Below, one piece after another: positions 1 to 64,000 of a DNA stretch of 64,000 bases. The translations under genes were made by a program, and so were the position numbers. Numbering within the stretch: the stretch's first letter is position 1; the number at the start of each line of letters is the position of its first letter. The notes below the pieces were generated by a model. The model saw only the letters and a list, made by a program, of their open reading frames with translations, was not told the DNA's origin and did not search any database. Origin of the DNA: Neogemmobacter tilapiae (GTDB taxonomy: Bacteria; Pseudomonadota; Alphaproteobacteria; Rhodobacterales; Rhodobacteraceae); assembly GCF_014652215.1 (NCBI RefSeq), contig NZ_BMYJ01000010.1, positions 1 through 64,000 of the forward strand, written 5' to 3'.

Positions 1-72
1 AAGCTCCGCTTCGCCATCCGCGAAGGCGGCCGCACCGTCGGCGCTGGCGTCGTGTCGAAAATCATCGAGTAA
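1..72 (+). CDS. tuf: Elongation factor Tu, C-terminal end (partial)
   Basis: The first 23 codons read in frame to a TAA at 70-72 and give the highly conserved EF-Tu C-terminus ([17 protein letters not shown] followed by SKIIE). EF-Tu is the GTPase that delivers aminoacyl-tRNA to the ribosome. The rest of the gene lies before the window. It sits directly ahead of rpsJ, the usual tuf to S10-operon junction. Only the tail is visible, so nothing can be said about the GTPase domain. Confidence 0.95.
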
Positions 73-83
73 CCAGAACGCGT

Positions 84-107
84 GGGATGGGTGGAAACAC
101 CCATCCC
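84..107 (+). other. Perfect hairpin between tuf and rpsJ
   Basis: GGGATGGGTG and CACCCATCCC form a perfect 10-bp stem closed by a GAAA tetraloop. No T-run follows, so it looks more like a processing or partial-termination element than a strong intrinsic terminator. It resembles the GATGGGCA/TGCCCATC elements at 4998 and 19611 in its core but is not the same sequence. Confidence 0.6.
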
Positions 108-127
108 GCCTAACGAAGGGCATGAAA

Positions 128-436
128 ATGCAAGGCCAGACTATCCGCATCCGGCTGAAAGCCTTCGATTACCGCGTCCTGGATGCCAGCACGCAGGAAA
201 TCGTCAGCACAGCCAAACGGACCGGCGCCACCGTACGGGGCCCGATTCCGCTGCCGAACAAGATTGAGAAGTTCACGGTTCTCCGTGGTCCGCACATTGA
301 CAAAAAGTCGCGCGACCAGTGGGAAATCCGCACGCACAAGCGTCTTCTCGACATCGTTGACCCCACCCCGCAGACCGTGGACGCGCTGATGAAGCTCGAC
401 CTCGCTGCTGGCGTGGACGTCGAAATCAAAGTGTAA
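128..436 (+). CDS. rpsJ: 30S ribosomal protein S10
   Basis: A 102-residue protein with the S10 signature region ([14 protein letters not shown] near the N-terminus, [16 protein letters not shown] near residue 70). S10 is part of the 30S head and also the NusE transcription antitermination factor. An ATG at 122 lies in the same frame, but the GAAGGG Shine-Dalgarno at 115-120 is only one base from it and seven from the ATG at 128, so the later start is preferred. It is the first gene of the S10-type ribosomal cluster and is followed 12 bases later by rplC. Confidence 0.95.
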
Positions 437-448
437 GGGGGCATCACC

Positions 449-1174
449 ATGCGCTCTGGCGTTATTGCAAAGAAACTGGGCATGACCCGGTTGTTCCTCG
501 AAGACGGCAAACAGGTTCCTGTCACCGTTCTTCAACTGGACAGCCTGCAAGTCGTGGCTCAACGCACCGCAGACCGTGACGGCTATACCGCCGTCCAACT
601 GGGTGCAGGCGTGGCGAAGGCCAAGCGGACCACCGCTGGCATGCGCGGCCATTTCGCGAAAGCGAATGTCGAACCGAAACGCAAGATCACGGAATTCCGG
701 GTTTCCCCGGAGAACTTGATCGATGTGGGGGCCGAGATCACGGCTGACCACTATCTGGCGGGTCAGTTCGTCGACGTCGCAGGCACCTCGATTGGTAAGG
801 GGTTCCAAGGGGCGATGAAGCGGCACAACTTTGGCGGTCTGCGGGCCAGCCACGGTGTGTCGGTCAGCCACCGTTCGCACGGTTCGACGGGCCAATGCCA
901 GGATCCTGGCAAGGTCTTCAAAGGTAAGAAAATGGCCGGCCATATGGGTGCCGTTCGTGTGACGACGCAGAACCTGCAAGTCATGCGCACCGATGCAGAC
1001 CGTGGCCTGATCATGATCAAAGGCGCAGTCCCCGGTTCGGCCGGTGGCTGGGTCACGATCAAGGATGCGGTGAAAAAGGCGGCTCCGGCTGGCCTGCCGC
1101 TTCCGGCAGCGATCCGCTCGGCCGTTGCAGCAGCTCCGGCAGCCGAAGTGGCTGTCGAAGGGGGTGAAGCGTGA
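449..1174 (+). CDS. rplC: 50S ribosomal protein L3
   Basis: A 241-residue L3, one of the first proteins to assemble on 23S rRNA and close to the peptidyl transferase centre. The N-terminus [16 protein letters not shown] and the central stretch [21 protein letters not shown]-like region (about residues 140-165, including the Gln that PrmB methylates) are diagnostic. The C-terminus is a somewhat long Ala/Pro-rich tail, normal for alphaproteobacteria. Its TGA overlaps the GTG start of rplD (GTGA), so the two are probably translationally coupled. Confidence 0.97.
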
Positions 1175-1791
1175 AACTTGATGTGATCCAACTGGACGGC
1201 AAGAAAGCCGGTTCGATTGACCTGAGCGAAGATCTGTTCGGGCTGGAACCGCGTGCCGACATCCTGCACCGTGTTGTGCGCTGGCAGCGGGCGCGTGCCC
1301 AAGCTGGCACCCATTCGGTGCTGACGCGTGCCGAAGTGTCCTACTCCACCAAGAAGATCTATCGCCAGAAAGGCACCGGCGGCGCGCGCCACGGTTCCAA
1401 GAAGGCACCGATCTTCCGCCACGGTGGTGTGGTCAAGGGCCCGATCTCGCGCAGCCATGCGCATGACCTGAACAAGAAGTTCCGGGCTTTGGGTCTGCGC
1501 CATGCTCTTTCTGCCAAGGCGAAGGCCGGCGAGCTGATCATTCTGGATCAAGCCGTCATGGCCGAAGCCAAAACCACCTTGCTGGCCAAAGCCGCCAAGG
1601 AACTGGGCTGGAAGCGTGTGCTGATCATCGACGGTGCCGAAGTCAACGCAAACTTCGCTTTGGCCGCACGCAATGTCGAAGGTATCGACGTGCTGCCGAC
1701 GATGGGTGCAAACGTCTATGATATCCTGAAGCGTGATCAGCTCGTGATCACGAAAGCGGGTATCGAAGCACTGGAGGCTCGTCTGAAATGA
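1171..1791 (+). CDS. rplD: 50S ribosomal protein L4
   Basis: A 206-residue L4 starting at GTG, overlapping the rplC stop by four bases. L4 lines the exit tunnel and in E. coli autoregulates the S10 operon. The conserved loop around residues 60-85 ([16 protein letters not shown]) that reaches into the tunnel is intact. The stop overlaps the rplW ATG (ATGA). Whether L4 autoregulates here cannot be seen; no E. coli-like S10 leader is recognisable ahead of rpsJ. Confidence 0.97.
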
Positions 1792-2084
1792 GCGCGAAAC
1801 CCGAACATTACGACCTGATCAAAAAGCCGGTCATCACAGAAAAAGCCACGATGGCGTCGGAAAACGGCGCTGTGGTGTTCAACGTGAAGATGGAAGCGAC
1901 CAAGCCGCAGATCAAAGAGGCCGTTGAGGCCGTCTTTGGTGTGAAGGTGAAGGCCGTGAACACGACGATCACCAAGGGCAAAGCCAAGCGTTTCCGTGGC
2001 CGTCCCGGTGAGCGTTCCGACCGCAAGAAAGCCTATGTGACCTTGGTCGAAGGCAACACGATCGACATCTCGTCGGGCCTCTAA
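1788..2084 (+). CDS. rplW: 50S ribosomal protein L23
   Basis: A 98-residue L23, which sits at the tunnel exit and docks trigger factor and SRP. The segment [16 protein letters not shown] near the N-terminus and the C-terminal [19 protein letters not shown] block are typical. It overlaps rplD by four bases. It is the last gene of the first transcription segment here, because a strong terminator hairpin lies 22 bases after its stop and rplB begins only 268 bases later. Confidence 0.96.
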
Positions 2085-2105
2085 GCCCCAGAGGCGTCTG
2101 GTAAA

Positions 2106-2131
2106 GGCCCCTGCTTTGGCGGGGGCCTTTT
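2106..2131 (+). terminator. Intrinsic terminator after rplW
   Basis: GGCCCCTGC and GCGGGGGCC form a 9-bp stem with one G-T pair around a TTTG loop, followed directly by TTTT. This is a good rho-independent terminator. Its position inside what is normally one continuous S10 operon (rplW to rplB) suggests that rplB and the genes after it have their own promoter or read-through control. Confidence 0.8.
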
Positions 2132-2352
2132 GCATTGCGGCTGTTGCGACCGGACGCTGCGTTAGCCCCCAAATGAATCTTCGCAAAACCGATACAACCG
2201 CACTGGACGCGCCCAAGGATTTCCCCTATGCAGCGCCCTGTCGCTTGGCCCCGGATTCGCTCCGGGGCTTTGTGATTTGTTATCTGGGATCTTCGGAGCC
2301 CTTCACCCGGAACCTCGCAAAAGGTTCCGCAAGCAAACGGAAGACAGAAAGC
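2132..2352 (+). promoter_or_regulatory. Structured leader region ahead of rplB
   Basis: This gene-free stretch contains two further hairpins: GCCCCGGA/TCCGGGGC at 2248-2268 (5-base loop, followed by TTTGTGATTTGT) and GGAACCT/AGGTTCC at 2309-2328. The first looks like an attenuator, the second lies just before the rplB ribosome binding site. A promoter for rplB should lie here, but I could not choose a convincing -35/-10 pair by eye. A long open frame running through it into rplB starts at a non-conserved position and is not considered coding. Confidence 0.5.
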
Positions 2353-3189
2353 ATGGCACTCAAGTCGTATAAGCCGACGACGCCAGGCCAGCGTGGGCTG
2401 GTTCTGATCGACCGTTCGGAGCTTTGGAAAGGACGTCCGGTTAAAGGCCTTACAGAAGGTCTTACGAAAACCGGCGGACGGAACAATACCGGACGCGTCA
2501 CGATGTGGCACAAGGGCGGTGGCGCAAAGCGTCTTTACCGCATCGTGGACTTCAAACGCCGCAAGTGGGATATGGCCGCTGTTGTGGAACGGATCGAATA
2601 TGACCCGAACCGCACCGCCTTTATCGCTTTGGTGAAATATTCGGACGGCGAGCTGGCCTATATCCTGGCCCCGCAGCGTCTGGCCGTGGGTGACAGCGTT
2701 GTCGCCGGCGCCAAGACTGACGTGAAACCGGGCAACGCGATGCCGTTCTCGGGGATGCCGATCGGGACGATCGTGCACAACGTCGAACTGAAGCCAGGCA
2801 AGGGCGGCCAATTGGCCCGTGCAGCTGGCACCTATGCCCAGTTCGTCGGTCGTGACGGTGGCTACGCCCAGATCCGGCTGTCGTCGGGCGAACTGCGCAT
2901 GGTCCGTCAGGAATGCATGGCGACCGTTGGTGCCGTGTCGAACCCTGACAATTCAAACCAGAACTTTGGTAAAGCCGGTCGTCGTCGTCACATGGGCATC
3001 CGCCCGACCGTTCGCGGTGTTGCGATGAACCCGATCGACCACCCGCATGGTGGTGGTGAAGGCCGGACCTCGGGTGGTCGTCACCCGGTTACGCCTTGGG
3101 GCAAGGGCACCAAGGGCAACAAGACGCGCAGCAACCGCGCTACGGACAAGTATATCGTTCGTTCGCGTCACGCGAAGAAGGGGCGCTAA
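2353..3189 (+). CDS. rplB: 50S ribosomal protein L2
   Basis: A 278-residue L2, needed for subunit association and peptidyl transferase activity. The start [15 protein letters not shown] is the conserved L2 N-terminus, with AGACAGAAAG upstream; the frame is open further 5' but without homology. The C-terminal [18 protein letters not shown] motif (about residues 225-242, including the catalytic-site histidine region) is intact. It is followed four bases later by rpsS. L2 is the first gene after an unusual terminator-containing spacer. Confidence 0.97.
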
Positions 3190-3192
3190 GCC

Positions 3193-3471
3193 ATGGCACG
3201 TTCAGTCTGGAAGGGCCCGTTCGTCGATTCTTACGTCTTGAAAAAGGCCGAGAAAGCGAAGGATTCGGGCAAGAACGAAGTGATCAAGATCTGGTCGCGT
3301 CGTTCGACGATTCTGCCGCAGTTCGTTGGTCTGACCTTTGGGGTCTACAACGGCAAGAAACATATCCCGGTCAACGTGACCGAGGAAATGATCGGTCAGA
3401 AATTCGGGGAATATTCGCCGACGCGGACCTACTATGGTCACGCCGCCGACAAGAAAGCGAAGAGGAAATAA
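3193..3471 (+). CDS. rpsS: 30S ribosomal protein S19
   Basis: A 92-residue S19 of the 30S head, binding partner of S13. [20 protein letters not shown] at the N-terminus and the segment [20 protein letters not shown] followed by NGKKHIPV in the middle are characteristic. It lies between rplB and rplV with spacings of three bases on each side, consistent with one transcript. Confidence 0.97.
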
Positions 3472-3474
3472 GCC

Positions 3475-3855
3475 ATGGGTAAGGAAAAGAATCCGCGCCG
3501 CGTGGCCGATAACGAGGCGATGGCCAAGCTGCGCATGCTGCGCACTTCGCCGCAAAAGCTGAACCTCGTCGCCGGTCTGATCCGGGGCAAGAAGGTCGAC
3601 AAGGCGATTGCCGACCTCACCTTCTCCAAGCGCCGCATTGCGAACGACGTGCTGAAATGCCTGCAATCGGCCATTGCCAATGCCGAGAACAACCATGGCC
3701 TTGACGTGGATGAACTCGTTGTGGCCGAGGCTTGGTGCGGCAAGAACCTGACGCTGAAGCGTGGCCGTCCGCGGGCACGTGGCCGTTTTGGCAAGATCAT
3801 GAAACCGTTCAGCGAGCTGACCATCAAGGTGCGGCAAGTCGGGGAGTCTGCATAA
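3475..3855 (+). CDS. rplV: 50S ribosomal protein L22
   Basis: A 126-residue L22 that spans the subunit and lines the exit tunnel with a beta-hairpin. The segment [20 protein letters not shown] (about residues 23-42) and the C-terminal hairpin sequence around [15 protein letters not shown] (residues 95-110) identify it. The stop TAA shares its last base with the rpsC ATG, so rplV and rpsC are probably coupled. Confidence 0.97.
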
Positions 3856-4565
3856 TGGGTCAGAAGGTCAACCCTATCGGGATGCGCCTACAGGTCAACC
3901 GGACCTGGGACAGCCGCTGGTATGCGGACACCAAGGACTACGGCAATCTGCTGCTGGAAGACCTCAAAATGCGCGAATTCGTGCATGAAGAGTGCAAGCA
4001 GGCTGGCGTGTCGAAGGTGATCATCGAACGCCCGCACAAAAAGTGCCGGGTGACGATCCACACCGCACGTCCGGGCGTGATCATCGGCAAGAAAGGTGCA
4101 GACATCGAAGGTCTGCGCAAAAAGCTGGCGAACTTCACCAAGTCGGAACTGCACCTGAACATCGTCGAAGTGCGCAAGCCCGAGATGGATGCTCAGCTGG
4201 TGGCCGAGTCGATTGCACAGCAGATGGAACGTCGCGTTTCGTTCCGTCGTGCCATGAAGCGTGGCGTGCAGAACGCGATGCGGATGGGCGCTCTGGGCAT
4301 TCGGGTGAACGTTTCGGGCCGTCTTGGCGGCGCTGAAATTGCACGTACCGAATGGTATCGCGAAGGCCGGGTTCCGCTGCACACGCTGCGGGCTGACATC
4401 GACTATGCCCTGTCCGAGGCGGAAACGCCTTATGGGATCATCGGTGTGAAGGTCTGGATCTTCAAAGGCGAGATTCTGGAACACGACCCGCAGGCGCATG
4501 ACCGCCGGCTGGCCGAAGCCCAGGACGGCCCCGCACCGCGCGGCGCTCGTCGCGATCGCGCGTAA
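3855..4565 (+). CDS. rpsC: 30S ribosomal protein S3
   Basis: A 236-residue S3, part of the mRNA entry channel with helicase activity. It begins [20 protein letters not shown], overlapping the rplV stop by one base; an earlier in-frame start at 3732 lies inside rplV and is not used. The KH domain motif [15 protein letters not shown] is at about residues 74-88 and the C-terminal domain carries the [19 protein letters not shown] block. An Ala/Arg-rich tail ends the protein. rplP follows 14 bases later. Confidence 0.97.
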
Positions 4566-4579
4566 GGGAGTAGGGACAA

Positions 4580-4993
4580 ATGCTGCAACCGAAACGGACG
4601 AAGTTCCGCAAACAGCACAAGGGCCGGATCAGCGGCGAAGCCAAGGGCGGCTTTGACCTGAACTTTGGCACCTATGGTCTGAAAGCGACGGAACCCGAGC
4701 GGGTCACCGCTCGTCAGATCGAAGCGGCCCGCCGCGCGATCACCCGCCACATGAAACGCCAAGGTCGCGTCTGGATCCGGATTTTCCCGGATGTTCCGGT
4801 CTCGGCCAAGCCGGTCGAAGTGCGGATGGGTAAAGGCAAGGGCTCGGTCGACTATTGGGCGGCCAAGGTAAAGCCGGGCCGGATCATGTTCGAGATCGAC
4901 GGCGTTGCCGAAGTGATCGCGCGTGAGGCTCTGCGTTTGGGCGCGATGAAACTGCCGGTCACGACCCGCGTCGTGGTGCGTGAAGACTGGTAA
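4580..4993 (+). CDS. rplP: 50S ribosomal protein L16
   Basis: A 137-residue L16 that binds near the A-site tRNA elbow. [16 protein letters not shown] at the start and the [20 protein letters not shown] segment in the middle are diagnostic. It has a GGGAGTAGGGAC ribosome binding region. In most bacteria rpmC and rpsQ follow directly; here a repeat element and a strong terminator follow, so the S10-type cluster ends at L16. Confidence 0.97.
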
Positions 4994-4997
4994 GGAA

Positions 4998-5020
4998 GAT
5001 GGGCAGATTGCCCATCCTAC
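4998..5020 (+). repeat. Small palindromic repeat, copy A
   Basis: GATGGGCA-GAT-TGCCCATC followed by CTAC. The same sequence recurs at 19611-19633 and, in reverse orientation with one difference, at 19647-19669. All copies lie just after or between genes for translation proteins. It forms an 8-bp hairpin with a 3-base loop and probably belongs to a small dispersed intergenic repeat family. Confidence 0.7.
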
Positions 5021-5027
5021 AAATAGA

Positions 5028-5055
5028 GGCCCCGCCGGAAACGGTGGGGCCTTTT
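5028..5055 (+). terminator. Intrinsic terminator after rplP
   Basis: GGCCCCGCC pairs with GGTGGGGCC over 9 bp (one G-T pair) around a GGAAAC loop, followed by TTTT. It closes the ribosomal protein transcript and separates it from the oxygenase-like gene at 5072. Confidence 0.85.
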
Positions 5056-5071
5056 CAACAGGGAGAAGACC

Positions 5072-5695
5072 ATGGCCGAGATTTCCACGCTTTTCGTGAC
5101 CCGCCTGTATCGCGCGGCTTTGAATGATCTGGCGAAGGTGCCGGTGGATTATGATGAGCTGAAGCGGACCTGCGAGACCTTTGCTGAGGATGACGAGGCG
5201 GGGCAGCAGTGGTGCGAGGACAACGGCTATCCCGGCTATACCAGCTATGCCTCGCTTTCTGATCTGGCCTGGCGGTCTCCCTTGTTTGCCGACCTGACGA
5301 AGGCGCTGGACAAGCATGTGGCGGCGTTTTGCAAGGCGTTGGAGTTTGATCTGCAAGGCAAGAAGCTGAAATGTGACAGCCTGTGGATCAATATCCTGCC
5401 CGAGGGCGGCACCCATGCCAGCCATATTCACCCGCATTCGGTGATTTCCGGCACGACCTATGTTTCGATGCCCGAGGGGACCAGTGCCCTGAAACTGGAA
5501 GACCCGCGCCTGCCGATGATGATGAATGCCCCCCTGCGGAAGAAGGGAGCGGATCAGGCGGTGCGGCCCTTTGTTTATGTGAAGCCTTTGGTGGGCGATG
5601 TCCTGCTGTGGGAAAGCTGGCTGCGGCATGAGGTGCCGATGAACATGGCCGAGGAAGAGCGGATTTCGGTGAGTTTCAATTACAACTGGGGCTAG
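5072..5695 (+). CDS. 2OG-Fe(II) oxygenase-like protein (TIGR02466 type)
   Basis: A 207-residue cytoplasmic protein resembling the TIGR02466 family of putative 2-oxoglutarate and Fe(II) dependent oxygenases. The probable metal ligands are in GGTHASHIHPHS (about residues 113-124, several His) and the distal His in WLRHEVPMN (about residue 188), with the Arg of ERISVSFNY (about residue 198) placed to bind the 2OG carboxylate. The start has a good GGGAGAAG ribosome binding site. Its substrate is unknown. It stands alone between the rplP terminator and an AT-rich spacer. Family assignment is moderately sure; the activity is inferred. Confidence 0.75.
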   Translation: MAEISTLFVTRLYRAALNDLAKVPVDYDELKRTCETFAEDDEAGQQWCEDNGYPGYTSYASLSDLAWRSPLFADLTKALDKHVAAFCKALEFDLQGKKLKCDSLWINILPEGGTHASHIHPHSVISGTTYVSMPEGTSALKLEDPRLPMMMNAPLRKKGADQAVRPFVYVKPLVGDVLLWESWLRHEVPMNMAEEERISVSFNYNWG

Positions 5696-5715
5696 GTTTT
5701 CACGCGTGAAATTGG

Positions 5716-5756
5716 TTCTATAGTACTGACATTGATTATATATTTAGACTATAGAA
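5716..5756. repeat. AT-rich inverted repeat in a gene-free spacer
   Basis: TTCTATAGT at 5716-5724 and ACTATAGAA at 5748-5756 are perfect 9-bp inverted arms separated by 23 mostly A/T bases. The surrounding 5711-5764 stretch is strikingly AT-rich in a GC-rich chromosome. No gene starts nearby. The rest of the 5696-5907 spacer holds only the trxA terminator and a non-homologous open stretch. A remnant of a mobile element end, or a protein-binding site, are both possible. Confidence 0.55.
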
Positions 5757-5861
5757 TATATTAAACGGCCAGCCGAAGGCATCTGCTGTGGCAAGTCGCG
5801 TCAATTGGGGCGGATCTTGCCGCAGAGCGCTGGGGACCTGGTCGGGACACCAAGCGCAAAG

Positions 5862-5885
5862 AAAAGGCGGCCCCGAAGGACCGCC
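5862..5885 (-). terminator. Intrinsic terminator after trxA
   Basis: Read on the minus strand, GGCGGTCC-TTCG-GGGCCGCC forms a perfect 8-bp stem (one G-T pair) with a stable TTCG tetraloop followed by TTTT. It lies 22 bases after the trxA stop codon. Confidence 0.85.
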
Positions 5886-5907
5886 TGTCATTCCGAATGG
5901 CAGGGAA

Positions 5908-6234
5908 TCAGATCGCCGTCTTGATCCAGTTTTCCAACGCGGCTTTGGGCGCAGCGCCGACCTTGTTGGAAATCACTTCACCGCCCTTGAACATGAAGAG
6001 GGCAGGGATACCGCGAACACCCAGTTGCGCCGGGCTGTCCGGGTTCTCATCCACATTGACCTTCACGATCTTGATCTTGCCGGCGTATTGCGCGGCAAGT
6101 TCTTCCAGCGCCGGGCCAATCTGGCGGCAGGGGCCGCACCATTCGGCCCAGAAATCCACGACAACCGGCACATCCGACTGGCGCACTTCGGCGTCGAAGG
6201 TCTGGTCGGTTACGGCAACGGTGGCGACGCCCAT
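5908..6234 (-). CDS. trxA: Thioredoxin 1
   Basis: A 108-residue classical thioredoxin with the redox-active WCGPC at residues 32-36 and the cis-proline in GIPALF (Pro77). It reduces protein disulfides in the cytoplasm, for example in ribonucleotide reductase and peroxiredoxins, using electrons from thioredoxin reductase. Full length with no signal peptide. It follows the adenosine kinase gene after about 120 bases and ends with its own terminator. A start two codons later (ATG absent, GTG at codon 3) is possible but unlikely. Confidence 0.96.
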
Positions 6235-6357
6235 GATCCATACTCCTTGGATGCGGCTTGAACAGGACCATGAACCTAAGAACCTGATCTAGCCCCGTCA
6301 AGGGCAAGAGCCGCAATCCGTCGTATCAAAGCCGCCTTGCATGGGCCGCATGGCAGC

Positions 6358-7347
6358 TTAGATCAGGCCCGCGCTGCGGAACAGCGCCTTGACGTCTGAC
6401 TGGGGGCGCGCGCCGACATGGCCGATCACCTCACGCGCGGCGATGACACCCATTTTGGCGGCGCGTTCCAGCGATTGGCCGGTGGCCATCCCGTAAAGGA
6501 AGCCCGCCGCGAACTGATCGCCCGCGCCGGTGGCATCGACGGGGGTGACGCGGCTGACGGGCGCCTCGGCGCGTTCATCGCCGTGGAAAACCAGCACGCT
6601 TTCGCCCGAACGGGTGCAGACCACCGTTTCACAGGCGGCCCGTGCTTTGGCCAAGGCGGCATCCAGATCGTCGGTTTGGTAAAGCGAGGTCCATTCGTGG
6701 ACATTGCCGATCACGAAATCCATCTGTTCGTTGATCAGCCGAATGAAATCGTCGCGGTGACGGTCCACGCAGAAGGGGTCTGACAGCGCAATCCCCGCCT
6801 TGCCGCCACCCGCATGGCAGGCATTCGCGGCCTTGAGGAAGGCCTGTTTGCCCTTGTCTTTGTCGAACAGATAACCCTCAAGGAACAGCCAATCGGTCTG
6901 GCCCGCCACGGCCTCGCTCACATCCTCGGGCCCCACCTCGGAGGAGATCCCCAGATAGGTGTTCATCGACCGCTCACCATCGGGCGAGACAAAGATCATC
7001 GAACGGCTGGTCGGCAGATCGGCCCCCGCGACCGGCGCATTCGGGAAATCGGTGCCATCCTTGGCCAAGGCCTTTTCATAGAACCGCCCCAGCGCATCAT
7101 CCCGCACCCGTCCGATGAAAGCGGTCTTAAGGCCCAAGGCCCCTAGCCCGGCCAGGCTGTTGGCCACGGAACCGCCCGGCACCTCGGAATGGTTCTTCAT
7201 CGCCGCGTAAAGCGTTTCCGCCCTTTCGCGTTCGACCAGTTGCATGATGCCTTTCTCGATCCCCATCAGGTCCAGAAACACGTCATCGGCCTGTGCCAAG
7301 ACATCCACAATGGCATTGCCGATGCCCACAACCTGATAGCGGCTCAT
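6358..7347 (-). CDS. PfkB-family sugar kinase, probable adenosine kinase
   Basis: A 329-residue PfkB (ribokinase-fold) kinase. The substrate-side GG motif is GGSVANSLAG (about residues 58-67) and the second PfkB signature DATGAGDQFAAGF holds the catalytic base Asp277. It would phosphorylate the 5'-OH of a nucleoside; adenosine is the substrate proposed for alphaproteobacterial relatives of this type, but inosine or another sugar cannot be excluded. The ATG at 7347 overlaps the nth stop (ATGA), so it is co-transcribed and coupled to nth. The open frame continues upstream inside nth and is not used. Confidence 0.88.
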   Translation of the reverse strand: MSRYQVVGIGNAIVDVLAQADDVFLDLMGIEKGIMQLVERERAETLYAAMKNHSEVPGGSVANSLAGLGALGLKTAFIGRVRDDALGRFYEKALAKDGTDFPNAPVAGADLPTSRSMIFVSPDGERSMNTYLGISSEVGPEDVSEAVAGQTDWLFLEGYLFDKDKGKQAFLKAANACHAGGGKAGIALSDPFCVDRHRDDFIRLINEQMDFVIGNVHEWTSLYQTDDLDAALAKARAACETVVCTRSGESVLVFHGDERAEAPVSRVTPVDATGAGDQFAAGFLYGMATGQSLERAAKMGVIAAREVIGHVGARPQSDVKALFRSAGLI

Positions 7348-7988
7348 GCAGTCTTCTCCTCGAACGGACAAAGGTCGTTGATCAGGCAATCCGCACAGCG
7401 CGGTTTGCGCGCTTGGCAGATATACCGCCCATGCAGGATTAGCCAGTGGTGCGCATGATGCTGGTATTCGACGGGAATGTTGTCTTCGATGGCGCGTTCC
7501 ACCGCCACCACATCGCGGCCCGGACAAATTCCCGTCCGATTGCCGATACGGAAGATATGCGTGTCGACGGCCTGTGCCGGATGGCCCCACCACATGTTCA
7601 GCACCACATTCGCCGTCTTGCGGCCCACCCCCGGCAGGCTTTCCAAGGCTGCCCGCGAACTGGGCACCTGACCACTAAAGCGTTCGACCAGCAGGCGCGA
7701 CAGGGCGATCACATTCTTGGCCTTGTTGCGGAACAGGCCGATGGTCTTGATGTGCTGCGTCAGCGCCTCTTCACCCAAGGCCAGCATCTTTTCTGGCGTG
7801 TCAGCGATGGGGAACAGCGCGGCAGTCGCCTTGTTCACCCCGATGTCGGTTGTCTGCGCCGACAGGGCCACCGCCACCAACAGGGTAAAGGCGTTTGTAT
7901 GGTGCAATTCGCCCTTGGGTTCAGGTTCCACCGCCTGAAAGCGGCGAAAGACTTCGCGGATCGTGTTATAGTCCATCTGGGGCTGCAT
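7344..7988 (-). CDS. nth: Endonuclease III
   Basis: A 214-residue DNA glycosylase/AP lyase for oxidised pyrimidines in base excision repair. The helix-hairpin-helix LPGVGRKTA places the Schiff-base lysine at Lys124 and the conserved catalytic Asp is in VDTHIFR (Asp142). A C-terminal 4Fe-4S loop has Cys191, 198, 201 and 207 with the C-X6-C-X2-C-X5-C spacing. The ATG at 7988 is preceded by AAGGAAG, better than the ATG four codons later or the in-frame start at 8045. It is the first gene of an nth-kinase pair. Confidence 0.95.
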   Translation of the reverse strand: MQPQMDYNTIREVFRRFQAVEPEPKGELHHTNAFTLLVAVALSAQTTDIGVNKATAALFPIADTPEKMLALGEEALTQHIKTIGLFRNKAKNVIALSRLLVERFSGQVPSSRAALESLPGVGRKTANVVLNMWWGHPAQAVDTHIFRIGNRTGICPGRDVVAVERAIEDNIPVEYQHHAHHWLILHGRYICQARKPRCADCLINDLCPFEEKTA

Positions 7989-8144
7989 ATCTTCCTTCTG
8001 CCAAAGCCCGCGCCCTTGGGCAAGCATCGGCGGAAAGCGGCGCATTTCGCCTTGCGGCTATCGGGAACCAGAGGTGGTTGGTATACGTTGAGACATGGCC
8101 TGCCCTGATGCAGGCCGGCAACAACATTGGGCACGAGCCACATC

Positions 8145-8798
8145 ATGATGAAAACCCCGCTGATCCTTTCCTTTGCTGGCGTTCTGGGCCTTTCGGCCTG
8201 CGTCTCGAACGATCCCTATGCCAATTCCAACGACCCGAACGCCCGCGCCAAAGGTGGTGCGATCACCGGCGCGTTGATCGGCGGTGCTTTGGGGGCGATG
8301 ACCTCGGACAAGCACAAGGCCGACAAGGCTTTGGCCGGGGCCGTCTTGGGTGGTCTGGCCGGTGGCGCCATTGGTGCGGGGCTGGACAAGCAGGCGGCCG
8401 AACTGCGGTCGGTGAACAGCGCCTTTACCGTGACGAATATGGGTGACTATCTGATCGTGAACATGCCGCAGGACGTGCTGTTCGCGACTGACAGCGCCGC
8501 GCTGCGCCCGGATCTGCAATCGAGCCTTGCAGCCGTGGCGGCGAACCTGAACCGCTATCCGAATTCGACGATCGAGGTGATCGGCCATGCCGACAACTCC
8601 GGCACGGCGGCCTATAACCAAGATCTGTCCGAACGCCGCGCTTTGGCCGTGGCGGGCGTGCTGCGGGCCAATGGCGTGGCCGGGGGCCGTGTGGGGGCCT
8701 ATGGCCGGGGCGAGGCACAGCCTGTCGCATCGAACCTGACGCCCGAGGGGCGGGCGCAGAACCGGCGCGTGGAAATCATCATCCGCCCGACCCGCTGA
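8145..8798 (+). CDS. OmpA-family lipoprotein with glycine-zipper segment
   Basis: A 217-residue outer-membrane lipoprotein. The signal peptide ends in LSAC (Cys19, lipobox). Residues about 40-80 are a Gly/Ala-rich zipper-like stretch (AITGALIGGALGAMT and similar), and about residues 105-217 form an OmpA C-terminal peptidoglycan-binding domain, with the LFATDSAALRPD start and the SERRALAVAGVLRANGV helix. It resembles YiaD/Pal-type proteins that tie the outer membrane to the wall. TTG at 8127 is an alternative start but would precede the signal peptide. Alone, with a terminator after it. Confidence 0.88.
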   Translation: MMKTPLILSFAGVLGLSACVSNDPYANSNDPNARAKGGAITGALIGGALGAMTSDKHKADKALAGAVLGGLAGGAIGAGLDKQAAELRSVNSAFTVTNMGDYLIVNMPQDVLFATDSAALRPDLQSSLAAVAANLNRYPNSTIEVIGHADNSGTAAYNQDLSERRALAVAGVLRANGVAGGRVGAYGRGEAQPVASNLTPEGRAQNRRVEIIIRPTR

Positions 8799-8815
8799 AC
8801 GGGCGATACGCAAGG

Positions 8816-8844
8816 AAAAGGGCAGGCGAAACGCCTGCCCTTTT
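8816..8844. terminator. Bidirectional intrinsic terminator
   Basis: GGGCAGGCG-AAA-CGCCTGCCC is a perfect 9-bp stem flanked by AAAA and TTTT, so it can end both the OmpA-lipoprotein transcript and the convergent atp operon, whose last gene stops at 8879. Confidence 0.9.
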
Positions 8845-8878
8845 GCTTTGGTCTGTGTCGCTTTTAGTGAAGACGCTT

Positions 8879-9439
8879 TTAGTGAAGGCGGGCCGCCACC
8901 TGGATGATCGCATCGTCAATCGACGATTGCGCTTTTTCCTTGGTGGCCTGTGCCGCCAGAACCTCGGTCGCCGCAGCCACGGCCACGTTCACCGCTTTCT
9001 CGCGCACTTCCCGCACCGCCGCCGCCTCGGCGCTGGCGATCCGGTCGGTTGCCGCCGCCAGACGGCGGGCAATCGAAACCTTCAGCTCTTCCTTGGCTTG
9101 CGCCGCAGCGGCCATCGCCTCTTCCTTGGCCGAAGCTACGATCCGTGCCGATTGCTCTTGCACTTCACGCGCCTTGCGGTCGTAGGAACCCAAAAGCTCC
9201 TTGGCCTCTTCCCGCAGGGCGCGGGCTTCGGCCAGTTCTGCTTTGATCTGCTCGGCCCGCGCATCCAGCATGCCCGTGACCTTGCCCGGCACCTTCATGT
9301 AGACAAGGATGCCCACGAACAGAAGGAAGGCCAGCAGCACCACGAAGTCGGTGTTGCGCAGCGAAAAGAAGGGGCCGGTGGCCGCAAAGGCCGGGCTTGC
9401 CATCAGCGTTGCGGCCGTCGAAAGGATCAGCTTGTTCAT
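8879..9439 (-). CDS. atpF: ATP synthase Fo subunit b
   Basis: A 186-residue peripheral-stalk subunit. A signal-like hydrophobic N-terminus is followed by a membrane anchor (about residues 30-48) and then a long charged Ala/Glu/Lys-rich coiled coil. It links Fo to F1 as a heterodimer with b'. Last gene of the atpI-B-E-F'-F operon, four bases after b'. The F1 genes are not in the window, the normal split for Rhodobacteraceae. b and b' are similar in outline; order and the MKVPGKVTGMLDAR-type region after the anchor support b here. Confidence 0.93.
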   Translation of the reverse strand: MNKLILSTAATLMASPAFAATGPFFSLRNTDFVVLLAFLLFVGILVYMKVPGKVTGMLDARAEQIKAELAEARALREEAKELLGSYDRKAREVQEQSARIVASAKEEAMAAAAQAKEELKVSIARRLAAATDRIASAEAAAVREVREKAVNVAVAAATEVLAAQATKEKAQSSIDDAIIQVAARLH

Positions 9440-9443
9440 CAGA

Positions 9444-9980
9444 TTACCCTTTCAGTCGGGCAGCAACCGCTGCCTGAATAGAGGCCGCATCGGCATTGCC
9501 ACCCAGAACCGAAACCAGTTCTTGCGCGGTTGCGCCGGCCACTTCGGTCACGCTTTGCAGCGCGCCGGCCCGGATTTCGCCGATGACCTTTTCCGATTCC
9601 GCCGTCTTGGCCGCGATTTCGGCATCGGCCTTGGCTGTCGCCGCATCCAGATCTTTCTGGATTTCAGCTTTCGCTTCGGCCACGATTTTTGCCGCTTCGC
9701 TCCGCGCGGTTGCCAGCGCGTCGTTGTAGGCTTTTTCCGCGTCGCGGGCTTTTTGCTTCAGCTCTTCGGCCGCCGCCAGATCATTGGTGATCGTGCCACG
9801 ACGTTCGGCCAGAACCGCCCCGATGCGCGGCAGCGCGATGCGCGACAGCACGACATAGATGACGACCAGCGCCACCAGAAGCCAGAAGATCTGGTTCGGG
9901 AAATGGGCGAACTCAAGTTGCGGAATGCCCGCTTTCGCGGCCTCGGCCCCGTGTTCCGCCACTGTTGTCTCAGTTGCCAC
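9444..9980 (-). CDS. atpG: ATP synthase Fo subunit b'
   Basis: A 178-residue b' subunit (often called atpF2 or atpX/atpG in photosynthetic and alphaproteobacterial genomes). A charged 30-residue N-terminus precedes one membrane helix ([20 protein letters not shown], about residues 34-53) and a long Ala/Lys/Glu coiled coil. It forms the peripheral stalk with b. It follows atpE after 83 bases and precedes atpF by four. Confidence 0.92.
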
Positions 9981-10063
9981 GTTGTCCTCCTTCGGATCCG
10001 TTTAGCGGATCAGCGGCACCCGGTTAGGATGCCGCTGTCCAGATACAGGATTCGAATTCCGGA

Positions 10064-10300
10064 TCAGACCGCGAACATCAGCAGCAAAGCGACGAGGAAC
10101 GAGAAGATCCCCAGAGCTTCGGCAAAGGCCAGGCCGATGAACAGCGTCGCGGTTTGCGAGGCAGCAGCCGACGGGTTGCGCAGGGCACCGGCGAGGAAGT
10201 TGGCAGCCACGTTGCCGACCCCCATAGCGGCCACGCCCGAACCGATGGCGGCCAGACCGGCACCGATGAACTGACCCAGGTTTGCGATTTCGCCTTCCAT
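10064..10300 (-). CDS. atpE: ATP synthase Fo subunit c
   Basis: A 78-residue double-helix proteolipid that forms the proton-driven rotor ring. Helix 1 has the glycine-rich [18 protein letters not shown] pattern, the polar loop is RNPS (about residues 42-45), and helix 2 carries the proton-carrying Glu in [11 protein letters not shown] (about residue 61). Located between atpB and atpF'. A GGAGAGAAATC ribosome binding region precedes the ATG; the wider spacing on both sides fits the extra synthesis needed for subunit c. Confidence 0.97.
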
Positions 10301-10356
10301 GATTTCTCTCCTTGGATGGTATTCTGATGTGTTTCGGTTGTTCGTATTGACGCTGG

Positions 10357-11109
10357 TCAGTGGCCCGGATGCAGGGCGTCTTTCAGATAGACACAGGTCA
10401 GGATGGTGAAGACATAGGCCTGAATAAAGGCGACCAGCACCTCCAGCCCATAGACGGCGGCGATGCCAAAGATCGCCAGCGGGCTGATCAGCGTGACTGC
10501 TGCAAAGCCTGCGAAAACCTTGATCATGGCGTGACCGGCCATGATGTTGCCGGCCAGACGAATGGAATGGCTGACCGGACGGACGAAGTAGCTGATCACC
10601 TCGATCACCGCGATGATGGGGCGCAGGATCAGCGGCGCATCGGACATCCAGAACAGGCCCAGAAAATGGGTGCCGTGTTTGATCAGGCCCAGCAGGGTGA
10701 CGAAGATAAAGACGCCAAAGCCCAGAACCGCCGTCACCGCGATATGCGAGGTGGGTGTAAAGGACATGGGCAAGAGGCCCAGCATGTTGGCGAACAGGAT
10801 GAAGACGAAAAGGGTCATGATCATGGGGAAGTATTTCACTCCGTCATGCCCCGCGATTTCCTCGACCATCTTGTAGACCATGCCATAGGCCATTTCCGCC
10901 ATCGACTGGATGCGGCCCGGAATGACAGCGCGGCCACGGGTGCCGAAAACGAACAGGGCAACCACGACCAGCACGCAAAGGCCCAGCCAGAGGGTCACGT
11001 TGGTCGGCGTATACCAGTGGATCGGACCATCGCCGAACAGCGGCTTGATCTGGAACTGGTCCAGAGGATGGAAAACCAGTCCGCCTTCCTCGTGCGCTTC
11101 ACCCGCCAT
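10357..11109 (-). CDS. atpB: ATP synthase Fo subunit a
   Basis: A 250-residue integral membrane stator subunit with proton half-channels. The essential Arg lies in the [19 protein letters not shown] helix (about residue 188) and the C-terminal helix ends in the [12 protein letters not shown] block. [10 protein letters not shown] at 11109 is chosen as start; an earlier in-frame start lies inside atpI. The gene overlaps the atpI end by 11 bases. Confidence 0.95.
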
Positions 11110-11434
11110 TGTCTTCCCCTTCACCGGCCGCCTTGGCGACCTCTCTTCTCTGCACTTCACGGGCCGAACGCAGCATGGTCTTTATCCCTGCCGCAAGGCC
11201 CGCCAGAATGAACAGCACCAGAAACAGCGGCATGGTCCCCAAGACCTTGTCCAAACCGAAACCGATGCCAAAGCCGATCATCAGACCGGCCACCAACTCG
11301 ATCACCATCCGCCAGGCCAGGTTGGCCTGACGAAAATCCTTTTCCGCGCGGGGCGGCGGCGTGTTGGCCGCTTTGACCTTGGTCAACCGCTCCTCAAGCC
11401 GCTCGAGCTGGGCGCGGGTCGCATCATCGGTCAT
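11099..11434 (-). CDS. atpI: AtpI, ATP synthase assembly protein
   Basis: A 111-residue small membrane protein heading the Fo operon. An N-terminal charged region (about residues 1-45) is followed by two hydrophobic helices ([20 protein letters not shown] and [19 protein letters not shown]). AtpI proteins assist c-ring assembly or magnesium uptake; the detailed role is not settled. The gene starts 200 bases from the divergent arsR-type gene, with an AT-rich region between them. Confidence 0.9.
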
Positions 11435-11516
11435 GGTCAGAACCCCGTGGAATTCGCGGGCAAACTAGGTGCGAGGGGGGCAGGAGTCAAGGCGGCATTT
11501 CATGCGGAGAAAGCCA

Positions 11517-11549
11517 ATTAAGTATATGATTTAAAATTATAAATTATGT
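11517..11549. promoter_or_regulatory. AT-rich island with imperfect inverted repeat, possible ArsR operator/promoter
   Basis: Of these 33 bases nearly all are A or T. ATGATTTA (11526-11533) and TAAATTAT (11540-11547) form an 8-bp inverted repeat with one mismatch around a 6-base spacer, the layout of ArsR/SmtB operators. TATAAT can be read on the minus strand towards atpI. The site is about equidistant from atpI and the ArsR-type gene, so it could carry promoters for both. Binding is inference only. Confidence 0.4.
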
Positions 11550-11638
11550 AGCCCGACATTACCGGCCATCCGGGCGCGGCCCAGCCCATATTCAACCATC
11601 CGGTTGACGGTTTGCCCGCAAAAGGGCAAAGCAGGGCC

Positions 11639-11977
11639 ATGGATGCCGCCCTCGACACCGCCTTTGCCGCCTTGGCCGACCCTACCCGCCGCGCCATTCT
11701 GGCGATGCTGTTGGAGGATGACATGGCCGTGACCGATGTTGCCGCCCCCTTTGCCATGTCGCTGGCCGCCATATCCAAACATCTGAACGTTTTGGCCGAC
11801 GCGGGACTGATCACGCGTGAGAAGCGCGGGCGGGTCATCTGGTGCAAGTTGGAACCCGATTCCCTGCGGGCCGCTTCGGTCTGGATGCAGGGCTTTGGCC
11901 AATTCGAGCCGGTTAACCTTGAGGCCTTTGAACGTTTCCTTGAAACCGAGTTGTCGGACCCACCGCCCGAAGAATAG
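11639..11977 (+). CDS. ArsR-family transcriptional regulator
   Basis: A 112-residue winged-helix repressor. The N-terminal ALADPTRRAILAML helix and the recognition segment MSLAAISKHLNVLADAGLI (about residues 40-58) followed by the RGRVIWCKLEP wing are typical of the metal-independent ArsR subgroup often paired with SRPBCC or transporter genes. No cysteine pair for metal sensing is seen. ATG at 11639 is taken; a TTG at 11612 lies upstream in frame. No obvious target gene follows it, so its regulon is unknown. Confidence 0.88.
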   Translation: MDAALDTAFAALADPTRRAILAMLLEDDMAVTDVAAPFAMSLAAISKHLNVLADAGLITREKRGRVIWCKLEPDSLRAASVWMQGFGQFEPVNLEAFERFLETELSDPPPEE

Positions 11978-12090
11978 CCCGCAACCGGAAACATTGCCCA
12001 GATAACGCGCCAAACAATCCCCGCGTGTGCCGCAGTTTTGCCCCGACTCCCGCAGAAGCTGAACCCATCGAAGGCAAGACAAGCGGAGTA

Positions 12091-12240
12091 ATGATCATGC
12101 GGTTTTTGATGTCCCTGTTCGAGGCAAGCGTCGGGAATGACACCTTTACGCGTCGCCTGGACCGCTTGAGCCGCCGTCAGCCCGCCCCGGTGACGGGCCG
12201 CGTGGTCTTTAGGACTCGGTCAGCACGTCGGGGAGCCTGA
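12091..12240 (+). CDS. Small hypothetical protein
   Basis: A possible 49-residue basic protein starting MIMRFLMSLFEASVGND, with GGAG five bases before the ATG. The N-terminus is a short amphipathic or hydrophobic helix and the C-terminus is Arg-rich. The last 32 bases overlap the end of mipZ on the other strand. I recognise no family; the ribosome binding site is the main support. Confidence 0.35.
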   Translation: MIMRFLMSLFEASVGNDTFTRRLDRLSRRQPAPVTGRVVFRTRSARRGA

Positions 12241-13003
12241 GTTCCCGGATCAGGTCGCGCAATTCCTGCCGGGCGGCGATGTTTGACATGTTCATCTGCC
12301 CCTCGCCGGTTTCTTTTAGGTCCAGCAAGGTCAGGCCCTTGGGGAACAATTCCCGAAAGATCACCCGTTCGGAAAAGCCTGGGGCGACACGAAAGCCGAT
12401 GCGGCGCGACAATTCTTCCAGCGCCGCGCCCACCTTGCGCTTGTTGTTCATCGCTTGCGCGCCAAGCCGGTTGCGCAAAACGATCCAGTCGATGGGCTTT
12501 AGCCCGGCCTGCGCCCGCGACTGGCGCGCGGCCCAGACCATTTCAGCATAGATCGACGGCCCTAGAACCTTGCCGCTGTCGGGGTCGGTGCGGGCCAGAA
12601 GGTCGAAATCAATGAAACTGTCGTTGAGGGGGGTGATCAGCGTGCTGGCCGAGGCATGGGCCATCTGGCTGAGTTTCGTATGGCTGCCGGGGCAGTCGAT
12701 GACAATGAAATCAGTGGCGCTGTCCAGATGCTCCATCGCCGCAGACAGGCGTTCGCCGTCCTGCGTATCGGTCTTTTGGCTGCTGGAGAGGTCGACATAT
12801 TCCGGCATCGGCAGATTGTGCCCCGAACGGGCGACAAAGGCGCGGCGGTTTTCCAAGTAGCGGCCAAAGCTGCGCTGGCGCAGATCAAGGTCCAAGGCGC
12901 CGACACGCTTGCCCAGCCGCAAGAGGGCGGTGGCGACATGCATCGAGGTGGTCGACTTGCCCGAGCCACCCTTTTCATTCCCGACAACGATAATATGCGC
13001 CAA
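12209..13003 (-). CDS. mipZ: MipZ, ParA-like cell division positioning ATPase
   Basis: A 264-residue Walker-type ATPase. The deviant P-loop NEKGGSGKSTT is at residues 9-19 and LDLDLRQRSFGRYLENR (about residues 37-53) matches the alphaproteobacterial MipZ family rather than ParA/Soj. In Caulobacter MipZ binds ParB at the origins and blocks FtsZ polymerisation near the poles, placing the division site at midcell. It is monocistronic here. ATG at 13003 has no better competitor. Confidence 0.9.
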   Translation of the reverse strand: MAHIIVVGNEKGGSGKSTTSMHVATALLRLGKRVGALDLDLRQRSFGRYLENRRAFVARSGHNLPMPEYVDLSSSQKTDTQDGERLSAAMEHLDSATDFIVIDCPGSHTKLSQMAHASASTLITPLNDSFIDFDLLARTDPDSGKVLGPSIYAEMVWAARQSRAQAGLKPIDWIVLRNRLGAQAMNNKRKVGAALEELSRRIGFRVAPGFSERVIFRELFPKGLTLLDLKETGEGQMNMSNIAARQELRDLIRELRLPDVLTES

Positions 13004-13096
13004 ATCTTCCCCCGCGCATGGAATTCATGGGCTGGCAGGCCCGTTGCGCCAAGGGGCTATCTGTTGGCCGATGAGGGCGCAAGGGGTAACGCTATT

Positions 13097-13861
13097 TCAA
13101 GCCGCTCGTTCAAGGAGCCTCTGATAGACCTGATCCGAAACACTCTGCTCAATTACGTTGGCATTATGCGAAAGAACACCAAGATAGGTGCCGAGCGCTT
13201 TTTTGTCGACGACCACTGCCACACGACCGGGCGCATTTTCTAGCCTTGCCAGATCACCAAATTTTGCCGCTGCGTAAATGACGGAATTCTTATGCTCGCT
13301 GACTGCTTCGAAAACGAGTTTACGCTCTTTGACTGTTACAACAGATGTCAGATGCCATTTCGTATTTGAAGCACCGACGATTTCGACATCCCTCGCCACA
13401 AATTTCGGATCATAGACGGATCGCAGACGCTCGATCAGAAGTTCCGAGTTATCCTTATGCCTGCGTTCTGCGATTCTCATCGCAGTGAGATTGACTGCTT
13501 CTTGCGAAGCGTTTGCGATCACGGCGACTGCCCCTATCAGTTGATCCTTGTTCGCCGTCAGAAAGAAAAAGGCGGCATCATCGAAGCTGATGCCCACCGT
13601 TTCTGCGATGGTCTTGGCCTGCCGACGATAGATCCCTTCACCGCCCATCAGCAGGGCCTCTTCGAAACCCGCCCCGAAGTCGGATACAAAGAAATTTTCA
13701 CCGTTCTGTTCGATGCGGACAACGACATATCCCCCGCTGGCATACATCAGGGGAGTCGTCACGAAATGCGCCCCAGCAACACTTTCTACGCTGACAAGCC
13801 GTGCAACGGCGGCGCGCACAAAGTCTTGAATCACATGGGCTTCTTGTAGCGTGGCGTTCAT
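13097..13861 (-). CDS. DUF1828-like protein of unknown function
   Basis: A 254-residue soluble protein. The region from about residue 30 to 65, with a strand-rich pattern ending in FFVSDFGAGFEEA, resembles the DUF1828 domain seen in phage and accessory genes. A His/Asn-poor C-terminal half has HKNSVIYAAAKFGDLARL. No signal peptide or membrane segment. Its ATG overlaps the stop of the preceding gene (ATGA), so the two form one coupled unit. GC content is lower than neighbours (for example 25 to 27 of 60 bases in 13261-13380), which suggests acquisition by transfer. Function unknown. Confidence 0.7.
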   Translation of the reverse strand: MNATLQEAHVIQDFVRAAVARLVSVESVAGAHFVTTPLMYASGGYVVVRIEQNGENFFVSDFGAGFEEALLMGGEGIYRRQAKTIAETVGISFDDAAFFFLTANKDQLIGAVAVIANASQEAVNLTAMRIAERRHKDNSELLIERLRSVYDPKFVARDVEIVGASNTKWHLTSVVTVKERKLVFEAVSEHKNSVIYAAAKFGDLARLENAPGRVAVVVDKKALGTYLGVLSHNANVIEQSVSDQVYQRLLERAA

Positions 13862-14391
13862 ATCAGTCGGGCCGACCAAGGAGGTGGTGGCAGCAATGCC
13901 ACGCCCTTGATTCTAAATTGTTTTTCAACAAACTCAAGGGCCTTTTCAAAGGGCATGTCCGCGACCGGAACCGCGATATCCAGGATACCGTTCCGAACAC
14001 GTTTCGGGGAGTAGGCCCAATTGAGATGGAAGTCATGAAGATGCGTACCCCTGATGGCGATCATCCTATATTCGGGCGGCCCGCAATTCTTGTTATTATG
14101 CGCTTGAAATGGACGCCAATCCAGTCGGCAAATCGGTCCCCCCTTGGGCTGCGAGGTCGACGGGGAATACTCCAGCTGAAAGGCAACTTGTCGATCCGGT
14201 AGTTCAATTCGCGCCCTTGCCCGGAAGGCCAAACCGGCCATTGTTACGCCATCAATGTCTAGAGGGGATACAAGATCAGCATAATCCTTGCGCGCGGTCA
14301 CAACCCAATCAGGATTGATGGCCAGTTCCTTCTGCGCCACATAAAAACTGTCGAGATCAACATCTGTCTGCATGGGCAGATAGTCCGACAA
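13858..14391 (-). CDS. Hypothetical protein, first gene of a two-gene cassette
   Basis: A 177-residue soluble protein that I cannot assign with confidence. The middle contains FQLEYSPSTSQPKG and a Gly/Pro/Cys stretch, then TRG-less GTHLHDFHLNW with several histidines (about residues 116-126), and the end is proline-rich (LLPPPPW). It precedes and overlaps the DUF1828-like gene by four bases. The arrangement of two small coupled, lower-GC genes between mipZ and rpmE is typical of toxin-antitoxin or defence modules, but no toxin motif is identifiable. Confidence 0.65.
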   Translation of the reverse strand: MSDYLPMQTDVDLDSFYVAQKELAINPDWVVTARKDYADLVSPLDIDGVTMAGLAFRARARIELPDRQVAFQLEYSPSTSQPKGGPICRLDWRPFQAHNNKNCGPPEYRMIAIRGTHLHDFHLNWAYSPKRVRNGILDIAVPVADMPFEKALEFVEKQFRIKGVALLPPPPWSARLI

Positions 14392-14431
14392 TTTTTGCGT
14401 GAGTCAATCGCATCAGCGACTGGATGAAAAA

Positions 14432-14453
14432 GGGCGCAACCTGCGTTGCGCCC
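14432..14453. terminator. Bidirectional intrinsic terminator after rpmE
   Basis: GGGCGCAA-CCTGCG-TTGCGCCC is a perfect 8-bp stem. It is followed by TTTT on the plus strand and preceded by a run of As (TTTTT on the minus strand). It ends the minus-strand rpmE transcript, which stops at 14477. Confidence 0.85.
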
Positions 14454-14476
14454 TTTTCTTTCCGCGAAGGGTTGGA

Positions 14477-14698
14477 TCAGAAACCCAGACCTTCGTATTT
14501 GTTCTTGAACTTCGACACGCGGCCGCCGGTGTCCATCAGTTTGGCGGTCTGGCCGGTCCAGGCGGGGTGGGCCAGCGGGTCGATGTCGAGCGCCATCTGG
14601 TCGCCCTCTTTGCCCCAAGTGGTTTTGGTTTGAAAGATCGTGCCGTCGGTCATCTTGACGTCGATCAGGTGGTAATCGGGATGGATGTCTTTTTTCAT
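14477..14698 (-). CDS. rpmE: 50S ribosomal protein L31 (zinc-independent form)
   Basis: A 73-residue L31 beginning [20 protein letters not shown]31 bridges the two subunits at the central protuberance. It has no cysteine at all, so it is the C-minus, zinc-free form. It follows rplS after 11 bases and ends with a hairpin terminator. Confidence 0.95.
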
Positions 14699-14709
14699 CG
14701 TTCCGGTCC

Positions 14710-15087
14710 TTATTCGGCGTCTTTGGCTTTGTAATTGGTGACTTCGGCGATACGGGCCGATTTGCCGCGACGGGTGCGGAGGTAGTAAAGTTTCGCACGG
14801 CGGACACGGCCACGACGCACAACCTCGATCGAGTCGATGTTGGTCGAATAGAGCGGGAACACGCGTTCCACGCCTTCACCGAAGGAAATCTTGCGGACGG
14901 TGAACGAGGCCGAAATGGTCAGACCGCCCTTGCGGCTGATCACGACGCCTTCATAGTTCTGCACGCGCGAGCGGCTGCCTTCGGTCACTTTGAAACCGAC
15001 GCGAACGGTGTCGCCGGCCTTGAAGTCGGGGATATTCTTGCCAAGCGCGGCAATCTGCTCGGCTTCGATCTGCGCGATGAGGTTCAT
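14710..15087 (-). CDS. rplS: 50S ribosomal protein L19
   Basis: A 125-residue L19, at the 30S-50S interface. [20 protein letters not shown] and the central [14 protein letters not shown] segment are typical. In many bacteria rplS directly follows trmD; here a DMT transporter gene on the opposite strand and a 286-base spacer stand between them. The TTGCGG/CCGCAA hairpin at 15107-15123 lies in its 5' untranslated region. Confidence 0.96.
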
Positions 15088-15382
15088 GCGCTTCTCCTAC
15101 ATATGCTTGCGGTGGTTCCGCAAAGGTGATGCCGCCGCATTGCTTCTGGTCCTTGACCGGATCCCCGCAGTGCGAGTCCGCCAGAGTTGTGGCCTGCTTT
15201 GATCGACCGCCCCTTTCCATCTGTTCCCGCCAAAGGTTGCGGGTCCGGCAAAGGGAATCGGGTCCGACGGGCCTTTCGACCCCGGACCGTGGGCGTATAG
15301 GTCGGGTGGGGGCACGGGTCAAGAGGGGTTGCAGGGGGCAGGGCAAAGCGCGACAAGGGCAGGCTTTCAAAGGATGGTTGGG
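15088..15382. other. Intergenic spacer between rplS and DMT transporter
   Basis: Divergent 295-base spacer. Apart from the TTGCGG-TGGTT-CCGCAA hairpin (15107-15123) I see no RNA gene, repeat or coding sequence. It must hold promoters for rplS (minus) and the transporter (plus), but no convincing boxes were picked by eye. Confidence 0.5.
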
Positions 15383-16252
15383 ATGGATCAGGCAGGGCGG
15401 CCCCTGATGGGCGTGGCGCTGGTGTCGCTGGCGGTGTTTCTGTTCGCGCTGTCGGATGTGGTGGGCAAGCATCTGATGACGCTTTATCCGGTGCCCTTTG
15501 TGCAGGCGGGGCGGTATCTGGTGAACCTGTCGCTGCTTTTGGTGATCATGGCGCCGCGGCATGGGGCGGGGCTTTGGCAGACGCGGCGGACGGGTCTGGT
15601 GCTGCTGCGGGGTGGAATTCTGGCGATGGCGTCCTTGACGATGGGCCATGCGCTGCGGCTGATGCCGGTGGGCGAGGCGGTGACGATTTCCTATCTGGCG
15701 CCATTCCTGCTGATGCTGGCCTCGGGGCCGGTGTTGGGGGAAAGGGTGCCGGGGGCGGCGTGGGTGGGGGCAGGCGTGGCCTTTTGCGGTGTGCTGCTGA
15801 TTCTGCGGCCAGGGTCAGGGTTGGACCCGGTGGGTGTCATCTGGGCCTTGGCGAATGCAGGGCTGGCGACGGGTTATATGCTGACGACACGAATGCTGAC
15901 CCGCAGCGAGACGACGATGGCGATGCTGTTCCATGTGGCGCTGGTGGGGTCGGTGATCTTTGTGGGGATGGCTTTGGCCGATTGGCCTGCGGTGTTGCCG
16001 GGGGCGGGGGATGCGGGGTTGATCCTGCTGCTGGGCTGTCTGGCGACGGGGGGACATTTCCTGTTCACGGCAGCCTTCCGCGAGGCCCCTGCGGCGCTGC
16101 TGGCCCCGATCAACTATGTGCATCTGGTTTGGGCGGGGCTTTTGGGTTGGCTGGTGTTCGACCATCTGCCCGATGCCCTGTCGATTGCGGGCATGGCGCT
16201 GGTTCTGGCGGCGGGGATGTCGGTGGCCCTGCGGGCGGCGCGTCAGTCCTGA
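15383..16252 (+). CDS. DMT-superfamily (EamA) transporter
   Basis: A 289-residue inner-membrane protein made of two EamA repeats, about ten hydrophobic segments, with [16 protein letters not shown] early and [21 protein letters not shown] late. It exports or imports a small metabolite whose identity cannot be told from sequence. AAAGG at 15369-15373 lies nine bases before the ATG at 15383, so that start is preferred over the ATG at 15374. It ends ten bases into the 3' end of trmD, which is convergent. Confidence 0.85.
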
Positions 16253-17061
16253 TCCTGCCCGCGTCTGGCCCAAAGGTCGGGCCGCCGTGCGCGGGTGATC
16301 CGTTCCGATTCCGCCCGGCGCCATTTTTCGACGGCCCCATGGTTGCCCGAGGTCAACACTTCGGGGATATCGCGGCCTTCCCATGTCTGGGGTCTGGTGT
16401 ATTGCGGATATTCCAGCAGCCCCGCCGAAAAGCTTTCCTCTTCGGTCGAGGCCTGATTGCCCAGAACGCCGGGCAGCAGGCGGATGGTGGCATCCAGCAT
16501 GGCCTGGGCGGCCAGTTCACCGCCGGTCAGGACAAAATCGCCCAAGGAGACCTCTTCGATGCCATAGGCATCAAGAACCCGCTGATCGACGCCTTCGAAC
16601 CGACCGCAAAGGAGGGTCAGCCCCTTGGCCCCCGCCCATTGGCGGGCCTTGGCCTGGGTAAAGGGGGCCCCACGCGGGGACAGATAGACGACGGGCCAAA
16701 GGGCGCGGTCGGCGGGCGTGTCAATGGCGGCCTGATCCAGCGCGCGGGCCACGACATCGGGCCGCAGAACCATACCCGCGCCGCCCCCGGCGGGGGTGTC
16801 ATCGACATTGCGGTGCTTGCCTTCGCCAAAAGTCCGCAGATCAATGGTGTCCAGCGCCCAGCGGCCCATATCCAGCGCCTTGCCAGTCAGCGACAGGCCC
16901 AGAATGCCGGGGAAAGCCTCGGGGAACAGGGTGATTATCCGTGCCGTCCAGGCATCCTTGACGCGCACATCGGCCATCAGGTCGCGCGGCTGGGCTGAAA
17001 CGCGGATGGCCAGACGGCCATGCGATTTTTGCGGGGAGGGCGGGGTGTTGTCTTCGGTCAT
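16243..17061 (-). CDS. trmD: tRNA (guanine-37-N1) methyltransferase
   Basis: A 272-residue SPOUT enzyme that methylates G37 next to the anticodon using S-adenosylmethionine. The trefoil-knot region includes [15 protein letters not shown] and [16 protein letters not shown] (about residues 130-180), and the N-terminus [13 protein letters not shown] is conserved. Alphaproteobacterial TrmD carries an N-terminal extension like the one here; an ATG at 16977 would give a 244-residue form closer to E. coli. It lies in the ffh-rpsP-rimM-trmD-rplS region, after a hypothetical membrane protein. Confidence 0.94.
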
Positions 17062-17104
17062 GACCGGGCCATACAAGGAAACACGCCCCGCCGCAAAGCC
17101 CCCG

Positions 17105-18004
17105 CTAGCGGGCGACCCGCCGCGGCTTGGCCTTTTCGATCAGATCAGCCAGTTCCAGCAAGGGCCCGGCGTGGTTTGCATGTTCCCCCGTGGCGCTGAC
17201 AATGTCTTCGGCCTGCGGAAAGCTGGACCAGAGTGTCTTATGCTGGCGCATCAGGGGCAAACTGCGGGTCAGGAACAGTTCCATCAGCCCATGATCCCCC
17301 TTGGCCAAAGCAAAGGCCTGGGCCGGGGCCGGAATGGGCATGTCGCGCAGCACCTGTGCCGGATCGGTGGCACGGAGAATAAAGGCTATGCGCGTCGCCA
17401 TTGGCGCGTCGGATGATTTGATTTGCGATGTCAGGCTTTTCAGCAAAGGCCGCGCCCCGACATGGTCGGACATCGCCCTAAGATGGTTTTCCACCACGCT
17501 GGGTTTGGTGCTGTCGGGCAGTTTTGCAAGGGGGGCGGTCAGTTCGTCGGCCAGTTCAATCTCGGCTTCGTCCGAAAGGACGGTCGGCACACCGATCTTG
17601 CCCAAAGCCTCGTTCACCAAACCACCAAAGCGGGTTTCATCGCTGGGATCCCAGATCAGGCGCGAGATCGGCAAAGCCATGAAGGAAATGATCAAGGGCA
17701 ACATTGTCGGCATCGAAACGTTCAGAGCGGCGATTCCTGCCATACCGCTGCCGATGGCCATACAGACCGCCACGAGGAGCGCTTGGGCGGCTGTCTGGGC
17801 GGTCGCGCGAATCCAGGTGTCGCTTTTTTCCCAGGCGTGGGGGTCACGTGGCCAGTTCGAGGGGCGCATGATGAAAAGCCAAAGCACGAAGATGGCGGTA
17901 AAAACTGGAACCATAAGCCAGCCATGCCCCGCCAGTCCGGCCAAAAGCGGCCCGATGTACAAAAGCGCGGTGGCGCCCATCAACAGCCGCAGCCGAGTTT
18001 GCAT
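17105..18004 (-). CDS. Hypothetical membrane protein between rimM and trmD
   Basis: A 299-residue protein with about four hydrophobic segments in the first 130 residues and a soluble Ala/Leu/Asp-rich C-terminal half ending in KAKPRRVAR. The ATG at 18004 follows a strong GGGGGAAAG; the GTG just before it is less likely. Its position in the rpsP-rimM-trmD operon is an insertion relative to the usual order. I recognise no family. Confidence 0.7.
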
Positions 18005-18054
18005 CACTTTCCCCCAGACTTGTGATTGGCGACAGTTTGCGTCGCAATCCGGGT

Positions 18055-18558
18055 TTAGTCCAGAGTTTCGGGCAGGTCTACAACGATGACAGCTTTGGTC
18101 AGGTCGACGGTGGGAACATTGGCCAAGGTAAAGGGCACCAGCAAGGTTTCGCCGCCTTTGAGAGGGCGGATTTCCAGAATGTCACCTGCGCCGTGGTTCT
18201 GCACCGCAATAACCTGGCCCATTGCCGCGCCGCCGGTGTCTTGGGCCATAAGCCCGATCAGATCGTTGTGATAGAATTCATCATCCGGCAGGCGCGGCAG
18301 GCGGGAACGGTCGGCGTATAGGCTAAGGCCGCGCATCGCCTCGGCCTGGTCTCGCGTCTCAACCCCGGTCAGGCGGGCCCCAAAGCCACCGGACACCGCC
18401 TTGGTCAAGCGGATTTTGAAGGAACGGCTGCCGTCCTCGGTAAAAAGGGGGCCATAAGAGGCGATATCTTCGGGATCGGCGCAAAAGGATTTGAGGCGGA
18501 CCTCACCCTGCACGCCAAAAGCCCCGGATACAGCACCCACCAGAATTCGATCCGTCAT
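18055..18558 (-). CDS. rimM: Ribosome maturation factor RimM
   Basis: A 167-residue protein assisting maturation of the 30S 3' domain via S19. The N-terminal barrel (ILVGAVSGAFGVQGEVRLKS, residues 5-24) and a C-terminal PRC-barrel with DLIGLMAQ and DILEIRP are conserved. It sits between the BluB-like gene and a membrane protein gene, in the classical rpsP-rimM-trmD neighbourhood. Confidence 0.94.
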   Translation of the reverse strand: MTDRILVGAVSGAFGVQGEVRLKSFCADPEDIASYGPLFTEDGSRSFKIRLTKAVSGGFGARLTGVETRDQAEAMRGLSLYADRSRLPRLPDDEFYHNDLIGLMAQDTGGAAMGQVIAVQNHGAGDILEIRPLKGGETLLVPFTLANVPTVDLTKAVIVVDLPETLD

Positions 18559-18567
18559 TGTCTTCCC

Positions 18568-19233
18568 CTAGCGCCTTGCGCTGATCAAGGCGTCAGCCCG
18601 CTTTTCCCAGCCCGCGCGTTCCAATTCGGGCGTGTCATCGTCGTGTTCGGGCCAGCCAAGGCAGAAATAGCCGATGAATTGCCAGCCCGCATCCACCTGA
18701 AAATCGGCGCTCAGGCGGGCGGGGTCAAGGATGGAAACCCAGCCAAGGCCCAGACCTTCAGCGCGGAGGGCGAGCCAGAAGAGCATGAGGGCCGAAACAC
18801 AGGAATAGGCGCGGGTTTCGGGCATGGTGGCCGCGCCAAGGCCTGCGCCCTTTTCGGTCGTCTGATCGCAGAACAGGGCGAACTGGAGGGGGGCCTCTTG
18901 CAGGCCCGCGAGTTTGAGGCCGGCATAGATTTTGGCCTTGTCGCCATCATAGCCCGAAAGGGCCTGTTCATTGGCGGCGTGGAAATTCTGCTGAATCTTG
19001 GCGCGGATGGCGGGGGTTTCGGCCCAGACCAGCCGCCAGGGTTCGCAAAGGCCCACGGAGGGGGCATGGCGAAAGGCGGTGAGGCAGCGGGCGAGGGTTT
19101 CGTCCGGCACCGGTGTCGTGCGAAAGCGGCGCACATCGCGCCGCCAACGCATGAGATCATGGAATTCGGCCCGAAACTCCGGGCCGAAAGCCCGCCCCTG
19201 CGGGTTGTCCTGCAAGGGCGGTGAAAGGATCAC
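18568..19233 (-). CDS. bluB: BluB-like nitroreductase (5,6-dimethylbenzimidazole synthase)
   Basis: A 221-residue FMN nitroreductase-fold protein. [22 protein letters not shown] and [15 protein letters not shown] match BluB, which cannibalises FMNH2 with oxygen to give 5,6-dimethylbenzimidazole, the lower ligand of cobalamin. Start GTG at 19233 overlaps the rpsP stop (GTGA) and follows AGAAGAG; the long frame upstream is antisense-like text over rpsP in another phase. No cobalamin riboswitch is seen. A general nitroreductase is the main alternative. Confidence 0.8.
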
Positions 19234-19583
19234 TCTTCTGCCGGGGCAGCAGCGCGGGCGGCTTTCTTGGCCGCGCGGTCCGCCATGGCTTTGCCGGGGA
19301 CAGCCGATTTCGGGTTGCTGCGGGTTTTCTTTTCCAGAACGCCAGCGGCTTCCAGCATACGGGCGACGCGGTCGGTCGGCTGTGCGCCTTGGCCCAGCCA
19401 ATGCTTCACGCGGTCCAGATCCATGCGGACGCGGTTTTCGTTGTCTTTGGCGAGCATGGGGTCATAGGTGCCCAGCTTTTCGAGAAAGCGGCCATCGCGG
19501 GGCATACGGCTGTCGGTGGCCACGATGGAATAGTGCGGGCGCTTTTTGCTGCCGCCACGGGCCAGACGGATTTTCATGGACAT
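19230..19583 (-). CDS. rpsP: 30S ribosomal protein S16
   Basis: A 117-residue S16, starting [20 protein letters not shown], with AAGGAGAC seven bases before the ATG at 19583. The 30S platform protein has the typical [13 protein letters not shown] segment and an alphaproteobacterial Ala/Lys-rich C-terminal extension. Its stop overlaps the BluB GTG. Upstream are two copies of the palindromic repeat and then chorismate mutase. Confidence 0.96.
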
Positions 19584-19610
19584 GGGTCGTCTCCTTGGGT
19601 TTTCGTGGTT

Positions 19611-19633
19611 GATGGGCAGATTGCCCATCCTAC
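19611..19633 (-). repeat. Small palindromic repeat, copy B
   Basis: Same sequence as the element at 4998-5020 (GATGGGCA-GAT-TGCCCATC then CTAC). It lies between chorismate mutase and rpsP and, with copy C, forms a large inverted repeat with a 13-base spacer and a single mismatch. Confidence 0.75.
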
Positions 19634-19646
19634 GGTTGGTTATTCG

Positions 19647-19669
19647 GTAGGATGGGCAGTCTGCCCATC
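19647..19669 (-). repeat. Small palindromic repeat, copy C (inverted)
   Basis: GTAGGATGGGCA and TGCCCATC arms read as the reverse complement of copy B, with one base difference. In RNA the B-C pair could fold as one long stem or as two small hairpins, immediately ahead of the rpsP ribosome binding site on the minus strand. Confidence 0.75.
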
Positions 19670-19679
19670 TTGGGTTGCG

Positions 19680-19976
19680 TTACTTTTGTAGTTTCTCGTG
19701 ATGCCTGATGACTTCGCTGATGATGAAGGTCAGGAATTTCTTGGCCAGTTCCGGCTCTAGATCGGCCTCGCGCGACAGTTCCTCCAGCCGGGCCATTTGC
19801 CAGGCCTCGCGCCCCGGATCGGACGGGGGGAGGTCGTGTTCGGCTTTAAGGCGGCCCACGGCTTTGGTCTGTTTAAAGCGTTCGGCAAGGGTGTAGACAA
19901 GGATGGCATCCAGCCGGTCGATGCTGGCGCGGTGTTCCTTGAGCAGGTCTTGGGCGCGGGTTTCAGGTGTGGACAA
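19680..19976 (-). CDS. Chorismate mutase (AroQ type)
   Basis: A 98-residue all-helical AroQ chorismate mutase converting chorismate to prephenate for Phe and Tyr synthesis. The first helix has LLKEHRASIDRLDAILVYTLAERF with the active-site Arg (about residue 16), and KAVGRLKAEH (about 40) carries the catalytic Lys. Single-domain, not fused to prephenate dehydratase. Its ATG overlaps the end of the GNAT gene upstream by 14 bases. Confidence 0.93.
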   Translation of the reverse strand: MSTPETRAQDLLKEHRASIDRLDAILVYTLAERFKQTKAVGRLKAEHDLPPSDPGREAWQMARLEELSREADLEPELAKKFLTFIISEVIRHHEKLQK

Positions 19977-20541
19977 GGGTTGTCTCCTTGGTCAAATCGT
20001 GGCGCCAGACCTGACAGCCATCGCACATTGCCTCATCAAGCACCGCGCCAAGCCGCTGGGCCAGCCGGGCCGAGGCGTGATTGTCGGGGGCGACATAGCT
20101 GACGACCTGATCCCAGCCGAGCCCCGTGCGGGCAAAGCCGCGGGCGGCGCGGGCGGCCTCCGTCGCATAGCCCTGACCGCGATGGGGGGGCAGAAAGAGC
20201 CAGCCGAGTTCGGGTTCCAGATCGCCGGGTTCAAAGCCCAGCAGGACAAAGCCCAGATGGGTGGCGTCAGAGAGGCGGTCGACGGACCAAAGGCCATGGC
20301 CGCGCATCATCCAACTGCCGCAGATCGACAGAAAGACCTCGAACGCGGCGGGGCGGTCGAGGGGGCCGCCGAGATGGCCCAAGGCATCGTCGGCAAAGAG
20401 CCGGGCAAAGGCGTTGAAGTCACGCATGAGGGGCGCGCGCAGGCGCAGGCGTTCGGTGTCCAGCGTGGGGATGAGGGCGGACACGGCCCCGGCCAGCATG
20501 GCCGCGCGGCCGGTGGGGGCGTTTTCCCAAGGGGCGATCAT
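19963..20541 (-). CDS. GNAT-family acetyltransferase
   Basis: A 192-residue RimJ/RimL-type N-acetyltransferase. The LDTERLRLRAPLMRDF start and acetyl-CoA binding PHRGQGYATEAARAARGFA (about residues 120-140) are typical. Third of three tandem GNAT genes; its start overlaps the second by four bases. The protein or antibiotic substrate is unknown; the neighbours (ffh, rpsP) suggest, but do not prove, a role in modifying translation-related proteins. Confidence 0.88.
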   Translation of the reverse strand: MIAPWENAPTGRAAMLAGAVSALIPTLDTERLRLRAPLMRDFNAFARLFADDALGHLGGPLDRPAAFEVFLSICGSWMMRGHGLWSVDRLSDATHLGFVLLGFEPGDLEPELGWLFLPPHRGQGYATEAARAARGFARTGLGWDQVVSYVAPDNHASARLAQRLGAVLDEAMCDGCQVWRHDLTKETTLVHT

Positions 20542-21050
20542 GGCTGGCCCCCGGTGTGGCGATAGATGATGCAGTCGTGGCCTGCCAGATGGAAGTCCCC
20601 CTCGGCCTTGGCGCCCATGCGGATGGCAAGGGCTGCAGAGCGGTGGTTGGCGGGGTCGATCAGGCTGATCAGGGGCTGCGGCGAAATCCGGGCGTGATAG
20701 TCGGCTTTCGCCGCCTGTGCCGCCTCATAAGCGTAACCCTTGCCCTCGGCCTGTTCATAGACATGCCAAGCGAGTTCGGGTTCGGGCCAGCCATCATGGC
20801 AGATGACGCCAATGCGCCCGAGGAATTCGCCTTGATGGTCGTCAATGGAATAGAAGCCATAACCGCGCAGAGCCCAAAGGCCGATATTGGCGAGCAGACC
20901 GCGCCAGACATGCTGGCGGGGCGAACCACCACCGATGAACGCGGCGCGGGGACTGTCGTTGAAGGCGAGCATGGCCGGGAAATCGGTCTCACGCGGGGCG
21001 CGTAGGATCAGGCGTTCGGTGCGCAGTTCGGGGATGAAGGACAGGGTCAT
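20538..21050 (-). CDS. GNAT-family acetyltransferase
   Basis: A 170-residue GNAT protein, second in the tandem. LRTERLILRAPRETDFPAML at the N-terminus and AEGKGYAYEAAQAAKADY (about residues 97-114) as the CoA site. ATG at 21050 is the homologous start; the open frame continues upstream in the first GNAT gene. It overlaps both neighbours (ATGA), so the three are translationally coupled. Confidence 0.87.
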   Translation of the reverse strand: MTLSFIPELRTERLILRAPRETDFPAMLAFNDSPRAAFIGGGSPRQHVWRGLLANIGLWALRGYGFYSIDDHQGEFLGRIGVICHDGWPEPELAWHVYEQAEGKGYAYEAAQAAKADYHARISPQPLISLIDPANHRSAALAIRMGAKAEGDFHLAGHDCIIYRHTGGQP

Positions 21051-21583
21051 GCCGCCCTCCGATAGCGCCAGACATCGGTGCCTTCGCCGCCCGGCGTGGC
21101 GGCATCGCGGTCGATCTGGCCGCCCAAGCGGCGGGCGACATTGGCCGAAGGCGTGTTGGCCGGGTCGATGTAGCTGACCACGGTGTCCAGCCCGCGCGTG
21201 TGGAAGGCCCATTGCAGCAGCGCGGCGGCAGCCTCGGACGCGAAGCCCTGGCCTTCAAAGCCGTCATAGAGGAACCAGCCGAGTTCGGGTTCCGGAAAGA
21301 TCGGGCCATGGCAGAGGGCGACCTGACCCACGGTCTGGCCCTGATGGGAGATCATCAGGCCGCCCATGCCCAGAAGCGGCCATTGGGCAGAGTCATTGGT
21401 GAAAAAGGACCAAGCCTTTTCCGTGCCATGCGGCCCCCCCATGAAACGGGCGCGGTCCGTCGCCAGAAACGCCTGATAGGCGGGGAAATCGTCGATATGC
21501 AGGGGGCGCAGCACCAGACGCGCCGTTTCAAGCCGGGGGGCTTGGGCAAAGCGCGTTTCTTTGTGGTGCGACAAAGCGGTCAT
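21047..21583 (-). CDS. GNAT-family acetyltransferase
   Basis: A 178-residue GNAT protein, first in the tandem and the gene directly after ffh. LETARLVLRPLHIDDFPAYQ and the CoA loop FEGQGFASEAAAALLQWAF (about residues 108-126) are seen. The shared PEPELGW motif in all three proteins suggests duplication of one ancestor. Its ATG overlaps the ffh stop. Confidence 0.87.
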   Translation of the reverse strand: MTALSHHKETRFAQAPRLETARLVLRPLHIDDFPAYQAFLATDRARFMGGPHGTEKAWSFFTNDSAQWPLLGMGGLMISHQGQTVGQVALCHGPIFPEPELGWFLYDGFEGQGFASEAAAALLQWAFHTRGLDTVVSYIDPANTPSANVARRLGGQIDRDAATPGGEGTDVWRYRRAA

Positions 21584-23088
21584 TTCTTCTTCATCAACCC
21601 CGACAAGCCCCCAGGCAGGGTCATGCCCTTGGGCATGCCGCCAAGGCCCGCCAGACCACCGGGCATGCCGCCCATCTGGCCCCGGATCTGGCGACCGGCT
21701 TCTTCCAGTTCAGCGGGCGACATTTTCGACGGGTCGGGCAGACCACCCTTGCCCATCATCGCCTTGATTGCCTGTTTCAGCATGCCGCCCTTGCCCATCT
21801 GCTTCATCATATCGGCCATCTGCCGATGCTGTTTCAGCAGCTTGTTCAGGTCGGCCACATCCAGCCCCGCCCCGGCGGCGATGCGCTTTTTGCGGCTGGC
21901 GGCCAGAAGGTCGGGGTTGGCCCGTTCCTTTTTCGTCATCGAATTGATCAGCGCGATCTGGCGTTTGATCATGCGGTCATTCAGCCCTGCCTCATCCGCC
22001 TTGGCCGACATTTTGCCCATGCCGGGCATCATGCCCATCATGGCCTGCATGCCGCCCATTTTCAGCATCTGTTCCATCTGCATTTTCAGGTCGTTCATGT
22101 TGAACAGACCCTTCTGGAACCGCTTCATCATGCGTTCGGCCTGTTCGGCCTCAAACGTTTCCTGCGCCTTTTCCACAAGGGCGACGATGTCGCCCATGCC
22201 CAAGATACGGCCCGCGACGCGTTCGGGTTCAAACACCTCTAGCGCGTCCATCTTTTCGCCAAGGCCGACAAAGCGGATCGGCTTGCCCGTCACGGCCCGC
22301 ATGGACAGGGCCGCACCGCCGCGACCGTCGCCGTCCATCCGGGTCAACACGACGCCGGAAATGCCGACCTTGCCGTCAAATTCCGAGGCGACCTTGACGG
22401 CATCTTGCCCGGTCAGACCATCGACGACCAGCAGGGTTTCGCGGGGGGCGGCGATGTCGCGCACCGCCTGAATTTCATCCATCAACACTTCGTCGATGTG
22501 CAGACGCCCGGCGGTGTCAAGGAAGAGGACGTCATAGCCCCCCATCGCCGCCTGGGTTTTCGCCCGTTTGGCAATCTGGACGGCGCTTTCGCCTTTGACG
22601 ATGGGCAGGCTGTCGACGCCGATCTGCGCGCCCAAGATCGCCAATTGCTCCATCGCCGCCGGGCGGTTGGTGTCAAGCGAGGCCAGCAACACGCGCTTGT
22701 TGTTCTTTTCGGTGAAGCGTTTCGCCAGTTTGGCGGTGGTGGTGGTTTTGCCCGAGCCTTGCAGACCGACCATCAGCACCGTGGCGGGCGGGTTGTCGAT
22801 CTTCAGCGCCTCAACCGGGCCTTCGCCTGCCAGAACGGCGATCAACTCGTCATGGACGATCTTGATGACCTGCTGGCCGGGGGTCACCGATTTGGTGACA
22901 GCTTGGCCGGTGGCCTTTTCCTGCACACGGGCGACGAAATCGCGGGCCACGGGCAGCGACACGTCCGCCTCGAGCAGCGCGGTGCGGACCTCACGCAGGG
23001 CGGTGGCCACGTCCGCTTCGGAAAGCGCGCCCTTTTTGGTCAGGCGGTCAAAGACGCCGCCAAGCCGTTCGGACAGATTTTCAAACAT
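21580..23088 (-). CDS. ffh: Signal recognition particle protein Ffh
   Basis: A 502-residue SRP54 GTPase that targets nascent membrane proteins to FtsY and the Sec translocon. N domain at 1-90, G domain with GLQGSGKTTTTAKLA (about residues 108-122), DTAGR and TRMDGDGRGG, and a methionine-rich M domain (MEQMLKMGG, MMGMMPGMGKM) that binds 4.5S RNA and signal peptides, with a Gly/Met-rich tail. Head of the ffh-GNAT-GNAT-GNAT-chorismate mutase run. No ffs RNA gene was found near it. Confidence 0.97.
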   Translation of the reverse strand: MFENLSERLGGVFDRLTKKGALSEADVATALREVRTALLEADVSLPVARDFVARVQEKATGQAVTKSVTPGQQVIKIVHDELIAVLAGEGPVEALKIDNPPATVLMVGLQGSGKTTTTAKLAKRFTEKNNKRVLLASLDTNRPAAMEQLAILGAQIGVDSLPIVKGESAVQIAKRAKTQAAMGGYDVLFLDTAGRLHIDEVLMDEIQAVRDIAAPRETLLVVDGLTGQDAVKVASEFDGKVGISGVVLTRMDGDGRGGAALSMRAVTGKPIRFVGLGEKMDALEVFEPERVAGRILGMGDIVALVEKAQETFEAEQAERMMKRFQKGLFNMNDLKMQMEQMLKMGGMQAMMGMMPGMGKMSAKADEAGLNDRMIKRQIALINSMTKKERANPDLLAASRKKRIAAGAGLDVADLNKLLKQHRQMADMMKQMGKGGMLKQAIKAMMGKGGLPDPSKMSPAELEEAGRQIRGQMGGMPGGLAGLGGMPKGMTLPGGLSGLMKKK

Positions 23089-23381
23089 GGCCCGTTCCTT
23101 CGCATGATGCAGATGCCCCTATATCGGAACGCATCCACCCCCTGCCAAGCCCGATCCCGTGACAAAGCCGAAACGCACCCGTGGGCGCAACGCGCTGACG
23201 GATGGCGATCCCGGCATAAGCCTAGGGACCGGAAGCGCTGGCTTCCGGGGAATTGGGAAGGCCACTACGCCGGTTGGGGGGATGAGTCAAGCAAGCGCTG
23301 CCACGGGGGCGGCGAAGGGCCGTGTCCGCCCGGGGGACGGCGGACGCGGCCCGGCTAGTCGCCGGGGCGAAACAGAAAAAG
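23089..23381. other. Gene-free spacer upstream of ffh
   Basis: No RNA gene, repeat or promoter is convincing. A GTG-started open frame (23159-23560) of disordered Ala/Arg/Gly/Pro text overlaps the 3' end of the abhydrolase gene and shows no homology. The stretch must hold the ffh promoter. Confidence 0.45.
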
Positions 23382-25115
23382 CTACAACCCCTGCGCCGCA
23401 AGCCACGCGATCAAGGCGGCTTGATTGGCCTCGGTCCAGTCAGCGGGGGCCAGAACCGCCTGCCATGCCGCCAGATAATGTTCGGCCTTGTAGACATGGC
23501 CGGTGCCCACGGGCGTTGTCGTCGCCAGCATCATGTCAAAGGCCACTTGCAGAAAGCTGACCACGGGCACCCAAGTCAGCCGTTCTGACACATCCGGGGC
23601 GCGGGGGCTGTCGTACCAATCGGGCTTCCACAAGGCCATCGAGGTCTGGAAATGCACGATCGGATCAGATGGATAGGCCAGATAGACAATCCGCATCCGG
23701 CCCCAGGGCGCGGTCGCTTTGCCCGTCAGGTCGGTCTGGGTGGTAAAGCGCACCACCGAACCGTCGCGGAAGCGCGGGGCCCAAGAGGGCGTGCCCGCCA
23801 GACGGCCATCGCGGATTTCGGGCCAGGTGCGGCTGGCAAAGGGCGGGCCAGCCCAGACCGCCCCTTGATAGGGGTCATTGACCAGATCGAAATTGTCGGC
23901 GGAAAGGTCGCTGTTCAGCGCGCCCAAGCTGAGACCAAACAGATAAAGGGCGGGGCGTTGATCGGGCGGCAGGCTGTGCCAATGGCCATGCACCGCCTGA
24001 AACACCGCCTTGGCGGTTTCGGCCCCATATTCCGGTTCGACGAACAGCGACAGCCAACTGGGCAGATAGGAATACTGGACGGAAACCGAGGCGATGTCGC
24101 CGCCCGCCAGAAACTCGACCGGGGCCATGCCCGCCGGATCGACCCAGCCTGTGCCAGTGGGCGTGGCGATGACCAGAACCTTTCGGTCTAAGGCCCCGAC
24201 GCGCTGCATTTCCGCCAAGGCCAGTTCGGCCCGGGCCTGCGGTGTCTCGGCATGGCGGAGGCCCACAAAGATGCGCAGGGGTTCCAGCGCCGGGCGGCCG
24301 GTGACGGCGGTGATCGCGGCGGCATTGGGGGCGGCCAGAACGCGCAGACGGCCTTGGCGGCCCAGTTCGTCCCACGACAGGAGCGAGGCGGCGCTGCCGG
24401 ATTGGTCTGCGCGTTGGGGCGGGGCCTCGGCCTCGTCCAAGGCGTCGATCCGTTGATAGATGCTGTCAGCCAGTCGCAAAAGCTGTCGCACGACCAGCCG
24501 ATCGCCCACCGACCAGAACAGCAACAGGGCCAACAAGGCCGCGGCAAGAATCGCCAGGCGGCGGGGGGCAAAGACCAGCAGGCGGTTGGCGGCCATCGCC
24601 ATGACATGGCCGAAGAGGCGACCGAACAGGATCAGAACGGCGGCCAGACCGACGGCGACGACCAACAGGATCAGGGGCCGCACGGTTTCGACCGGGGGCA
24701 GGCCCAAGGCGTGATGCAGCGAGTTCTGATAGGCGGTGGCCAGCCAGAGCGCGGCGGCGATGGGGATCAAACCGGCCAGACGCAGGATTCTTTGGGTGCC
24801 GGTGGAAAGCCAGGATTCGCCACGCAGGCCAAGCCAGCCCAGCATGCCCGCGACGAGGGCGGCGATGCCATAGCCCGCCACAAAGCTGAGACCCGCCAGA
24901 GCGCCCTGCACCGGACCCGAGCGGGGGATCAGGCTGGGCTGGACGGCGGCCAGAAAGAACAACCCGCCAAGGATCAATCCTGAGGGCCGCAGTGGTGCCT
25001 TCCAGGGCATAGGGCGAAACAGGGGCACTTCGGCGGTGACGGTGGGGCGGGGCAGTTGCGCAGGGTTTGGCGTTGACAGCGGTCGTGCCACCGGCCTCGT
25101 CCTTGGCCTAGCCAT
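23382..25115 (-). CDS. Membrane-anchored alpha/beta-hydrolase family protein (DUF2235/Abhydrolase_9 type)
   Basis: A 577-residue protein. Residues about 40-230 hold five to six membrane helices (FLAAVQPSLIPRSGPVQG then LILLVVAVGLAAVLIL and ALLALLLFWSVGDRLV); the rest is a soluble alpha/beta-hydrolase domain. The nucleophile elbow is probably GLSLGAL (about residue 418). It resembles the Abhydrolase_9 pair of N-terminal membrane and C-terminal catalytic domains. Substrate unknown; possibly a lipid or ester at the membrane face. It overlaps the next upstream gene's end by eight bases. Confidence 0.78.
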   Translation of the reverse strand: MARPRTRPVARPLSTPNPAQLPRPTVTAEVPLFRPMPWKAPLRPSGLILGGLFFLAAVQPSLIPRSGPVQGALAGLSFVAGYGIAALVAGMLGWLGLRGESWLSTGTQRILRLAGLIPIAAALWLATAYQNSLHHALGLPPVETVRPLILLVVAVGLAAVLILFGRLFGHVMAMAANRLLVFAPRRLAILAAALLALLLFWSVGDRLVVRQLLRLADSIYQRIDALDEAEAPPQRADQSGSAASLLSWDELGRQGRLRVLAAPNAAAITAVTGRPALEPLRIFVGLRHAETPQARAELALAEMQRVGALDRKVLVIATPTGTGWVDPAGMAPVEFLAGGDIASVSVQYSYLPSWLSLFVEPEYGAETAKAVFQAVHGHWHSLPPDQRPALYLFGLSLGALNSDLSADNFDLVNDPYQGAVWAGPPFASRTWPEIRDGRLAGTPSWAPRFRDGSVVRFTTQTDLTGKATAPWGRMRIVYLAYPSDPIVHFQTSMALWKPDWYDSPRAPDVSERLTWVPVVSFLQVAFDMMLATTTPVGTGHVYKAEHYLAAWQAVLAPADWTEANQAALIAWLAAQGL

Positions 25116-25575
25116 TGGCGAGCCAGCCGTTGATGGTTTCGATCAGACGATCCGCCTCGGCCCGGCTGACCTTTTGGCTGGACAGCGGATGCTCTTTTGG
25201 GCCGCGCGGCGTTTTCAGCATCAGGGCAGGGCGCATATCAGAGCCGCCGCTGCCGGGCATCATATGCAGGGTTGCCCCTGCCAAACCGCCCAAGGGCATG
25301 CGAAGCGAGCGCGGGCCCAGCATGGACCAACTGCGCAGCCGGAATTCGTCGGTGTGGCGATCCATGGTCAGTTTCAGTGCACGTGACATGGCAAACAGGA
25401 CCATGATCCCGCCTGTCACCAAAGCCACAGCCGCAATCGCGGGAAAAGATTCAGGTGGCAGGTTGGAGGAGGTGGCCAAAAGACCCCCGGCAAGAACGAG
25501 CGCAAACAACAGGCCAGGCAGGGAAGGCCCCCGCGTCAGCACCAGACGTTCAGAGTTCCGCTCGACAATCTTCAT
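25108..25575 (-). CDS. Hypothetical membrane protein
   Basis: A 155-residue protein with two hydrophobic segments in the first half (LLFALVLAGGLLATSS and AIAAVALVTGGIMVLFAM) followed by a soluble Arg/Lys-rich domain. The ATG at 25575 (MKIVERNSERLVL) is preferred over a GTG four codons before. It is the first gene of a two-gene operon with the abhydrolase. No family recognised. Confidence 0.7.
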   Translation of the reverse strand: MKIVERNSERLVLTRGPSLPGLLFALVLAGGLLATSSNLPPESFPAIAAVALVTGGIMVLFAMSRALKLTMDRHTDEFRLRSWSMLGPRSLRMPLGGLAGATLHMMPGSGGSDMRPALMLKTPRGPKEHPLSSQKVSRAEADRLIETINGWLANG

Positions 25576-25758
25576 GGCAAGGATCACGCAAAAACAAACT
25601 GTTGACCGGCCCCACCCGGAATTTGACCATCATATCGGGCCGTTGTCAGAATGAAAACAAAAACCCTTGCGCAAGGCCTTTATCATGATCTTCATGCGAT
25701 CATTGTGCGACAGCGCACATTTGCCTATCGTTTGCGGCAGAAGAAACAGGAGCGGGAC

Positions 25759-26640
25759 GTGGACAACTGGGATGAATTCCGCACGGCCTTTCAGGTGGCG
25801 CGGATGGGCACGGTTTCAGGGGCGGCCGAAGTGCTGGGGGTTCACCACGCGACGGTGATCCGGCATATCGACGCCTTGGAAAAGCGGCTGGGGGCGCGGC
25901 TGTTCCAGCGCCATGCGCGGGGCTATACGCCGACCGAGGCGGGACGCGATCTGATGTCGGTGGCGAAGGCCACAGAGGAACAGTTCAGCCAGTTGGTCAG
26001 CCGGATCAAGGGGCAGGGCGAGACGGTCAGCGGTGAACTGGTGGTAACGACGATTTCGGGCCTGTCGGATCATCTGACGCCGGTCTTCCGCGACTTTCAG
26101 AAGAAATTCCCGGATGTCACCATCCGCTATTTGTCTGACATGCGGGTCTTCCGGCTGGATTACGGCGAGGCGCATGTGGCGATCCGCGCGGGGGCTGCCC
26201 CGCAGGAGCCGGACAATGTGGTGCAGCCCTTTTTGCGGCTGCGGTCGGCGCTTTATGCCTCGCGCGGGTATATCGCCGAACATGGGATGCCCCGCGGGCC
26301 GGAGGATTACGCGCAGCATTCCTTTGTCGGTTCGGACAATGCCGATAGTCGCGCGCCGTTCTATCGCTGGATGCGAGAAAGCGTGCCGCGGGAACGGATC
26401 ACCTATCGGACGACCGAACAGGATGCGGCGATCAATGCGGTGCGGTCAGGCGTAGGCATCGGCTTTGTGCCGGTGCGCGAGGCGGCGGGCGATGCCGATC
26501 TGGTCGAGGTTCTGGCCAGCCGCCCCGATTGGGATGCGCCGGTCTGGCTGGTGACGCATGTTGATCTGCATCGGACGCTGAAGGTGCAAAGTTTCCTGAA
26601 CCACCTGAAGGCAGCGGCGCAGAACTGGACCAATCTGTGA
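25759..26640 (+). CDS. LysR-family transcriptional regulator
   Basis: A 293-residue LTTR. The N-terminal winged helix (FRTAFQVARMGTVSGAAEVLGV, then HATVIRHIDALEKRLGARLF, residues about 5-50) binds DNA and the rest is a periplasmic-binding-like co-inducer domain. GTG at 25759 has AGGAG six bases upstream; longer versions run into the upstream spacer. It lies just before an EamA transporter gene on the same strand, which it may regulate; ligand unknown. Confidence 0.88.
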   Translation: MDNWDEFRTAFQVARMGTVSGAAEVLGVHHATVIRHIDALEKRLGARLFQRHARGYTPTEAGRDLMSVAKATEEQFSQLVSRIKGQGETVSGELVVTTISGLSDHLTPVFRDFQKKFPDVTIRYLSDMRVFRLDYGEAHVAIRAGAAPQEPDNVVQPFLRLRSALYASRGYIAEHGMPRGPEDYAQHSFVGSDNADSRAPFYRWMRESVPRERITYRTTEQDAAINAVRSGVGIGFVPVREAAGDADLVEVLASRPDWDAPVWLVTHVDLHRTLKVQSFLNHLKAAAQNWTNL

Positions 26641-26650
26641 TGTTGCAAAG

Positions 26651-27565
26651 ATGAGTCTGCGTTCCGGCGGCCCCTTGGCCGGTCATGCGGCCATGCTGGC
26701 CTTTTCGGCCCTTGTCGCGGGTTCCTTTTCGTTGGGCCGTCTGGCGGCCCCACTGATCTCGCCCGAGGCATTGACCGTGGTGCGCTTTCTGCTGGCGGGG
26801 GCCTTGGTCGGCGTTGCTGCCGTTGCCACGACGGGCATCCGACGTGCGGCCTTGCAGGCCCCTTGGCGCTATCTGGTGCTGGGCGGGTTGCTGGCGATTT
26901 ATTTTGTGCTGATGTTCTATGGTCTGAAAACCGCCGATGCGGTTTCGGCGGCGGCTGTCTTTACCCTGACTCCGCTGATGTCTGCCGGATTCGGCTGGCT
27001 GCTGCTGCGCCAACCTTTGACGGGGCGAATGGGGCTGGCCCTGACGCTGGGGGCGGTGGGGGCGCTTTGGGTGATCTTTCGCGCCGATCTGGCGGCGTTC
27101 CTGCGATTCAACATCGGGCGGGGCGAGTTCATCTATTTCTGGGGCTGCGTCGCCCATGCCGCCTATACGCCGATGGTGCGCAAGCTGAACCGGGGCGAAC
27201 CGGCGGTGGTCTTTACCTTTGGCATGATGATGGCGGGGCTGCTGATCCTGACGCTTTGGGGGGCGCCCGCCGTTATTGCCACCGATTGGACGGCTTTGCC
27301 CCCCATTGTCTGGATCGCGCTGGTCTATCTGGCGGTGGCGGCCAGTGCGATGACCTTTGTTCTGCTGCAATATGCGACGCTGCGTCTGCCTTCGGCCAAG
27401 GTCATGGCCTATACCTATCTGGTGCCCGCCTGGGTCATCCTTTGGGAAATCGCCCTGCACGGCGCATGGCCACCCGCGCTTTTGCTGGTGGGTGTGGTCT
27501 TGACGGCACTGGGTCTGATCTTGCTGCTGAAAGACGAAGACGGGCCGCGCGGGGCACCGGGCTAA
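26651..27565 (+). CDS. DMT-superfamily (EamA) transporter
   Basis: A 304-residue ten-helix transporter with two EamA repeats; the FSLGRLAAPLISPEALTVVRFLLAGAL start and MAYTYLVPAWVILWEIALHG near the end are typical. It begins ten bases after the LysR gene, so it is likely in the same operon and possibly in its regulon. The substrate cannot be read from the sequence. Confidence 0.87.
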   Translation: MSLRSGGPLAGHAAMLAFSALVAGSFSLGRLAAPLISPEALTVVRFLLAGALVGVAAVATTGIRRAALQAPWRYLVLGGLLAIYFVLMFYGLKTADAVSAAAVFTLTPLMSAGFGWLLLRQPLTGRMGLALTLGAVGALWVIFRADLAAFLRFNIGRGEFIYFWGCVAHAAYTPMVRKLNRGEPAVVFTFGMMMAGLLILTLWGAPAVIATDWTALPPIVWIALVYLAVAASAMTFVLLQYATLRLPSAKVMAYTYLVPAWVILWEIALHGAWPPALLLVGVVLTALGLILLLKDEDGPRGAPG

Positions 27566-28380
27566 TCGCCCAGTTTCGCGTGGACTTCGGCCAGATCGAC
27601 CGGACCTTTCGGCATCTTGTTGGCCGGGTTGTCGAAATCATACTGAAACAGCTGGAAATCGCGTTTGTAGATTTCCCACATCAGATGCATCGACAGATCG
27701 TCAAAATAGGCTTCGACCGGATGCGCCCGTTTCGGCCCATGCCCCTCGCTTTCGTTGAAACGCGGGATGCTGGCCAGATCAACGGCATTTTTCACCGGCA
27801 CATGGTTCAGCACCACCTGCATGCCGGGATTGAAATCCTCGGTGAAAAAAATGTGGTCGTAGGTGCCGCCGTTTACGATAAAGGTCGAGATATGTCCCGC
27901 CATCGCGGACCAATGGATGTCCGGCTCCATCGGTTTTTTCCAGCGGATGGTGTCGCGCACGAACAGAAGAAAGCGGCGAAAGCTTTTGATCTGGTCGAAT
28001 TCGTCCTTGCCCTCGGGCCCGCCGACCTCGATCCCGTACTTCTGGGTCAGCATCGGCACCAGATTGCCGCGATAGCGTTTGCCGTTCCGTTGAATCCCAC
28101 AAATCTTGTCGAAATAAGAGGATAGGACGCGCGTATAGGGGTTCCGCACACAGGTGAAGGCATAGGATTTATGCCCCCGCACATTCGCCTCGATCAGCGG
28201 CTGGCTATCCTCACGCGCCCATTTGTGCAGGCCCTGCGTCGCATCATGGATATCGCCGTCAAAGAACCGCCCGTGATCGGCATAGAACATGATCTGCCCG
28301 ATGGTCGAACAGGCGCATTTTGGCACCACCCGATAGACCATGCTTTCGCTTTCGGTCATCCATGTTCCTGGAAATCCCAT
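27562..28380 (-). CDS. Sulfotransferase family protein
   Basis: A 272-residue sulfotransferase of the membrane-independent or Golgi-like group (sulfotransfer_2). The PAPS 5'-phosphosulfate motif VPKCACSTI (about residues 19-27) and the 3'-phosphate region FTCVRNPYTRVLSSYFDK (about 75-92) are both present. It would sulfate a carbohydrate. It is divergent from the glycosyltransferase gene at 28494, 113 bases apart, so both probably modify a surface polysaccharide. The start is the ORF's first ATG. Confidence 0.85.
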   Translation of the reverse strand: MGFPGTWMTESESMVYRVVPKCACSTIGQIMFYADHGRFFDGDIHDATQGLHKWAREDSQPLIEANVRGHKSYAFTCVRNPYTRVLSSYFDKICGIQRNGKRYRGNLVPMLTQKYGIEVGGPEGKDEFDQIKSFRRFLLFVRDTIRWKKPMEPDIHWSAMAGHISTFIVNGGTYDHIFFTEDFNPGMQVVLNHVPVKNAVDLASIPRFNESEGHGPKRAHPVEAYFDDLSMHLMWEIYKRDFQLFQYDFDNPANKMPKGPVDLAEVHAKLGD

Positions 28381-28493
28381 CTCGCCCCCACGATCAAACC
28401 TTTACCTGCGTCACCAAAGCAAAGAAACGCTGTCAATTCAATCCGTGATGCGGCAAAGGTCAGGCAAGACGACGAAGGAACGACTGCCCGACC

Positions 28494-30071
28494 ATGGCCC
28501 GGATCGCCTATATCCTGCTTTGCCACAAAGACCCCCAAGGCATCATCGCGCAGGCGCAGCGGATGACGGCCAGCGGCGATTTCATGGCCATCCATTTCGA
28601 TGCGCGATCACCCAAGGCAGCCTATGCGCAGTTGGTCGAGGCCTTGGGTGACAACCCCTCGGTGACCTTTGCCAAGCGGCGGGTGAAATGCGGCTGGGGG
28701 GAATGGTCGCTGGTGGATGCCACGCTTCAGGCGCTGAAGGCGGCGGAACAGGCGTTTCCGCAGGCGACGCATTTCTACATGCTGTCGGGCGATTGTATGC
28801 CGGTGAAATCGGCGGCCTATGCGCGGGCCTTTCTGGACCGGGATGATGTGGATTACATCGAAAGCTTTGATTTCTTTAAATCCGACTGGATCAAAACGGG
28901 GATCAAGGAAGAACGGCTGATCTATCGCCATTGGTTCAACGAACGGACCCAGAAATGGCGGTTCTACAAATCCTTTGAATGGCAAAAGCGTCTGGGCTGG
29001 ACGCGCGACGTGCCTGCGGGTCTGGCGGTTCAGATCGGCAGCCAATGGTGGTGCCTGCGGCGCAGGACTGTCGAGGCAGTGTTGGATTTCGTGGCCACCC
29101 GCGCCGATGTGATGCGGTTTTTCCGCACGACCTGGATCCCGGATGAGACGTTCTTTCAAACGCTGGTGCGGCATCTGGTGCCGGATCGGGACATTCGTTC
29201 GCGGACGCTGACCTTTCTGATGTTCACCGACTATGGGATGCCGGTGACGTTCTACAACGATCACTATGATCTGCTTTTGTCGCAGAACTATCTGTTTGCC
29301 CGAAAGATTTCGGCCGAGGCGCGCGAGTTGAAGGCGGGCTTGGGCGATCTTTACACCTCGGGCCGGATGGATTTTCCGATCTCGGACGAGGGGCGCAATC
29401 TGTTCCGCTTTCTGACCGGGCGGGGGCGGCAGGGCCGCCGTTTCGCACCAAGGGCGTGGGAGGCAGGGGCCTCGCTGGGCCGAGAACGCGAATTGCTGAT
29501 CGTGACCTGCAAGAAATGGCATGTCGCCAAACGGCTGATTGATCGGGTGGGGCAGGTGGCGGGGATGAAGGGCCTGCACTACCTGTTTGACGAAGAAGCG
29601 ACTGAACTGCCCGATCTGGGCGGGATCGAGGCGACGCTGGCGAAACGCGGTCGTCACCGCCGCGCGGTGATGCGGATGCTGTTCGAGGCGCTGGACACCG
29701 ACCGTCTGGTGATCTGCGTCGATCCGTCAAACCTGGCCCTGATCCGCGACTTTCACCATGACCGCGCCAAGGTGCGGCTTTTGGAAATCGAATGCGATTT
29801 TACCGACGACTATCTGACCGGCCACGCCCGCCGCGTGGGGCTGGCGGGGGCGGAAACGCCCGATGCGGTGATTGCGCGGCTGCTGCCGACGCTGCGGTCG
29901 GACATGGCGTTTGAAAGCGAACAGATCGCCGATGCTGCCTTTGCGGGCATGGAAAAGCTGCGGCAGGGGGCAAGTCTTGCCGAAAACACGCTGGCCTTGG
30001 CGGCGTTTCTGGATATTCCTGCGGATCAAGCGCAAGAAATTGCGGAAACCCATTATCTGTTCACGGACTAA
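28494..30071 (+). CDS. Branch-type beta-1,6-N-acetylglucosaminyltransferase with C-terminal DUF5928-like domain
   Basis: A 525-residue two-domain enzyme. Residues 1-290 resemble the GT14/Branch family (AYILLCHKD at the start, YMLSGDCMPVKS and DYIESFDFFKSDWIKTGI in the middle), which transfer sugars to glycans. The rest is an acidic Ala/Leu-rich domain seen fused to such enzymes in alphaproteobacteria. Cytosolic, no signal peptide. It lies next to a sulfotransferase and ahead of HIT-like and YjbR genes by chance rather than function. Donor and acceptor sugars are unknown. Confidence 0.82.
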   Translation: MARIAYILLCHKDPQGIIAQAQRMTASGDFMAIHFDARSPKAAYAQLVEALGDNPSVTFAKRRVKCGWGEWSLVDATLQALKAAEQAFPQATHFYMLSGDCMPVKSAAYARAFLDRDDVDYIESFDFFKSDWIKTGIKEERLIYRHWFNERTQKWRFYKSFEWQKRLGWTRDVPAGLAVQIGSQWWCLRRRTVEAVLDFVATRADVMRFFRTTWIPDETFFQTLVRHLVPDRDIRSRTLTFLMFTDYGMPVTFYNDHYDLLLSQNYLFARKISAEARELKAGLGDLYTSGRMDFPISDEGRNLFRFLTGRGRQGRRFAPRAWEAGASLGRERELLIVTCKKWHVAKRLIDRVGQVAGMKGLHYLFDEEATELPDLGGIEATLAKRGRHRRAVMRMLFEALDTDRLVICVDPSNLALIRDFHHDRAKVRLLEIECDFTDDYLTGHARRVGLAGAETPDAVIARLLPTLRSDMAFESEQIADAAFAGMEKLRQGASLAENTLALAAFLDIPADQAQEIAETHYLFTD

Positions 30072-30074
30072 GCC

Positions 30075-30437
30075 ATGACCCTTACCTATGACCCCCAGAA
30101 CATCTTTGCCCGCATCCTGCGCGGCGAGATTCCGAACAAGACGGTGAAGGAAACGGCGCATACCCTGGCCTTTCACGACATCCGCCCGCTGGCCCCGGTG
30201 CATATTCTGGTGATCCCGAAGGGCGCCTACGTCACCTTTGGCGACTTTGCCGCCAAAGCCAGCGCCGAGGAAATCGCCGACTTTCACCGCACCTGTGCCG
30301 CGATCATCGCCGAGGCGGGCTTGGATGCAGGTTACCGCGTGATCAGCAACGCCCATGACCACGGCGGGCAGGAAGTGCCGCATTACCATCTGCACATTCT
30401 GGGCGGGGCTGCTTTGGGACCGATGCTGGCGCGTTAG
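30075..30437 (+). CDS. HIT-family nucleotide-binding protein
   Basis: A 120-residue histidine-triad hydrolase. The HxHxHxx motif is HYHLHILGG near residues 106-114, the usual nucleotidyl hydrolase/transferase active site; VHILVIPKGAY is the core strand. Starts four bases after the glycosyltransferase stop. Probably a purine phosphoramidase of the HinT group. Confidence 0.92.
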   Translation: MTLTYDPQNIFARILRGEIPNKTVKETAHTLAFHDIRPLAPVHILVIPKGAYVTFGDFAAKASAEEIADFHRTCAAIIAEAGLDAGYRVISNAHDHGGQEVPHYHLHILGGAALGPMLAR

Positions 30438-30440
30438 CCG

Positions 30441-30794
30441 TCAACCTTGCGCGGCATCCCAAGCCTTTAGCCAACGCTTGGGTGCCGCCTCCCGCCATTG
30501 CCGGATCAGCCGGGCGCGGGCCCAATCGGGGTCAATCCGCCCGGCGCGGACCAGAACCAAGCGGTGCGGCGCATAATGCGGATGCAGGAAAAAGGTCTGC
30601 GGATCGGCGGCCATCAACGCCTCGCGTTCATCATGGTCGGCCTTGAACACGGCGGCATCTTCATAGACCGACCAATAGCACCACAGCTTGCCATGCGCCT
30701 TCAGCACCTCATGCCCCCAAGGGTGGTCGATGGCGACCTCGGGCAGGTTCAGCGCGAGGGCAAAGTCGCGCAGTTGGGGCCAAGTCTGGATCAT
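30441..30794 (-). CDS. MmcQ/YjbR-family protein
   Basis: A 117-residue cytoplasmic protein. The HPWGHEVLKAHGKLWCYW stretch and RLVLVRAGRIDPDWARA near the end match the MmcQ/YjbR (CyaY-like fold) family, which may bind DNA; function is unproven. Convergent with the HIT gene, separated by three bases. Confidence 0.85.
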   Translation of the reverse strand: MIQTWPQLRDFALALNLPEVAIDHPWGHEVLKAHGKLWCYWSVYEDAAVFKADHDEREALMAADPQTFFLHPHYAPHRLVLVRAGRIDPDWARARLIRQWREAAPKRWLKAWDAAQG

Positions 30795-30834
30795 CGGAAT
30801 TGCTTTCCCTCGATCCCCCCTCGCGGTGGGATCG

Positions 30835-31194
30835 TCAAAGACGGCATTTCGTCAGATGTTCCCAAGGCAGATCTTGCCGGGGAAATCCGATTTCGGCCCC
30901 ACTCTCAAAGGTCGCAAGAAAGCCGCCGTTTGCCCAGCCGAAGGTTCCTTTGCCAAATACCTTATGAAAAGCGTCGCAGTCCTTTCCAAAATAAATGACA
31001 TCCAAGCCATCCACGACGTATGAGTTCGCCCCTGCCTCGACAAAACGCGACTTAGGATACAGCGATGTGAGGATCCCACCGTTTTCATTTTCTGAGATGC
31101 TATAGCGGTCACCTGCTGAGGAAACGACTGTCGGCGTTTCCGCATAGGCCATATTTGCGCTCATAAAGAGCAGAGGGATCGCCCGAAACATCAT
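30835..31194 (-). CDS. Hypothetical secreted protein
   Basis: A 119-residue protein with an N-terminal signal sequence (MFRAIPLLFMSANMAYA, cleavage near AYA). The mature part has two cysteines (KDCDAF and TKCRL) and a mixed beta pattern. ATG at 31194 follows AAAGGGATAG. It lies between polA and YjbR on the minus strand. No family recognised. Confidence 0.65.
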   Translation of the reverse strand: MMFRAIPLLFMSANMAYAETPTVVSSAGDRYSISENENGGILTSLYPKSRFVEAGANSYVVDGLDVIYFGKDCDAFHKVFGKGTFGWANGGFLATFESGAEIGFPRQDLPWEHLTKCRL

Positions 31195-31207
31195 TCTATC
31201 CCTTTGA

Positions 31208-34027
31208 TCAATGCGCCGCTGCCCAAGTCTGGCCGCGTCCCGCCTCAACCTCCAGCTTGACTGACAGTTTCACCGCCGGATCCGACGCCCCCTCCATCAC
31301 CTCTTTCGCAATCGGGATCAGCTTTTCCACGTCCTCCTCGGCCACTTCGAAAAGCAGTTCGTCATGCACCTGCAACAGCATCTTGGCATCCAGACCTGCA
31401 ATCGCCCCCGGCATCCGCACCATGGCACGGCGGATCACATCGGCCGCGGTCCCCTGAATGGGCGCGTTGATGGCGGCGCGTTTGGCAAAGCCCTGACCCG
31501 GCCCTTTCGCGTTGATATCCGGCGTGTGGATTTTGCGGCCGAACAGGGTTTCGACATAGCCCCTTTCCTGCGCGCCCTTGACCGTCGCCGTCATGTAATC
31601 CTTGATCCCCGGAAAGCGTTCGAAATAGCGGTCGATGAAACCCTGCGCCTCGGCCCGCGGGATGCGCAGGTTCCGCGCCAGACCAAAGCCGGAAATCCCA
31701 TAGATGACGCCAAAGTTGATCGCCTTGGCCTGACGCCGCACGTCGCTGGTCATCTGGTCCAGCGGCACGTTGAACATTTCCGATGCCGTCATTGCGTGAA
31801 TATCATGCCCATCGCGGAAGGCCTGTTTCAGTGCCGGAATATCCGCAATATGCGCCAGAATCCGCAGCTCGATCTGGGAATAATCCAGCGACACCAGAAC
31901 CCGGCCCTTGGGCGCGACAAAGGCCTCACGGATGCGGCGACCTTCTTCGCTGCGCACGGGAATGTTTTGCAGGTTCGGATCGGTGGAGGCCAGCCGCCCC
32001 GTGACCGCGCCACTGATGGAATAGGAGGTATGCACCCGCCCGGTGTCGCGGTTGATATGTTCCTGCAAAGCATCGGTATAGGTTGATTTCAGTTTCGCCA
32101 ACTGCCGCCAATCCAGCACCAGCGCGGCCAGTTTCGCGCCCTGCGGATGGGTGTCTTCCAGCGTGGTGACATCCTCAAGGATATCCGCACCGGTGCCATA
32201 GGCCCCGGTCTTGCCCTTTTCGCCGCCCGGCACTTTCAGCACGTCGAACAAAATCTCGCCCAGCTGTTTCGGACTGCCCACATTAAAGGGCTGGCCCGCC
32301 ACCTCTTGCACCTCGGCCTCCAGCCCCGCCATCTTTTGCGCGAAAGCGTTCGACATGCGCGACAAGGTATCGCGGTCCACCTGAATGCCGGCCATTTCCA
32401 TATCCATCAGAACCGGGATCAGCGGGCGTTCCAGCGTTTCATAGACCGTCGTCACCTTGGCCCGATGCAGCATCGGCTTGAACTTTTGCCAAAGCCGCAG
32501 CGTTACATCGGCGTCTTCGGCGGCGTATTTCACCGCCTCATCAATCGCCACCTTGTCAAAAGTGACTTGCGTCTTGCCCGAGCCAATCAGCGTTTTGATC
32601 GGAATCGGCTGATGGTTCAGATAACGGTCCGACAGTTCATCCATGCCATGGTTATGAATGCCGCCGTGCATCGCATAAGACATCAGCATCGTGTCGTCGA
32701 TCGGCGCAATCCGCACGCCTTGGCGCGCAAAGATCTTGGCGTCGTATTTCAGGTTCTGCCCGATTTTCAGGATCGAAGGATCCTCGAGCAGCGGTTTCAG
32801 CGCCGCCAGTACCTGATCCAAGGGCAGTTGATCGGGCGCAAGGGCCGAGCCGCCAAACAGATCATCACCGCCTGTCTTATGGCCCACGGGAATATAGCAA
32901 GCTTTGCCCGGCGTGACGCATAGGGAAATGCCCACGATTTCCGCCAGCATTTCGTTCAGACTGGTGGTTTCGCTGTCAAAAGCCACATAGCCCGCCTCGT
33001 AAATCTCGGCGATCCACTGGTTCAGTGCGCCCATGTCACGCACGGCCTGATAGGCCGTATGGTCAAAGGGCAGGACGGGGGTTTCCGGTGCCGCCTCCGC
33101 CGTTTCGGTCAGGGCAGGGGCCTCGGGCGGGGCGACGCCCAGCTTGTCGGCCACCCGCCGCGTCAGGGTGCGGAATTCCATCTCGTTCAGGAAATCCATC
33201 AGCTTGGTCGCGTCAGGGGCTTGAAGCTCCAAAGTCTCCAACCCGAAATCCAGCGCCACCTGATCGTCGAGCTGCACCAGACGCTTGGAAATCCGCACCT
33301 GTTCGGCATTCTCGATCAGGCTTTCCCGCCGTTTCTGCTGCGGAATCTCATGCGCCCGTTCCAGCAGCGTTTCCACATCGCCAAATTCCTGAATAAGCAG
33401 CGCCGCCGTCTTTGGCCCAATCCCCGGCGCGCCCGGCACATTGTCGACGCTGTCCCCCGAAAGGGCCTGCACATCGACCACCTTGTCCGGCCCGACGCCA
33501 AACTTTTCAAACACCTCATCCGGCCCGATCTTGCGGTTCTTCATCGGGTCCAGCATTTCGACGCCGCCCCCCACCAACTGCATCAGATCCTTGTCGGACG
33601 AAATGATCGTCACCCGCCCCCCCGCCTCCCGCGCTTGGCGGGCGAGGGTCGCGATGATGTCATCCGCCTCAAAATTCTCCAGCTCCAGACAGGCGATGTT
33701 GAAGGCCTTGGTCGCGGTGCGGGTCAGGGGGAATTGTGGCCGCAGATCCTCGGGCGGTTCAGGACGTTGGGCTTTGTAAAGGGGGTAGATTTCGTTGCGA
33801 AAGGTTTTGGAGGAATGGTCAAAAACCACCGCAATATGCGTGGCGGCATCGCTGCCCTTGTCTTTGGTCAGTTCGTTCCAAAGAATGTTGCAGAAACCCG
33901 CCACGGCCCCCACCGGCAGACCATCAGACTTGCGCGTCAGGGGCGGCAGGGCGTGATAGGCCCGAAAGATATAGGCCGATCCGTCGATCAGATGCAGATG
34001 GCAACCCTTGCCGAATGTGCTGGTCAT
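31208..34027 (-). CDS. polA: DNA polymerase I
   Basis: A 939-residue repair and Okazaki-fragment polymerase. Residues 1-290 are the 5'-3' nuclease domain (HLIDGSAYIFRAYHALPP; VDNVPGAPGIGPKTA). The 3'-5' exonuclease domain around 360-540 keeps the FDSETT acidic residues, so proofreading is probably active, unlike Taq. Polymerase motif A is LDYSQIELRILAHI, motif B RRQAKAINFGVIYGISG and motif C VHDELLFEV. ATG at 34027 chosen; a longer frame upstream overlaps the beta-lactamase side. Confidence 0.97.
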   Translation of the reverse strand: MTSTFGKGCHLHLIDGSAYIFRAYHALPPLTRKSDGLPVGAVAGFCNILWNELTKDKGSDAATHIAVVFDHSSKTFRNEIYPLYKAQRPEPPEDLRPQFPLTRTATKAFNIACLELENFEADDIIATLARQAREAGGRVTIISSDKDLMQLVGGGVEMLDPMKNRKIGPDEVFEKFGVGPDKVVDVQALSGDSVDNVPGAPGIGPKTAALLIQEFGDVETLLERAHEIPQQKRRESLIENAEQVRISKRLVQLDDQVALDFGLETLELQAPDATKLMDFLNEMEFRTLTRRVADKLGVAPPEAPALTETAEAAPETPVLPFDHTAYQAVRDMGALNQWIAEIYEAGYVAFDSETTSLNEMLAEIVGISLCVTPGKACYIPVGHKTGGDDLFGGSALAPDQLPLDQVLAALKPLLEDPSILKIGQNLKYDAKIFARQGVRIAPIDDTMLMSYAMHGGIHNHGMDELSDRYLNHQPIPIKTLIGSGKTQVTFDKVAIDEAVKYAAEDADVTLRLWQKFKPMLHRAKVTTVYETLERPLIPVLMDMEMAGIQVDRDTLSRMSNAFAQKMAGLEAEVQEVAGQPFNVGSPKQLGEILFDVLKVPGGEKGKTGAYGTGADILEDVTTLEDTHPQGAKLAALVLDWRQLAKLKSTYTDALQEHINRDTGRVHTSYSISGAVTGRLASTDPNLQNIPVRSEEGRRIREAFVAPKGRVLVSLDYSQIELRILAHIADIPALKQAFRDGHDIHAMTASEMFNVPLDQMTSDVRRQAKAINFGVIYGISGFGLARNLRIPRAEAQGFIDRYFERFPGIKDYMTATVKGAQERGYVETLFGRKIHTPDINAKGPGQGFAKRAAINAPIQGTAADVIRRAMVRMPGAIAGLDAKMLLQVHDELLFEVAEEDVEKLIPIAKEVMEGASDPAVKLSVKLEVEAGRGQTWAAAH

Positions 34028-34083
34028 GTCACGTCCCCCGGTTTGTTCCCTTTCCTGCCATGAATGGGGGCGGGGGGGAAGGC

Positions 34084-34959
34084 TCAGGGGGCTGCCGCAA
34101 TCACCTTGACGACCGCCGCCCCCAATTCGGAAACTGCGGCGTTGCGGGTGGACCAGTTGGCGGGCGTATCCGACAGATAGATCGCCACAAACCACGGCGC
34201 GCGGCCCGGTGGCGTGATCATCGCCACGATGTTGCGCGTATGGCTTCGCCCGCCGCCCGAACGGTCAGCAATCGCCCAGTCTTGCGGGGCATGGACACGC
34301 AGCAGAGGCCCGGTGACGCCCCCCAAAGACATCCAGCCCGCCAGCAAAGCGCGCGATTCCGGTTGCAGCACATCGCCCAGCAACAGCGTCTCCCAGGTCT
34401 GCGCCATCGCTCTGGGGCTGGTCGTGTCGCGTGGGTCACCGGGGGCGAACAGGTTCAGCGCGGGTTCCTTCCTGTCCAGCCGCGTCGTTTCATCACCGAT
34501 CCGGCGCAGAAAGGCCGTCACCTCCTCGGGGCCGCCCAATCGGTCGATCAACAGGTTGGCCGCGCCGTTGTCGCTTTGATCCAGCGTGGCCAGACACAAT
34601 TCATCCACGCGCAGGCTCTCACCGACCCGGTTTTCCGTCACCGGCGCATGGCCATGAATTTCGCCTGCGCGGATGTCCAAGCCTTCGTCCAAGGTGATCT
34701 GACCCTGATCAACGCGTTCCAGAACCGCGCCGCAAAGCACAGATTTGAAGGTGCTGGCCATCAGAAAGCGTTCGTCCGGGCGATGCGCCCATTCCCAGCC
34801 CGTGCCACTGTCGCGGAGGAACAGGCCGATGCGGGCATCCAGCCGCTTTTCTAATGCGCGGATGGTGTCGCCCAAGGCATCAATGGGATCAGGCCCGGCC
34901 ATTGCGGGGACCGGAAGCAGAAATGCCGCGAGGGCGAAGGCAAGACAGCGGTTCAACAT
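34084..34959 (-). CDS. Class A beta-lactamase with RSG motif (carbenicillinase-like)
   Basis: A 291-residue secreted serine beta-lactamase. A signal peptide ends near AMA (about residue 21). All class A motifs are present: Ser69-X-X-Lys72 (ASTFK), Ser129-Asp-Asn131 (SDN), Glu165-X-X-X-Asn169 (EPALN). The KTG box reads Arg233-Ser-Gly235, as in carbenicillin-hydrolysing (CARB/PSE) enzymes. Cys76 and Cys122 match the TEM C77-C123 disulfide. It would cleave penicillins in the periplasm. Chromosomal, 56 bases from polA; no LysR-type ampR partner adjacent. Whether it is expressed is unknown. Confidence 0.87.
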   Translation of the reverse strand: MLNRCLAFALAAFLLPVPAMAGPDPIDALGDTIRALEKRLDARIGLFLRDSGTGWEWAHRPDERFLMASTFKSVLCGAVLERVDQGQITLDEGLDIRAGEIHGHAPVTENRVGESLRVDELCLATLDQSDNGAANLLIDRLGGPEEVTAFLRRIGDETTRLDRKEPALNLFAPGDPRDTTSPRAMAQTWETLLLGDVLQPESRALLAGWMSLGGVTGPLLRVHAPQDWAIADRSGGGRSHTRNIVAMITPPGRAPWFVAIYLSDTPANWSTRNAAVSELGAAVVKVIAAAP

Positions 34960-34997
34960 GATGTTGGATAGCCCGTTTCGCGGCGATCAATCCATCC

Positions 34998-35885
34998 CTA
35001 GCGCTTGAAATCCAGCGGCAGATTAAAGCTGTATTGCCCAGCCGCCAACCCTTTGGGGGCTGCGGGGAACCGGGCCGACTGGACGGCTTTCACCGCCGCC
35101 TGATCCAGAGCGGCATTGCCCGAGGATTGGGTGATGCCGACACCCACAAGGTTCCCGCCGGTATCCACCGTCAGGCGCAGCTTCACCCGACCCTGCGCCC
35201 CATCGGCCCCGCGCGGATAGGATTTGCGGCGTTCGACCCGGGCGCGGATCGTGGCACCCCATTCGGCCTTGATGCTGTCCTGCCCCTTGGCCCCTGTCGC
35301 CGCCTGCGCCTTGCCACCGTCGCCCGCCGTGGCCCCGCCGCCTGATCCAGCGGCCACCTGGCCTTCTGATCCGGCCTGCGGCTGCACCGGCTTTTCCTTT
35401 TTCGGTTTTTCCCTTTTGGGCTCGGCCCGTTCCTTTTTCGGCTCGGGCTTGGGTTCCGGTTTCTTCACCGGCTCCGGTTCTGGCACCAGTTCCGGCACCG
35501 GCTCGGGCGCGACCGGGGCTTTATCGGCCACTGGGGCGGCATCCATCACCGGCAGAGCGACCGAGGCAGGCATGTCGGGCATCGGTGTGATCGGGGCCAG
35601 TTCCGGCATTTCGGGCAGGGCTACCGGCGCGACCGGCGTTTCCGGCATCGTTTCGACCACTGGCGGCGGGGCCTCCCATTCCTTGATCAGCGCGGCCAGA
35701 TCGTCAGTCACCTGTTCCACCGCCACAACCGGGGCCACGGCGGCCATCGATACCAGCGCCTCGCCCCCCGCCCCTGCGGCCGTGGCCGCCCCGCTGTCCG
35801 AGGGCATCAGTGCAAAGGCCGCGCCATGCAAACCCAGCGCCAGCCCCAAGGCCACCAACCCCTGAATGCGCCCCGCCTGTCTCAT
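34998..35885 (-). CDS. tonB: TonB energy-transducing protein
   Basis: A 295-residue periplasm-spanning protein: an N-terminal membrane anchor (about residues 6-27), a long Pro/Glu/Lys-rich region (VPEPEPVKKPEPKP and similar), and a C-terminal TonB domain with VKLRLTVDTGGNLVGVGI and ending LPLDFKR. It couples the ExbB-ExbD proton motor to outer-membrane receptors. Last gene of exbB-exbD-exbD-tonB, overlapping exbD (ATGA). ATG at 35885 is taken. Its closeness to the heme receptor suggests dedication to heme uptake. Confidence 0.9.
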   Translation of the reverse strand: MRQAGRIQGLVALGLALGLHGAAFALMPSDSGAATAAGAGGEALVSMAAVAPVVAVEQVTDDLAALIKEWEAPPPVVETMPETPVAPVALPEMPELAPITPMPDMPASVALPVMDAAPVADKAPVAPEPVPELVPEPEPVKKPEPKPEPKKERAEPKREKPKKEKPVQPQAGSEGQVAAGSGGGATAGDGGKAQAATGAKGQDSIKAEWGATIRARVERRKSYPRGADGAQGRVKLRLTVDTGGNLVGVGITQSSGNAALDQAAVKAVQSARFPAAPKGLAAGQYSFNLPLDFKR

Positions 35886-36304
35886 GCCCCGCGCCCGTCC
35901 GTCACCAGTTCCACCCGCTGAAAGCCCATCGCCGCCAGCTGGGGCATGATCCGCGTCAGCGCCACCGCTGGGGTCTTTTGATCGGTATGCACCGCCACCA
36001 AGGGCGGTTCCGCCGCGCAATCTGTTGCGGCGCAGAACGTTTCGCGCGCGCGGGCCAGTTCGGCCAAAGCCACATCGCCGACCATCCGGCGAAAGCCGGG
36101 TTGCCCCGTGGGCGACAGGAACAGGGCCATCGTGCTGCGGGTTTCATCACCTGCCGCAACGCGCGGCAGATCGACGGCAAAGGGTGCCGCCGGGGCCATG
36201 CGGGCCGCGATCAGGAAAAAGATCAGCAGGACGCAAACCACGTCGATCAAGGGCAAAAGCCCATCAGCATGACCGCGCGTTTTGGGTTGGGGGTTTATCC
36301 GCAT
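35882..36304 (-). CDS. exbD: ExbD/TolR-family protein (second copy)
   Basis: A 140-residue protein with one membrane helix (DVVCVLLIFFLIAAR, about residues 21-35) that begins with the conserved LPLIDVV, including the proton-path Asp, and a periplasmic domain. It stands between another exbD-like gene and tonB, so the motor probably uses a mixed pair of ExbD types. The two ExbD proteins are only distantly alike. Confidence 0.88.
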   Translation of the reverse strand: MRINPQPKTRGHADGLLPLIDVVCVLLIFFLIAARMAPAAPFAVDLPRVAAGDETRSTMALFLSPTGQPGFRRMVGDVALAELARARETFCAATDCAAEPPLVAVHTDQKTPAVALTRIMPQLAAMGFQRVELVTDGRGA

Positions 36305-36305
36305 G

Positions 36306-36704
36306 TCATTCCACCAACAGGATGCGCACCATCCCCGCCTTTTGCAAAAGGTCCAGCACCGCGCCCAGTTCCTGCATCCCGGCCCCTTCCCCTGTCCGCA
36401 GGATCAGGGCATCCCCCTTGTCCTGCATCAAGGGTTCCAAGGCCGCCACCAACGCCTCGGGCGCGACGGGCACTCCGTTCAGGGCCAGCCCCTCGCCCCG
36501 CAGGTCAATCAGGCGCGGCGGGCCGTTCCAGACAGCCCCTCCGGCGTTGGCCGAAGGCCCCGCCACATCCAATTGCAATCCGTTCTGCCCGCCGAAACGG
36601 GTGGCCAGCATGAAAAAGACCAAAAGCAGAAAGATCAGGTCGATCATCGGAATAAGGTTCGGCCCCCGCCTTTTGCGCGGGCGCGTCAGGCTTTGGATTG
36701 CCAC
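36306..36704 (-). CDS. exbD: ExbD/TolR-family protein (first copy)
   Basis: A 132-residue ExbD. The N-terminal Arg-rich tail is followed by LIPMIDLIFLLLVFFMLATRF (about residues 17-37), with the proton-carrying Asp in PMIDLIF, then a periplasmic domain. It overlaps nothing but is only one base from the second exbD and four from exbB. Confidence 0.9.
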   Translation of the reverse strand: MAIQSLTRPRKRRGPNLIPMIDLIFLLLVFFMLATRFGGQNGLQLDVAGPSANAGGAVWNGPPRLIDLRGEGLALNGVPVAPEALVAALEPLMQDKGDALILRTGEGAGMQELGAVLDLLQKAGMVRILLVE

Positions 36705-36708
36705 GGCC

Positions 36709-37431
36709 CTACTCCGCCGCCGCTTGGGCGTGCATCCGGAAGGGCATCACCTCATGCGTCCCACTGTCCACCCGCGCCATGCGCCGCGCCAGAATGCGGG
36801 TGGCATTGTCCTCCATATCCAGCGCCAGCCGGTCGGTCACGCTCTCATACCAGGTCAGCGCCACCTGCGCCGGGATGGCGACACCCATGCCCGCCGCCGT
36901 GGTGATCAGCAATTCCCAGATGCCCCCAGCCAGCGTCGCCGGATCCGCGTTGGCCCCTGCCGCCTGCAAGGATTTGAACGAGGCGATCATGCCCGTGACG
37001 GTGCCCATCAGACCCAGCAAAGGCCCCAGAACGGCCGCCAGTTCCAGCCCCCGCAGCCCGGCCTGCGCCTCGGCCAGCAGACGCCGTGCGACGCGCGTCA
37101 CCTCGGCCTCGGCCTCGGCGCTGGTCAGGCTGTCGTCCGTCGCCACGTCCATGGCCGCGCGGATCAGGCGGAAACGGGTGCCGCTTTTGCCCTCCACCAG
37201 CGCCCGCGCTTGGGCACGCTGGCCCGCCTGCCACAGATCGACAGCGCGGTTGGCACGGCCACGGCCCGTCCAGGCCCCCAGCGACAACAGCCGCATCGCC
37301 TTCCACAGGATCAGCGTGACCGTGACCACCGACAGAAAGGCAATCGTCCAAAGCGGCAGGCCGCCCATCGCCAGAATGGCCAGAACTTGGCCCCAAAGGC
37401 CCTCGGCGCCGGTCGCGGCATGCAATTCCAT
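36709..37431 (-). CDS. exbB: ExbB/MotA/TolQ-family proton channel
   Basis: A 240-residue membrane protein with three helices, including PLWTIAFLSVVTVTLILWKA (early) and the conserved LAAVLGPLLGLMGTVTGMIASF block (about residues 128-150). With ExbD and TonB it converts proton motive force into opening of the outer-membrane receptor. First gene of the four-gene motor operon, divergent from hmuS across a 301-base spacer. Confidence 0.92.
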   Translation of the reverse strand: MELHAATGAEGLWGQVLAILAMGGLPLWTIAFLSVVTVTLILWKAMRLLSLGAWTGRGRANRAVDLWQAGQRAQARALVEGKSGTRFRLIRAAMDVATDDSLTSAEAEAEVTRVARRLLAEAQAGLRGLELAAVLGPLLGLMGTVTGMIASFKSLQAAGANADPATLAGGIWELLITTAAGMGVAIPAQVALTWYESVTDRLALDMEDNATRILARRMARVDSGTHEVMPFRMHAQAAAE

Positions 37432-37732
37432 CGGTCTGTCCTTGTTTGCAGGCCGCCCCTGATTCGGTGCGTCCCATGCGGGGCATGATTGGTGTTGGAT
37501 GCCTGGGCCAATCTTTGCGGGCTGGGCTTGCCTTCGCCTGGCTTGGGTGCTGCATTTCTGACTTTTTCAGTCGGAATGGTCAAGACCTGTCGGAATAGCT
37601 CTTGCCAGAGGCCCTGCAGCCCCCTTATCGGAAAGGCTGACCGCCCGGGGAACAGCCACGGGCAGCGCCGCCAGCCGGGCCTTTCGCCCATCGCCAGTCA
37701 CGCGCTTCGCCATTTCTAGGGGAAGACTGACC
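37432..37732. promoter_or_regulatory. Divergent exbB-hmuS control region
   Basis: This 301-base spacer has no gene. TCGGAAT occurs twice (37571-37577 and 37590-37596). The first is part of TGAC-TTTTTCA-GTCGGAATG (from 37559), very like TGAC-AAAAATT-GTCGGGAATG upstream of the first hemophore gene; both centre on a GAC...GTC inverted repeat. TTGCCA (37602-37607), 17 bases, then TTATCG (37625-37630) is a possible hmuS promoter. An iron- or heme-responsive regulator such as Fur, Irr or RirA is the inference. Confidence 0.45.
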
Positions 37733-38794
37733 ATGCGAAAGAACCTGACAGCCGAGGCGATCCGCGCCCTGCGCGCCGAACATCCGAAACCCCGCGCCCG
37801 CGATTTTGCCGAAGAGCAGGGTATTGCCGAAGGGCAGTTGGTCGCGGCCTATGTTGGCCAGCCGCATGGGCCCGTGCGGATTGAGGCAGGGCCGAAACGG
37901 TTGCTGCCCTTGGTGACGGCTTTGGGCGATGTGATGGCCCTGACCCGCAACGAAAGCGCCGTGCATGAAAAGCGGGGCGTCTTTGGCGAATACAAGGGCA
38001 GCGACCATGTGGGCTTGATTCTGGGCCGCGAAATCGACCTGCGGGTCTTCCCGTCGCATTGGGTCAGCGCCTTTGCTTTGGAAGAACCGGGCGATGATGG
38101 GTCGATGAAGCGCTCGATCCAGGTTTTTGATGCGGCGGGGGATGCCGTTCACAAGATCCATCTAAAGCCGGAAAGCGATGCGGCGGCTTTTGCGGCGCTG
38201 GTCGCCGAATTGCGTCTGCCGGAACAGTCGTCCGATCTGCCCGTCGCGCCCCGCAAAGCGGAGCCGGGGCCAAAGATTACCTCGGAAAACCTGGCGGCCA
38301 TGCGTGCCGAATATGACGCGATGACCGACCCGCACCAATTCATCATGATGGTGCAAAAGCACGGCTTCAACCGTCTGGGTGCCTACCGCGCCTTGGGGGC
38401 GCCGCGTTGCAAGCTGTTGGCCAAGGACACAGTGACGACGGTTCTGGAGGCGGCCTCGCAAGGCGGTTTCCCGATCATGATTTTCGTGGGCAACGCGGGG
38501 ATGATCCAGATCCATTCCGGCCCGGTCGAAAAGATCATGCCGATGGGCCCTTGGATCAATGTGATGGACCCGCGTTTCAACCTGCATCTACGCGCGGACC
38601 ATGTGGCCGAGGTCTGGCTGGTGGAAAAGCCCACCAAAATCGGGCCTGCCGTGTCGATCGAGGCGTTTGATGCCCAAGGCGGGCTGATCCTGCAAATGTT
38701 CGGGCGGCGCGATGCTGAAGACACCTATGCCGGAGTGGAACAATGGAACGCCCTGGTGCGCGGCCTGCCGCCCGTGGAAATGGAGCTAGCCTGA
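37733..38794 (+). CDS. hmuS: Hemin-degrading factor / heme trafficking protein HmuS
   Basis: A 353-residue cytoplasmic protein with two HemS/HmuS repeats (about residues 15-150 and 175-350). HEKRGVFGEYKGSDHVGLILG in the first half and PHQFIMMVQKHGFNRLGAYR in the second carry His residues suited to heme binding. These proteins accept heme from the ABC transporter and may break the ring to release iron. First gene of the plus-strand heme operon; its TGA overlaps the hmuT ATG by one base. Confidence 0.93.
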   Translation: MRKNLTAEAIRALRAEHPKPRARDFAEEQGIAEGQLVAAYVGQPHGPVRIEAGPKRLLPLVTALGDVMALTRNESAVHEKRGVFGEYKGSDHVGLILGREIDLRVFPSHWVSAFALEEPGDDGSMKRSIQVFDAAGDAVHKIHLKPESDAAAFAALVAELRLPEQSSDLPVAPRKAEPGPKITSENLAAMRAEYDAMTDPHQFIMMVQKHGFNRLGAYRALGAPRCKLLAKDTVTTVLEAASQGGFPIMIFVGNAGMIQIHSGPVEKIMPMGPWINVMDPRFNLHLRADHVAEVWLVEKPTKIGPAVSIEAFDAQGGLILQMFGRRDAEDTYAGVEQWNALVRGLPPVEMELA

Positions 38795-39624
38795 TGCGCG
38801 GAATTCTTTTGGGCCTGACGCTGGCTTTGGCCAGTGGGCAGGGGGCTTTGGCTGAACGGATCATTTCGCTGGGCGGGACGGTCACGGAAATCGTCGTGGC
38901 CTTGGGGCATGAGGGCGATCTGGTGGGGCGGGATATGACCTCCACCTATCCCGAAAGCGTGCGGGCCGTGCCGGATGTGGGCTATTATCGGCAATTGGCC
39001 GCCGAAGGGGTGCTGTCGCTGACGCCCGATCTGATCCTGGCCGATGCCGATGCCGGCCCGCCCGAGGTGGTGGCGCAGTTGCAGGCGGCGGGGGTGAAAT
39101 TCGTGCAGACCGCGCCGGATGAGGGGATCGAGAATATTGCCGCCAAGATCACCACCATCGCCGCCGCCTTGGGCGAAGAGGCGAAGGGGGCCGAACTGGT
39201 GGCGAAAGTGACGGCCGATCTGGCGGCGGTGCAGGCCGAAGCGGCGGCGGTGGAAGGCCCGCGCAAACGGGTGGTCGTCATTCTGGCGGTGCAGGGCGGC
39301 AAGATTATGGCCGCAGGGCAGGACACGACAGGAGAGCTGATGCTGGCGCTTTCGGGGGCCGAGAACGCCTTGCAGGGCTTTAGCGGCTATAAGCCCGTGA
39401 CGGATGAGGCGATGCTGGCCGCGGCACCCGATGTGATTCTGATGATGGACCGGGGGCCTGAGACGATGTCGAACGCCGATCTCTTCGCTTTGCCCGCGCT
39501 GAAAGGTTCACCGGCTGCGGCAGACCAAGCAGTGATTCGCATGAACGGGGTGAAACTGCTGGGCTTTGGCCCGCGCACGGCAGAAGCGGCCCGCGAATTG
39601 CTGACCGCTTTTTACGGGGGCTAG
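38794..39624 (+). CDS. hmuT: Periplasmic heme-binding protein HmuT
   Basis: A 276-residue substrate-binding protein of the cobalamin/ferric-siderophore type fold, with a signal peptide (residues 1-20, cleavage near ALA). RIISLGGTVTEIVVALGHE at the mature N-terminus and the DVILMMDRGPETM region are typical. The likely heme Tyr is in VGYYRQLAAEG (about residues 66-76). It passes heme to HmuUV. The ATG at 38794 overlaps the hmuS stop. Confidence 0.94.
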   Translation: MRGILLGLTLALASGQGALAERIISLGGTVTEIVVALGHEGDLVGRDMTSTYPESVRAVPDVGYYRQLAAEGVLSLTPDLILADADAGPPEVVAQLQAAGVKFVQTAPDEGIENIAAKITTIAAALGEEAKGAELVAKVTADLAAVQAEAAAVEGPRKRVVVILAVQGGKIMAAGQDTTGELMLALSGAENALQGFSGYKPVTDEAMLAAAPDVILMMDRGPETMSNADLFALPALKGSPAAADQAVIRMNGVKLLGFGPRTAEAARELLTAFYGG

Positions 39625-39625
39625 A

Positions 39626-40687
39626 ATGGTCACGGTCGATCCTACCGATCTGGGCGGCGGCGCGCCGCGCGGTCTGCGGATCGACCTTGGTCTTTGGGCC
39701 TTGCTGGCGCTGGCGGTCTGGCTGGGGCTGACCGTCGGCGCCACCGGCATTTCGGTGCCGGGTCTTTTCTTTGATTGGGTGCAGGGCCTGCCCCTGTCGG
39801 ACCGCGACCGCATCATCCTGATGGAAATCCGCCTGCCGCGTCCGGTGGCGGGGGCGGCCGTCGGGGCCGCTTTGGCGGTCTCGGGTGCCCTGATGCAGGG
39901 CCTGTTCCGGAACCCCTTGGCCGATCCGGGCTTGGTGGGGGTTGGTGCCGGCGCGGGCCTTGGCGCTGTCAGTGCCATCGTGCTTGGCAGCCTTTTGCCT
40001 GTGGGCGTGCTGGCCGCCGTGGGGATGCATCTTGTGCCCCTCGCGGCCTTCCTGGGCGGCTGGGGCACGACCCTGCTGCTTTACCGCATGGCGCGGCAGG
40101 GTGGGCAGGTCAGCATTGCCACGATGCTGCTGGCCGGTATTGCCATTGCCGCGCTGGCTGGGGCCTTGACCGGTATCCTGATCCAGATGGCCGATGATAA
40201 CCAATTGCGTGACCTCACCTTCTGGGGCCTTGGTTCATTGTCCGGCATTGGTTGGGAACGTTTGGCCTTTGCCCTGCCGTTGATCCTGCCCGTTCTGCTG
40301 CTGTCACCCCGTCTGGCGCGGGGCCTGAATGCCTTGGCGATGGGTGAACAGGCCGCTTGGCAGATGGGGATTGAAACCGAACGGCTGAAATCGCTGACCG
40401 TCCTGTCGGTGGCCGCAGCCACCGGCGCTGCCGTCGCCATTTCCGGCGGCATCGGCTTTGTCGGCATTGTCGTGCCCCATCTTCTGCGCATCGCCCATGG
40501 CCCCGACAACCGCCTGCTTTTGCCCCGCGCCGCCCTGCTGGGGGCGGCCCTCCTGTTGCTGGCCGATGTTGCCGCCCGTTCGCTTGTGCCACCCTCGGAA
40601 CTCGCCATCGGCATTGTCACCGCCTGCCTTGGTGCGCCGGTCTTTCTGTGGATCCTGCTGCGCCCCGGACAGGGGGCCCATCTATGA
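39626..40687 (+). CDS. hmuU: Heme ABC transporter permease HmuU
   Basis: A 353-residue FecCD-type permease with about ten membrane helices. The LPRPVAGAAVGAALAVSGALMQGLFRNPLADPGLVGVGAG segment (about residues 68-108) and SGGIGFVGIVVPHLLRI near the end are diagnostic of this family. It forms the inner-membrane channel for heme. Starts one base after hmuT stops. Confidence 0.95.
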   Translation: MVTVDPTDLGGGAPRGLRIDLGLWALLALAVWLGLTVGATGISVPGLFFDWVQGLPLSDRDRIILMEIRLPRPVAGAAVGAALAVSGALMQGLFRNPLADPGLVGVGAGAGLGAVSAIVLGSLLPVGVLAAVGMHLVPLAAFLGGWGTTLLLYRMARQGGQVSIATMLLAGIAIAALAGALTGILIQMADDNQLRDLTFWGLGSLSGIGWERLAFALPLILPVLLLSPRLARGLNALAMGEQAAWQMGIETERLKSLTVLSVAAATGAAVAISGGIGFVGIVVPHLLRIAHGPDNRLLLPRAALLGAALLLLADVAARSLVPPSELAIGIVTACLGAPVFLWILLRPGQGAHL

Positions 40688-41469
40688 TCCGCGCCGAGAA
40701 ATTGACCTTGGGCCACGGTAGCCGGACCTTGATCCGCGCCTTGGATTTTGAGGCAAAGCCGGGCGCGATCACCGTCATCGCCGGGCCGAACGGCGCGGGT
40801 AAGACCACGCTTCTGCGCGCCCTTACCGGCGAATCCCGCCCCTTGGCGGGGCAGGTCACATTGAACGGCCGGAATCTTGCGGCCCAAAAGCCTGGCCATC
40901 TGGCCCTGCAACGCGCGGTTCTGCCGCAATCGCCGCAAATGGCCTTTGCCTTCCGTGCCGATCAGGTGGTGTCGATGGGGCAAGAGGCGGGTCTTGCCGC
41001 CGGGCGCCGCGGCATCGTCCCCGCCGCCTTGGCCCGTGTTGGCCTCTCTGATTTCGGCCCAAGGGTGCTGACCACCATGTCGGGCGGCGAACAGTTGCGC
41101 GTCCATCTGGCCCGTGCCTTGGCACAAGTCTGGGAACCCGTCGGCCCCAATGGCCCCTGCTGGCTTTTGCTGGATGAACCCGTCGCCAGTCTGGATATCG
41201 GCCATCAGTTGCAAGTGATGAACCTTGCGCGCGCCTTTGCCGATGCCGGGGGTGGCGTCATTGCCGTGCTGCATGACCTGAATCTGACGGCCATGTATGC
41301 GGGCCATGTCTGCCTTCTGGGCAAATCCGGGCGGATTGCCGAAGGTCGCCCCGATCAGGTGCTGACCGATTCCCATCTGCAATCGGCCTATGATTGTGCC
41401 ATTCGCGTCAACACTTTGCCCACCAATGGCCCATTCCTGCTACCTCAGGTCGCAGGCGCTGCCGCTTGA
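40684..41469 (+). CDS. hmuV: Heme ABC transporter ATP-binding protein HmuV
   Basis: A 261-residue ATPase. Walker A GPNGAGKTTLL (about residues 36-46), signature MSGGEQLRVHLARAL, Walker B LLLDEPVASLD and switch His in HDLNLTAM are all intact. It drives HmuU. ATG at 40684 overlaps the hmuU stop by four bases; an upstream in-frame start inside hmuU is not used. A 120-base spacer with its own promoter follows. Confidence 0.95.
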   Translation: MIRAEKLTLGHGSRTLIRALDFEAKPGAITVIAGPNGAGKTTLLRALTGESRPLAGQVTLNGRNLAAQKPGHLALQRAVLPQSPQMAFAFRADQVVSMGQEAGLAAGRRGIVPAALARVGLSDFGPRVLTTMSGGEQLRVHLARALAQVWEPVGPNGPCWLLLDEPVASLDIGHQLQVMNLARAFADAGGGVIAVLHDLNLTAMYAGHVCLLGKSGRIAEGRPDQVLTDSHLQSAYDCAIRVNTLPTNGPFLLPQVAGAAA

Positions 41470-41490
41470 TCGCTTTCACCTTCTAGCTAT

Positions 41491-41519
41491 TTGACAAAAA
41501 TTGTCGGGAATGTTAGCCC
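41491..41519 (+). promoter_or_regulatory. Promoter and candidate iron/heme operator of first hemophore gene
   Basis: A consensus TTGACA (41491-41496) and TAGCCC (41514-41519), 17 bases apart. The -35 overlaps GACAA-AAA-TTGTC (41492-41504), a perfect 5-bp inverted repeat. TGAC-N7-GTCGG(G)AATG matches the sequence upstream of hmuS at 37559-37578. It gives the hemophore-receptor genes a start site separate from hmuSTUV. Confidence 0.55.
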
Positions 41520-41589
41520 GCCTCATCCGATGCAGCCCGCCCCTTGCCAGTCAGCATCCCGAAAAACGCTGATAACGGGAAAACCAAAA

Positions 41590-42627
41590 ATGGCCGCTGC
41601 TGCAAATACCCTCACCATCGACGCCACCGCCTTGGACGGCATCCATTTCAACACCTATATCGCCGACTACTTTGCCGGGCTTTCGGGGGGCACCCAGAAA
41701 TTCTATGGCGGCACGCCGGACGCGGCCTTTGGCCAGACCTATTACATGAACGGCGACCAGTCGGTTTACCGTTTCAAAACCGGTGAACCTGCGGTCGATT
41801 CGCCCAAGGCCGTTCTCGTCGGCGGCGATGAGATCGCCTATGACTTCATCCACCACGGCGCGGCCAATGGCCACGGTTTCTCGGGCACGATCGATTCAAT
41901 CACCTTTGGCAATTGGATCGAAGGCACCACCACCGGCACCCAAGGCAATGGCGATGCGGGGCTGGTCACCGGCTTTGAAAACCAACTCATCCTTTCGGGC
42001 TTCAATCTGGTGACAGCTGTCGGAACCGGGCCGGGCACCAACAACCTTGTTCATACACTGCACAACCTTTTGCGCACCGGCAAAGCTTTGGGCGATGCCG
42101 AAGGCATCGGCATCTATGACATCATCGACGACTATTCCCTGGCCTTCAACGGCTCGGCTGGCCAAGACACCGTCAATGGCTTTGCCTTTGACGATGTTCT
42201 GAAAGGCAATGCCGGGGCTGACGTGCTGCGCGGCTTTGGCGGTGATGATCAGGCCATCGGCGGCATCGGCACCGACACGCTGACGGGCGGCGAAGGCAAT
42301 GACAGCCTTTGGGGCCAAGGCGGCAACGATCGTCTGAACGGCGGCGCTGGCAACGACTATCTGCATGGTGGCTTTGGCGCAGACCGCCTGACAGGCGGGG
42401 CAGGGGCCGATCTGTTCGTGTTCCAAGTCAAGGGCGGGGTGGATACCGTCGTCGATTTTGGCAATGGCGCAGACAAGCTGGACGTTTCGGCGCTGGGCCT
42501 TTCCGGTCTGGCTGATTTCAAGATCACCGAGACCAAGAAATATGTCCAACTCAGCGCCGAAGGCACGACGATCCGTCTGCTGGGCCTGGATGCCGACGAT
42601 CTGTCGGCGGGCGACTTCCTGTTCTGA
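41590..42627 (+). CDS. HasA-like hemophore fused to RTX repeats
   Basis: A 345-residue protein. Residues about 15-190 resemble HasA hemophores: IHFNTYIADYFAG, KFYGGTPDA, AYDFIHHGAANGHGF (Tyr84 with His88/89 and His95 nearby, as in the HasA heme loop with Tyr75 and His83), then SGFNL and LVHTLHNLL. Residues about 200-275 are calcium-binding GGxGxDxLx repeats. The C-terminus ends GDFLF, a type I secretion signal pattern. No Sec signal. It would be secreted and bind heme for the receptor that follows. ATG at 41590 is chosen; a TTG at 41491 is inside the promoter. Confidence 0.8.
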   Translation: MAAAANTLTIDATALDGIHFNTYIADYFAGLSGGTQKFYGGTPDAAFGQTYYMNGDQSVYRFKTGEPAVDSPKAVLVGGDEIAYDFIHHGAANGHGFSGTIDSITFGNWIEGTTTGTQGNGDAGLVTGFENQLILSGFNLVTAVGTGPGTNNLVHTLHNLLRTGKALGDAEGIGIYDIIDDYSLAFNGSAGQDTVNGFAFDDVLKGNAGADVLRGFGGDDQAIGGIGTDTLTGGEGNDSLWGQGGNDRLNGGAGNDYLHGGFGADRLTGGAGADLFVFQVKGGVDTVVDFGNGADKLDVSALGLSGLADFKITETKKYVQLSAEGTTIRLLGLDADDLSAGDFLF

Positions 42628-42645
42628 TCACGCTGCAACAAAGGG

Positions 42646-42667
42646 GGCTGGCCTTCGCAGGCCAGCC
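42646..42667 (+). promoter_or_regulatory. Hairpin ahead of heme receptor start
   Basis: GGCTGGCCT-TCGC-AGGCCAGCC is a perfect 9-bp stem with a tetraloop lying 7 bases before the receptor ATG (42675). No clear Shine-Dalgarno remains outside the stem and there is no T-run. It may lower receptor translation or protect the upstream hemophore mRNA from 3' decay, giving more hemophore than receptor. Confidence 0.6.
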
Positions 42668-42674
42668 ATTTGCC

Positions 42675-44636
42675 ATGTCTCGCAACGCCACCTGCCTTAT
42701 TTGTCTGGCCGCCTTTTGGCCTGCCACCCTTGTTGCGCAAGAAGCGGGCGAGGTGACGGATCTGGATGCCATCACGGTCACAGCACCGGATCAGACCGCA
42801 GGCAGCGGCGTGGCCGGGTTGGGGCTGGATCAGCCGGGCGAAACCGCCCTTTCCGGCGCGGCTTTGTCCCGGCAGCAGGGGCAGGGTCTGGCGGGTATGC
42901 TGGGCTCTGTCGCGGGCGTCACCATCGACCAGCCCGCCGAAGAGGCGGGCATGGCCGTCAACATCCGCGGCATGCAGGATGTGGGCCGCGTCGCCGTCAC
43001 CATTGACGGCGTGCGCCAGAACTTCGCGCGTTCGGGGCATGGGGCCAATGGCCAGTTCTTTGCCGACCCCGAAATGCTGCGTTCGGTCACCGTCACCCGT
43101 GGCCCGCAGGGCGGGGCAGGGGCTGTCGCGGGTGGTGTCGCCCTGACCACCGTTGGGGCCGATGATCTGATCGACGATGGCGAGACTCAAGGGGGCGAGG
43201 TCCGCCTGCGCTATGGGGATCTGACCGACACCCCCACTTTGCATCTGGCCTGGGCCAAAAGGTTCGACAACGGGCTGGATCTGACCTTTGCCGGAACCCG
43301 CACCGACGAAGGCGACTATCGTGCTGGCAATGGTGACGACATCTTTGCCGCCCAGACCAAGAACAGCCTTCTGGCCAAAGTCGGCTATGAACTGGCCAGC
43401 GATCAGCGCCTGCAACTGGGCTTTTCGCATCTGCAAGAAGATTACACCACCGGCAAGGCCGCCGGAACACCCCGCGCCAATACGGCGATCAACGACACGA
43501 TCACGCTGGATTACAGTTTGAACCCCTCGGATCGGATCGATCTCAAGGCCACGGTCTATCTGACGGAAACCGAACTCGATCAGCGCGCACTTTTGGCAGG
43601 CCTCACCACCCGCTCTTATGCCACCCGCACCACCGGGTTAAAGCTGGGCAATATCATGCTGTTTGACGGGCTGGGTGCTGAACACAGCCTGACCCTTGGG
43701 CTTGAGGCGTTTCGCGACAAGGTCGCCACCGAAGACCCGGACAACACCGCTGGAACCCTCACCCCCTCGGGCGAACGCACCGTTTGGTCGCTTTCCGCCG
43801 AGGATCGCATGGATTTCGGCCGCCTTGCCCTGACCTTTGCCGCCAAGGCCGAAGGCTATGACCTTTCCAGCGTCGATGGCGGTTCTGACGGCCATGGTTT
43901 CACCCCCCGCCTTGGCGTCGATTTTGAACTGAACGAGGGGCTGACCCTCTTTGCCAGCGCCGCCAAGACCTTCCGCCCCCCCGCCTTGTCCGAAGCGCTG
44001 GTGAACGGCAGCCATCCCCCGCCGGCTGACTTTGACATCCGCCCCAACCCCAACCTTTTGCCCGAACGCGGTGAAAATCTGGAACTGGGCCTGTCCCTTT
44101 CTGCCCAAGATGCTTTTGCCGCTGGCGACAGCCTGACCGGTCGCCTGACCGCCTTCCGCAACGATCTGCGCGACTATATCGGGCTGGAATGGCAGGGCGG
44201 CTTCTTTGACGGCTATTACCAATATGCCAACATCAGCGCCGTCCGCATCGAAGGGGTCGAACTTGAGGCCGCCTATGATAGCGGTCGTTTCTTTGGCAGC
44301 CTTTCCGCCCAATCCATGCGCGGCATCGACCGCACCACTGGCGCGGAACTGGAAAGCGTTTCGCCTGACAAACTGGTGCTGACCGCAGGCCTGCGTTCCG
44401 CCGATGAGCGCACCGAATACGGCCTGCGCGGCACCATGACCGGGGCCAAGGAAAACATGGCCTTGGGTGGCGAGCGTTGGCAGACCCTTGACCTCTTTAT
44501 CAATCACGAGGTCGGCGAAAATGGTCTGTTCAGCCTAACGGTGAACAACCTGACCGACCAAGCCTATATCCCCCATCTCTCCACCGAGCCAGCGCCGGGA
44601 ATCAACGCGCAAGCCTCGTTCACCCTGCGGTTCTGA
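42675..44636 (+). CDS. TonB-dependent heme/hemophore receptor
   Basis: A 653-residue outer-membrane receptor of HmuR/HasR type. Signal peptide 1-21, TonB box DAITVTA (about 30-36), plug domain to about 150, then a 22-strand barrel ending in the outer-membrane motif SFTLRF. The heme-receptor landmarks KTFRPPALSEALVNGSH (a variant FRAP box with a His) and NPNLLPERGENLELG lie around residues 435-475. It is flanked by two HasA-like genes, so it probably takes heme from them as well as free heme. A hairpin sits just before its start. Confidence 0.9.
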   Translation: MSRNATCLICLAAFWPATLVAQEAGEVTDLDAITVTAPDQTAGSGVAGLGLDQPGETALSGAALSRQQGQGLAGMLGSVAGVTIDQPAEEAGMAVNIRGMQDVGRVAVTIDGVRQNFARSGHGANGQFFADPEMLRSVTVTRGPQGGAGAVAGGVALTTVGADDLIDDGETQGGEVRLRYGDLTDTPTLHLAWAKRFDNGLDLTFAGTRTDEGDYRAGNGDDIFAAQTKNSLLAKVGYELASDQRLQLGFSHLQEDYTTGKAAGTPRANTAINDTITLDYSLNPSDRIDLKATVYLTETELDQRALLAGLTTRSYATRTTGLKLGNIMLFDGLGAEHSLTLGLEAFRDKVATEDPDNTAGTLTPSGERTVWSLSAEDRMDFGRLALTFAAKAEGYDLSSVDGGSDGHGFTPRLGVDFELNEGLTLFASAAKTFRPPALSEALVNGSHPPPADFDIRPNPNLLPERGENLELGLSLSAQDAFAAGDSLTGRLTAFRNDLRDYIGLEWQGGFFDGYYQYANISAVRIEGVELEAAYDSGRFFGSLSAQSMRGIDRTTGAELESVSPDKLVLTAGLRSADERTEYGLRGTMTGAKENMALGGERWQTLDLFINHEVGENGLFSLTVNNLTDQAYIPHLSTEPAPGINAQASFTLRF

Positions 44637-44659
44637 CCGCAGCAAAGAAAGGACCGACC

Positions 44660-45679
44660 ATGGCCATCAAGATCACCCTCACCGCCAATGCTGAAACCGG
44701 CGCAGGCGTCGATTTCAACGCGGATTTCGCGGCTTTCTTCAAGGATTTTGAACCCTACGGCTTTCCCCTTATGCTGAACCCCGCTGGCAGCGATCAAACC
44801 ACCCAGATCGTGCACTTGGATACCCCCGTGAATGGCCAAGAGGCCAACACCAAGGCCCTTGTCCTGAATGGGGCTAACTTCACCTATACCTTCTCCAACC
44901 ACTCCGTCAGCGGCCGGATCGATTCACTCCAGCTTGTCACCCTGGGTGGCGCTTGGAACCCCAACACCAACGACGTCCGCTATGAAAACGGCCTGCTGTC
45001 GCCCAACACCACCGGAATGATCAGCTTTAGCGGCCTGAACATCACCAACCCCGTCGGCGTCAAAGGCCGCGTCCACGAGATCGTCAAGGAATTCATGGGC
45101 GGCGGCCCGGATGGCAACAAGGCCGGATCGGCCGCGATCACCAAGGAAATCTGGGCCAAGGCCCACAATGTCATCGGTTCCACCGGCGACGACCGCTATC
45201 TGGGCAGCAAGTTTGGGGATGTGGTCAAAGGCAACGGTGGTGGCGACCACCTGAACGGGCGCGTTGGCAATGATACGATCACCGGCGGTGCTGGCGATGA
45301 CAGGCTGCTGGGCGGTGCCGGTGCTGATCGTCTGGTGGCCGGCGCAGGCGATGATATCCTGACGGGGGGCAAAGGGGCCGATCGCTTTGTCTTTGCGACG
45401 ATGGACGATGACGCCGCCCATCGGATCACCGATTTCAAACCCGGCCAGAAGGACAAGATCGACCTGCGGGCGGTGGACGCCAATACGCTCAAGACCGGCG
45501 ACCAAGCCTTTGCCTTCAAGGGTCAGGCCGCGTTTTCTGGCAGCGCAGGCGAATTGGTCTTTGCCAAAAGCGGCACCAGCCTGATCTTGCAAGGTGATAT
45601 CGACGGTGACGGTCTGGCCGACTTCAGCATTACCTTGAACAATCTGGCCACCCTGCGCGCCGCCGATCTGTTCCTCTAA
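44660..45679 (+). CDS. Second HasA-like hemophore fused to RTX repeats
   Basis: A 339-residue relative of the protein at 41590. Residues about 15-150 are HasA-like: VDFNADFAAFFKDF, GANFTYTFSNHSVSGRIDSL with Tyr76 and His81 as probable heme ligands, then FSGLN and VHEIVKEFMGG. RTX calcium repeats GNDTITGGAGDDRLLGGAG are at about 195-240, and the protein ends AADLFL, again a type I secretion-like end. It is 23 bases after the receptor, in the same operon, and is clearly diverged from the first copy. No type I exporter genes are in the window. Confidence 0.78.
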   Translation: MAIKITLTANAETGAGVDFNADFAAFFKDFEPYGFPLMLNPAGSDQTTQIVHLDTPVNGQEANTKALVLNGANFTYTFSNHSVSGRIDSLQLVTLGGAWNPNTNDVRYENGLLSPNTTGMISFSGLNITNPVGVKGRVHEIVKEFMGGGPDGNKAGSAAITKEIWAKAHNVIGSTGDDRYLGSKFGDVVKGNGGGDHLNGRVGNDTITGGAGDDRLLGGAGADRLVAGAGDDILTGGKGADRFVFATMDDDAAHRITDFKPGQKDKIDLRAVDANTLKTGDQAFAFKGQAAFSGSAGELVFAKSGTSLILQGDIDGDGLADFSITLNNLATLRAADLFL

Positions 45680-45686
45680 CCCCGAC

Positions 45687-45723
45687 GGCCCACCGCTAGG
45701 GTTTCTTGTGCCAACGGTGGGCC
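45687..45723. terminator. Hairpin between convergent genes
   Basis: GGCCCACCG and CGGTGGGCC form a perfect 9-bp stem around a 19-base loop. It spans the 3' end of the DUF2459 gene and follows the hemophore stop. No clear T-run, so termination is only possible. Confidence 0.35.
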
Positions 45724-46337
45724 AGACGCACGGCAAAGGGGGCGGGGGTCCAGATTCCATAGGGAATATCTCCCGCCTTCATCATCCGCGCCATCCAGAC
45801 ATTGCAGGTGTTCAGCGCCGAAAAATGCCCCTTGGCCGGGAAAAACGCGTCCGACCATGTAAACCCCGCCTCGGGCAGGGCTTCCCTCGCCGTGAACTCT
45901 GCCAAGACCGCGCTGCGCAAAGCGCCCATCTGATCCGCATTCACCGGCACCAGCAGAATGTTGCTGAAATCCTCGATCCGCCCCGCCACATCCAGCCGGA
46001 TCACCGCCGCGTCCCCCGTCGCCGCCGTCCAGACGGTATCGGCCCGCATATCGGCATAGGTTCCCGTGGCCGTGTAAAGCGCCTTTGACCCCCAGCCCAC
46101 GATCAGCCACTCCGCCCCCGGATCCAACACCGGAACCCCGGCGCTTTCCGCAAAGGCAAAGGCCGCGCGCGTCTCAGCGGTCAGGGGCAAAAGAATGTCG
46201 GTGTGGATGCCGCCGACCAAAAGGCCGATGCGCTGATCTTTCGGCAGACCCGCGTCAGGCGACGCCCCGTTGCCGATCAAAGCCCCCAGAACTGCCGCGA
46301 AAAGCCACAGTGCCAGCAGCCCCAAAAGGGCCGCCAA
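45696..46337 (-). CDS. DUF2459-family protein
   Basis: A 213-residue protein with one N-terminal hydrophobic segment and an extracytoplasmic domain. GLLVGGIHTDILLPL, VGWGSKALYT and HFSALNTCNVWMARM are the conserved blocks of the DUF2459 (TIGR02117) family, which is also found near urease genes. Only a TTG serves as start at 46337; a positively charged stretch runs in frame a little further upstream without ATG or GTG. Function unknown. Confidence 0.78.
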   Translation of the reverse strand: MAALLGLLALWLFAAVLGALIGNGASPDAGLPKDQRIGLLVGGIHTDILLPLTAETRAAFAFAESAGVPVLDPGAEWLIVGWGSKALYTATGTYADMRADTVWTAATGDAAVIRLDVAGRIEDFSNILLVPVNADQMGALRSAVLAEFTAREALPEAGFTWSDAFFPAKGHFSALNTCNVWMARMMKAGDIPYGIWTPAPFAVRLAHRWHKKP

Positions 46338-46375
46338 ACCCCCGATGATCCATCTGAAAAGGCGGCGCAGAAGCC

Positions 46376-46561
46376 TTATTTCGTAGCCTCAGCCGCTTTG
46401 GAGGCATGGACGAACCGCTTGTCGCAATAGCCGCATTCGACAAAGCCCGTCTCCTCGGGGATCGACAGCCAGACACGCGGATGGCCCAAAGCCCCCTCAC
46501 CCCCGTCGCAAGCCACTTTCCACTGGGTGACCACTTCGGTTTCCGGGGCATTCGGCGACAT
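46376..46561 (-). CDS. CHCC-type zinc-finger domain protein
   Basis: A 61-residue protein with the zf-CHCC pattern: Cys18, His27, Cys43 and Cys46 (VACDGG, LGHPRV, ECGYC). The fold is related to NDUFS6 of complex I and common in alphaproteobacteria. It probably binds one zinc. It precedes the DUF2459 gene, overlapping its possible upstream start. Confidence 0.9.
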
Positions 46562-46630
46562 TGCATTCTCCTGCTGGCTAGCGCTGGGCCAATTGTAGCG
46601 AAGGTGGCGGGGAAGGGGAAGGGTGTGGCG

Positions 46631-47179
46631 CTAGCCCATATCCTTGGCGCGCATCAGCGGAAAGAACACCCCGTCCGAACGCACACCGAACCAATCCTCC
46701 CCCTCAAACCGCTCCACCTTCCCCATCTCCACCAGCCGAAAGAACGTCTTGCGATCCACCCGCGCTTCCAGCCCGGCGCGGACCATCACATAGGGCGTGT
46801 CCCACTTCAGCCGCAAAGGATGATCCGCCCCCAAACGCGCCAGATCGCCCTGCCCGGTGATAAAGCTGATTCCCTGATCGTCCTGTTCCAGATCTACGGC
46901 CACAAAGGGCACATCCTCCACCGCGATGGACAGTTTTTCGACCGGCGTGACCAGAAAATAGGCATCTCCCTCGCGCTTCAGAATTGTTGAAAACAACCGC
47001 ACCAAGGGCGCGCGGCCAATCGGCGTGCCCTGATGAAACCACGTCCCATCCCGCGCAATCCGCATCTCACTGTCGCCGCAGAAATCCGGGTTCCACAAAT
47101 GCACCGGGGCCGGGCCTTTGCCCCCGGTCAGCGCCATCGCCTGTTCCATCAGCCCTGCTCTCGGCGCTTTCACGATCAT
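46631..47179 (-). CDS. DUF1285 domain-containing protein
   Basis: A 182-residue cytoplasmic protein. WFHQGTPIGRAPLVRLFSTIL and EKLSIAVEDVPFVAVD are conserved DUF1285 blocks. No catalytic function known. Divergent from the MoxR operon, 84 bases away. Confidence 0.85.
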   Translation of the reverse strand: MIVKAPRAGLMEQAMALTGGKGPAPVHLWNPDFCGDSEMRIARDGTWFHQGTPIGRAPLVRLFSTILKREGDAYFLVTPVEKLSIAVEDVPFVAVDLEQDDQGISFITGQGDLARLGADHPLRLKWDTPYVMVRAGLEARVDRKTFFRLVEMGKVERFEGEDWFGVRSDGVFFPLMRAKDMG

Positions 47180-47263
47180 TTGTGGCCCCTTGCGTTTTGG
47201 CGTTTGTGCCGGGCATCTAGTTTCTGTCTAATGCAAGAATAGAACGGCAGAGGTGAGATTGTC

Positions 47264-48262
47264 ATGACGGAAGCACTGGTTGGCGAAATCGAGGCGCTGG
47301 GCGCGAAACTGGCGCAGGCCAAGGCCAGCATCAACCAGCGTTTTATCGGGCAGGGCAAGGTTGTCGATCTGGTGCTGGCCGCCATGCTCTGCGGCGGGCA
47401 TGGTCTGCTGGTGGGTCTGCCGGGCTTGGGCAAAACGCGGCTGGTCGATACGCTTTCCACCGTGATGGGTTTGAAAGGCAGCCGCATCCAATTCACCCCC
47501 GATCTGATGCCCGCCGATATTCTGGGGTCCGAGGTGCTGGAAACGGCGAAAGACGGCAGCCGCGCCTTTCGCTTTGTCGAAGGGCCGGTGTTCTGCCAGC
47601 TTTTGATGGCCGACGAAATCAACCGGGCCAGCCCACGGACGCAATCGGCCCTGCTGCAAGCGATGCAGGAGCGTGAGGTGACAATTGCGGGCGAACATCG
47701 CCCCCTAGGTCGCCCCTTCCATGTGCTGGCAACGCAGAACCCCATTGAACAGGAAGGCACCTATCCCCTGCCCGAAGCGCAGTTGGACCGTTTTCTGGTG
47801 CAGATCGACGTGGAATACCCCGACCGGGCGACGGAACGCGACATCCTGATCGCGACGACCGGGGCGGAAGAGGCGCAGGTGCATCAGGTGTTCACGGCGG
47901 ATGAGTTGATCGCCGCGCAATCGGTGCTGCGGCGGATGCCGGTGGGCGATCAGGTGATCGAAAAGATCCTCGATCTCGTCCGTTCCTGCCGCCCCGGCGA
48001 AGCCGAAGGCCGCGATCTGGCCGATACCCTGTCCTGGGGTCCGGGGCCGCGCGCCGCGCAAGCCTTGATGCTGACCGTCCGCGCGCGCGCCTTGCTCGAT
48101 GGCCGTCTGGTGCCTTCCGTCGCCGATGTGGCGGCCATGGCGCGGCCTGTGTTGACCCACCGTATGGCGCTGAATTTTGCCGCCCGCGCCCGTGGGGAAT
48201 CGCTCTCCACCGTCATCGACCGGGTGACCGGGCGCGTTCTGGGTCTTGAGGCTGCCGCGTGA
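47264..48262 (+). CDS. MoxR-family AAA+ ATPase
   Basis: A 332-residue AAA+ protein: Walker A GLPGLGKTRL (about residues 51-60), Walker B LLMADEINRA with a following ATQNPIEQEGTYPLPEAQLDRF sensor region (sensor 1 Asn). MoxR ATPases act as chaperones for metal-containing or large membrane complexes with a VWA partner. It is the first of four tightly linked genes and overlaps the DUF58 gene by four bases. Confidence 0.93.
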   Translation: MTEALVGEIEALGAKLAQAKASINQRFIGQGKVVDLVLAAMLCGGHGLLVGLPGLGKTRLVDTLSTVMGLKGSRIQFTPDLMPADILGSEVLETAKDGSRAFRFVEGPVFCQLLMADEINRASPRTQSALLQAMQEREVTIAGEHRPLGRPFHVLATQNPIEQEGTYPLPEAQLDRFLVQIDVEYPDRATERDILIATTGAEEAQVHQVFTADELIAAQSVLRRMPVGDQVIEKILDLVRSCRPGEAEGRDLADTLSWGPGPRAAQALMLTVRARALLDGRLVPSVADVAAMARPVLTHRMALNFAARARGESLSTVIDRVTGRVLGLEAAA

Positions 48263-49137
48263 CGCAAGCGGTCGACATTGCGCTGCGCCCAAGGGCCGAG
48301 GTTCTGGGGCAAGCGCTGCCCGCCCTGCTGGCGGCGGCCGATCATCTGGCGGGCTCTGTGATCCTGGGCGATCACGGGCGTCGCCGCGCCGGGATGGGCG
48401 ATGAATTCTGGCAATTTCGCCCCGCCCATGCGGGCGATACCGCCCGCATGATCGACTGGCGGCGTTCAGCGCGGGGCGACGCCACCTTTGTGCGCGAACG
48501 CGAATGGCAGGCGGCGCAATCGGTGATGCTGTGGGTCGATCCGTCGCGGTCCATGCAGTTTTCCGGCGACAAATCCCGTGCCTCCAAAGCCGACCGCGCG
48601 CAACTGCTCGCCTTGGCGCTTGGCATCCTTTTGCTACGCGGCGGGGAACGGGTGGGCCTTGCCGGGCAGGACGTGCCCGCCCGCTCTGGCCGCGCCCAAA
48701 CCGAACGCCTAGCGCGCGGTATTCTTGCCGCCGGGGCCGAGGATTACGGCAAGCCCGACACAACCGGCCTTGTGGCCCACGGGCGCATGGTGATCCTGTC
48801 GGACTTTCTGGGCGATCTGGCGGGGGTCGAAGACGCCATCGCGCGGGCCTCTGACCGGGGCGTGCGCGGCGCCTTGGTGCAGGTTCTGGACCCGGCCGAG
48901 GAAGAATTTCCCTTTGACGGCCGCACCATCTTTGAATCCATGGGCGGCAGCCTGCGCCACGAAACCCTGCGCGCGGGCGATCTGCGTGCCCGCTATCTCG
49001 CCCGTCTGGCCGAACGCAAGGAACGCCTGGCGACCTTGGCTCGCGCCTCGGGCTGGCACCTGACCGCGCATCACACCGGCCAATCGGCCCAATCCGCCCT
49101 GCTCTGGCTTTACCGCGCGGTGGAGGCGCCGTTCTAA
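48259..49137 (+). CDS. DUF58 domain-containing protein
   Basis: A 292-residue VWA-like DUF58 protein. DWRRSARGDATFVRERE (about residues 67-83) and LWVDPSRSMQF (about 90-100), with a MIDAS-like DPSRS, are characteristic. It usually pairs with MoxR. No membrane helices are evident. Overlaps moxR by four bases and starts one base before the next gene. Confidence 0.9.
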   Translation: MTQAVDIALRPRAEVLGQALPALLAAADHLAGSVILGDHGRRRAGMGDEFWQFRPAHAGDTARMIDWRRSARGDATFVREREWQAAQSVMLWVDPSRSMQFSGDKSRASKADRAQLLALALGILLLRGGERVGLAGQDVPARSGRAQTERLARGILAAGAEDYGKPDTTGLVAHGRMVILSDFLGDLAGVEDAIARASDRGVRGALVQVLDPAEEEFPFDGRTIFESMGGSLRHETLRAGDLRARYLARLAERKERLATLARASGWHLTAHHTGQSAQSALLWLYRAVEAPF

Positions 49138-49138
49138 C

Positions 49139-51898
49139 ATGTGGATGATCGGCCCCATCGGTTTCACCGCCCCCCTGTTGCTGCTGGGCCTGATTCTTTT
49201 GCCCGTGCTGTGGTTCCTTTTGCGCGCCATCCCCCCGGCCCCGATCAAACGCCGCTTTCCCGGTGTTGCCCTGCTGCTGGGGCTGGATGATGAAACCACC
49301 GAAACCGACAAAACCCCTTGGTGGCTTCTGCTGCTGCGCGCCTTGGCCATTGCCGCCGCCATCATCGCCTTTGCAGGCCCCGTTTTGAACCCGCAGGCCC
49401 GCGCGCCGGGCAACGGGCCTTTGCTCGTTCTGATCGACGGCGGCTGGGCCGATGCCCGCGACTGGACGCGGCGGCAAGATCGCTCTGTGGCCTTGGTTGA
49501 AGAAGCAGGTCGCAATGGCCGCCCCGTGGCTGTCGTTCGCCTGTCCGATGCGCCCGAGGCGGTGGTGTTCCAGACCGCCGACGCCGTCCTGTCACGGCTG
49601 GCGGCGATGGAGCCGCAGCCCTTTGCGCCGAATGCCTTGCAAGGCTGGGTCGATGTGCTGCCTGCGGGGGAATTTGATTCCTTCTGGCTGTCGAACGGGC
49701 TGGACCATGAAGGGCGGGCCGTTTTGGAAACCGCCTTGCAGAATCGCGGCGCGCTGACCGTCTTTTCCAGCCCAAGGCCGATTTTCGCCCTGCATCCCGC
49801 CAGCTTTGCCGAGGGTATGGTGAAAATCGCGGCCTCTCGTCTGCCTGCCACAGGCGAGGTTCAGGCCGAAGTGGTGGCGCGTGGCCTTGATCCTTCGGGC
49901 ATTGAACGCGAATTGGCGCGGGTCGCTGTAACCTTCCCCGATGGGCAATCGCAGACGGAAGCGGCGTTTGACCTGCCCCCCGAACTGCGCAACCGCATCA
50001 CCCGCTTTGAACTCGTGGGCCAGCGGACGGCAGGGGCGGTCAGCCTGACGGATGACAGTCTGAAACGCCGCAAGATCGCGCTGATCACCGGCGAATCCGA
50101 TGCCGAGGGGCTGCTTTTGCTGTCGCAAAGCCATTACCTGCGCCAGGCCTTGGCCCCGGTGGCCGATCTGCTGGATGGCGGCTTGCAGGATGTCTTGCTG
50201 GCCAACCCCGATGTCATCGTTCTGGCCGATGTCGCGCGGCTGTCAGCCGAGGATGAAAAGGGCCTACTGGAATGGATCCAGAAAGGCGGGCTTTTGCTGC
50301 GCTTTGCAGGGCCGCGCATGGCGGCCAGCGAAAGCGCCGTGGATGGAACCGATCCCCTGTTGCCCGTTACGCTGCGTCAAGGCGGTCGGGCCATTGGCGG
50401 CGCGATGAGCTGGGGGGAGCCGAAACCCTTGGCCCCCTTCGCCGAAGACACGCCCTTTCACGGGCTAGAGGTGCCGCCCGAGGTGACGGTGACGGAACAG
50501 GTTCTGGCCCAGCCAGGGCCGGAACTGGCAGGGCGCACGATTGCCGCCCTTGCCGACGGAACGCCGCTGGTGACGCGCCGGGTCGAAGGGCAGGGGCAAG
50601 TGGTGCTGGTGCATGTCACGGCCAATGCCGATTGGTCGAACCTGCCGCTGTCGGTGTTGTTCGTGCAGATGCTGGAACGCTTGGCGGTGTCCACCCGGCC
50701 TGCCGTGCCCGAGGAAAGCGATCTGGCGGGGCAGATCTGGGTGCCGGAAGAGGTGGTCGATGCCTATGGGCAAGTGGTGGCCGTTGATGATCTGCCGGGG
50801 GTTCCGGGCGAGGATCTGGCCAAGGCCATACCGGGCCGCGCCATGCCGCCGGGGCTTTATGCTGGGGCAGAACGGCGTGTGGCATTGAATGTGATGGCGG
50901 CAGACACGGCGTTGACTCCGGCGGAATGGGCCGAGGGCGTGGCGGTGGAAGGTATCGAAATGGTGCGTGAAACGGCCTTGAAGGGGGCTTTCCTGTCCGG
51001 GGCCTTGGCGCTGCTGATGGTGGATATTCTGGCCGCCCTGTTCCTGTCGGGCCGTCTGGCGGCACGGCTGGGGCCGGGGGTGGCGGTGTTGATCCTGGCT
51101 TTGGCCCTGATGCCGCAGGGGCGGGCACAGGCTCAGGATAGCAGCCTGCCGGATGATGCGCTGGCGCTAGAGGCGACGACTGCGCTGCGGCTGGCCTATG
51201 TGATGACCGATGATCAAAGGGTCAACGACATGGCCAAGGCCGGCCTTCTGGGCCTGTCGATGCGGCTTTGGGACCGGACCACCGTGGAACCCCTGGAACC
51301 CATCGGGGTTGATCTGGAAAAGGATGATCTGGCGTTCTTCCCCTTTCTTTACTGGCCGATGACGGCGAACCAACCGATCCCCTCTTCCGAGGCTTATGCC
51401 AAACTGAACCGCTTCATGCGCACGGGCGGCATGCTGTTTCTGGACAGCCGCGATGGTGGCATGACGGGCAGCCCCGAACAGCGCCGGATGCAGGAAATCG
51501 CCCTGCGTTTGGACATTCCGCCCTTGGAACCGATCCCCCCGGATCACGTCCTGACCCGCACCTTCTATCTGCTCCAAGACTTTCCCGGCCGGTTCATCGG
51601 CCAACCGTTGTGGGTCGAAGCCGCCCCCCCCGATGCCGAACAGGCCGAAGGTATGCCTTTCCGCAATCTGAACGACGGGGTGACCCCGGTCGTGCTGGGC
51701 AGTGCCGATTATGCCGCCGCCTGGGCCGTCGATGATTACGATCAGCCGCTGGTGCCGGTGGGGCGCGGCAATTCCGGCGAAAGACAACGCGAGATCGCCT
51801 ATCGCTTTGGCATCAACCTGATCATGCATGTGCTGACAGGCAACTATAAATCCGATCAGGTGCATGTGCCCGCCCTGCTGGAACGTCTGGGGCAATAG
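49139..51898 (+). CDS. BatA-type membrane protein with C-terminal DUF4159 domain
   Basis: A 919-residue protein. An aerotolerance (BatA) N-terminal domain with two helices (TAPLLLLGLILLPVLWFLLR and LLLRALAIAAAIIAFAGP) is followed by a long periplasmic or cytoplasmic stretch, a further membrane segment (SGALALLMVDILAALFL, about residue 625) and a DUF4159 domain (about 690-919) ending VHVPALLERLGQ. The fusion joins two parts that are often separate. It is the third gene of the MoxR operon. Confidence 0.85.
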   Translation: MWMIGPIGFTAPLLLLGLILLPVLWFLLRAIPPAPIKRRFPGVALLLGLDDETTETDKTPWWLLLLRALAIAAAIIAFAGPVLNPQARAPGNGPLLVLIDGGWADARDWTRRQDRSVALVEEAGRNGRPVAVVRLSDAPEAVVFQTADAVLSRLAAMEPQPFAPNALQGWVDVLPAGEFDSFWLSNGLDHEGRAVLETALQNRGALTVFSSPRPIFALHPASFAEGMVKIAASRLPATGEVQAEVVARGLDPSGIERELARVAVTFPDGQSQTEAAFDLPPELRNRITRFELVGQRTAGAVSLTDDSLKRRKIALITGESDAEGLLLLSQSHYLRQALAPVADLLDGGLQDVLLANPDVIVLADVARLSAEDEKGLLEWIQKGGLLLRFAGPRMAASESAVDGTDPLLPVTLRQGGRAIGGAMSWGEPKPLAPFAEDTPFHGLEVPPEVTVTEQVLAQPGPELAGRTIAALADGTPLVTRRVEGQGQVVLVHVTANADWSNLPLSVLFVQMLERLAVSTRPAVPEESDLAGQIWVPEEVVDAYGQVVAVDDLPGVPGEDLAKAIPGRAMPPGLYAGAERRVALNVMAADTALTPAEWAEGVAVEGIEMVRETALKGAFLSGALALLMVDILAALFLSGRLAARLGPGVAVLILALALMPQGRAQAQDSSLPDDALALEATTALRLAYVMTDDQRVNDMAKAGLLGLSMRLWDRTTVEPLEPIGVDLEKDDLAFFPFLYWPMTANQPIPSSEAYAKLNRFMRTGGMLFLDSRDGGMTGSPEQRRMQEIALRLDIPPLEPIPPDHVLTRTFYLLQDFPGRFIGQPLWVEAAPPDAEQAEGMPFRNLNDGVTPVVLGSADYAAAWAVDDYDQPLVPVGRGNSGERQREIAYRFGINLIMHVLTGNYKSDQVHVPALLERLGQ

Positions 51899-53980
51899 AT
51901 GAACATCGCCAACCTGACCTTTGATCCGCTGATTCCCCTGCCCGCCTTGGCCGGGCTTGCAGCCTTTGCCCTCCTGTTTTTGGCGTTGGCCCTGTGGCGC
52001 AGGTTGGCGGGCTGGTGGCTGCGCGGGCTTGCTGCGCTTGCTGTGCTGGGGGCTTTGGCGAACCCGGCCTTGCAGGAAGAGGACCGCGCCCCGCTGACCG
52101 ATATTGTCATCGCCGTGGTCGATGAAAGCGCCAGCCAAAAGGTGAACGACCGCCCTGACCAAGCCGCCGCCGCCCTTGCGCGGGTTCAGGCCGAGGTCGC
52201 GGCGATGGAGAACACCGAACTGCGCGTGATCCGGCTGGGTGACGGCGAAGGCGATACGGGAACACAAGCCATGACGGCCCTGTCCGAGGCTTTGGCCGAG
52301 GAACCGCGCTCCCGCGTGGCCGGGGCCATCCTGATCACCGACGGGCAGGTGCATGACATGAGCCTTGCCCCCAATCTGCCCGCCCCGGTGCATGTGCTGC
52401 TGACAGGCCGCGACAGTGATTGGGACCGCCGCCTGATCATTCGCAACGCCCCGGCCTTTGCCATCATCGGCGAAGAAACCCTGATGACGATCCGCGTCGA
52501 AGACAGCGGCGATGTGCCGCCAGAAGTGGCGGGCATCGCGGAACTGTCCATTGCGGTGGACGGCGAAACGCCGATGCCGTTTTCGGTCCCAGTGGGGCAG
52601 GATATGGAACTGCCGTTGAAATTGACCCATGGCGGCATGAACGTGCTGCAATTCGCAGTGACGCCCGTGGTGGGCGAATTGACCGACCGGAACAATGCAG
52701 CGGTCATTCAGGTGAACGGCGTGCGCGACCGTCTGCGCGTGCTGCTGGTGTCGGGTGAACCCCATGCCGGTGAACGCGTCTGGCGCAACCTTTTGAAATC
52801 CGACCCTTCCGTCGATCTGGTGCATTTCACCATCCTGCGCCCGCCAGAAAAGCAGGATGGTGTCCCGGTTGAGGAACTGTCGCTGATCGCCTTTCCAACG
52901 CGAGAACTGTTCATCGAAAAGGTCAAGGAATTCGACCTGATCATCTTTGACCGCTTCCGCCTGCGCGGCATCCTGCCCACCGAATATCTGGAAAACATCC
53001 GCGATTACGTCCGCGAAGGCGGCACCGTTCTGGTCGCCGCGGGCCCCGAATTCGGCACCGTCGATGGCCTCTGGCGCTCGCCCCTGAACGACATCTTGCC
53101 CGTCGATGTCACCAGCCGCGTACTGGAAGGCGGCTTTCGCCCCAAGCTCACGGACCTAGGGCGAAAGCATCCCGTCACCCAGGGCCTTGATGCCGATGCC
53201 CCCGATGAAGGCTGGGGCCGCTGGTTCCGCCAAATGGAAATCTCGGCGCGGGAGGGGGGCCAGGTGGTGATGAGCGGGGCAAACGACCTGCCCTTGCTGG
53301 TTCTGGCGCGCGAAGGCCAAGGGCGGGTGGCGGTGCTGGCCTCCGATCACGCTTGGCTTTGGGGCCGGGGCTATGAAGGCGGCGGGCCGCAGTTGGAAAT
53401 GCTGCGCCGTCTGGCCCACTGGATGCTGAAAGAGCCAGAACTGGAAGAGGAAACCCTGACCGCCACTATCGAAGGCGATCTGGTGAAAATCGAACGCCGC
53501 ACCATTCTGGACGTGCCGCCGGGGGCCGTGACGGTGACCGCGCCGGATGGGACGGAAAGCGCTGTGGCGCTGGATGAAGCGGGGCCTGGCCTGTTCACGG
53601 GTGGCTTCACTGCCACTGGCTTGGGCCTTTACCGTCTGGCCGAAGGCGACCTAGAACGGGTCATCGCCGTCGGCCCGCCCGCACCCAAGGAATACGAGGA
53701 AATCATCGCCTCGGGCGACAAACTCGCCAGCTTTGTCGAATCCACCAAAGGTGGTATCCTTCGCGTCGAGGATGGCCTGCCCGACATCCGTCAGGTGGCC
53801 GAAGGCCGCGTTGCCGCGGGGCGGGGTTGGATCGGCCTGACCCCACGCGGGGCCTATGTCACGCAAGACGTTCGGGTTGCCGCCCTGCTGCCCGGTTGGG
53901 TCTGGCTGTTGCTTGCGGCGGGCCTGTCCCTCGCGGCCTGGCTTCGTGAAGGGCGGTTCGGGGGGCAACGCCGGGCCTGA
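51899..53980 (+). CDS. Large membrane protein with glutamine-amidotransferase-like fold
   Basis: A 693-residue protein, last of the MoxR operon, beginning directly after the previous stop. Two N-terminal helices (LAGLAAFALLFLALALW and LRGLAALAVLGALANP), a VWA-like region (DIVIAVVDESASQKV, about residues 66-80), a GATase1-like region (YVREGGTVLVAAGPEF, about 370-385) and a C-terminal helix near 680. In related genomes such proteins complete the MoxR-DUF58-DUF4159 set. Role unknown; it may form a membrane assembly with the two proteins before it. Confidence 0.8.
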   Translation: MNIANLTFDPLIPLPALAGLAAFALLFLALALWRRLAGWWLRGLAALAVLGALANPALQEEDRAPLTDIVIAVVDESASQKVNDRPDQAAAALARVQAEVAAMENTELRVIRLGDGEGDTGTQAMTALSEALAEEPRSRVAGAILITDGQVHDMSLAPNLPAPVHVLLTGRDSDWDRRLIIRNAPAFAIIGEETLMTIRVEDSGDVPPEVAGIAELSIAVDGETPMPFSVPVGQDMELPLKLTHGGMNVLQFAVTPVVGELTDRNNAAVIQVNGVRDRLRVLLVSGEPHAGERVWRNLLKSDPSVDLVHFTILRPPEKQDGVPVEELSLIAFPTRELFIEKVKEFDLIIFDRFRLRGILPTEYLENIRDYVREGGTVLVAAGPEFGTVDGLWRSPLNDILPVDVTSRVLEGGFRPKLTDLGRKHPVTQGLDADAPDEGWGRWFRQMEISAREGGQVVMSGANDLPLLVLAREGQGRVAVLASDHAWLWGRGYEGGGPQLEMLRRLAHWMLKEPELEEETLTATIEGDLVKIERRTILDVPPGAVTVTAPDGTESAVALDEAGPGLFTGGFTATGLGLYRLAEGDLERVIAVGPPAPKEYEEIIASGDKLASFVESTKGGILRVEDGLPDIRQVAEGRVAAGRGWIGLTPRGAYVTQDVRVAALLPGWVWLLLAAGLSLAAWLREGRFGGQRRA

Positions 53981-54013
53981 GAACAATGGGCCCAAGGATC
54001 AAAAGGAGAGCAA

Positions 54014-54469
54014 ATGATGCATCGCTATCTACTTCCCTTATCCTTGCTTCTGGCCCCTCCGGCCTTGGCCCAAAGCGAAACTTGCAGCCTGTATAACCCC
54101 TCTGAACCCTGTGTCCGGGTCTTGGCCTGCGTCGGTGGTGACGGCCTTTGGTTCGATGGCCGCGCCTATGGCGCCCGCGAAGGCCGCATCGAAGGCCAGA
54201 TGAGCGACGGCACCCTTTGCGGCGGGTCTTGGACCGTCCGCAATTTTATGGGCATCGGCCGTTCCGACCTGAACTGCGACGATGGGCGCGAGGCGCGGGT
54301 TTATTACACCTACCGCGACCGCCGCACCGGCACCGCCACGGGCAGCGGTCGCTCCAATCTGGGCGAATCGATCAAGGTCTGGGCGGGTGAGGAAGTCTTG
54401 GCCTTCCTGCAAGGCGAGGGTGAAACGCCCAGCCTCCCCTGCCGGGGCGGTGCTGTCCCGCTTAACTGA
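54014..54469 (+). CDS. Hypothetical secreted protein
   Basis: A 151-residue protein with a signal peptide (LLPLSLLLAPPALA, about residues 6-19). Cysteines are in ETCSLY, EPCVRV, LACVGG, TLCGGSW and LNCDDG, which suggests several disulfides. GGAG lies eight bases before the ATG. No family recognised. Confidence 0.72.
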   Translation: MMHRYLLPLSLLLAPPALAQSETCSLYNPSEPCVRVLACVGGDGLWFDGRAYGAREGRIEGQMSDGTLCGGSWTVRNFMGIGRSDLNCDDGREARVYYTYRDRRTGTATGSGRSNLGESIKVWAGEEVLAFLQGEGETPSLPCRGGAVPLN

Positions 54470-54475
54470 CCTCGC

Positions 54476-55171
54476 CTAAACCTCCCGCTGCATCATCACC
54501 CGTCGCGATTCCGACAGGAACTCCCGCCGCACCAGCACGCCCGTTGTGATCACCGCCCCACCGATCAAGGCCAAAGGCCCCAGCAACCAAGCCAAGGCCC
54601 CCAAGGCGTAATAGATCGATCGCATCCCCCGGTTGAAACTTTTCGCCGCCGTGATGTTCACCTCGGCCGCCTGTCCCGCCCGGTGAAAGGCCTGCGGATC
54701 ATTCGGGTCATTCGGCACAGCCGCCATCAGGATCGAACAATAGCCAAACAGCCGATGCGCCCAGACGAATTTCAGCAATGCATTGCCCAGAAACAGGATC
54801 ACCAGCAGAATCTTCACCTCGATCACCAGTGCGGGCACCGGCAGTGTCAAATCCCGCGCCAACCCCTCCAACCGTTCCGAATTCCCGATCAGCGCTACCC
54901 CGCCCCCAATCGCAATCATCGAGGCCGAGACGAAAAACGCCGTCCCCTGCCGCAGGCTGTCGATGATATTGGCATCAAAAATGCGCGGCGTGCGGGTCAC
55001 GAATTGCGCCATCCAGTCGCGCCGATACTGCGCCATCAGCCGCGACACCGAAGGATGCCCAGCGGGCGGATGCTCGATCATCCAGCCCAGACCATACCAA
55101 AGCCCGATCAGCAAGGCGACCGCCAGCATGTCCAGCGCGGTAAACAGCGAAAGGCGTGAAAAGATATCCAT
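54476..55171 (-). CDS. DUF599 family membrane protein
   Basis: A 231-residue protein with four to five hydrophobic stretches (LDMLAVALLIGLWYGLGW, ASMIAIGGGVALIG, VIEVKILLVILFLGNALLKFVWAHRLFGYC, LAWLLGPLALIGGAVIT). NRGMRSIYYALG and the WYGLGW start mark DUF599. ATG at 55171; the upstream part of the frame is spurious. Function unknown. Confidence 0.85.
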   Translation of the reverse strand: MDIFSRLSLFTALDMLAVALLIGLWYGLGWMIEHPPAGHPSVSRLMAQYRRDWMAQFVTRTPRIFDANIIDSLRQGTAFFVSASMIAIGGGVALIGNSERLEGLARDLTLPVPALVIEVKILLVILFLGNALLKFVWAHRLFGYCSILMAAVPNDPNDPQAFHRAGQAAEVNITAAKSFNRGMRSIYYALGALAWLLGPLALIGGAVITTGVLVRREFLSESRRVMMQREV

Positions 55172-55243
55172 GATCCTTGCTAGCGCAGCGCCCTTTGCAA
55201 AGGAAGCCTTGGCAGCGCGCCCCGGCTTTGGCACCATACCCCC

Positions 55244-56674
55244 ATGCAGATGCCCGATCCCAACGCCGCCATACTGGCCCGCCGCGCCGCCATTGTCGCA
55301 GGCCTGCGCGCCCTGTTGCCCGCCGATGCCGTTCTGGACGATCCCGCCGAAACCCGCGCCTATGAATGCGATGCGCTGACCGCCTATCGCTGCCTGCCGC
55401 TGGCCGTCACGCTGCCCCGCACGACCGAGGAAGTCGCCGCCATCTTACGCTTTTGCCATGCCCAAGGCGTGCCCGTCATTCCACGCGGCGCGGGCACCTC
55501 GCTGGCGGGCGGTTCCCTGCCCACGCCCGATGCCGTGATCCTGGGCGTCGCCCGCATGACCGGGGTGATCGAAACCAACTACCCCGACCGTTATATCCAT
55601 GTCCAAACCGGCCGAACCAACCTGTCGGTGACGGGGGCGGTAGAGGCACAGGGCTGGTTCTACGCCCCTGACCCCTCCAGCCAACTGGCCTGTGCCATCG
55701 CGGGCAACATCGCCATGAACTCCGGCGGGGCGCATTGCCTGAAATACGGCGTCACCACCAACAACCTGCTGGGTGTGACCTTGGTGCAGATGGACGGCAC
55801 CGTTGTTCATCTGGGCGGCCCGTTCAGCGAAAGCGAAGGGCTGGACTTGCTGGGCGTCGTCTGCGGCTCCGAGGGCCAGCTTGGCGTCGTGACCGAGGCT
55901 TACTTGCGCATCCTGCCGAAACCCGAAGGCGCGCGGCCCGTGCTGATGGGCTTTGACAGCAACGAAGGGGCAGGGGCCTGCGTCGCCGACATCATCAAGG
56001 CGGGTGTCCTGCCCGTCGCCATCGAATTCATGGACCGCCCCTGCATCGTGGCGACCGAGGCTTTCGCCCAAGCGGGCTATCCCGATTGTGAGGCCCTGCT
56101 GATTGTCGAGGTTGAAGGTTCCGAGGCCGAAATTGCCGAACAACTGGCCCTGATCCGCGCCATTGCCGCGCGCCACAGCCCGGTGGAATTCCGCGAAAGC
56201 CGTTCCGCCGAAGAAACCCGCCGCATCTGGCTGGGCCGCAAATCGGCCTTTGGCGCGATGGGGCAGATGGGCGATTACATCTGTCTCGACGGCACCATCC
56301 CCGTGTCGGAACTGCCCTTCGTCCTGCGCCGCATTTCCGAACTGACCGAGGCTGCTGGCCTCCGCGTGGCCAATGTCTTTCACGCAGGCGATGGCAACAT
56401 GCATCCCCTGATCATCTTCAACGCCAACCAACCCGGCGATCTGGAAAAGGCCGAGGCTTTGGGGGCCGACATCCTGCGCCTTTGCGTGCAGGTCGGTGGC
56501 TGCCTGACCGGCGAACATGGCGTCGGCGTCGAAAAGCGCGACCTGATGGGGGTGCAGTTCAGCGATCAGGATATGGAGGCGCAGTTGCGGGTCAAGGATG
56601 TCTTCGACCCAAACTGGCTGCTGAACCCCGCCAAGGTCTTTCCGCTGTCGGTGACGGCCAGCAGGCGGGGCTAG
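55244..56674 (+). CDS. glcD: FAD-linked oxidase, glycolate oxidase subunit GlcD type
   Basis: A 476-residue flavoprotein. The FAD-binding PVIPRGAGTSLAGGSLP (about residues 80-96) and GWFYAPDPSSQLACAIAGNIAMNSGG (about 140-165), plus a C-terminal CLTGEHGVGVEKRDLM with a catalytic-side His, are typical of GlcD/D-lactate dehydrogenases. It oxidises glycolate or a D-2-hydroxyacid. glcE and glcF do not follow; the next gene is on the other strand, so this is an orphan copy or its partners are elsewhere. Confidence 0.9.
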   Translation: MQMPDPNAAILARRAAIVAGLRALLPADAVLDDPAETRAYECDALTAYRCLPLAVTLPRTTEEVAAILRFCHAQGVPVIPRGAGTSLAGGSLPTPDAVILGVARMTGVIETNYPDRYIHVQTGRTNLSVTGAVEAQGWFYAPDPSSQLACAIAGNIAMNSGGAHCLKYGVTTNNLLGVTLVQMDGTVVHLGGPFSESEGLDLLGVVCGSEGQLGVVTEAYLRILPKPEGARPVLMGFDSNEGAGACVADIIKAGVLPVAIEFMDRPCIVATEAFAQAGYPDCEALLIVEVEGSEAEIAEQLALIRAIAARHSPVEFRESRSAEETRRIWLGRKSAFGAMGQMGDYICLDGTIPVSELPFVLRRISELTEAAGLRVANVFHAGDGNMHPLIIFNANQPGDLEKAEALGADILRLCVQVGGCLTGEHGVGVEKRDLMGVQFSDQDMEAQLRVKDVFDPNWLLNPAKVFPLSVTASRRG

Positions 56675-57163
56675 CTATTCCGCAGGCCCCACCGCCCGCG
56701 CCTCGGCTTCGGCAATGGCCTCCGCCGGAATCGCCGCGGCGATGGCCGCCAGCACCGCATTCACCCGCGCCACATCGGCCTTGCGTGGGCTGGATGGCAG
56801 ATCCACCACCCGGCCCTCCAACATCACCCGCCCACGGGTCAGCCCGCCCCCCACCATCACCTCTTCGGATTCCAGCGCGGGGCGGTCCGCCAAGCCCGAA
56901 TCCCGCGCCGCCTGCAAAATCGCCTCAACCGTCGCGGCGTCCGCCGTGCCGCTGACACCCACGCAACCCGGCGCTGTTTCTTCATAACCCTTGCAATAGG
57001 TCAGATGCCACGCCCCATCCGGCAGAATTTCCGCCCGCCATTCCCAATGATATTCCGGCGGCACGCTGCCATTGTCGGTGGCATAAACCGCCAAGGGCTG
57101 CTGCGGGCTTTCCGCCCAAACCGGGCTGCTCCCCATCATCAAAAGCATCAAAAGAAAACGCAT
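56675..57163 (-). CDS. Hypothetical secreted protein
   Basis: A 162-residue protein with signal peptide (FLLMLLMMGSSPVWAES) and a mature part with two cysteines (YCKGYEETAPGC). The C-terminal third is Ala/Glu helical. ATG at 57163 preferred over GTG one codon earlier. Family not recognised. Confidence 0.7.
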   Translation of the reverse strand: MRFLLMLLMMGSSPVWAESPQQPLAVYATDNGSVPPEYHWEWRAEILPDGAWHLTYCKGYEETAPGCVGVSGTADAATVEAILQAARDSGLADRPALESEEVMVGGGLTRGRVMLEGRVVDLPSSPRKADVARVNAVLAAIAAAIPAEAIAEAEARAVGPAE

Positions 57164-57208
57164 CACTGCCCCCGCAATTCCTTGCGAGGGCAGTTTATCA
57201 AACGCCGA

Positions 57209-58264
57209 TCAGACTGCCAGAGCCTTGCCGCCTTCGCTCGCCGATTGCTCGGCCCGGTCCAGCAGTCGCTGCAATTCCGCCCCCCGCGCGAAATCGGGGA
57301 TCGCCACCCCTTCGCCCCGGATCGCCGCGACGAAACGCTGATAGATGTTTGGCACATCCGGGCATTCCACATCCGCCCAGGTCGCCGTTTTCACATCCGC
57401 CCCAAGGCAGGCCCGCAACCGGCTGACAGCACCTTCAAAGCTGACCTCCAGCCCCCCCAGATCGCCATAGATCCGCAAGCGCAGGTCGTTGTGATGCCCG
57501 CTGGCAAAGCGCGTCGCCGCCACCGTGCCCAAGGCCCCACCGGCCAGCGACAGTTGCATTGTTGCACTGTCATTGGCATCGAGCTTGTATTCGCCGATTT
57601 GCCCGCCGGGGGCTTTGTCAAAGGTCTTCAGCAGACAAGACACACTCTCTGCTGCTTCGCCCGCGATAAAGGTGGTGAAGTCCAAGATATGGATCCCCAC
57701 ATCCCCCAGCACGCCTTTGGACCCATGCGATTGCGACAGCCGCCACAGCCATTGCGGCTCGGTCTTCCAGTCGCCCCAGGCGTCCTGCGTCAGCCAGCTT
57801 TGCAGATAAGACGCCTCAAAATGCCGCACCGGCCCAATCGCCCCCTCCCGCACCATCTGCGCCGCCTTTTGCAAGGCGGGCACGTTCCGGTAGGACAGGT
57901 TCACCATATTCACCACGCCCGCCCGTGCCGCGGCCGCCGCCATCTCTTCGGCATGGCCCGCATTGCTGGCCAAGGGCTTTTCGCACAGCACATGCTTGCC
58001 CGCCGCCAGAACCGGCATCGTCGTTGCATAATGCACCGCATCCGGCGTCACGTTCGTCACCGCGTCAAACTGTCCCCAGGCCAAAGCCTCGTCCAGCGTC
58101 GCAAAGCGCCCGGCAATCCCATGCTTGTCGCAAAAGGCGTTCAACTGCGCGGGCCGCGTATCGACGCCGCCGACCAGCGAAACGCCCGGAATGGACGCGA
58201 ATTGTTCGGCATGGTTGTTCGCCATGCCCCCCGTGCCGATGATCAGAATCCGAACAGGTTGCAT
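57209..58264 (-). CDS. Gfo/Idh/MocA-family oxidoreductase
   Basis: A 351-residue NAD(P)-dependent sugar dehydrogenase. The Rossmann start is RILIIGTGGMANNHAEQF with the dinucleotide loop near residues 5-14, and KPLASNAGHAEEM carries the conserved Lys. EKPL is the usual catalytic motif. Start ATG at 58264 overlaps the ThuA gene stop by one base, so ThuA and this gene are one operon, likely in sugar (trehalose-like) catabolism. Confidence 0.93.
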   Translation of the reverse strand: MQPVRILIIGTGGMANNHAEQFASIPGVSLVGGVDTRPAQLNAFCDKHGIAGRFATLDEALAWGQFDAVTNVTPDAVHYATTMPVLAAGKHVLCEKPLASNAGHAEEMAAAAARAGVVNMVNLSYRNVPALQKAAQMVREGAIGPVRHFEASYLQSWLTQDAWGDWKTEPQWLWRLSQSHGSKGVLGDVGIHILDFTTFIAGEAAESVSCLLKTFDKAPGGQIGEYKLDANDSATMQLSLAGGALGTVAATRFASGHHNDLRLRIYGDLGGLEVSFEGAVSRLRACLGADVKTATWADVECPDVPNIYQRFVAAIRGEGVAIPDFARGAELQRLLDRAEQSASEGGKALAV

Positions 58265-59049
58265 CACCGATACCCCTCTTCCCCGGCTTCATGCAGCTTC
58301 GGCCCACGTTCCGTGATCGGCTCCAAAGCCGTTTCCACCGGCGCATTCGGCGCTTCGGTCACTTTCGCAATCCGCGGCTGCGCGTTGTTCGCCCACAGCA
58401 CCGCATTGTGAATCACCTTCTGCACATTTGCATCGTGATAGGTCGGATAGGTTTCATGCCCCGGACGGAAATAGAACACATTCCCCGCCCCCCGCTTGTA
58501 GGTCAGCCCCGAGCGGAACACTTCCCCCCCCTGGAACCAGCTGATGAACACCGTCTCAAGCGGTTCCGGCACCCCGAAAGGCTCGCCATACATCTCTTCG
58601 TTTTCCAGCTCGAAATGATCCGGCAGCCCCGCCGCAATCGGATGGTTCCGGCTCGTCACCCACAGACGCTCCCGCTCCCCCGCTTCCCGCCACGACAGGT
58701 TGCAAGGCGTCCCCATCAACCGCTTGAAGGGTTTCGAGAAATGCGCCGAATGCAGGAAGATGATCCCCATCCCCGACCAGACAGCCTCGGCCACCCGTTC
58801 CGTCACCGCATCCGACACATCCCCATGCGCCGCATGGCCCCACCAGATCAGCACATCGGTTTCCGCCAGACGTTCCGCCGTCAGCCCATGTTCCGGCTCT
58901 TGCAGCGTCGCCGTCGTCGCACTCACCCCGCCCGCCGCATTCAGCGTCTCGGCAATCGTGCCGTGCATGGTTTTCGGGTAAATCCCCGCCACCACCTTGT
59001 TCTTCTGTTCATGGACATTCTCGCCCCAGACCACCACGCGGACTGTCAT
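58264..59049 (-). CDS. ThuA-like trehalose utilisation protein
   Basis: A 261-residue ThuA-domain protein of the glutamine amidotransferase-like superfamily. [18 protein letters not shown] and [19 protein letters not shown] are conserved. In rhizobia ThuA works with ThuB, a Gfo/Idh/MocA dehydrogenase, in trehalose to 3-ketotrehalose conversion; the gene next door fits this pairing. No transporter is in the window. Confidence 0.9.
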
Positions 59050-59154
59050 CGAAGCCTCCTCTCCAAAGCGCTTTGGGGCAGAGTGATGCGCCTTTGATTG
59101 GGGGAAGGCAAGGGGCCACCCAAGGGCGTCACCGATATTTCATTCAAGGGAAAG

Positions 59155-59231
59155 TGGCGGACCCAGAGCGATTCGAACGCCCGACCCTCAGATTCGTAGT
59201 CTGATGCTCTATCCAGCTGAGCTATGGGTCC
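59155..59231 (-). tRNA. tRNA-Arg (anticodon ACG)
   Basis: Read on the minus strand: acceptor GGACCCA/TGGGTCC, D-arm GCTC...GAGC, anticodon stem TCAGA/TCTGA with loop CTACGAA, T-arm with TTCGAAT, discriminator G and encoded CCA. The 77-base length fits. The anticodon ACG reads CGN Arg codons after deamination to ICG by TadA. Confidence 0.95.
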
Positions 59232-59296
59232 GTTAGGCGGCGATGTAGCGTCATGTTCGGGGTGATGCAAGGGGCATCACCGCAGAAAGCGCAAAA

Positions 59297-60709
59297 TCAG
59301 GCCAGGGGTTCGGCGGGGGCGGATTTCGGCAGGCGGATCAGGAATTCGCTGCCCTCGCCGTCCGACCGCACCAGTTCCAACGTGCCGCCATGGCCGCGCA
59401 CCAGTTCGGCGGCAATCGCCAGACCCAGCCCCGTGCCGCCCTTGCGCGCCCCGCCGGTAAAGGCGGTGAACAGATGTTCCCGCGCCTTGGGCGGCAGGCC
59501 CGGCCCCGTGTCGCCCAGTCGAATGCACCAATGGCTGTCATCCTCACCGCCCGACAATTCGATGGTGCCGGGTTTGCCCGTCGCCTCAATCGCCTGCCTT
59601 GCGTTGCGGATCAGGTTCGACAGCACGCGGAACAACTGGTCCTGATCGGCGCGGATCATCAGGCTGGGGGCCATGTCGATCAGACAGGCGGGCTCGGTCG
59701 TGGCCGAAAGCCCCTCGGCCTCCACCACGTCTTCCGCCAGACGGATCAGCGGAAAGCGCGCCAGAATGGGCGGATGTTCCTCGGCCTTGCCAAAGGCCAG
59801 CGTCGATTCGGTCAGGCTGACCGCCCGGCGGATCGAGGCGATCAGTTTCGGCGCCGACCGCGCCACCACCGGATCATCGCTGTTTTCCAGCCGATCCGCG
59901 AAAAGCTGGGCCGTGGTCAGGATGTTGCGCAGGTCATGGCTGATCTTGGCGACAGCGCCCCCCAATTGCGCCAGCCGCTCCTTTTGCCGCAAGGATCCGG
60001 TCAGTTGCGTTTGCAGGGTTTGCAGGCTTTCCTCGGCATCACGCAATTCGGCGACATTGGTCGTGGGGGCAATGATCCGCGTGCCATCCTCGGGCGCATC
60101 GGCATAGGCCTGCATATGCCGCACAACCCGGCGGATCGGCACGACCAGCAGGCGCTGCACGGCCAGAAACAGCAATCCCGCCGTAAAGATCGAAATGACC
60201 GCCGACAGGATCAGAATGCGGAAACCGTAGTCCAGCATCGCCTTGCGCAAACCATCGGTCTGCAAGGTGATCTCGATCAATTCCCCCGCATTGCGGGTGG
60301 GCTGACCGATCACACGGATGACGCGGGTTTCCGGGTCAATCAGCACATCCATCGCATCGCGGATCAACTCATAGGCCCCCGCCATGCGCAGATCATAGGT
60401 GCCATAGATCGGCTGGGGCAGGGGAGAGTTCAGCACCAACTGCCGCACCTCATCGCGCCGCAGCACCACGTTGAACACCTCGGCATTGGCCAAAAGTTCC
60501 GTGGTCAGTTCCGGGCCGATCATCTCATCTGGGGTGGCGAGCAGGGCGAGTGAGGCGATTTGCGACTTTTCCAGCCGCAGTTGCAGATAGTCTTGGCGAA
60601 AGCGGGCAATCGAGGGGACAAAGATCAGAACCTCGGCCAGCATGACAAAGGCAATGGTCAGCAGCAGAAAGCGGCCGGACAGCGTATTCAGGAAACGGCC
60701 GCTTCGCAT
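59297..60709 (-). CDS. Sensor histidine kinase
   Basis: A 470-residue membrane kinase. Two helices (FLLLTIAFVMLAEVLIF near 13-30 and ILILSAVISIFTAGLLFLAV near 190-210) flank a periplasmic sensor, then a HAMP-like linker. The dimerisation helix has AKISHDLRNILTTAQ (phospho-His about 270), followed by HATPase motifs NLIRNARQAI, GDTGPGLPPKA and TGLGLAIAAELV. ATG at 60709 with GAAGGA upstream is chosen; GTG 60745 or TTG 60748 would overlap the preceding gene. No response regulator is next to it. Confidence 0.88.
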   Translation of the reverse strand: MRSGRFLNTLSGRFLLLTIAFVMLAEVLIFVPSIARFRQDYLQLRLEKSQIASLALLATPDEMIGPELTTELLANAEVFNVVLRRDEVRQLVLNSPLPQPIYGTYDLRMAGAYELIRDAMDVLIDPETRVIRVIGQPTRNAGELIEITLQTDGLRKAMLDYGFRILILSAVISIFTAGLLFLAVQRLLVVPIRRVVRHMQAYADAPEDGTRIIAPTTNVAELRDAEESLQTLQTQLTGSLRQKERLAQLGGAVAKISHDLRNILTTAQLFADRLENSDDPVVARSAPKLIASIRRAVSLTESTLAFGKAEEHPPILARFPLIRLAEDVVEAEGLSATTEPACLIDMAPSLMIRADQDQLFRVLSNLIRNARQAIEATGKPGTIELSGGEDDSHWCIRLGDTGPGLPPKAREHLFTAFTGGARKGGTGLGLAIAAELVRGHGGTLELVRSDGEGSEFLIRLPKSAPAEPLA

Positions 60710-60735
60710 CCTCGGGTCAATTCCTTCTGGCCGGA

Positions 60736-62136
60736 TCAGGGCCACCAACGCTGGACAAGACGGACGACCCGCTTGATCCGGTCATTCTGAAACAGTCTGG
60801 GCGAGAAATAGGCCCCCGCCGCGCGTTTGGAAAGCTCTGACAGGGTGGGATATGGCAAGATCGTGCCGGTCAGGGCCGAAAGTTTAAGGTTTTGTTGCAA
60901 AAGGATGGCCCAAAGCGCGATCTGCTCGCCCGCTTGGGGGCCAAAGATCGAAACGCCCAAGGGTCGGCCCTTGCGGGCGATCAATTTCAGCAGGCCATGG
61001 GTTTCGCCCATCGTGACGGCGCGGTCGTTCTGGGCGAAGGTCAGGCGGATGACCTCGATGCTGTCGCCATGGCGGGCACGCGCTTCGGCTTCCGTCAGGC
61101 CGATATGGGCCAGTTCGGGGTCAATATAGGTGACGCGCGGAATGGCGCGGGGGGCAAAGCGGGCGGGCAGGGGGAACAGCGTCTGTTTCAGAATGGTCGC
61201 CGCATGGGCCCCCGCCACATGGGTATATTGCGGCCCACCCGCGACATCGCCCACCGCAAAGATGCGGCGGTTCGTCGTGCGCAGGTTCGGCCCCACCGTG
61301 ATACCCTTGGCGGTGAACGCCACCCCCGCAACCTCCAGCCCCAGCCCGTCGACATTGGCCTTTCGCCCCGTCGCCACCAGCAGATGACTGCCCGCAATCT
61401 GCCGCCCATCGTCCAGCGACACAACCACGCTACCGGAAACCCCGGTCACCAAGGCCCCCTCCAGTACCTCCACCCCTTCACTCCGCAGCGCCGCCAAGGC
61501 CAGCGCCGCCAATTCCGGATCTTCCCCCGCCAAGGCCTGCGACCGCGCCAGAACCGTCACCCGGCAGCCCAACCGCCGATGCGCCTGCGCCAGCTCCAAC
61601 CCCACCGGCCCTCCGCCCAGAATGATCAGATGCTCCGGCCTTTCCCGCAGCGCAAAGATTGTCTCGTTCGTCAGATAGGGCACCGCAGCCAGCCCCGGCA
61701 CATCCGGCACCGCAGGCCGCGACCCCGTCGCAATCACAAACCGCCGCGCGTGGATCACCTGATCCCCCGCCTGAACCCTGTCCCGCCCAATGAACCGCGC
61801 CCGCGCCCGGATCACCCGGCAACCCAAGCCCTCAAACCGCGCCTGACTGTCATGCGGCGCAATCGCCGCAATTGCCCCCGCCACATGATCCTTCACCGCC
61901 CCGAAATCGACGACCGGCATCCCCCCCCCAATCCCCGCCCCGCCGCGCCCCATCCGATAGGCCTGTTCCCCCGCCGCAATCAGCGCCTTCGACGGCACGC
62001 AGCCATAGTTCAGGCAGTCCCCCCCCATCTCTCCCGCTTCGATCAGCACCACCCGCGCGCCCATCTGCACGGCCCCCGCCGCAATCGACAGCCCCCCCGA
62101 TCCCCCCCCGATCACGCAAAGATCCGTCTCGATCAC
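60736..62136 (-). CDS. Flavin-dependent pyridine nucleotide-disulfide oxidoreductase
   Basis: A 466-residue enzyme of the dihydrolipoamide dehydrogenase/mercuric reductase type. FAD site DLCVIGGGSGGLSIAAGAV (about residues 4-22), redox disulfide GGDCLNYGCVPSK (Cys41, Cys46), NAD site LIILGGGPVGLELAQAHRRL and FAVGDVAG near 305. No MerA N-terminal domain or C-terminal Cys pair for Hg. Start GTG at 62136 overlaps the VTT gene stop. Several Gly runs are written as G8 or G9 in DNA. Confidence 0.86.
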   Translation of the reverse strand: MIETDLCVIGGGSGGLSIAAGAVQMGARVVLIEAGEMGGDCLNYGCVPSKALIAAGEQAYRMGRGGAGIGGGMPVVDFGAVKDHVAGAIAAIAPHDSQARFEGLGCRVIRARARFIGRDRVQAGDQVIHARRFVIATGSRPAVPDVPGLAAVPYLTNETIFALRERPEHLIILGGGPVGLELAQAHRRLGCRVTVLARSQALAGEDPELAALALAALRSEGVEVLEGALVTGVSGSVVVSLDDGRQIAGSHLLVATGRKANVDGLGLEVAGVAFTAKGITVGPNLRTTNRRIFAVGDVAGGPQYTHVAGAHAATILKQTLFPLPARFAPRAIPRVTYIDPELAHIGLTEAEARARHGDSIEVIRLTFAQNDRAVTMGETHGLLKLIARKGRPLGVSIFGPQAGEQIALWAILLQQNLKLSALTGTILPYPTLSELSKRAAGAYFSPRLFQNDRIKRVVRLVQRWWP

Positions 62137-62843
62137 AGCACCCGCCCCCGCCACAGCCGCAACACCATCGGCAAAGCCGCCAGAACCGCCAACCCCACCA
62201 AGGGCAACACCACCCCCGGCGTCTTCAGCGACGCCAAGGTCGGCGCCTCCCCCCGTGCCAGCACCTCGGCCAGCCCCGCCCCGATCCCCGTATAGACCAA
62301 AGCCCCCGGCAGAATCCCCAAAGCCGTCGACACCGCAAACCGCCGCATCGACACCCCCATCACCGCCGGCAATAGATTCGCCAGAAAGAACGGCACCACC
62401 GGCAAAAGCCGCATCAGGAACAACACCGACCATTCGTTTTCCCGCAACGCCGCCTCCACCCGCGCCACCTTTCCCCCCTTGGCCCGCATCTTTTCCGCCA
62501 AGGCCCCCCCGAACCCCATCCGCGCCGCCCCAAAGATCAGCATCGACCCCAAAGTCGCCCCCAGCACATTGAACACCACCCCCGGAAAGACCCCGAACAG
62601 CACCCCCCCCGTCAAAGTCGCCACAATCGCCCCCGGAAGGCTAAAGGCCACCATCGCCACATAGGCCACAACGAAAAGCCCCGCCGCCCAGGCAAAATGG
62701 CTGTCCCGAAACGCCGTCACCGCCTGAAAATGTTCCGCCAACGTCCCCAGACTGATCTTCTCCCGCCCGAAAAACGCCAAAAGCCCCGCCATCAACAGCA
62801 GGGCCAACAGCGGCAAACGACGAAGCAACAGATTTTGCGGCAT
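62133..62843 (-). CDS. TVP38/TMEM64 (VTT domain) membrane protein
   Basis: A 236-residue membrane protein with a VTT/SNARE-associated domain: FSLPGAIVATLTGGVLFGVFPGVV (about residues 65-88), GMGFGGALAEKMRAKGG-like loop, FLMRLLPVVPFFLANLLPAV (about 145-165). ATG at 62843. First gene of an operon with the disulfide oxidoreductase and kinase; this pairing of TVP38 and a MerA-like enzyme is common, but the shared substrate is unknown. Confidence 0.87.
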   Translation of the reverse strand: MPQNLLLRRLPLLALLLMAGLLAFFGREKISLGTLAEHFQAVTAFRDSHFAWAAGLFVVAYVAMVAFSLPGAIVATLTGGVLFGVFPGVVFNVLGATLGSMLIFGAARMGFGGALAEKMRAKGGKVARVEAALRENEWSVLFLMRLLPVVPFFLANLLPAVMGVSMRRFAVSTALGILPGALVYTGIGAGLAEVLARGEAPTLASLKTPGVVLPLVGLAVLAALPMVLRLWRGRVL

Positions 62844-62934
62844 GGTTTTCCTTTTGCCCGAACATGGCCTGTCCCGGCCAAAGCCGATAGCCCCCTCACG
62901 CCGGATTGACCAACCACGCCCCCCTTGTAACAAT

Positions 62935-62961
62935 CCCCGCCCCCCGCCCCCACGCCCCCCC
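62935..62961 (-). other. G-quadruplex-forming tract
   Basis: On the minus strand the G-runs are G7, G5, G6 and G4 with loops of 3, 1 and 1 bases (plus strand C-runs at 62935-62938, 62940-62945, 62947-62951 and 62955-62961). A fifth and sixth run (62970-62973, 62980-62984) follow. It lies between divergent TVP38 and rpmH promoters. Confidence 0.6.
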
Positions 62962-62994
62962 GCGCATCGCCCCGAAAAACCCCCATTCCCCGCG

Positions 62995-63022
62995 TTGACT
63001 TATTCCTGTCCCCCCCTTAAAG
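62995..63022 (+). promoter_or_regulatory. Probable rpmH promoter
   Basis: TTGACT (62995-63000), 16 bases, then TTAAAG (63017-63022), about 70 bases ahead of the rpmH start codon. No DnaA boxes were seen between here and rpmH. Confidence 0.5.
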
Positions 63023-63091
63023 GACGGGCTTCAAATTGGGGTGGGGCCGAATCCGGCCGGATTTGCCCTGCCTGTCAAATGGAGAGCCGCG

Positions 63092-63226
63092 ATGAAGCGC
63101 ACATTTCAACCCTCGAACCTGGTCCGCACCCGTCGGCACGGCTTCCGCGCCCGCATGGCGACCAAAGGCGGCCGTCTGGTTCTGAACGCCCGCCGCGCCC
63201 GTGGCCGCAAGAAGCTGTCGGCCTAA
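63092..63226 (+). CDS. rpmH: 50S ribosomal protein L34
   Basis: A 44-residue protein ([20 protein letters not shown]...), full-length L34. GGAG precedes the ATG at 63092; an upstream in-frame start has no support. It heads the classical rpmH-rnpA-yidD cluster. Confidence 0.97.
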
Positions 63227-63264
63227 GCGCTGCACGGCTTCCCACGGTACGACCGGGGATCGAC

Positions 63265-63681
63265 ATGACACCGTCGGAACAGCCAGACCAAGGCACAACA
63301 GCCCCGGTCAGCGCTGATCCGGCGGTTTCGTCGTTTGTGCAACCTGTCACCCTGCTGAAACGCGCGGATTTTCTGAAAGCGGCCTCGTCCCGCCGCCAGC
63401 CCATGCCGGGTTTCCTTTTGCAGGCTCGCGCCCGCAACGACGATTCCCCTGCCGTCCGCATCGGATTCACCTGTTCCAAAAAGGTCGGCAATTCCGTCAT
63501 GCGCAACCGCGCCCGTCGCCGCCTGCGCGAAATCGCCCGCGCTGTCTTGCCAAAGACCGCCCGGCCCGGCTGGGACTATGTCCTTGTCGGCCGCCCCGGT
63601 GCCACTGCCGAACGCGCCTTTGCCGATCTTCTGGCCGATCTGGCCCTGGCCATGAAGAAAGTCCACGGGGCCCCCAAATGA
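63265..63681 (+). CDS. rnpA: Ribonuclease P protein component
   Basis: A 138-residue basic protein that helps RNase P RNA cut 5' leaders from tRNA precursors. RIGFTCSKKVGNSVMRNRARRRLRE (from about residue 70) contains the RNR core motif. The 28-residue N-terminal extension before TLLKRADFLKAASS is short-lived-looking and poorly conserved. ATG at 63265 chosen. Ends four bases into yidD. Confidence 0.95.
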   Translation: MTPSEQPDQGTTAPVSADPAVSSFVQPVTLLKRADFLKAASSRRQPMPGFLLQARARNDDSPAVRIGFTCSKKVGNSVMRNRARRRLREIARAVLPKTARPGWDYVLVGRPGATAERAFADLLADLALAMKKVHGAPK

Positions 63682-63926
63682 CCCCCCTCGCGCAGGTTCT
63701 GGCCCTGCCGGTGCGCGCCTATCGCCTGATTCTGTCGCCTTGGGTCGGCCACGGCTGCCGCTTTCAACCCACCTGTTCCGCCTATGCGCTAGAGGCCCTC
63801 GACAAACATGGCGCATTCAAGGGCGGCTATCTGACCGCCCACCGCCTTTGTCGCTGTCATCCTTGGGGCGGTTCCGGCTATGACCCGGTGCCCGGCACCG
63901 ACCCCGACCATGACGCAAAGGCCTAG
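63678..63926 (+). CDS. yidD: YidD, membrane protein insertion efficiency factor
   Basis: An 82-residue protein. YRLILSPWVGHGCRFQPTCSAYALEAL and LTAHRLCRCHPWGG are the YidD signatures, with conserved cysteines. It overlaps rnpA by four bases (ATGA) and usually precedes yidC, which is not in the window. Its stop overlaps the stop of the next minus-strand gene. Confidence 0.95.
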   Translation: MTPLAQVLALPVRAYRLILSPWVGHGCRFQPTCSAYALEALDKHGAFKGGYLTAHRLCRCHPWGGSGYDPVPGTDPDHDAKA

Positions 63927-64000
63927 CGTTTCTCGAACCAGATCGACACATCCCCCACCCGAACGCCATAACGCGACATATAGGCCCGGTTGAACGCCCG
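63923..64000 (-). CDS. C-terminal end of an unidentified protein (partial)
   Basis: The minus strand reads 25 codons (ending RVGDVSIWFEKR) in frame to a TAG, overlapping the yidD stop by three bases. The gene begins beyond the window. The fragment is too short to assign; its basic residues and clean stop support a real gene. Confidence 0.6.
   Translation of the reverse strand, partial: RAFNRAYMSRYGVRVGDVSIWFEKR

Follow-up and report, generated by a model that had tools for sequence, protein, structure and literature searches.

Two overlapping genes lie between the housekeeping genes rpmE and mipZ of Neogemmobacter tilapiae, and a reading of the sequence alone had proposed them as an undescribed toxin-antitoxin (TA) or anti-phage module. 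How did this pair come to be at this site, to what is it related, and what may its two proteins do? We addressed these questions in the 64,000-nucleotide stretch that contains the locus (the window), in related genomes, and in phages, plasmids, and mobile elements that carry comparable pairs.

An Acquired Gene Pair between rpmE and mipZ

Genes A and B are both open on the minus strand by ORF calls, are joined by a stop/start overlap, and are flanked by the two housekeeping genes, in line with the layout that the sequence-only reading had described (Table 1). Gene A starts with TTG, and an in-frame ATG lies 6 codons further in. The hairpin of the rpmE terminator has a z of -5.7 vs shuffles, and a promoter scan of the A-B insert scored at chance level. 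The pair had also been described as 42 to 45% GC. It is a real outlier, but that range is true of only a few 60-nt lines, which span 42 to 63%; the pair as a whole has a GC content of 52.4% (A 52.8, B 52.0), and the window averages 62.5% (SD 3.0, 1,295-nt windows). Only 0.16% of 1,295-nt windows are as GC-poor as the pair, and away from the locus none is at or below 54%. The third codon positions agree, with a GC3 of 54-55% in A and B vs 78% in mipZ, 80% in rpmE, and a median of 73%. Elsewhere in the window, a 420-codon ORF on the plus strand (26863-28125) has the lowest GC3 among the long ORFs (0.52); it has no Pfam match and may be spurious or foreign.

Table 1. Positions of the A-B pair, its parts, and its neighbors in the window, and of transposon-borne pairs at other loci
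Feature	Position	Strand	Basis or remark
Gene A	13858..14391	-	ORF, 177 aa; putative divergent relative of PDC-M24A/DUF6978; proposed effector (toxin)
Gene B	13097..13861	-	ORF, 254 aa from ATG; putative divergent relative of PDC-M24B/DUF1828-DUF1829; proposed antitoxin/sensor
ATGA overlap, A stop and B start, translational coupling	13858..13861	-	Read from sequence
rpmE (50S ribosomal protein L31), housekeeping neighbor upstream of A	14477..14698	-	ORF; orthologues adjoin mipZ in relatives
mipZ, housekeeping neighbor downstream of B	12209..13003	-	In relatives, the site between rpmE and mipZ is empty
rpmE terminator, strong stem-loop then T run, upstream edge of insert	14427..14458	-	Fold -28.3 kcal/mol
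A conserved block R89...H98-x-N100...H117-x-H119, proposed active site	14035..14127	-	Near-invariant in 24 divergent homologues
A K21, apart from the block	14329-14331	-	Conserved over 24 homologues
B residues 10-131, DUF1828-like domain, predicted chaperone/YbjN-like fold	13469..13834	-	VIA-align 2
B residues 133-254, DUF1829-like domain, predicted PD-(D/E)XK-like fold without ExK lysine	13100..13465	-	VIA-align 2, Foldseek, alignments
IS1595-family transporter elements with diverged A-B pair and transposase	L011:7234-9686; L028:4766-7318; L029:5314-7758; L091:about 2890-5310

We located mipZ in 30 related genomes, and rpmE adjoins it in twelve of those fetched. The gap between the two genes is 87-247 bp in nine of the measured relatives and 405-734 bp in three, vs 1,473 bp in the window. 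Because rpmE and mipZ are adjacent and mostly closely spaced in these relatives, the A-B pair is an acquired insert at a conserved site. Its occurrence is rare and patchy. Of 296 genera sampled within the family, searches found gene B in 5 and gene A in 4, and the fifth B-bearing genus also proved to have A when its locus was read. In a sample of the phylum, 8 of 398 genomes have a true B; four further matches (L033-L036, in G395, G645, G602, and G446) are partial, have no adjoining A, and were treated as chance. Used as a single query, window B found no close relatives in viral collections or, by the seed search applied there, in 84,980 species-representative genomes, and the window-type branch was found here in Pseudomonadota only, mostly in Rhodobacteraceae and relatives. 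This distribution, taken with the gap comparison, marks the pair as accessory and horizontally acquired. The counter-case that the sequence-only reading had set against its own proposal, namely a pair always at this site and vertically inherited, is contradicted by relatives that lack the pair there and by the patchy genera, which together speak against a housekeeping reading with the pair fixed at this site.

Pairing of A with B is obligatory in window-type loci: in each of the 18 (the window, L010-L014, L027-L032, L090, L091, L093, L094, L096, and L097), A immediately precedes B, although in L093 A is cut by the contig end. An overlap of 4 bp is shared by most of the homologous pairs that were checked. 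In a mirror-tree comparison of 23 pairs, the distance matrices of the two proteins are correlated with r = 0.87, a value reached in none of 2,000 Mantel permutations.

Relationship to the PDC-M24 Candidate Family

Direct scans of window A and B against Pfam, NCBIfam, PHROG, and PADLOC returned nothing decisive. Window B matched PHROG 1960, of unassigned function, at 8.9e-6 and the PADLOC model PDC-M24B weakly (E 0.0023), the latter also being matched by 5 of 12 family members (best 3.3e-11). PDC-M24A was not matched by window A and was matched by 1 of 12 family members (E 0.04). At the curated cutoffs, window B matched neither Pfam DUF1828 (PF08861) nor DUF1829 (PF08862), and window A did not match DUF6978 (PF22398); single members of the B family reached E values of 0.03 and 0.0028 to the first two, and one A member reached 0.033 to the third. 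Weak matches to PF24744, Csn2, and PRK07102 were dropped. We also compared profiles.

For this comparison, typical M24 pairs were gathered from plasmids, phages, and genomes, and a sample was confirmed as M24A/M24B. The A profiles (A4 vs A7) match with an E value of 1.4e-6 and a probability of 90%, with the R, H-x-N, and H-x-H positions superposed, and the B profiles (A3 vs A8) match nearly end to end over 219 columns (E 7.3e-12, probability 97.5%). Controls consisting of cross-comparisons, reversed profiles, and 60 column shuffles gave no match in any case. Since the controls are negative, these matches indicate that the window pair is a strongly diverged branch of PDC-M24 (DUF6978 + DUF1828/DUF1829). 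The earlier label "DUF1828-like" thus stands at the level of remote profiles, not at that of a Pfam match. "Undescribed" applies to the branch itself, but PADLOC-DB 2.0 already lists the more typical members as a candidate family (PDC-M24), and PDCs are described as unvalidated defense candidates (PMC12988326). Our literature search found no paper that tests a DUF6978-DUF1828 pair.

The window pair shares with PDC-M24 the gene order, in which A is followed directly by B within a single operon, the frequent 4-bp overlap, similar protein sizes, near-full-length remote profile similarity of both proteins, the conserved A residues, and the phage, plasmid, and restriction-modification (RM) contexts. 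It differs in having ~9-17% identity to typical members, in a window A that the PADLOC model misses, and in a branch that is often IS1595 cargo. The pair is thus not categorically new but a remote variant of the PDC-M24 candidate system; as far as we found, what appears to be new is the branch and its transport by IS1595 elements, together with the conserved site in A and a B that is predicted to be built on a dead nuclease.

Two loci depart from the pairing. A Lactobacillus intestinalis plasmid (L083:2989-3777) encodes a DUF1828 protein with no A upstream, either a solo B or a decayed pair. In Rhizobium phage RHph_N28_2 (L082:2498-3792), an S24 repressor adjoins a protein annotated as DUF1828 whose upstream partner is of another kind and whose C-terminal half does not match, possibly a partner swap. 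The locus was rejected as an A-B pair; the upstream gene is unlike A, and its B fails to align with that of L014.

Mobile Carriers

An IS1595-family transposase (Pfam PF12762) adjoins five window-type pairs, L011, L028, L029, L031, and L091. In all but L031, a common terminal inverted repeat, TATCCCCTTGACGCA, encloses A, B, and the transposase in about 2.4-2.5 kb, and flanks read by eye show apparent 8-bp target duplications in L011 (TTTTAAAA) and L029 (TAAAGATT). L031 has different 38-nt repeats and a different gene order, which suggests that IS1595 elements captured the pair probably at least twice. IS copies that bear passenger genes, or transporter ISs, are known for the IS1595 family (Siguier et al. 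2009, as cited in PMC3129680). The window copy is not itself such an element, since no transposase, integrase, or complete terminal inverted repeats were found around it, and its surroundings are not a defense island. A 15-mer on the minus strand, TAGCCCCTTGGCGCA (13045-13059), has 2 mismatches to the inverted-repeat core of the related IS1595 elements. It lies 40 bp past B, inside the mipZ promoter region, and may be a relic or chance; its orientation is that of the opposite end, and it was not counted as a terminal inverted repeat of the window pair.

Other window-type pairs have other companions. L013, L014, and L097 are in prophage or S24-repressor settings, and serine recombinases adjoin L027 and L090. 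The L094 pair adjoins a truncated MmeI-type restriction-methylase. In two metagenome Rhodobacteraceae, ter-type stress genes lie near the pair (L012:14-6375, with PP2C and kinase; L094:937-3728, with TerD), a possible shared hotspot. A related protein of unassigned function, with the motif FREIDD..P.LA.SP.VRG.EKTF.WI, is encoded several kb from two pairs (L027:10381-11247 and L097:2722-3735).

Typical M24 pairs are similarly mobile. In phages 37, Lj965, Javan197, and MissF, they have the repressor on one side and the integrase on the other, a slot that they occupy in Staphylococcus, Lactobacillus, and Streptococcus phages; they are also found in the satellite phage Javan357 (where A is unannotated), on plasmids such as pRSB223, and inside a type I restriction operon ordered hsdM-hsdS-A-B-...-hsdR (hsdM by position and sequence look only). 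The A-B pair is a horizontally moving two-gene module.

The recurrent slot between a CI/S24 repressor and an integrase would also suit a function in controlling lysogeny, and it raises the alternative that the pair serves the mobile element. It would then assist in repressing the prophage, maintaining lysogeny, or recombining, and its chromosomal copies would be stranded ones. We consider this unlikely. The IS1595 elements, plasmids, and the type I RM operon carry the pair without repressor or integrase and share no common lysogeny circuit, and the same slot of temperate phages also holds accessory immunity genes, as in Lj965, where a gene annotated for superinfection exclusion is found two genes away from the A-B pair.

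Protein A

Positions conserved in at least 70% of 24 A homologues are M1, K21, R89, H98, N100, P105, H117, H119, A140, and L176. Conservation is almost confined to polar residues, and K21, R89, H98, N100, H117, and H119 are all kept in window A. These near-invariant residues resemble a catalytic set. A structure prediction for A, which the sequence-only reading had proposed as a check, gave a mostly β-sheet model with a pLDDT of 88 and no recognizable PDB fold: no PDB match exceeded a Z of 4.7, and the best, to C1QBP/p32, is not trusted. Against BFVD, the best match is an unnamed phage protein (TM 0.51/0.58, E 0.0034). Pfam contains no kinase match for A. Kinship with TumE (PF20126), suggested by the look of an RxD...HxH pattern, has no profile support; the similarity of A to the TumE profile, built from 2 sequences only, is limited to the HxH stretch.

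Protein B

The structure model of B (pLDDT 89.5, pTM 0.65) has two domains. By VIA-align 2, the N-terminal domain is most similar to 3cxj (Z 9.2, rmsd 2.6, 112 aligned), 8q8o (Z 8.6, 3.2, 117), and the secretion-chaperone chain 1xkp_B (Z 8.6, 3.2, 105). The C-terminal domain matches 1xmx (Z 10.6, rmsd 3.1, 116 aligned), Cdn1 (10.4, 3.0, 117), Bax1 (10.3, 3.4, 109), Can2 (10.2, 3.3, 118), and BstEII (10.0, 3.1, 121); Z is also about 10 with VC1899, as it is with Cdn1, Can2, Bax1, and BstEII. In Foldseek, the best E value for this domain is 7.8e-4. The modeled domain likely, though not certainly, adopts a PD-(D/E)XK fold, an assignment that we word cautiously because CheY-like receivers (Z 8-10) score close behind the nucleases.

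The resemblance of this half to Can2/Card1/Cdn1, Bax1, and restriction enzymes, along with a D203 that is invariant in 24 homologues, would also suit a scheme in which B is the effector, a real nuclease with unusual residues such as D203, and A is its immunity protein or sensor. We judge this slightly more doubtful than a role in serving the mobile element. The lysine of the D...(E/D)xK active site is absent in 24 of 24 homologues aligned, suggesting that B is probably not a nuclease; window B also lacks the β-2 acidic residue, and B has only a small number of conserved residues, chiefly glycines or aspartates in loops, compared with the catalytic-type set in A.

Proposed Mechanism and Relation to Known Systems

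Taken together, the insertion, the linkage, the mobile carriers, the family link, the conserved residues of A, and the predicted folds of B are best fitted by a TA-like pair. We regard it as likely that the pair is a defense or inter-element conflict module and, should that hold, rather probable that A is the toxin, a choice to which residue conservation points. The full scheme, a TA-like anti-phage or superinfection-exclusion unit in which A is the effector and B the antitoxin or sensor, has in our estimation about an even chance of being correct. In this scheme, A would be a small, mostly β-sheet enzyme that works through a conserved K/R/H-x-N/H-x-H set, probably on nucleic acid or some other part of the cell. 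B, whose ORF follows that of A and is coupled to it, would bind A via its chaperone-like N-terminal domain and keep it silent, and the restriction-enzyme-like C-terminal domain, probably catalytically dead, would bind nucleic acid for autoregulation of the operon and/or sensing of infection. Infection would then free or activate A, and either phage growth would be blocked or the infected cell aborted. We infer that A is toxic, that the two proteins bind each other, and that B binds DNA, as well as the trigger and the defense phenotype, and the scheme is to be read with the limits that the window proteins alone score weakly and that PDC-M24 is itself an unvalidated candidate. Of the earlier proposal of a TA or anti-phage module, the mobile two-gene module is well supported by insertion, patchiness, linkage, carriers, and PDC-M24 homology, and "undescribed" survives in part. 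A more far-reaching version, which we advance tentatively, is that A may represent a new enzymatic effector family, held in check by a B that joins a secretion-chaperone-like domain to a dead restriction-enzyme one. The pair would then be a TA architecture of a new type, with a degenerate nuclease fold in the role of antitoxin or DNA-binding sensor, and phages and IS1595 transposons would have spread it. A relic that is neutral or domesticated by the host, drifting or in a local housekeeping role beside mipZ, would fit a window pair that has no transposase, integrase, or complete inverted repeats and, by the seed search, no close relative in the species-representative genomes, but it is improbable given intact and coupled frames, retention of all six conserved A residues and the invariant B residues, and relatives without the pair at the same site.

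Independent support for the TA-like reading comes from the presence of DUF1829 in the partner protein of DS-6/HipAD. This is a validated two-protein defense system in which HipA-like kinase activity is needed, and its DUF3037-DUF1829 partner is predicted to bind toxin and DNA, the authors hypothesizing a TA mechanism (PMC13092281). The window pair is likewise a two-gene module with a DUF1829-like domain in the partner protein; it differs in that the effector of HipAD is a HipA-family kinase, whereas A has no kinase match, and in that B has a DUF1828-like domain in place of DUF3037. With classical type II TA systems the pair shares a small, coupled, mobile operon of one catalytic-looking protein and one with binding-type domains, but A belongs to no recognized toxin family, the antitoxin-side protein is larger (254 aa), and A comes first and B second. 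The CRISPR ancillary proteins Can2/Card1/Cdn1 resemble B in the PD-(D/E)XK-like fold of the C-terminal domain (VIA-align Z about 9-10), although B has no recognized CARF domain or ExK motif and no type III CRISPR adjoins the pair in the loci read.

These results link an unannotated alphaproteobacterial pair to an existing defense candidate, extend that candidate to remote homologues missed by current defense finders, and supply concrete residues and proposed domain roles for A and B. Its recurrence in lysogeny modules of phages, in IS1595 elements, and at RM loci makes the pair a means of testing whether prophages and small transposons use one module in phage-phage conflict.

Follow-up and report, generated by a model that had tools for sequence, protein, structure and literature searches.

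Two RTX-tailed HasA-type proteins and one HasR-like receptor form a probable variant heme-acquisition system in Neogemmobacter tilapiae

A gene cassette of Neogemmobacter tilapiae probably encodes a variant of the Has heme-acquisition system, in which two old and mutually different HasA-type hemophores, each with an RTX tail, are combined with a single HasR-like receptor. The window, i.e. the whole stretch of 64,000 nucleotides that was analysed, carries the three genes on its forward strand. P1, a type 1 HasA-RTX protein of 345 aa (41590-42627), is followed after 47 bases by a HasR-like TonB-dependent heme receptor of 653 aa (42675..44636) and, after a further 23 bases, by P2, a type 2 HasA-RTX protein of 339 aa (44660-45679). 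The earlier note had described this layout as a pair of hemophores flanking one TonB receptor, and the receptor does lie between the two genes. The start of P1 was set at the ATG at 41590 because similarity to its relatives begins there; an alternative start at TTG 41491 was rejected, since this triplet belongs to a promoter-like hexamer and the relatives' similarity starts at 41590.

The surroundings of the cassette are those of a heme uptake locus. Immediately upstream and on the same strand, Pfam identifies heme import genes in HmuSTUV order (37733..41469), comprising a HemS/ChuX-type protein, a binding protein, a FecCD permease and an ABC ATPase. Further upstream lie divergent ExbB-type and TonB-type genes on the reverse strand (34998..37431; PF01618 and PF03544), together with two small genes in the positions of ExbD. 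At 1e-10 neither of these small ORFs matches NCBIfam; both match ORFs found between or beside ExbB and TonB in two of the loci described below (L049 and L050). Next to this group, a beta-lactamase gene on the reverse strand (34084-34959) passes the threshold of the general class A model (272.4 bits, cut-off 200); its nearest model is that of the RCP family, yet it stays below the RCP cut-off (329.2 bits, cut-off 600).

The N-terminal halves of P1 and P2, which the earlier note had called HasA-like, share the HasA hemophore fold according to structure prediction. AlphaFold2, run without templates on alignments of 21 rows (P1) and 15 rows (P2), modelled the domains with pLDDT values of 89.3 and 91.7, respectively. 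In P1 the domain covers residues 6-187 (41605..42150) and in P2 residues 1-172 (44660..45175), as delimited by Foldseek, VIA-align and the alignments. Every Foldseek match in the PDB at E<=0.001 is a HasA structure, 36 of 36 for P1 and 44 of 44 for P2, and the next unrelated rows follow at E 0.34 and 0.065. VIA-align, which re-examines Foldseek's own matches, superposes the P1 domain on HasA with Z 15.4 (rmsd 2.5 over 146 aligned residues; unrelated rows at most 2.7) and the P2 domain with Z 14.4 (rmsd 2.9 over 140; unrelated rows at most 3.7).

Sequence comparison points in the same direction once the domains are considered separately. Full-length scans of P1 and P2 return RTX-type families only, plus weak unrelated rows, and do not name the HasA family; N-domain profiles were adopted because the full-length P1 search pulled in mostly unrelated RTX proteins. 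Against the Pfam HasA model (PF06438) the P1 domain scores 17.2 bits (E=0.0041), short of the curated cut-off of 26.3, and the P2 domain has no match. The same model is touched at E<=10 by 11 of the 21 P1-type domains (best 4e-7) and by nine of the 15 P2-type domains (best 2.8e-7); four of the 36 full-length proteins match it at E<=0.01. Early profiles of five rows were weak, with P1 reaching Yersinia HasA alone (E=0.14) and P2 reaching HasAp (0.0025). The later P1 profile matches three PDB sequences, all HasA (best E 0.017). With the P2 profile 22 are matched, 21 HasA entries (best E 2.2e-5) and ecotin at 0.3. As single sequences P1 and P2 barely match (E=0.017); their profiles match each other with a probability of 99.2.

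P1 and P2 resemble the canonical proteins (Serratia HasA, Pseudomonas HasAp and Yersinia HasA; PF06438) in fold, in a Tyr75/His83 pair and in a neighbouring TonB heme receptor, but differ in the RTX tail, the presence of two paralogous types per locus, the missing His32 and the score below the Pfam cut-off. Because none of the canonical HasA features of a score above that cut-off, a His32 and the absence of an RTX domain is found in either protein, we place them within the HasA superfamily but outside HasA proper, in a sister branch.

The earlier note had placed a Tyr and a His at the position of the heme loop. In a joint alignment with two canonical HasA proteins, every P1 and P2 row indeed has a Tyr in the Tyr75 column and a His in the His83 column; the residues concerned are Tyr84 and His95 in P1, and Tyr76 and His81 in P2. 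Tyr75 and His83 are numbered as in HasA, and review passages name them too. The remaining axial ligand of HasA, His32, has no counterpart, with no His in its column in any P1 or P2 row of this alignment. The 36-row full-length alignment has as its sole invariant columns Tyr84, His95, Gly99, Asp193 and Asp202 (P1 numbering). A further histidine of P1, His88, lies four residues past the Tyr and is invariant in 21 of 21 type 1 proteins, whereas neither P2 nor the two canonical HasA rows have a His in its place. The fetched loci were collected with two patterns, one of which contains AYD[FY]IH and thus both Tyr84 and His88, so that the invariance of these two residues partly reflects selection by the search; this does not apply to His95 or to the residues of P2. 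The spacing from Tyr to His differs between P1 and P2, and so does the interval between the Tyr and the I of the IDS strand, which measures 17 residues in P1 but 11 in P2, a loop difference that the earlier note had observed.

The second ligand His32 is not present in every known HasA, the Yersinia protein being an example. PDB titles include holo HasAp H32A (3mol, and 3mom, prepared with imidazole present), and since such holo structures exist, a HasA-type protein could bind heme even after losing His32. Reviews give the heme site of HasA as His32, residue 75 (printed as Thr75) and His83, or as a His-Tyr pair (PMC11442138, PMC12670364). On the strength of the alignments, heme in P1 and P2 would be clamped by the Tyr-His pair without a His32-type second ligand.

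The C-terminal parts of both proteins are built like the tails of RTX exoproteins. The calcium-type repeats that the earlier note saw behind the HasA half score above the PF00353 cut-off in P1 (E=2.4e-23) and P2 (E=1.2e-13); with the motif positions they place the repeats at residues ~188-277 of P1 (42151..42420) and ~173-244 of P2 (45176..45391). The ends that it listed, GDFLF and DLFL, are present as well (...SAGDFLF and ...AADLFL). The fused architecture recurs in relatives, with PF00353 matches in 36 of 36 aligned P1/P2-type proteins. Nonapeptide repeats, an uncleaved hydrophobic C-terminus and the absence of a visible signal peptide from P1 and P2 are shared with RTX substrates of type I secretion systems, which P1 and P2 differ from in carrying a HasA-type domain. 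The terms 'calcium-loaded' and 'hemophore' are drawn from the repeats, the fold and the invariant residues, and would suit both proteins.

Two pairs of type I ABC and HlyD genes are encoded in the genome, both on contigs other than that of the cassette. In one pair (contig C5) both proteins exceed their cut-offs (ABC 669.1 bits, cut-off 510.15; HlyD 369.8 bits, cut-off 208.65), and in the other (contig C7) the HlyD protein does so (304.6 bits) and the ABC protein, with 354.3 bits, falls below. Among the 20 loci searched with these proteins, L059 is the only one in which ABC and HlyD genes are linked to the cassette; there the pair, of which both members exceed their cut-offs, lies beside the receptor and P1. 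The region concerned (3847-12362 of L059) combines ABC and HlyD genes with P1, a receptor gene in divergent orientation and one more RTX protein of HasA-like type.

HasA itself is described as lacking an RTX domain although it is exported by type I secretion, and as depending on SecB to be kept unfolded (PMC8277102, PMC3034196); the former paper, a review, agrees with the earlier note that Serratia HasA is not fused to RTX repeats. The hemophore literature searched, with most subscription papers outside its reach, describes no RTX-fused HasA, and the terms HasA, HasR and hemophore are all absent from a paper on heme uptake in roseobacters (PMC5225302). A related case is a 2079-aa protein of Dechloromonas aromatica, likewise a HasA-like domain on a large exoprotein; the accessible portion of its source describes it as a filamentous haemagglutinin rather than an RTX protein, with no receptor pair (PMC2907700). 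A natural fusion of HasA and RTX permits a direct test of what an RTX tail contributes to secretion and folding.

The receptor is a member of the heme receptor family TIGR01785 (371.2 bits, cut-off 316.85), and in the host genome it alone exceeds this cut-off, three further regions scoring lower. Its best PDB match is HasR (E 1.5e-38), followed by ShuA (2.5e-34), which thus scores nearly as well. In the alignment with the HasR chain, His122 falls on residue 189 and His447 one position before 603; His189 and His603 are the heme ligands of HasR. The motif histidines in the plug and in the FRxP-NPNL loop are both kept in 16 of 16 receptors, that of the window included. The receptor is shorter than HasR (653 aa, compared with 865 for the chains of HasR). 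As to the N-terminal signalling domain of HasR, similarity begins at residue 98 of that protein, and the domains that Pfam recognizes are the plug and the barrel only. Two domain profiles run over the host genome recover P1 and P2 and no third HasA-like protein. The observed gene order and receptor similarity suggest that both P1 and P2 hand heme to the single HasR-like receptor.

The cassette recurs outside the host. Twenty loci were fetched from genomes of other species, and in 14 of them P1, receptor and P2 follow each other on one strand (L042, L045-L047, L049, L050, L052-L058 and L060; the P1 frame is interrupted in L057). The bacteria with the trio order belong to the Rhodobacterales, the Hyphomicrobiales and others, and live in soil and in the sea; a hemophore route is thereby indicated in Rhodobacterales and rhizobial relatives. 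The other six loci lack the trio: L041, L043, L044, L048 and L051 have P1 only within the fetched flanks, and L059 has the divergent receptor and the additional HasA-like RTX protein. When full-length P1 was compared with 149 genomes of the family, 142 had a match, mostly to unrelated RTX proteins, and matches that span the query occur in the host's own genome and four others; all four have the trio, and three coincide with loci of the set of 20. The recurrence of the order in 14 of 20 loci and in four of these four genomes argues against a cassette assembled by chance. Within the family P1 is sporadic (nine of 394 genomes by the P1 domain profile). Plasmid p5 of Gemmobacter fulvus repeats the window's order from the import genes through P1 and the receptor to P2; its P1 carries the annotation hypothetical, its P2 that of an M10 C-terminal protein. 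Public labels of this kind, 'hypothetical protein' and 'M10 family metallopeptidase C-terminal', conceal P1/P2-type genes. In Shinella, P1-type genes are found on three plasmids, and receptor and P2 are not listed in the stretches examined on two of these.

A Pfam HasA search found nothing in the host genome and three matches in 299 genomes of the phylum, which provided the canonical yardsticks. A type 2 profile matches two of 385 genomes of the class, the host's own and G657, where the matching frame also ends in an RTX-like tail. The G657 protein (L076), from another family, is type 2-like and has, besides that tail, a stretch NHGSFYDG near the His32 position; it is possibly a link between canonical HasA and the RTX-fused branch.

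The two types are distinct and probably old. The 36 aligned proteins comprise 21 of type 1 and 15 of type 2; the L039 copy (genome G034) is included in alignments A1 and A2 and left out of A3, A4 and A7. In the tree, P1, P2 and a third type, P3, are each separated by a single branch from everything else, the two canonical HasA proteins included (support 98/98 for P1, 100/99 for P2 and 100/100 for P3). The idea that P2 is a chance duplication of P1 was rejected, as each type occupies one side of a branch with 15 and 21 rows. P3 and P1 domains occur in either order on one RTX chain in L043, L044, L045, L051, L056 and L060, so that six intact type 1 relatives have two HasA-like domains; a seventh, L057, has them across the interrupted frame. 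Five P3 domains that were examined show Tyr-x4-His, the same spacing as P2. Separate clades with different heme loops would fit a division of labour between P1 and P2, such as the different heme or hemoprotein targets that the earlier note considered. Beside the trio of L045 (Mesorhizobium sp. L-8-3), a further divergent HasA-like protein (6479-7636) sits on a long branch of the tree.

Overall, the gene content is that of a Has-like system with a new architecture, RTX-fused, paired and sometimes two-headed, and its mechanism would be the following. P1 and P2 would leave the cell by type I secretion, with an export system whose genes lie on another contig, and fold outside once their RTX repeats bind calcium. 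Both would bind heme by their Tyr and His and pass it to the receptor encoded between their genes; TonB/ExbB and the HmuSTUV-type proteins, judged by their families, would then import it. Points that count against this reading are the scores below the Pfam HasA cut-off, the missing His32, the location of the secretion genes on other contigs, the six loci without the trio and the sporadic occurrence of P1. A more far-reaching version, in which a calcium-gated modular hemophore has RTX-tailed heads that fold only outside, two heads of unlike specificity jointly attack heme-bearing proteins and feed one receptor, a new leader RNA controls the cassette and the heads are joined on one chain in some relatives, is conceivable but less likely than not.

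Several other readings were weighed against this variant Has system. The two proteins could form a relay, in which only one docks on the receptor and is supplied by its partner with heme extracted from hemoproteins, the two-domain relatives being a fused relay. Two separate clades kept side by side, the six intact chains with two HasA-like domains and the unlike Tyr-to-His spacing would all suit such a relay, but in five of the 20 loci P1 is accompanied by neither P2 nor receptor in the fetched flanks, and we regard it as conceivable yet doubtful. Alternatively, the RTX tail could serve mainly to hold the HasA domain near the cell or matrix, not for secretion and folding. Consistent with this, RTX repeats are universal among the aligned proteins, and Cadherin domains, also matched in three of the 36 proteins, suggest adhesion in some relatives; the tails in the window, however, are short and match no Pfam adhesion family, which makes surface-retained scavengers unlikely here.

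The pocket could also bind another tetrapyrrole or ligand, and P1 or P2 would then not carry heme. The loss of His32, loop lengths unlike those of HasA, and the HasAp entries with phthalocyanine and other porphyrin-like ligands among the PDB matches of P2 leave some room for this. Yet the location, with a heme importer on one side and a TIGR01785 heme receptor on the other, and the invariant Tyr and His speak for heme, and a different ligand appears quite improbable. That P1 and P2 are ordinary RTX proteins whose N-terminal domains resemble HasA by chance is hardly credible: the RTX-only full-length scans and the public annotation as hypothetical or M10 C-terminal proteins would agree with it, but fold, profile and residue evidence for HasA and the synteny with a heme receptor do not.

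For the variant Has system we also considered how the cassette may be expressed. A promoter-like site upstream of P1 includes a -35-like hexamer, TTGACA, at 41491..41496 on the forward strand, which is invariant in six of six upstream regions and was not reported by a generic sigma-70 scan. It is followed on the same strand by a leader hairpin (41529..41558) with a covarying outer stem in nine sequences; L050 has the TTGACA and lacks the hairpin motif. In the nine-sequence alignment 98.7% of the cells are paired, and covariation is 0.201 versus 0.102 in shuffled alignments, with none of 500 shuffles as high. Pairs changed on both sides number two, a count equalled in 31 of 500 shuffles; kinship among the rows inflates such scores. 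A leader model, R1, was built on six sequences and gave five strong matches in nine genomes of the family. As these were all training sequences, the genus of G360 was searched, the host's own genus consisting of one genome. R1 matches five of 11 genomes there, G360 itself being a training row, and three of the new copies lie at the cassette: L119 and L120 before P1, and L118 before a receptor with no P1 between. A fourth match, L121, adjoins no cassette gene and was dropped from the pair count.

Between 37000 and 46500 Rfam has no match, and a search for an Irr-type box returned a single weak site, which lies outside the cluster and is within chance expectation. The motif TTGACANNNNTTGTC occurs exactly at 41491 and has 15 sites with at most two mismatches versus 9.7 expected, and no regulator is named for this reason; the portion of PMC4618611, on the Iron-Rhodo-box, that was available prints no consensus. 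For hasA of P. aeruginosa, post-transcriptional control is proposed (PMC6449446). Taken together, a promoter-like site and a structured leader belong to the cassette itself, and their conservation suggests activity, the likeliest reading of the hairpin being an mRNA-stabilising or regulatory leader. A second, GC-rich hairpin found by folding lies in the gap between P1 and the receptor (42646..42667, forward strand) and is terminator-like on the reverse strand; in the region as a whole, terminator-like sites are no more numerous than in shuffles. Of 14 such gaps, 11 reach a folding energy of -18 kcal/mol or below, and the other three are just 9-14 bases long; the hairpin perhaps sets the expression of P1 above that of the receptor.
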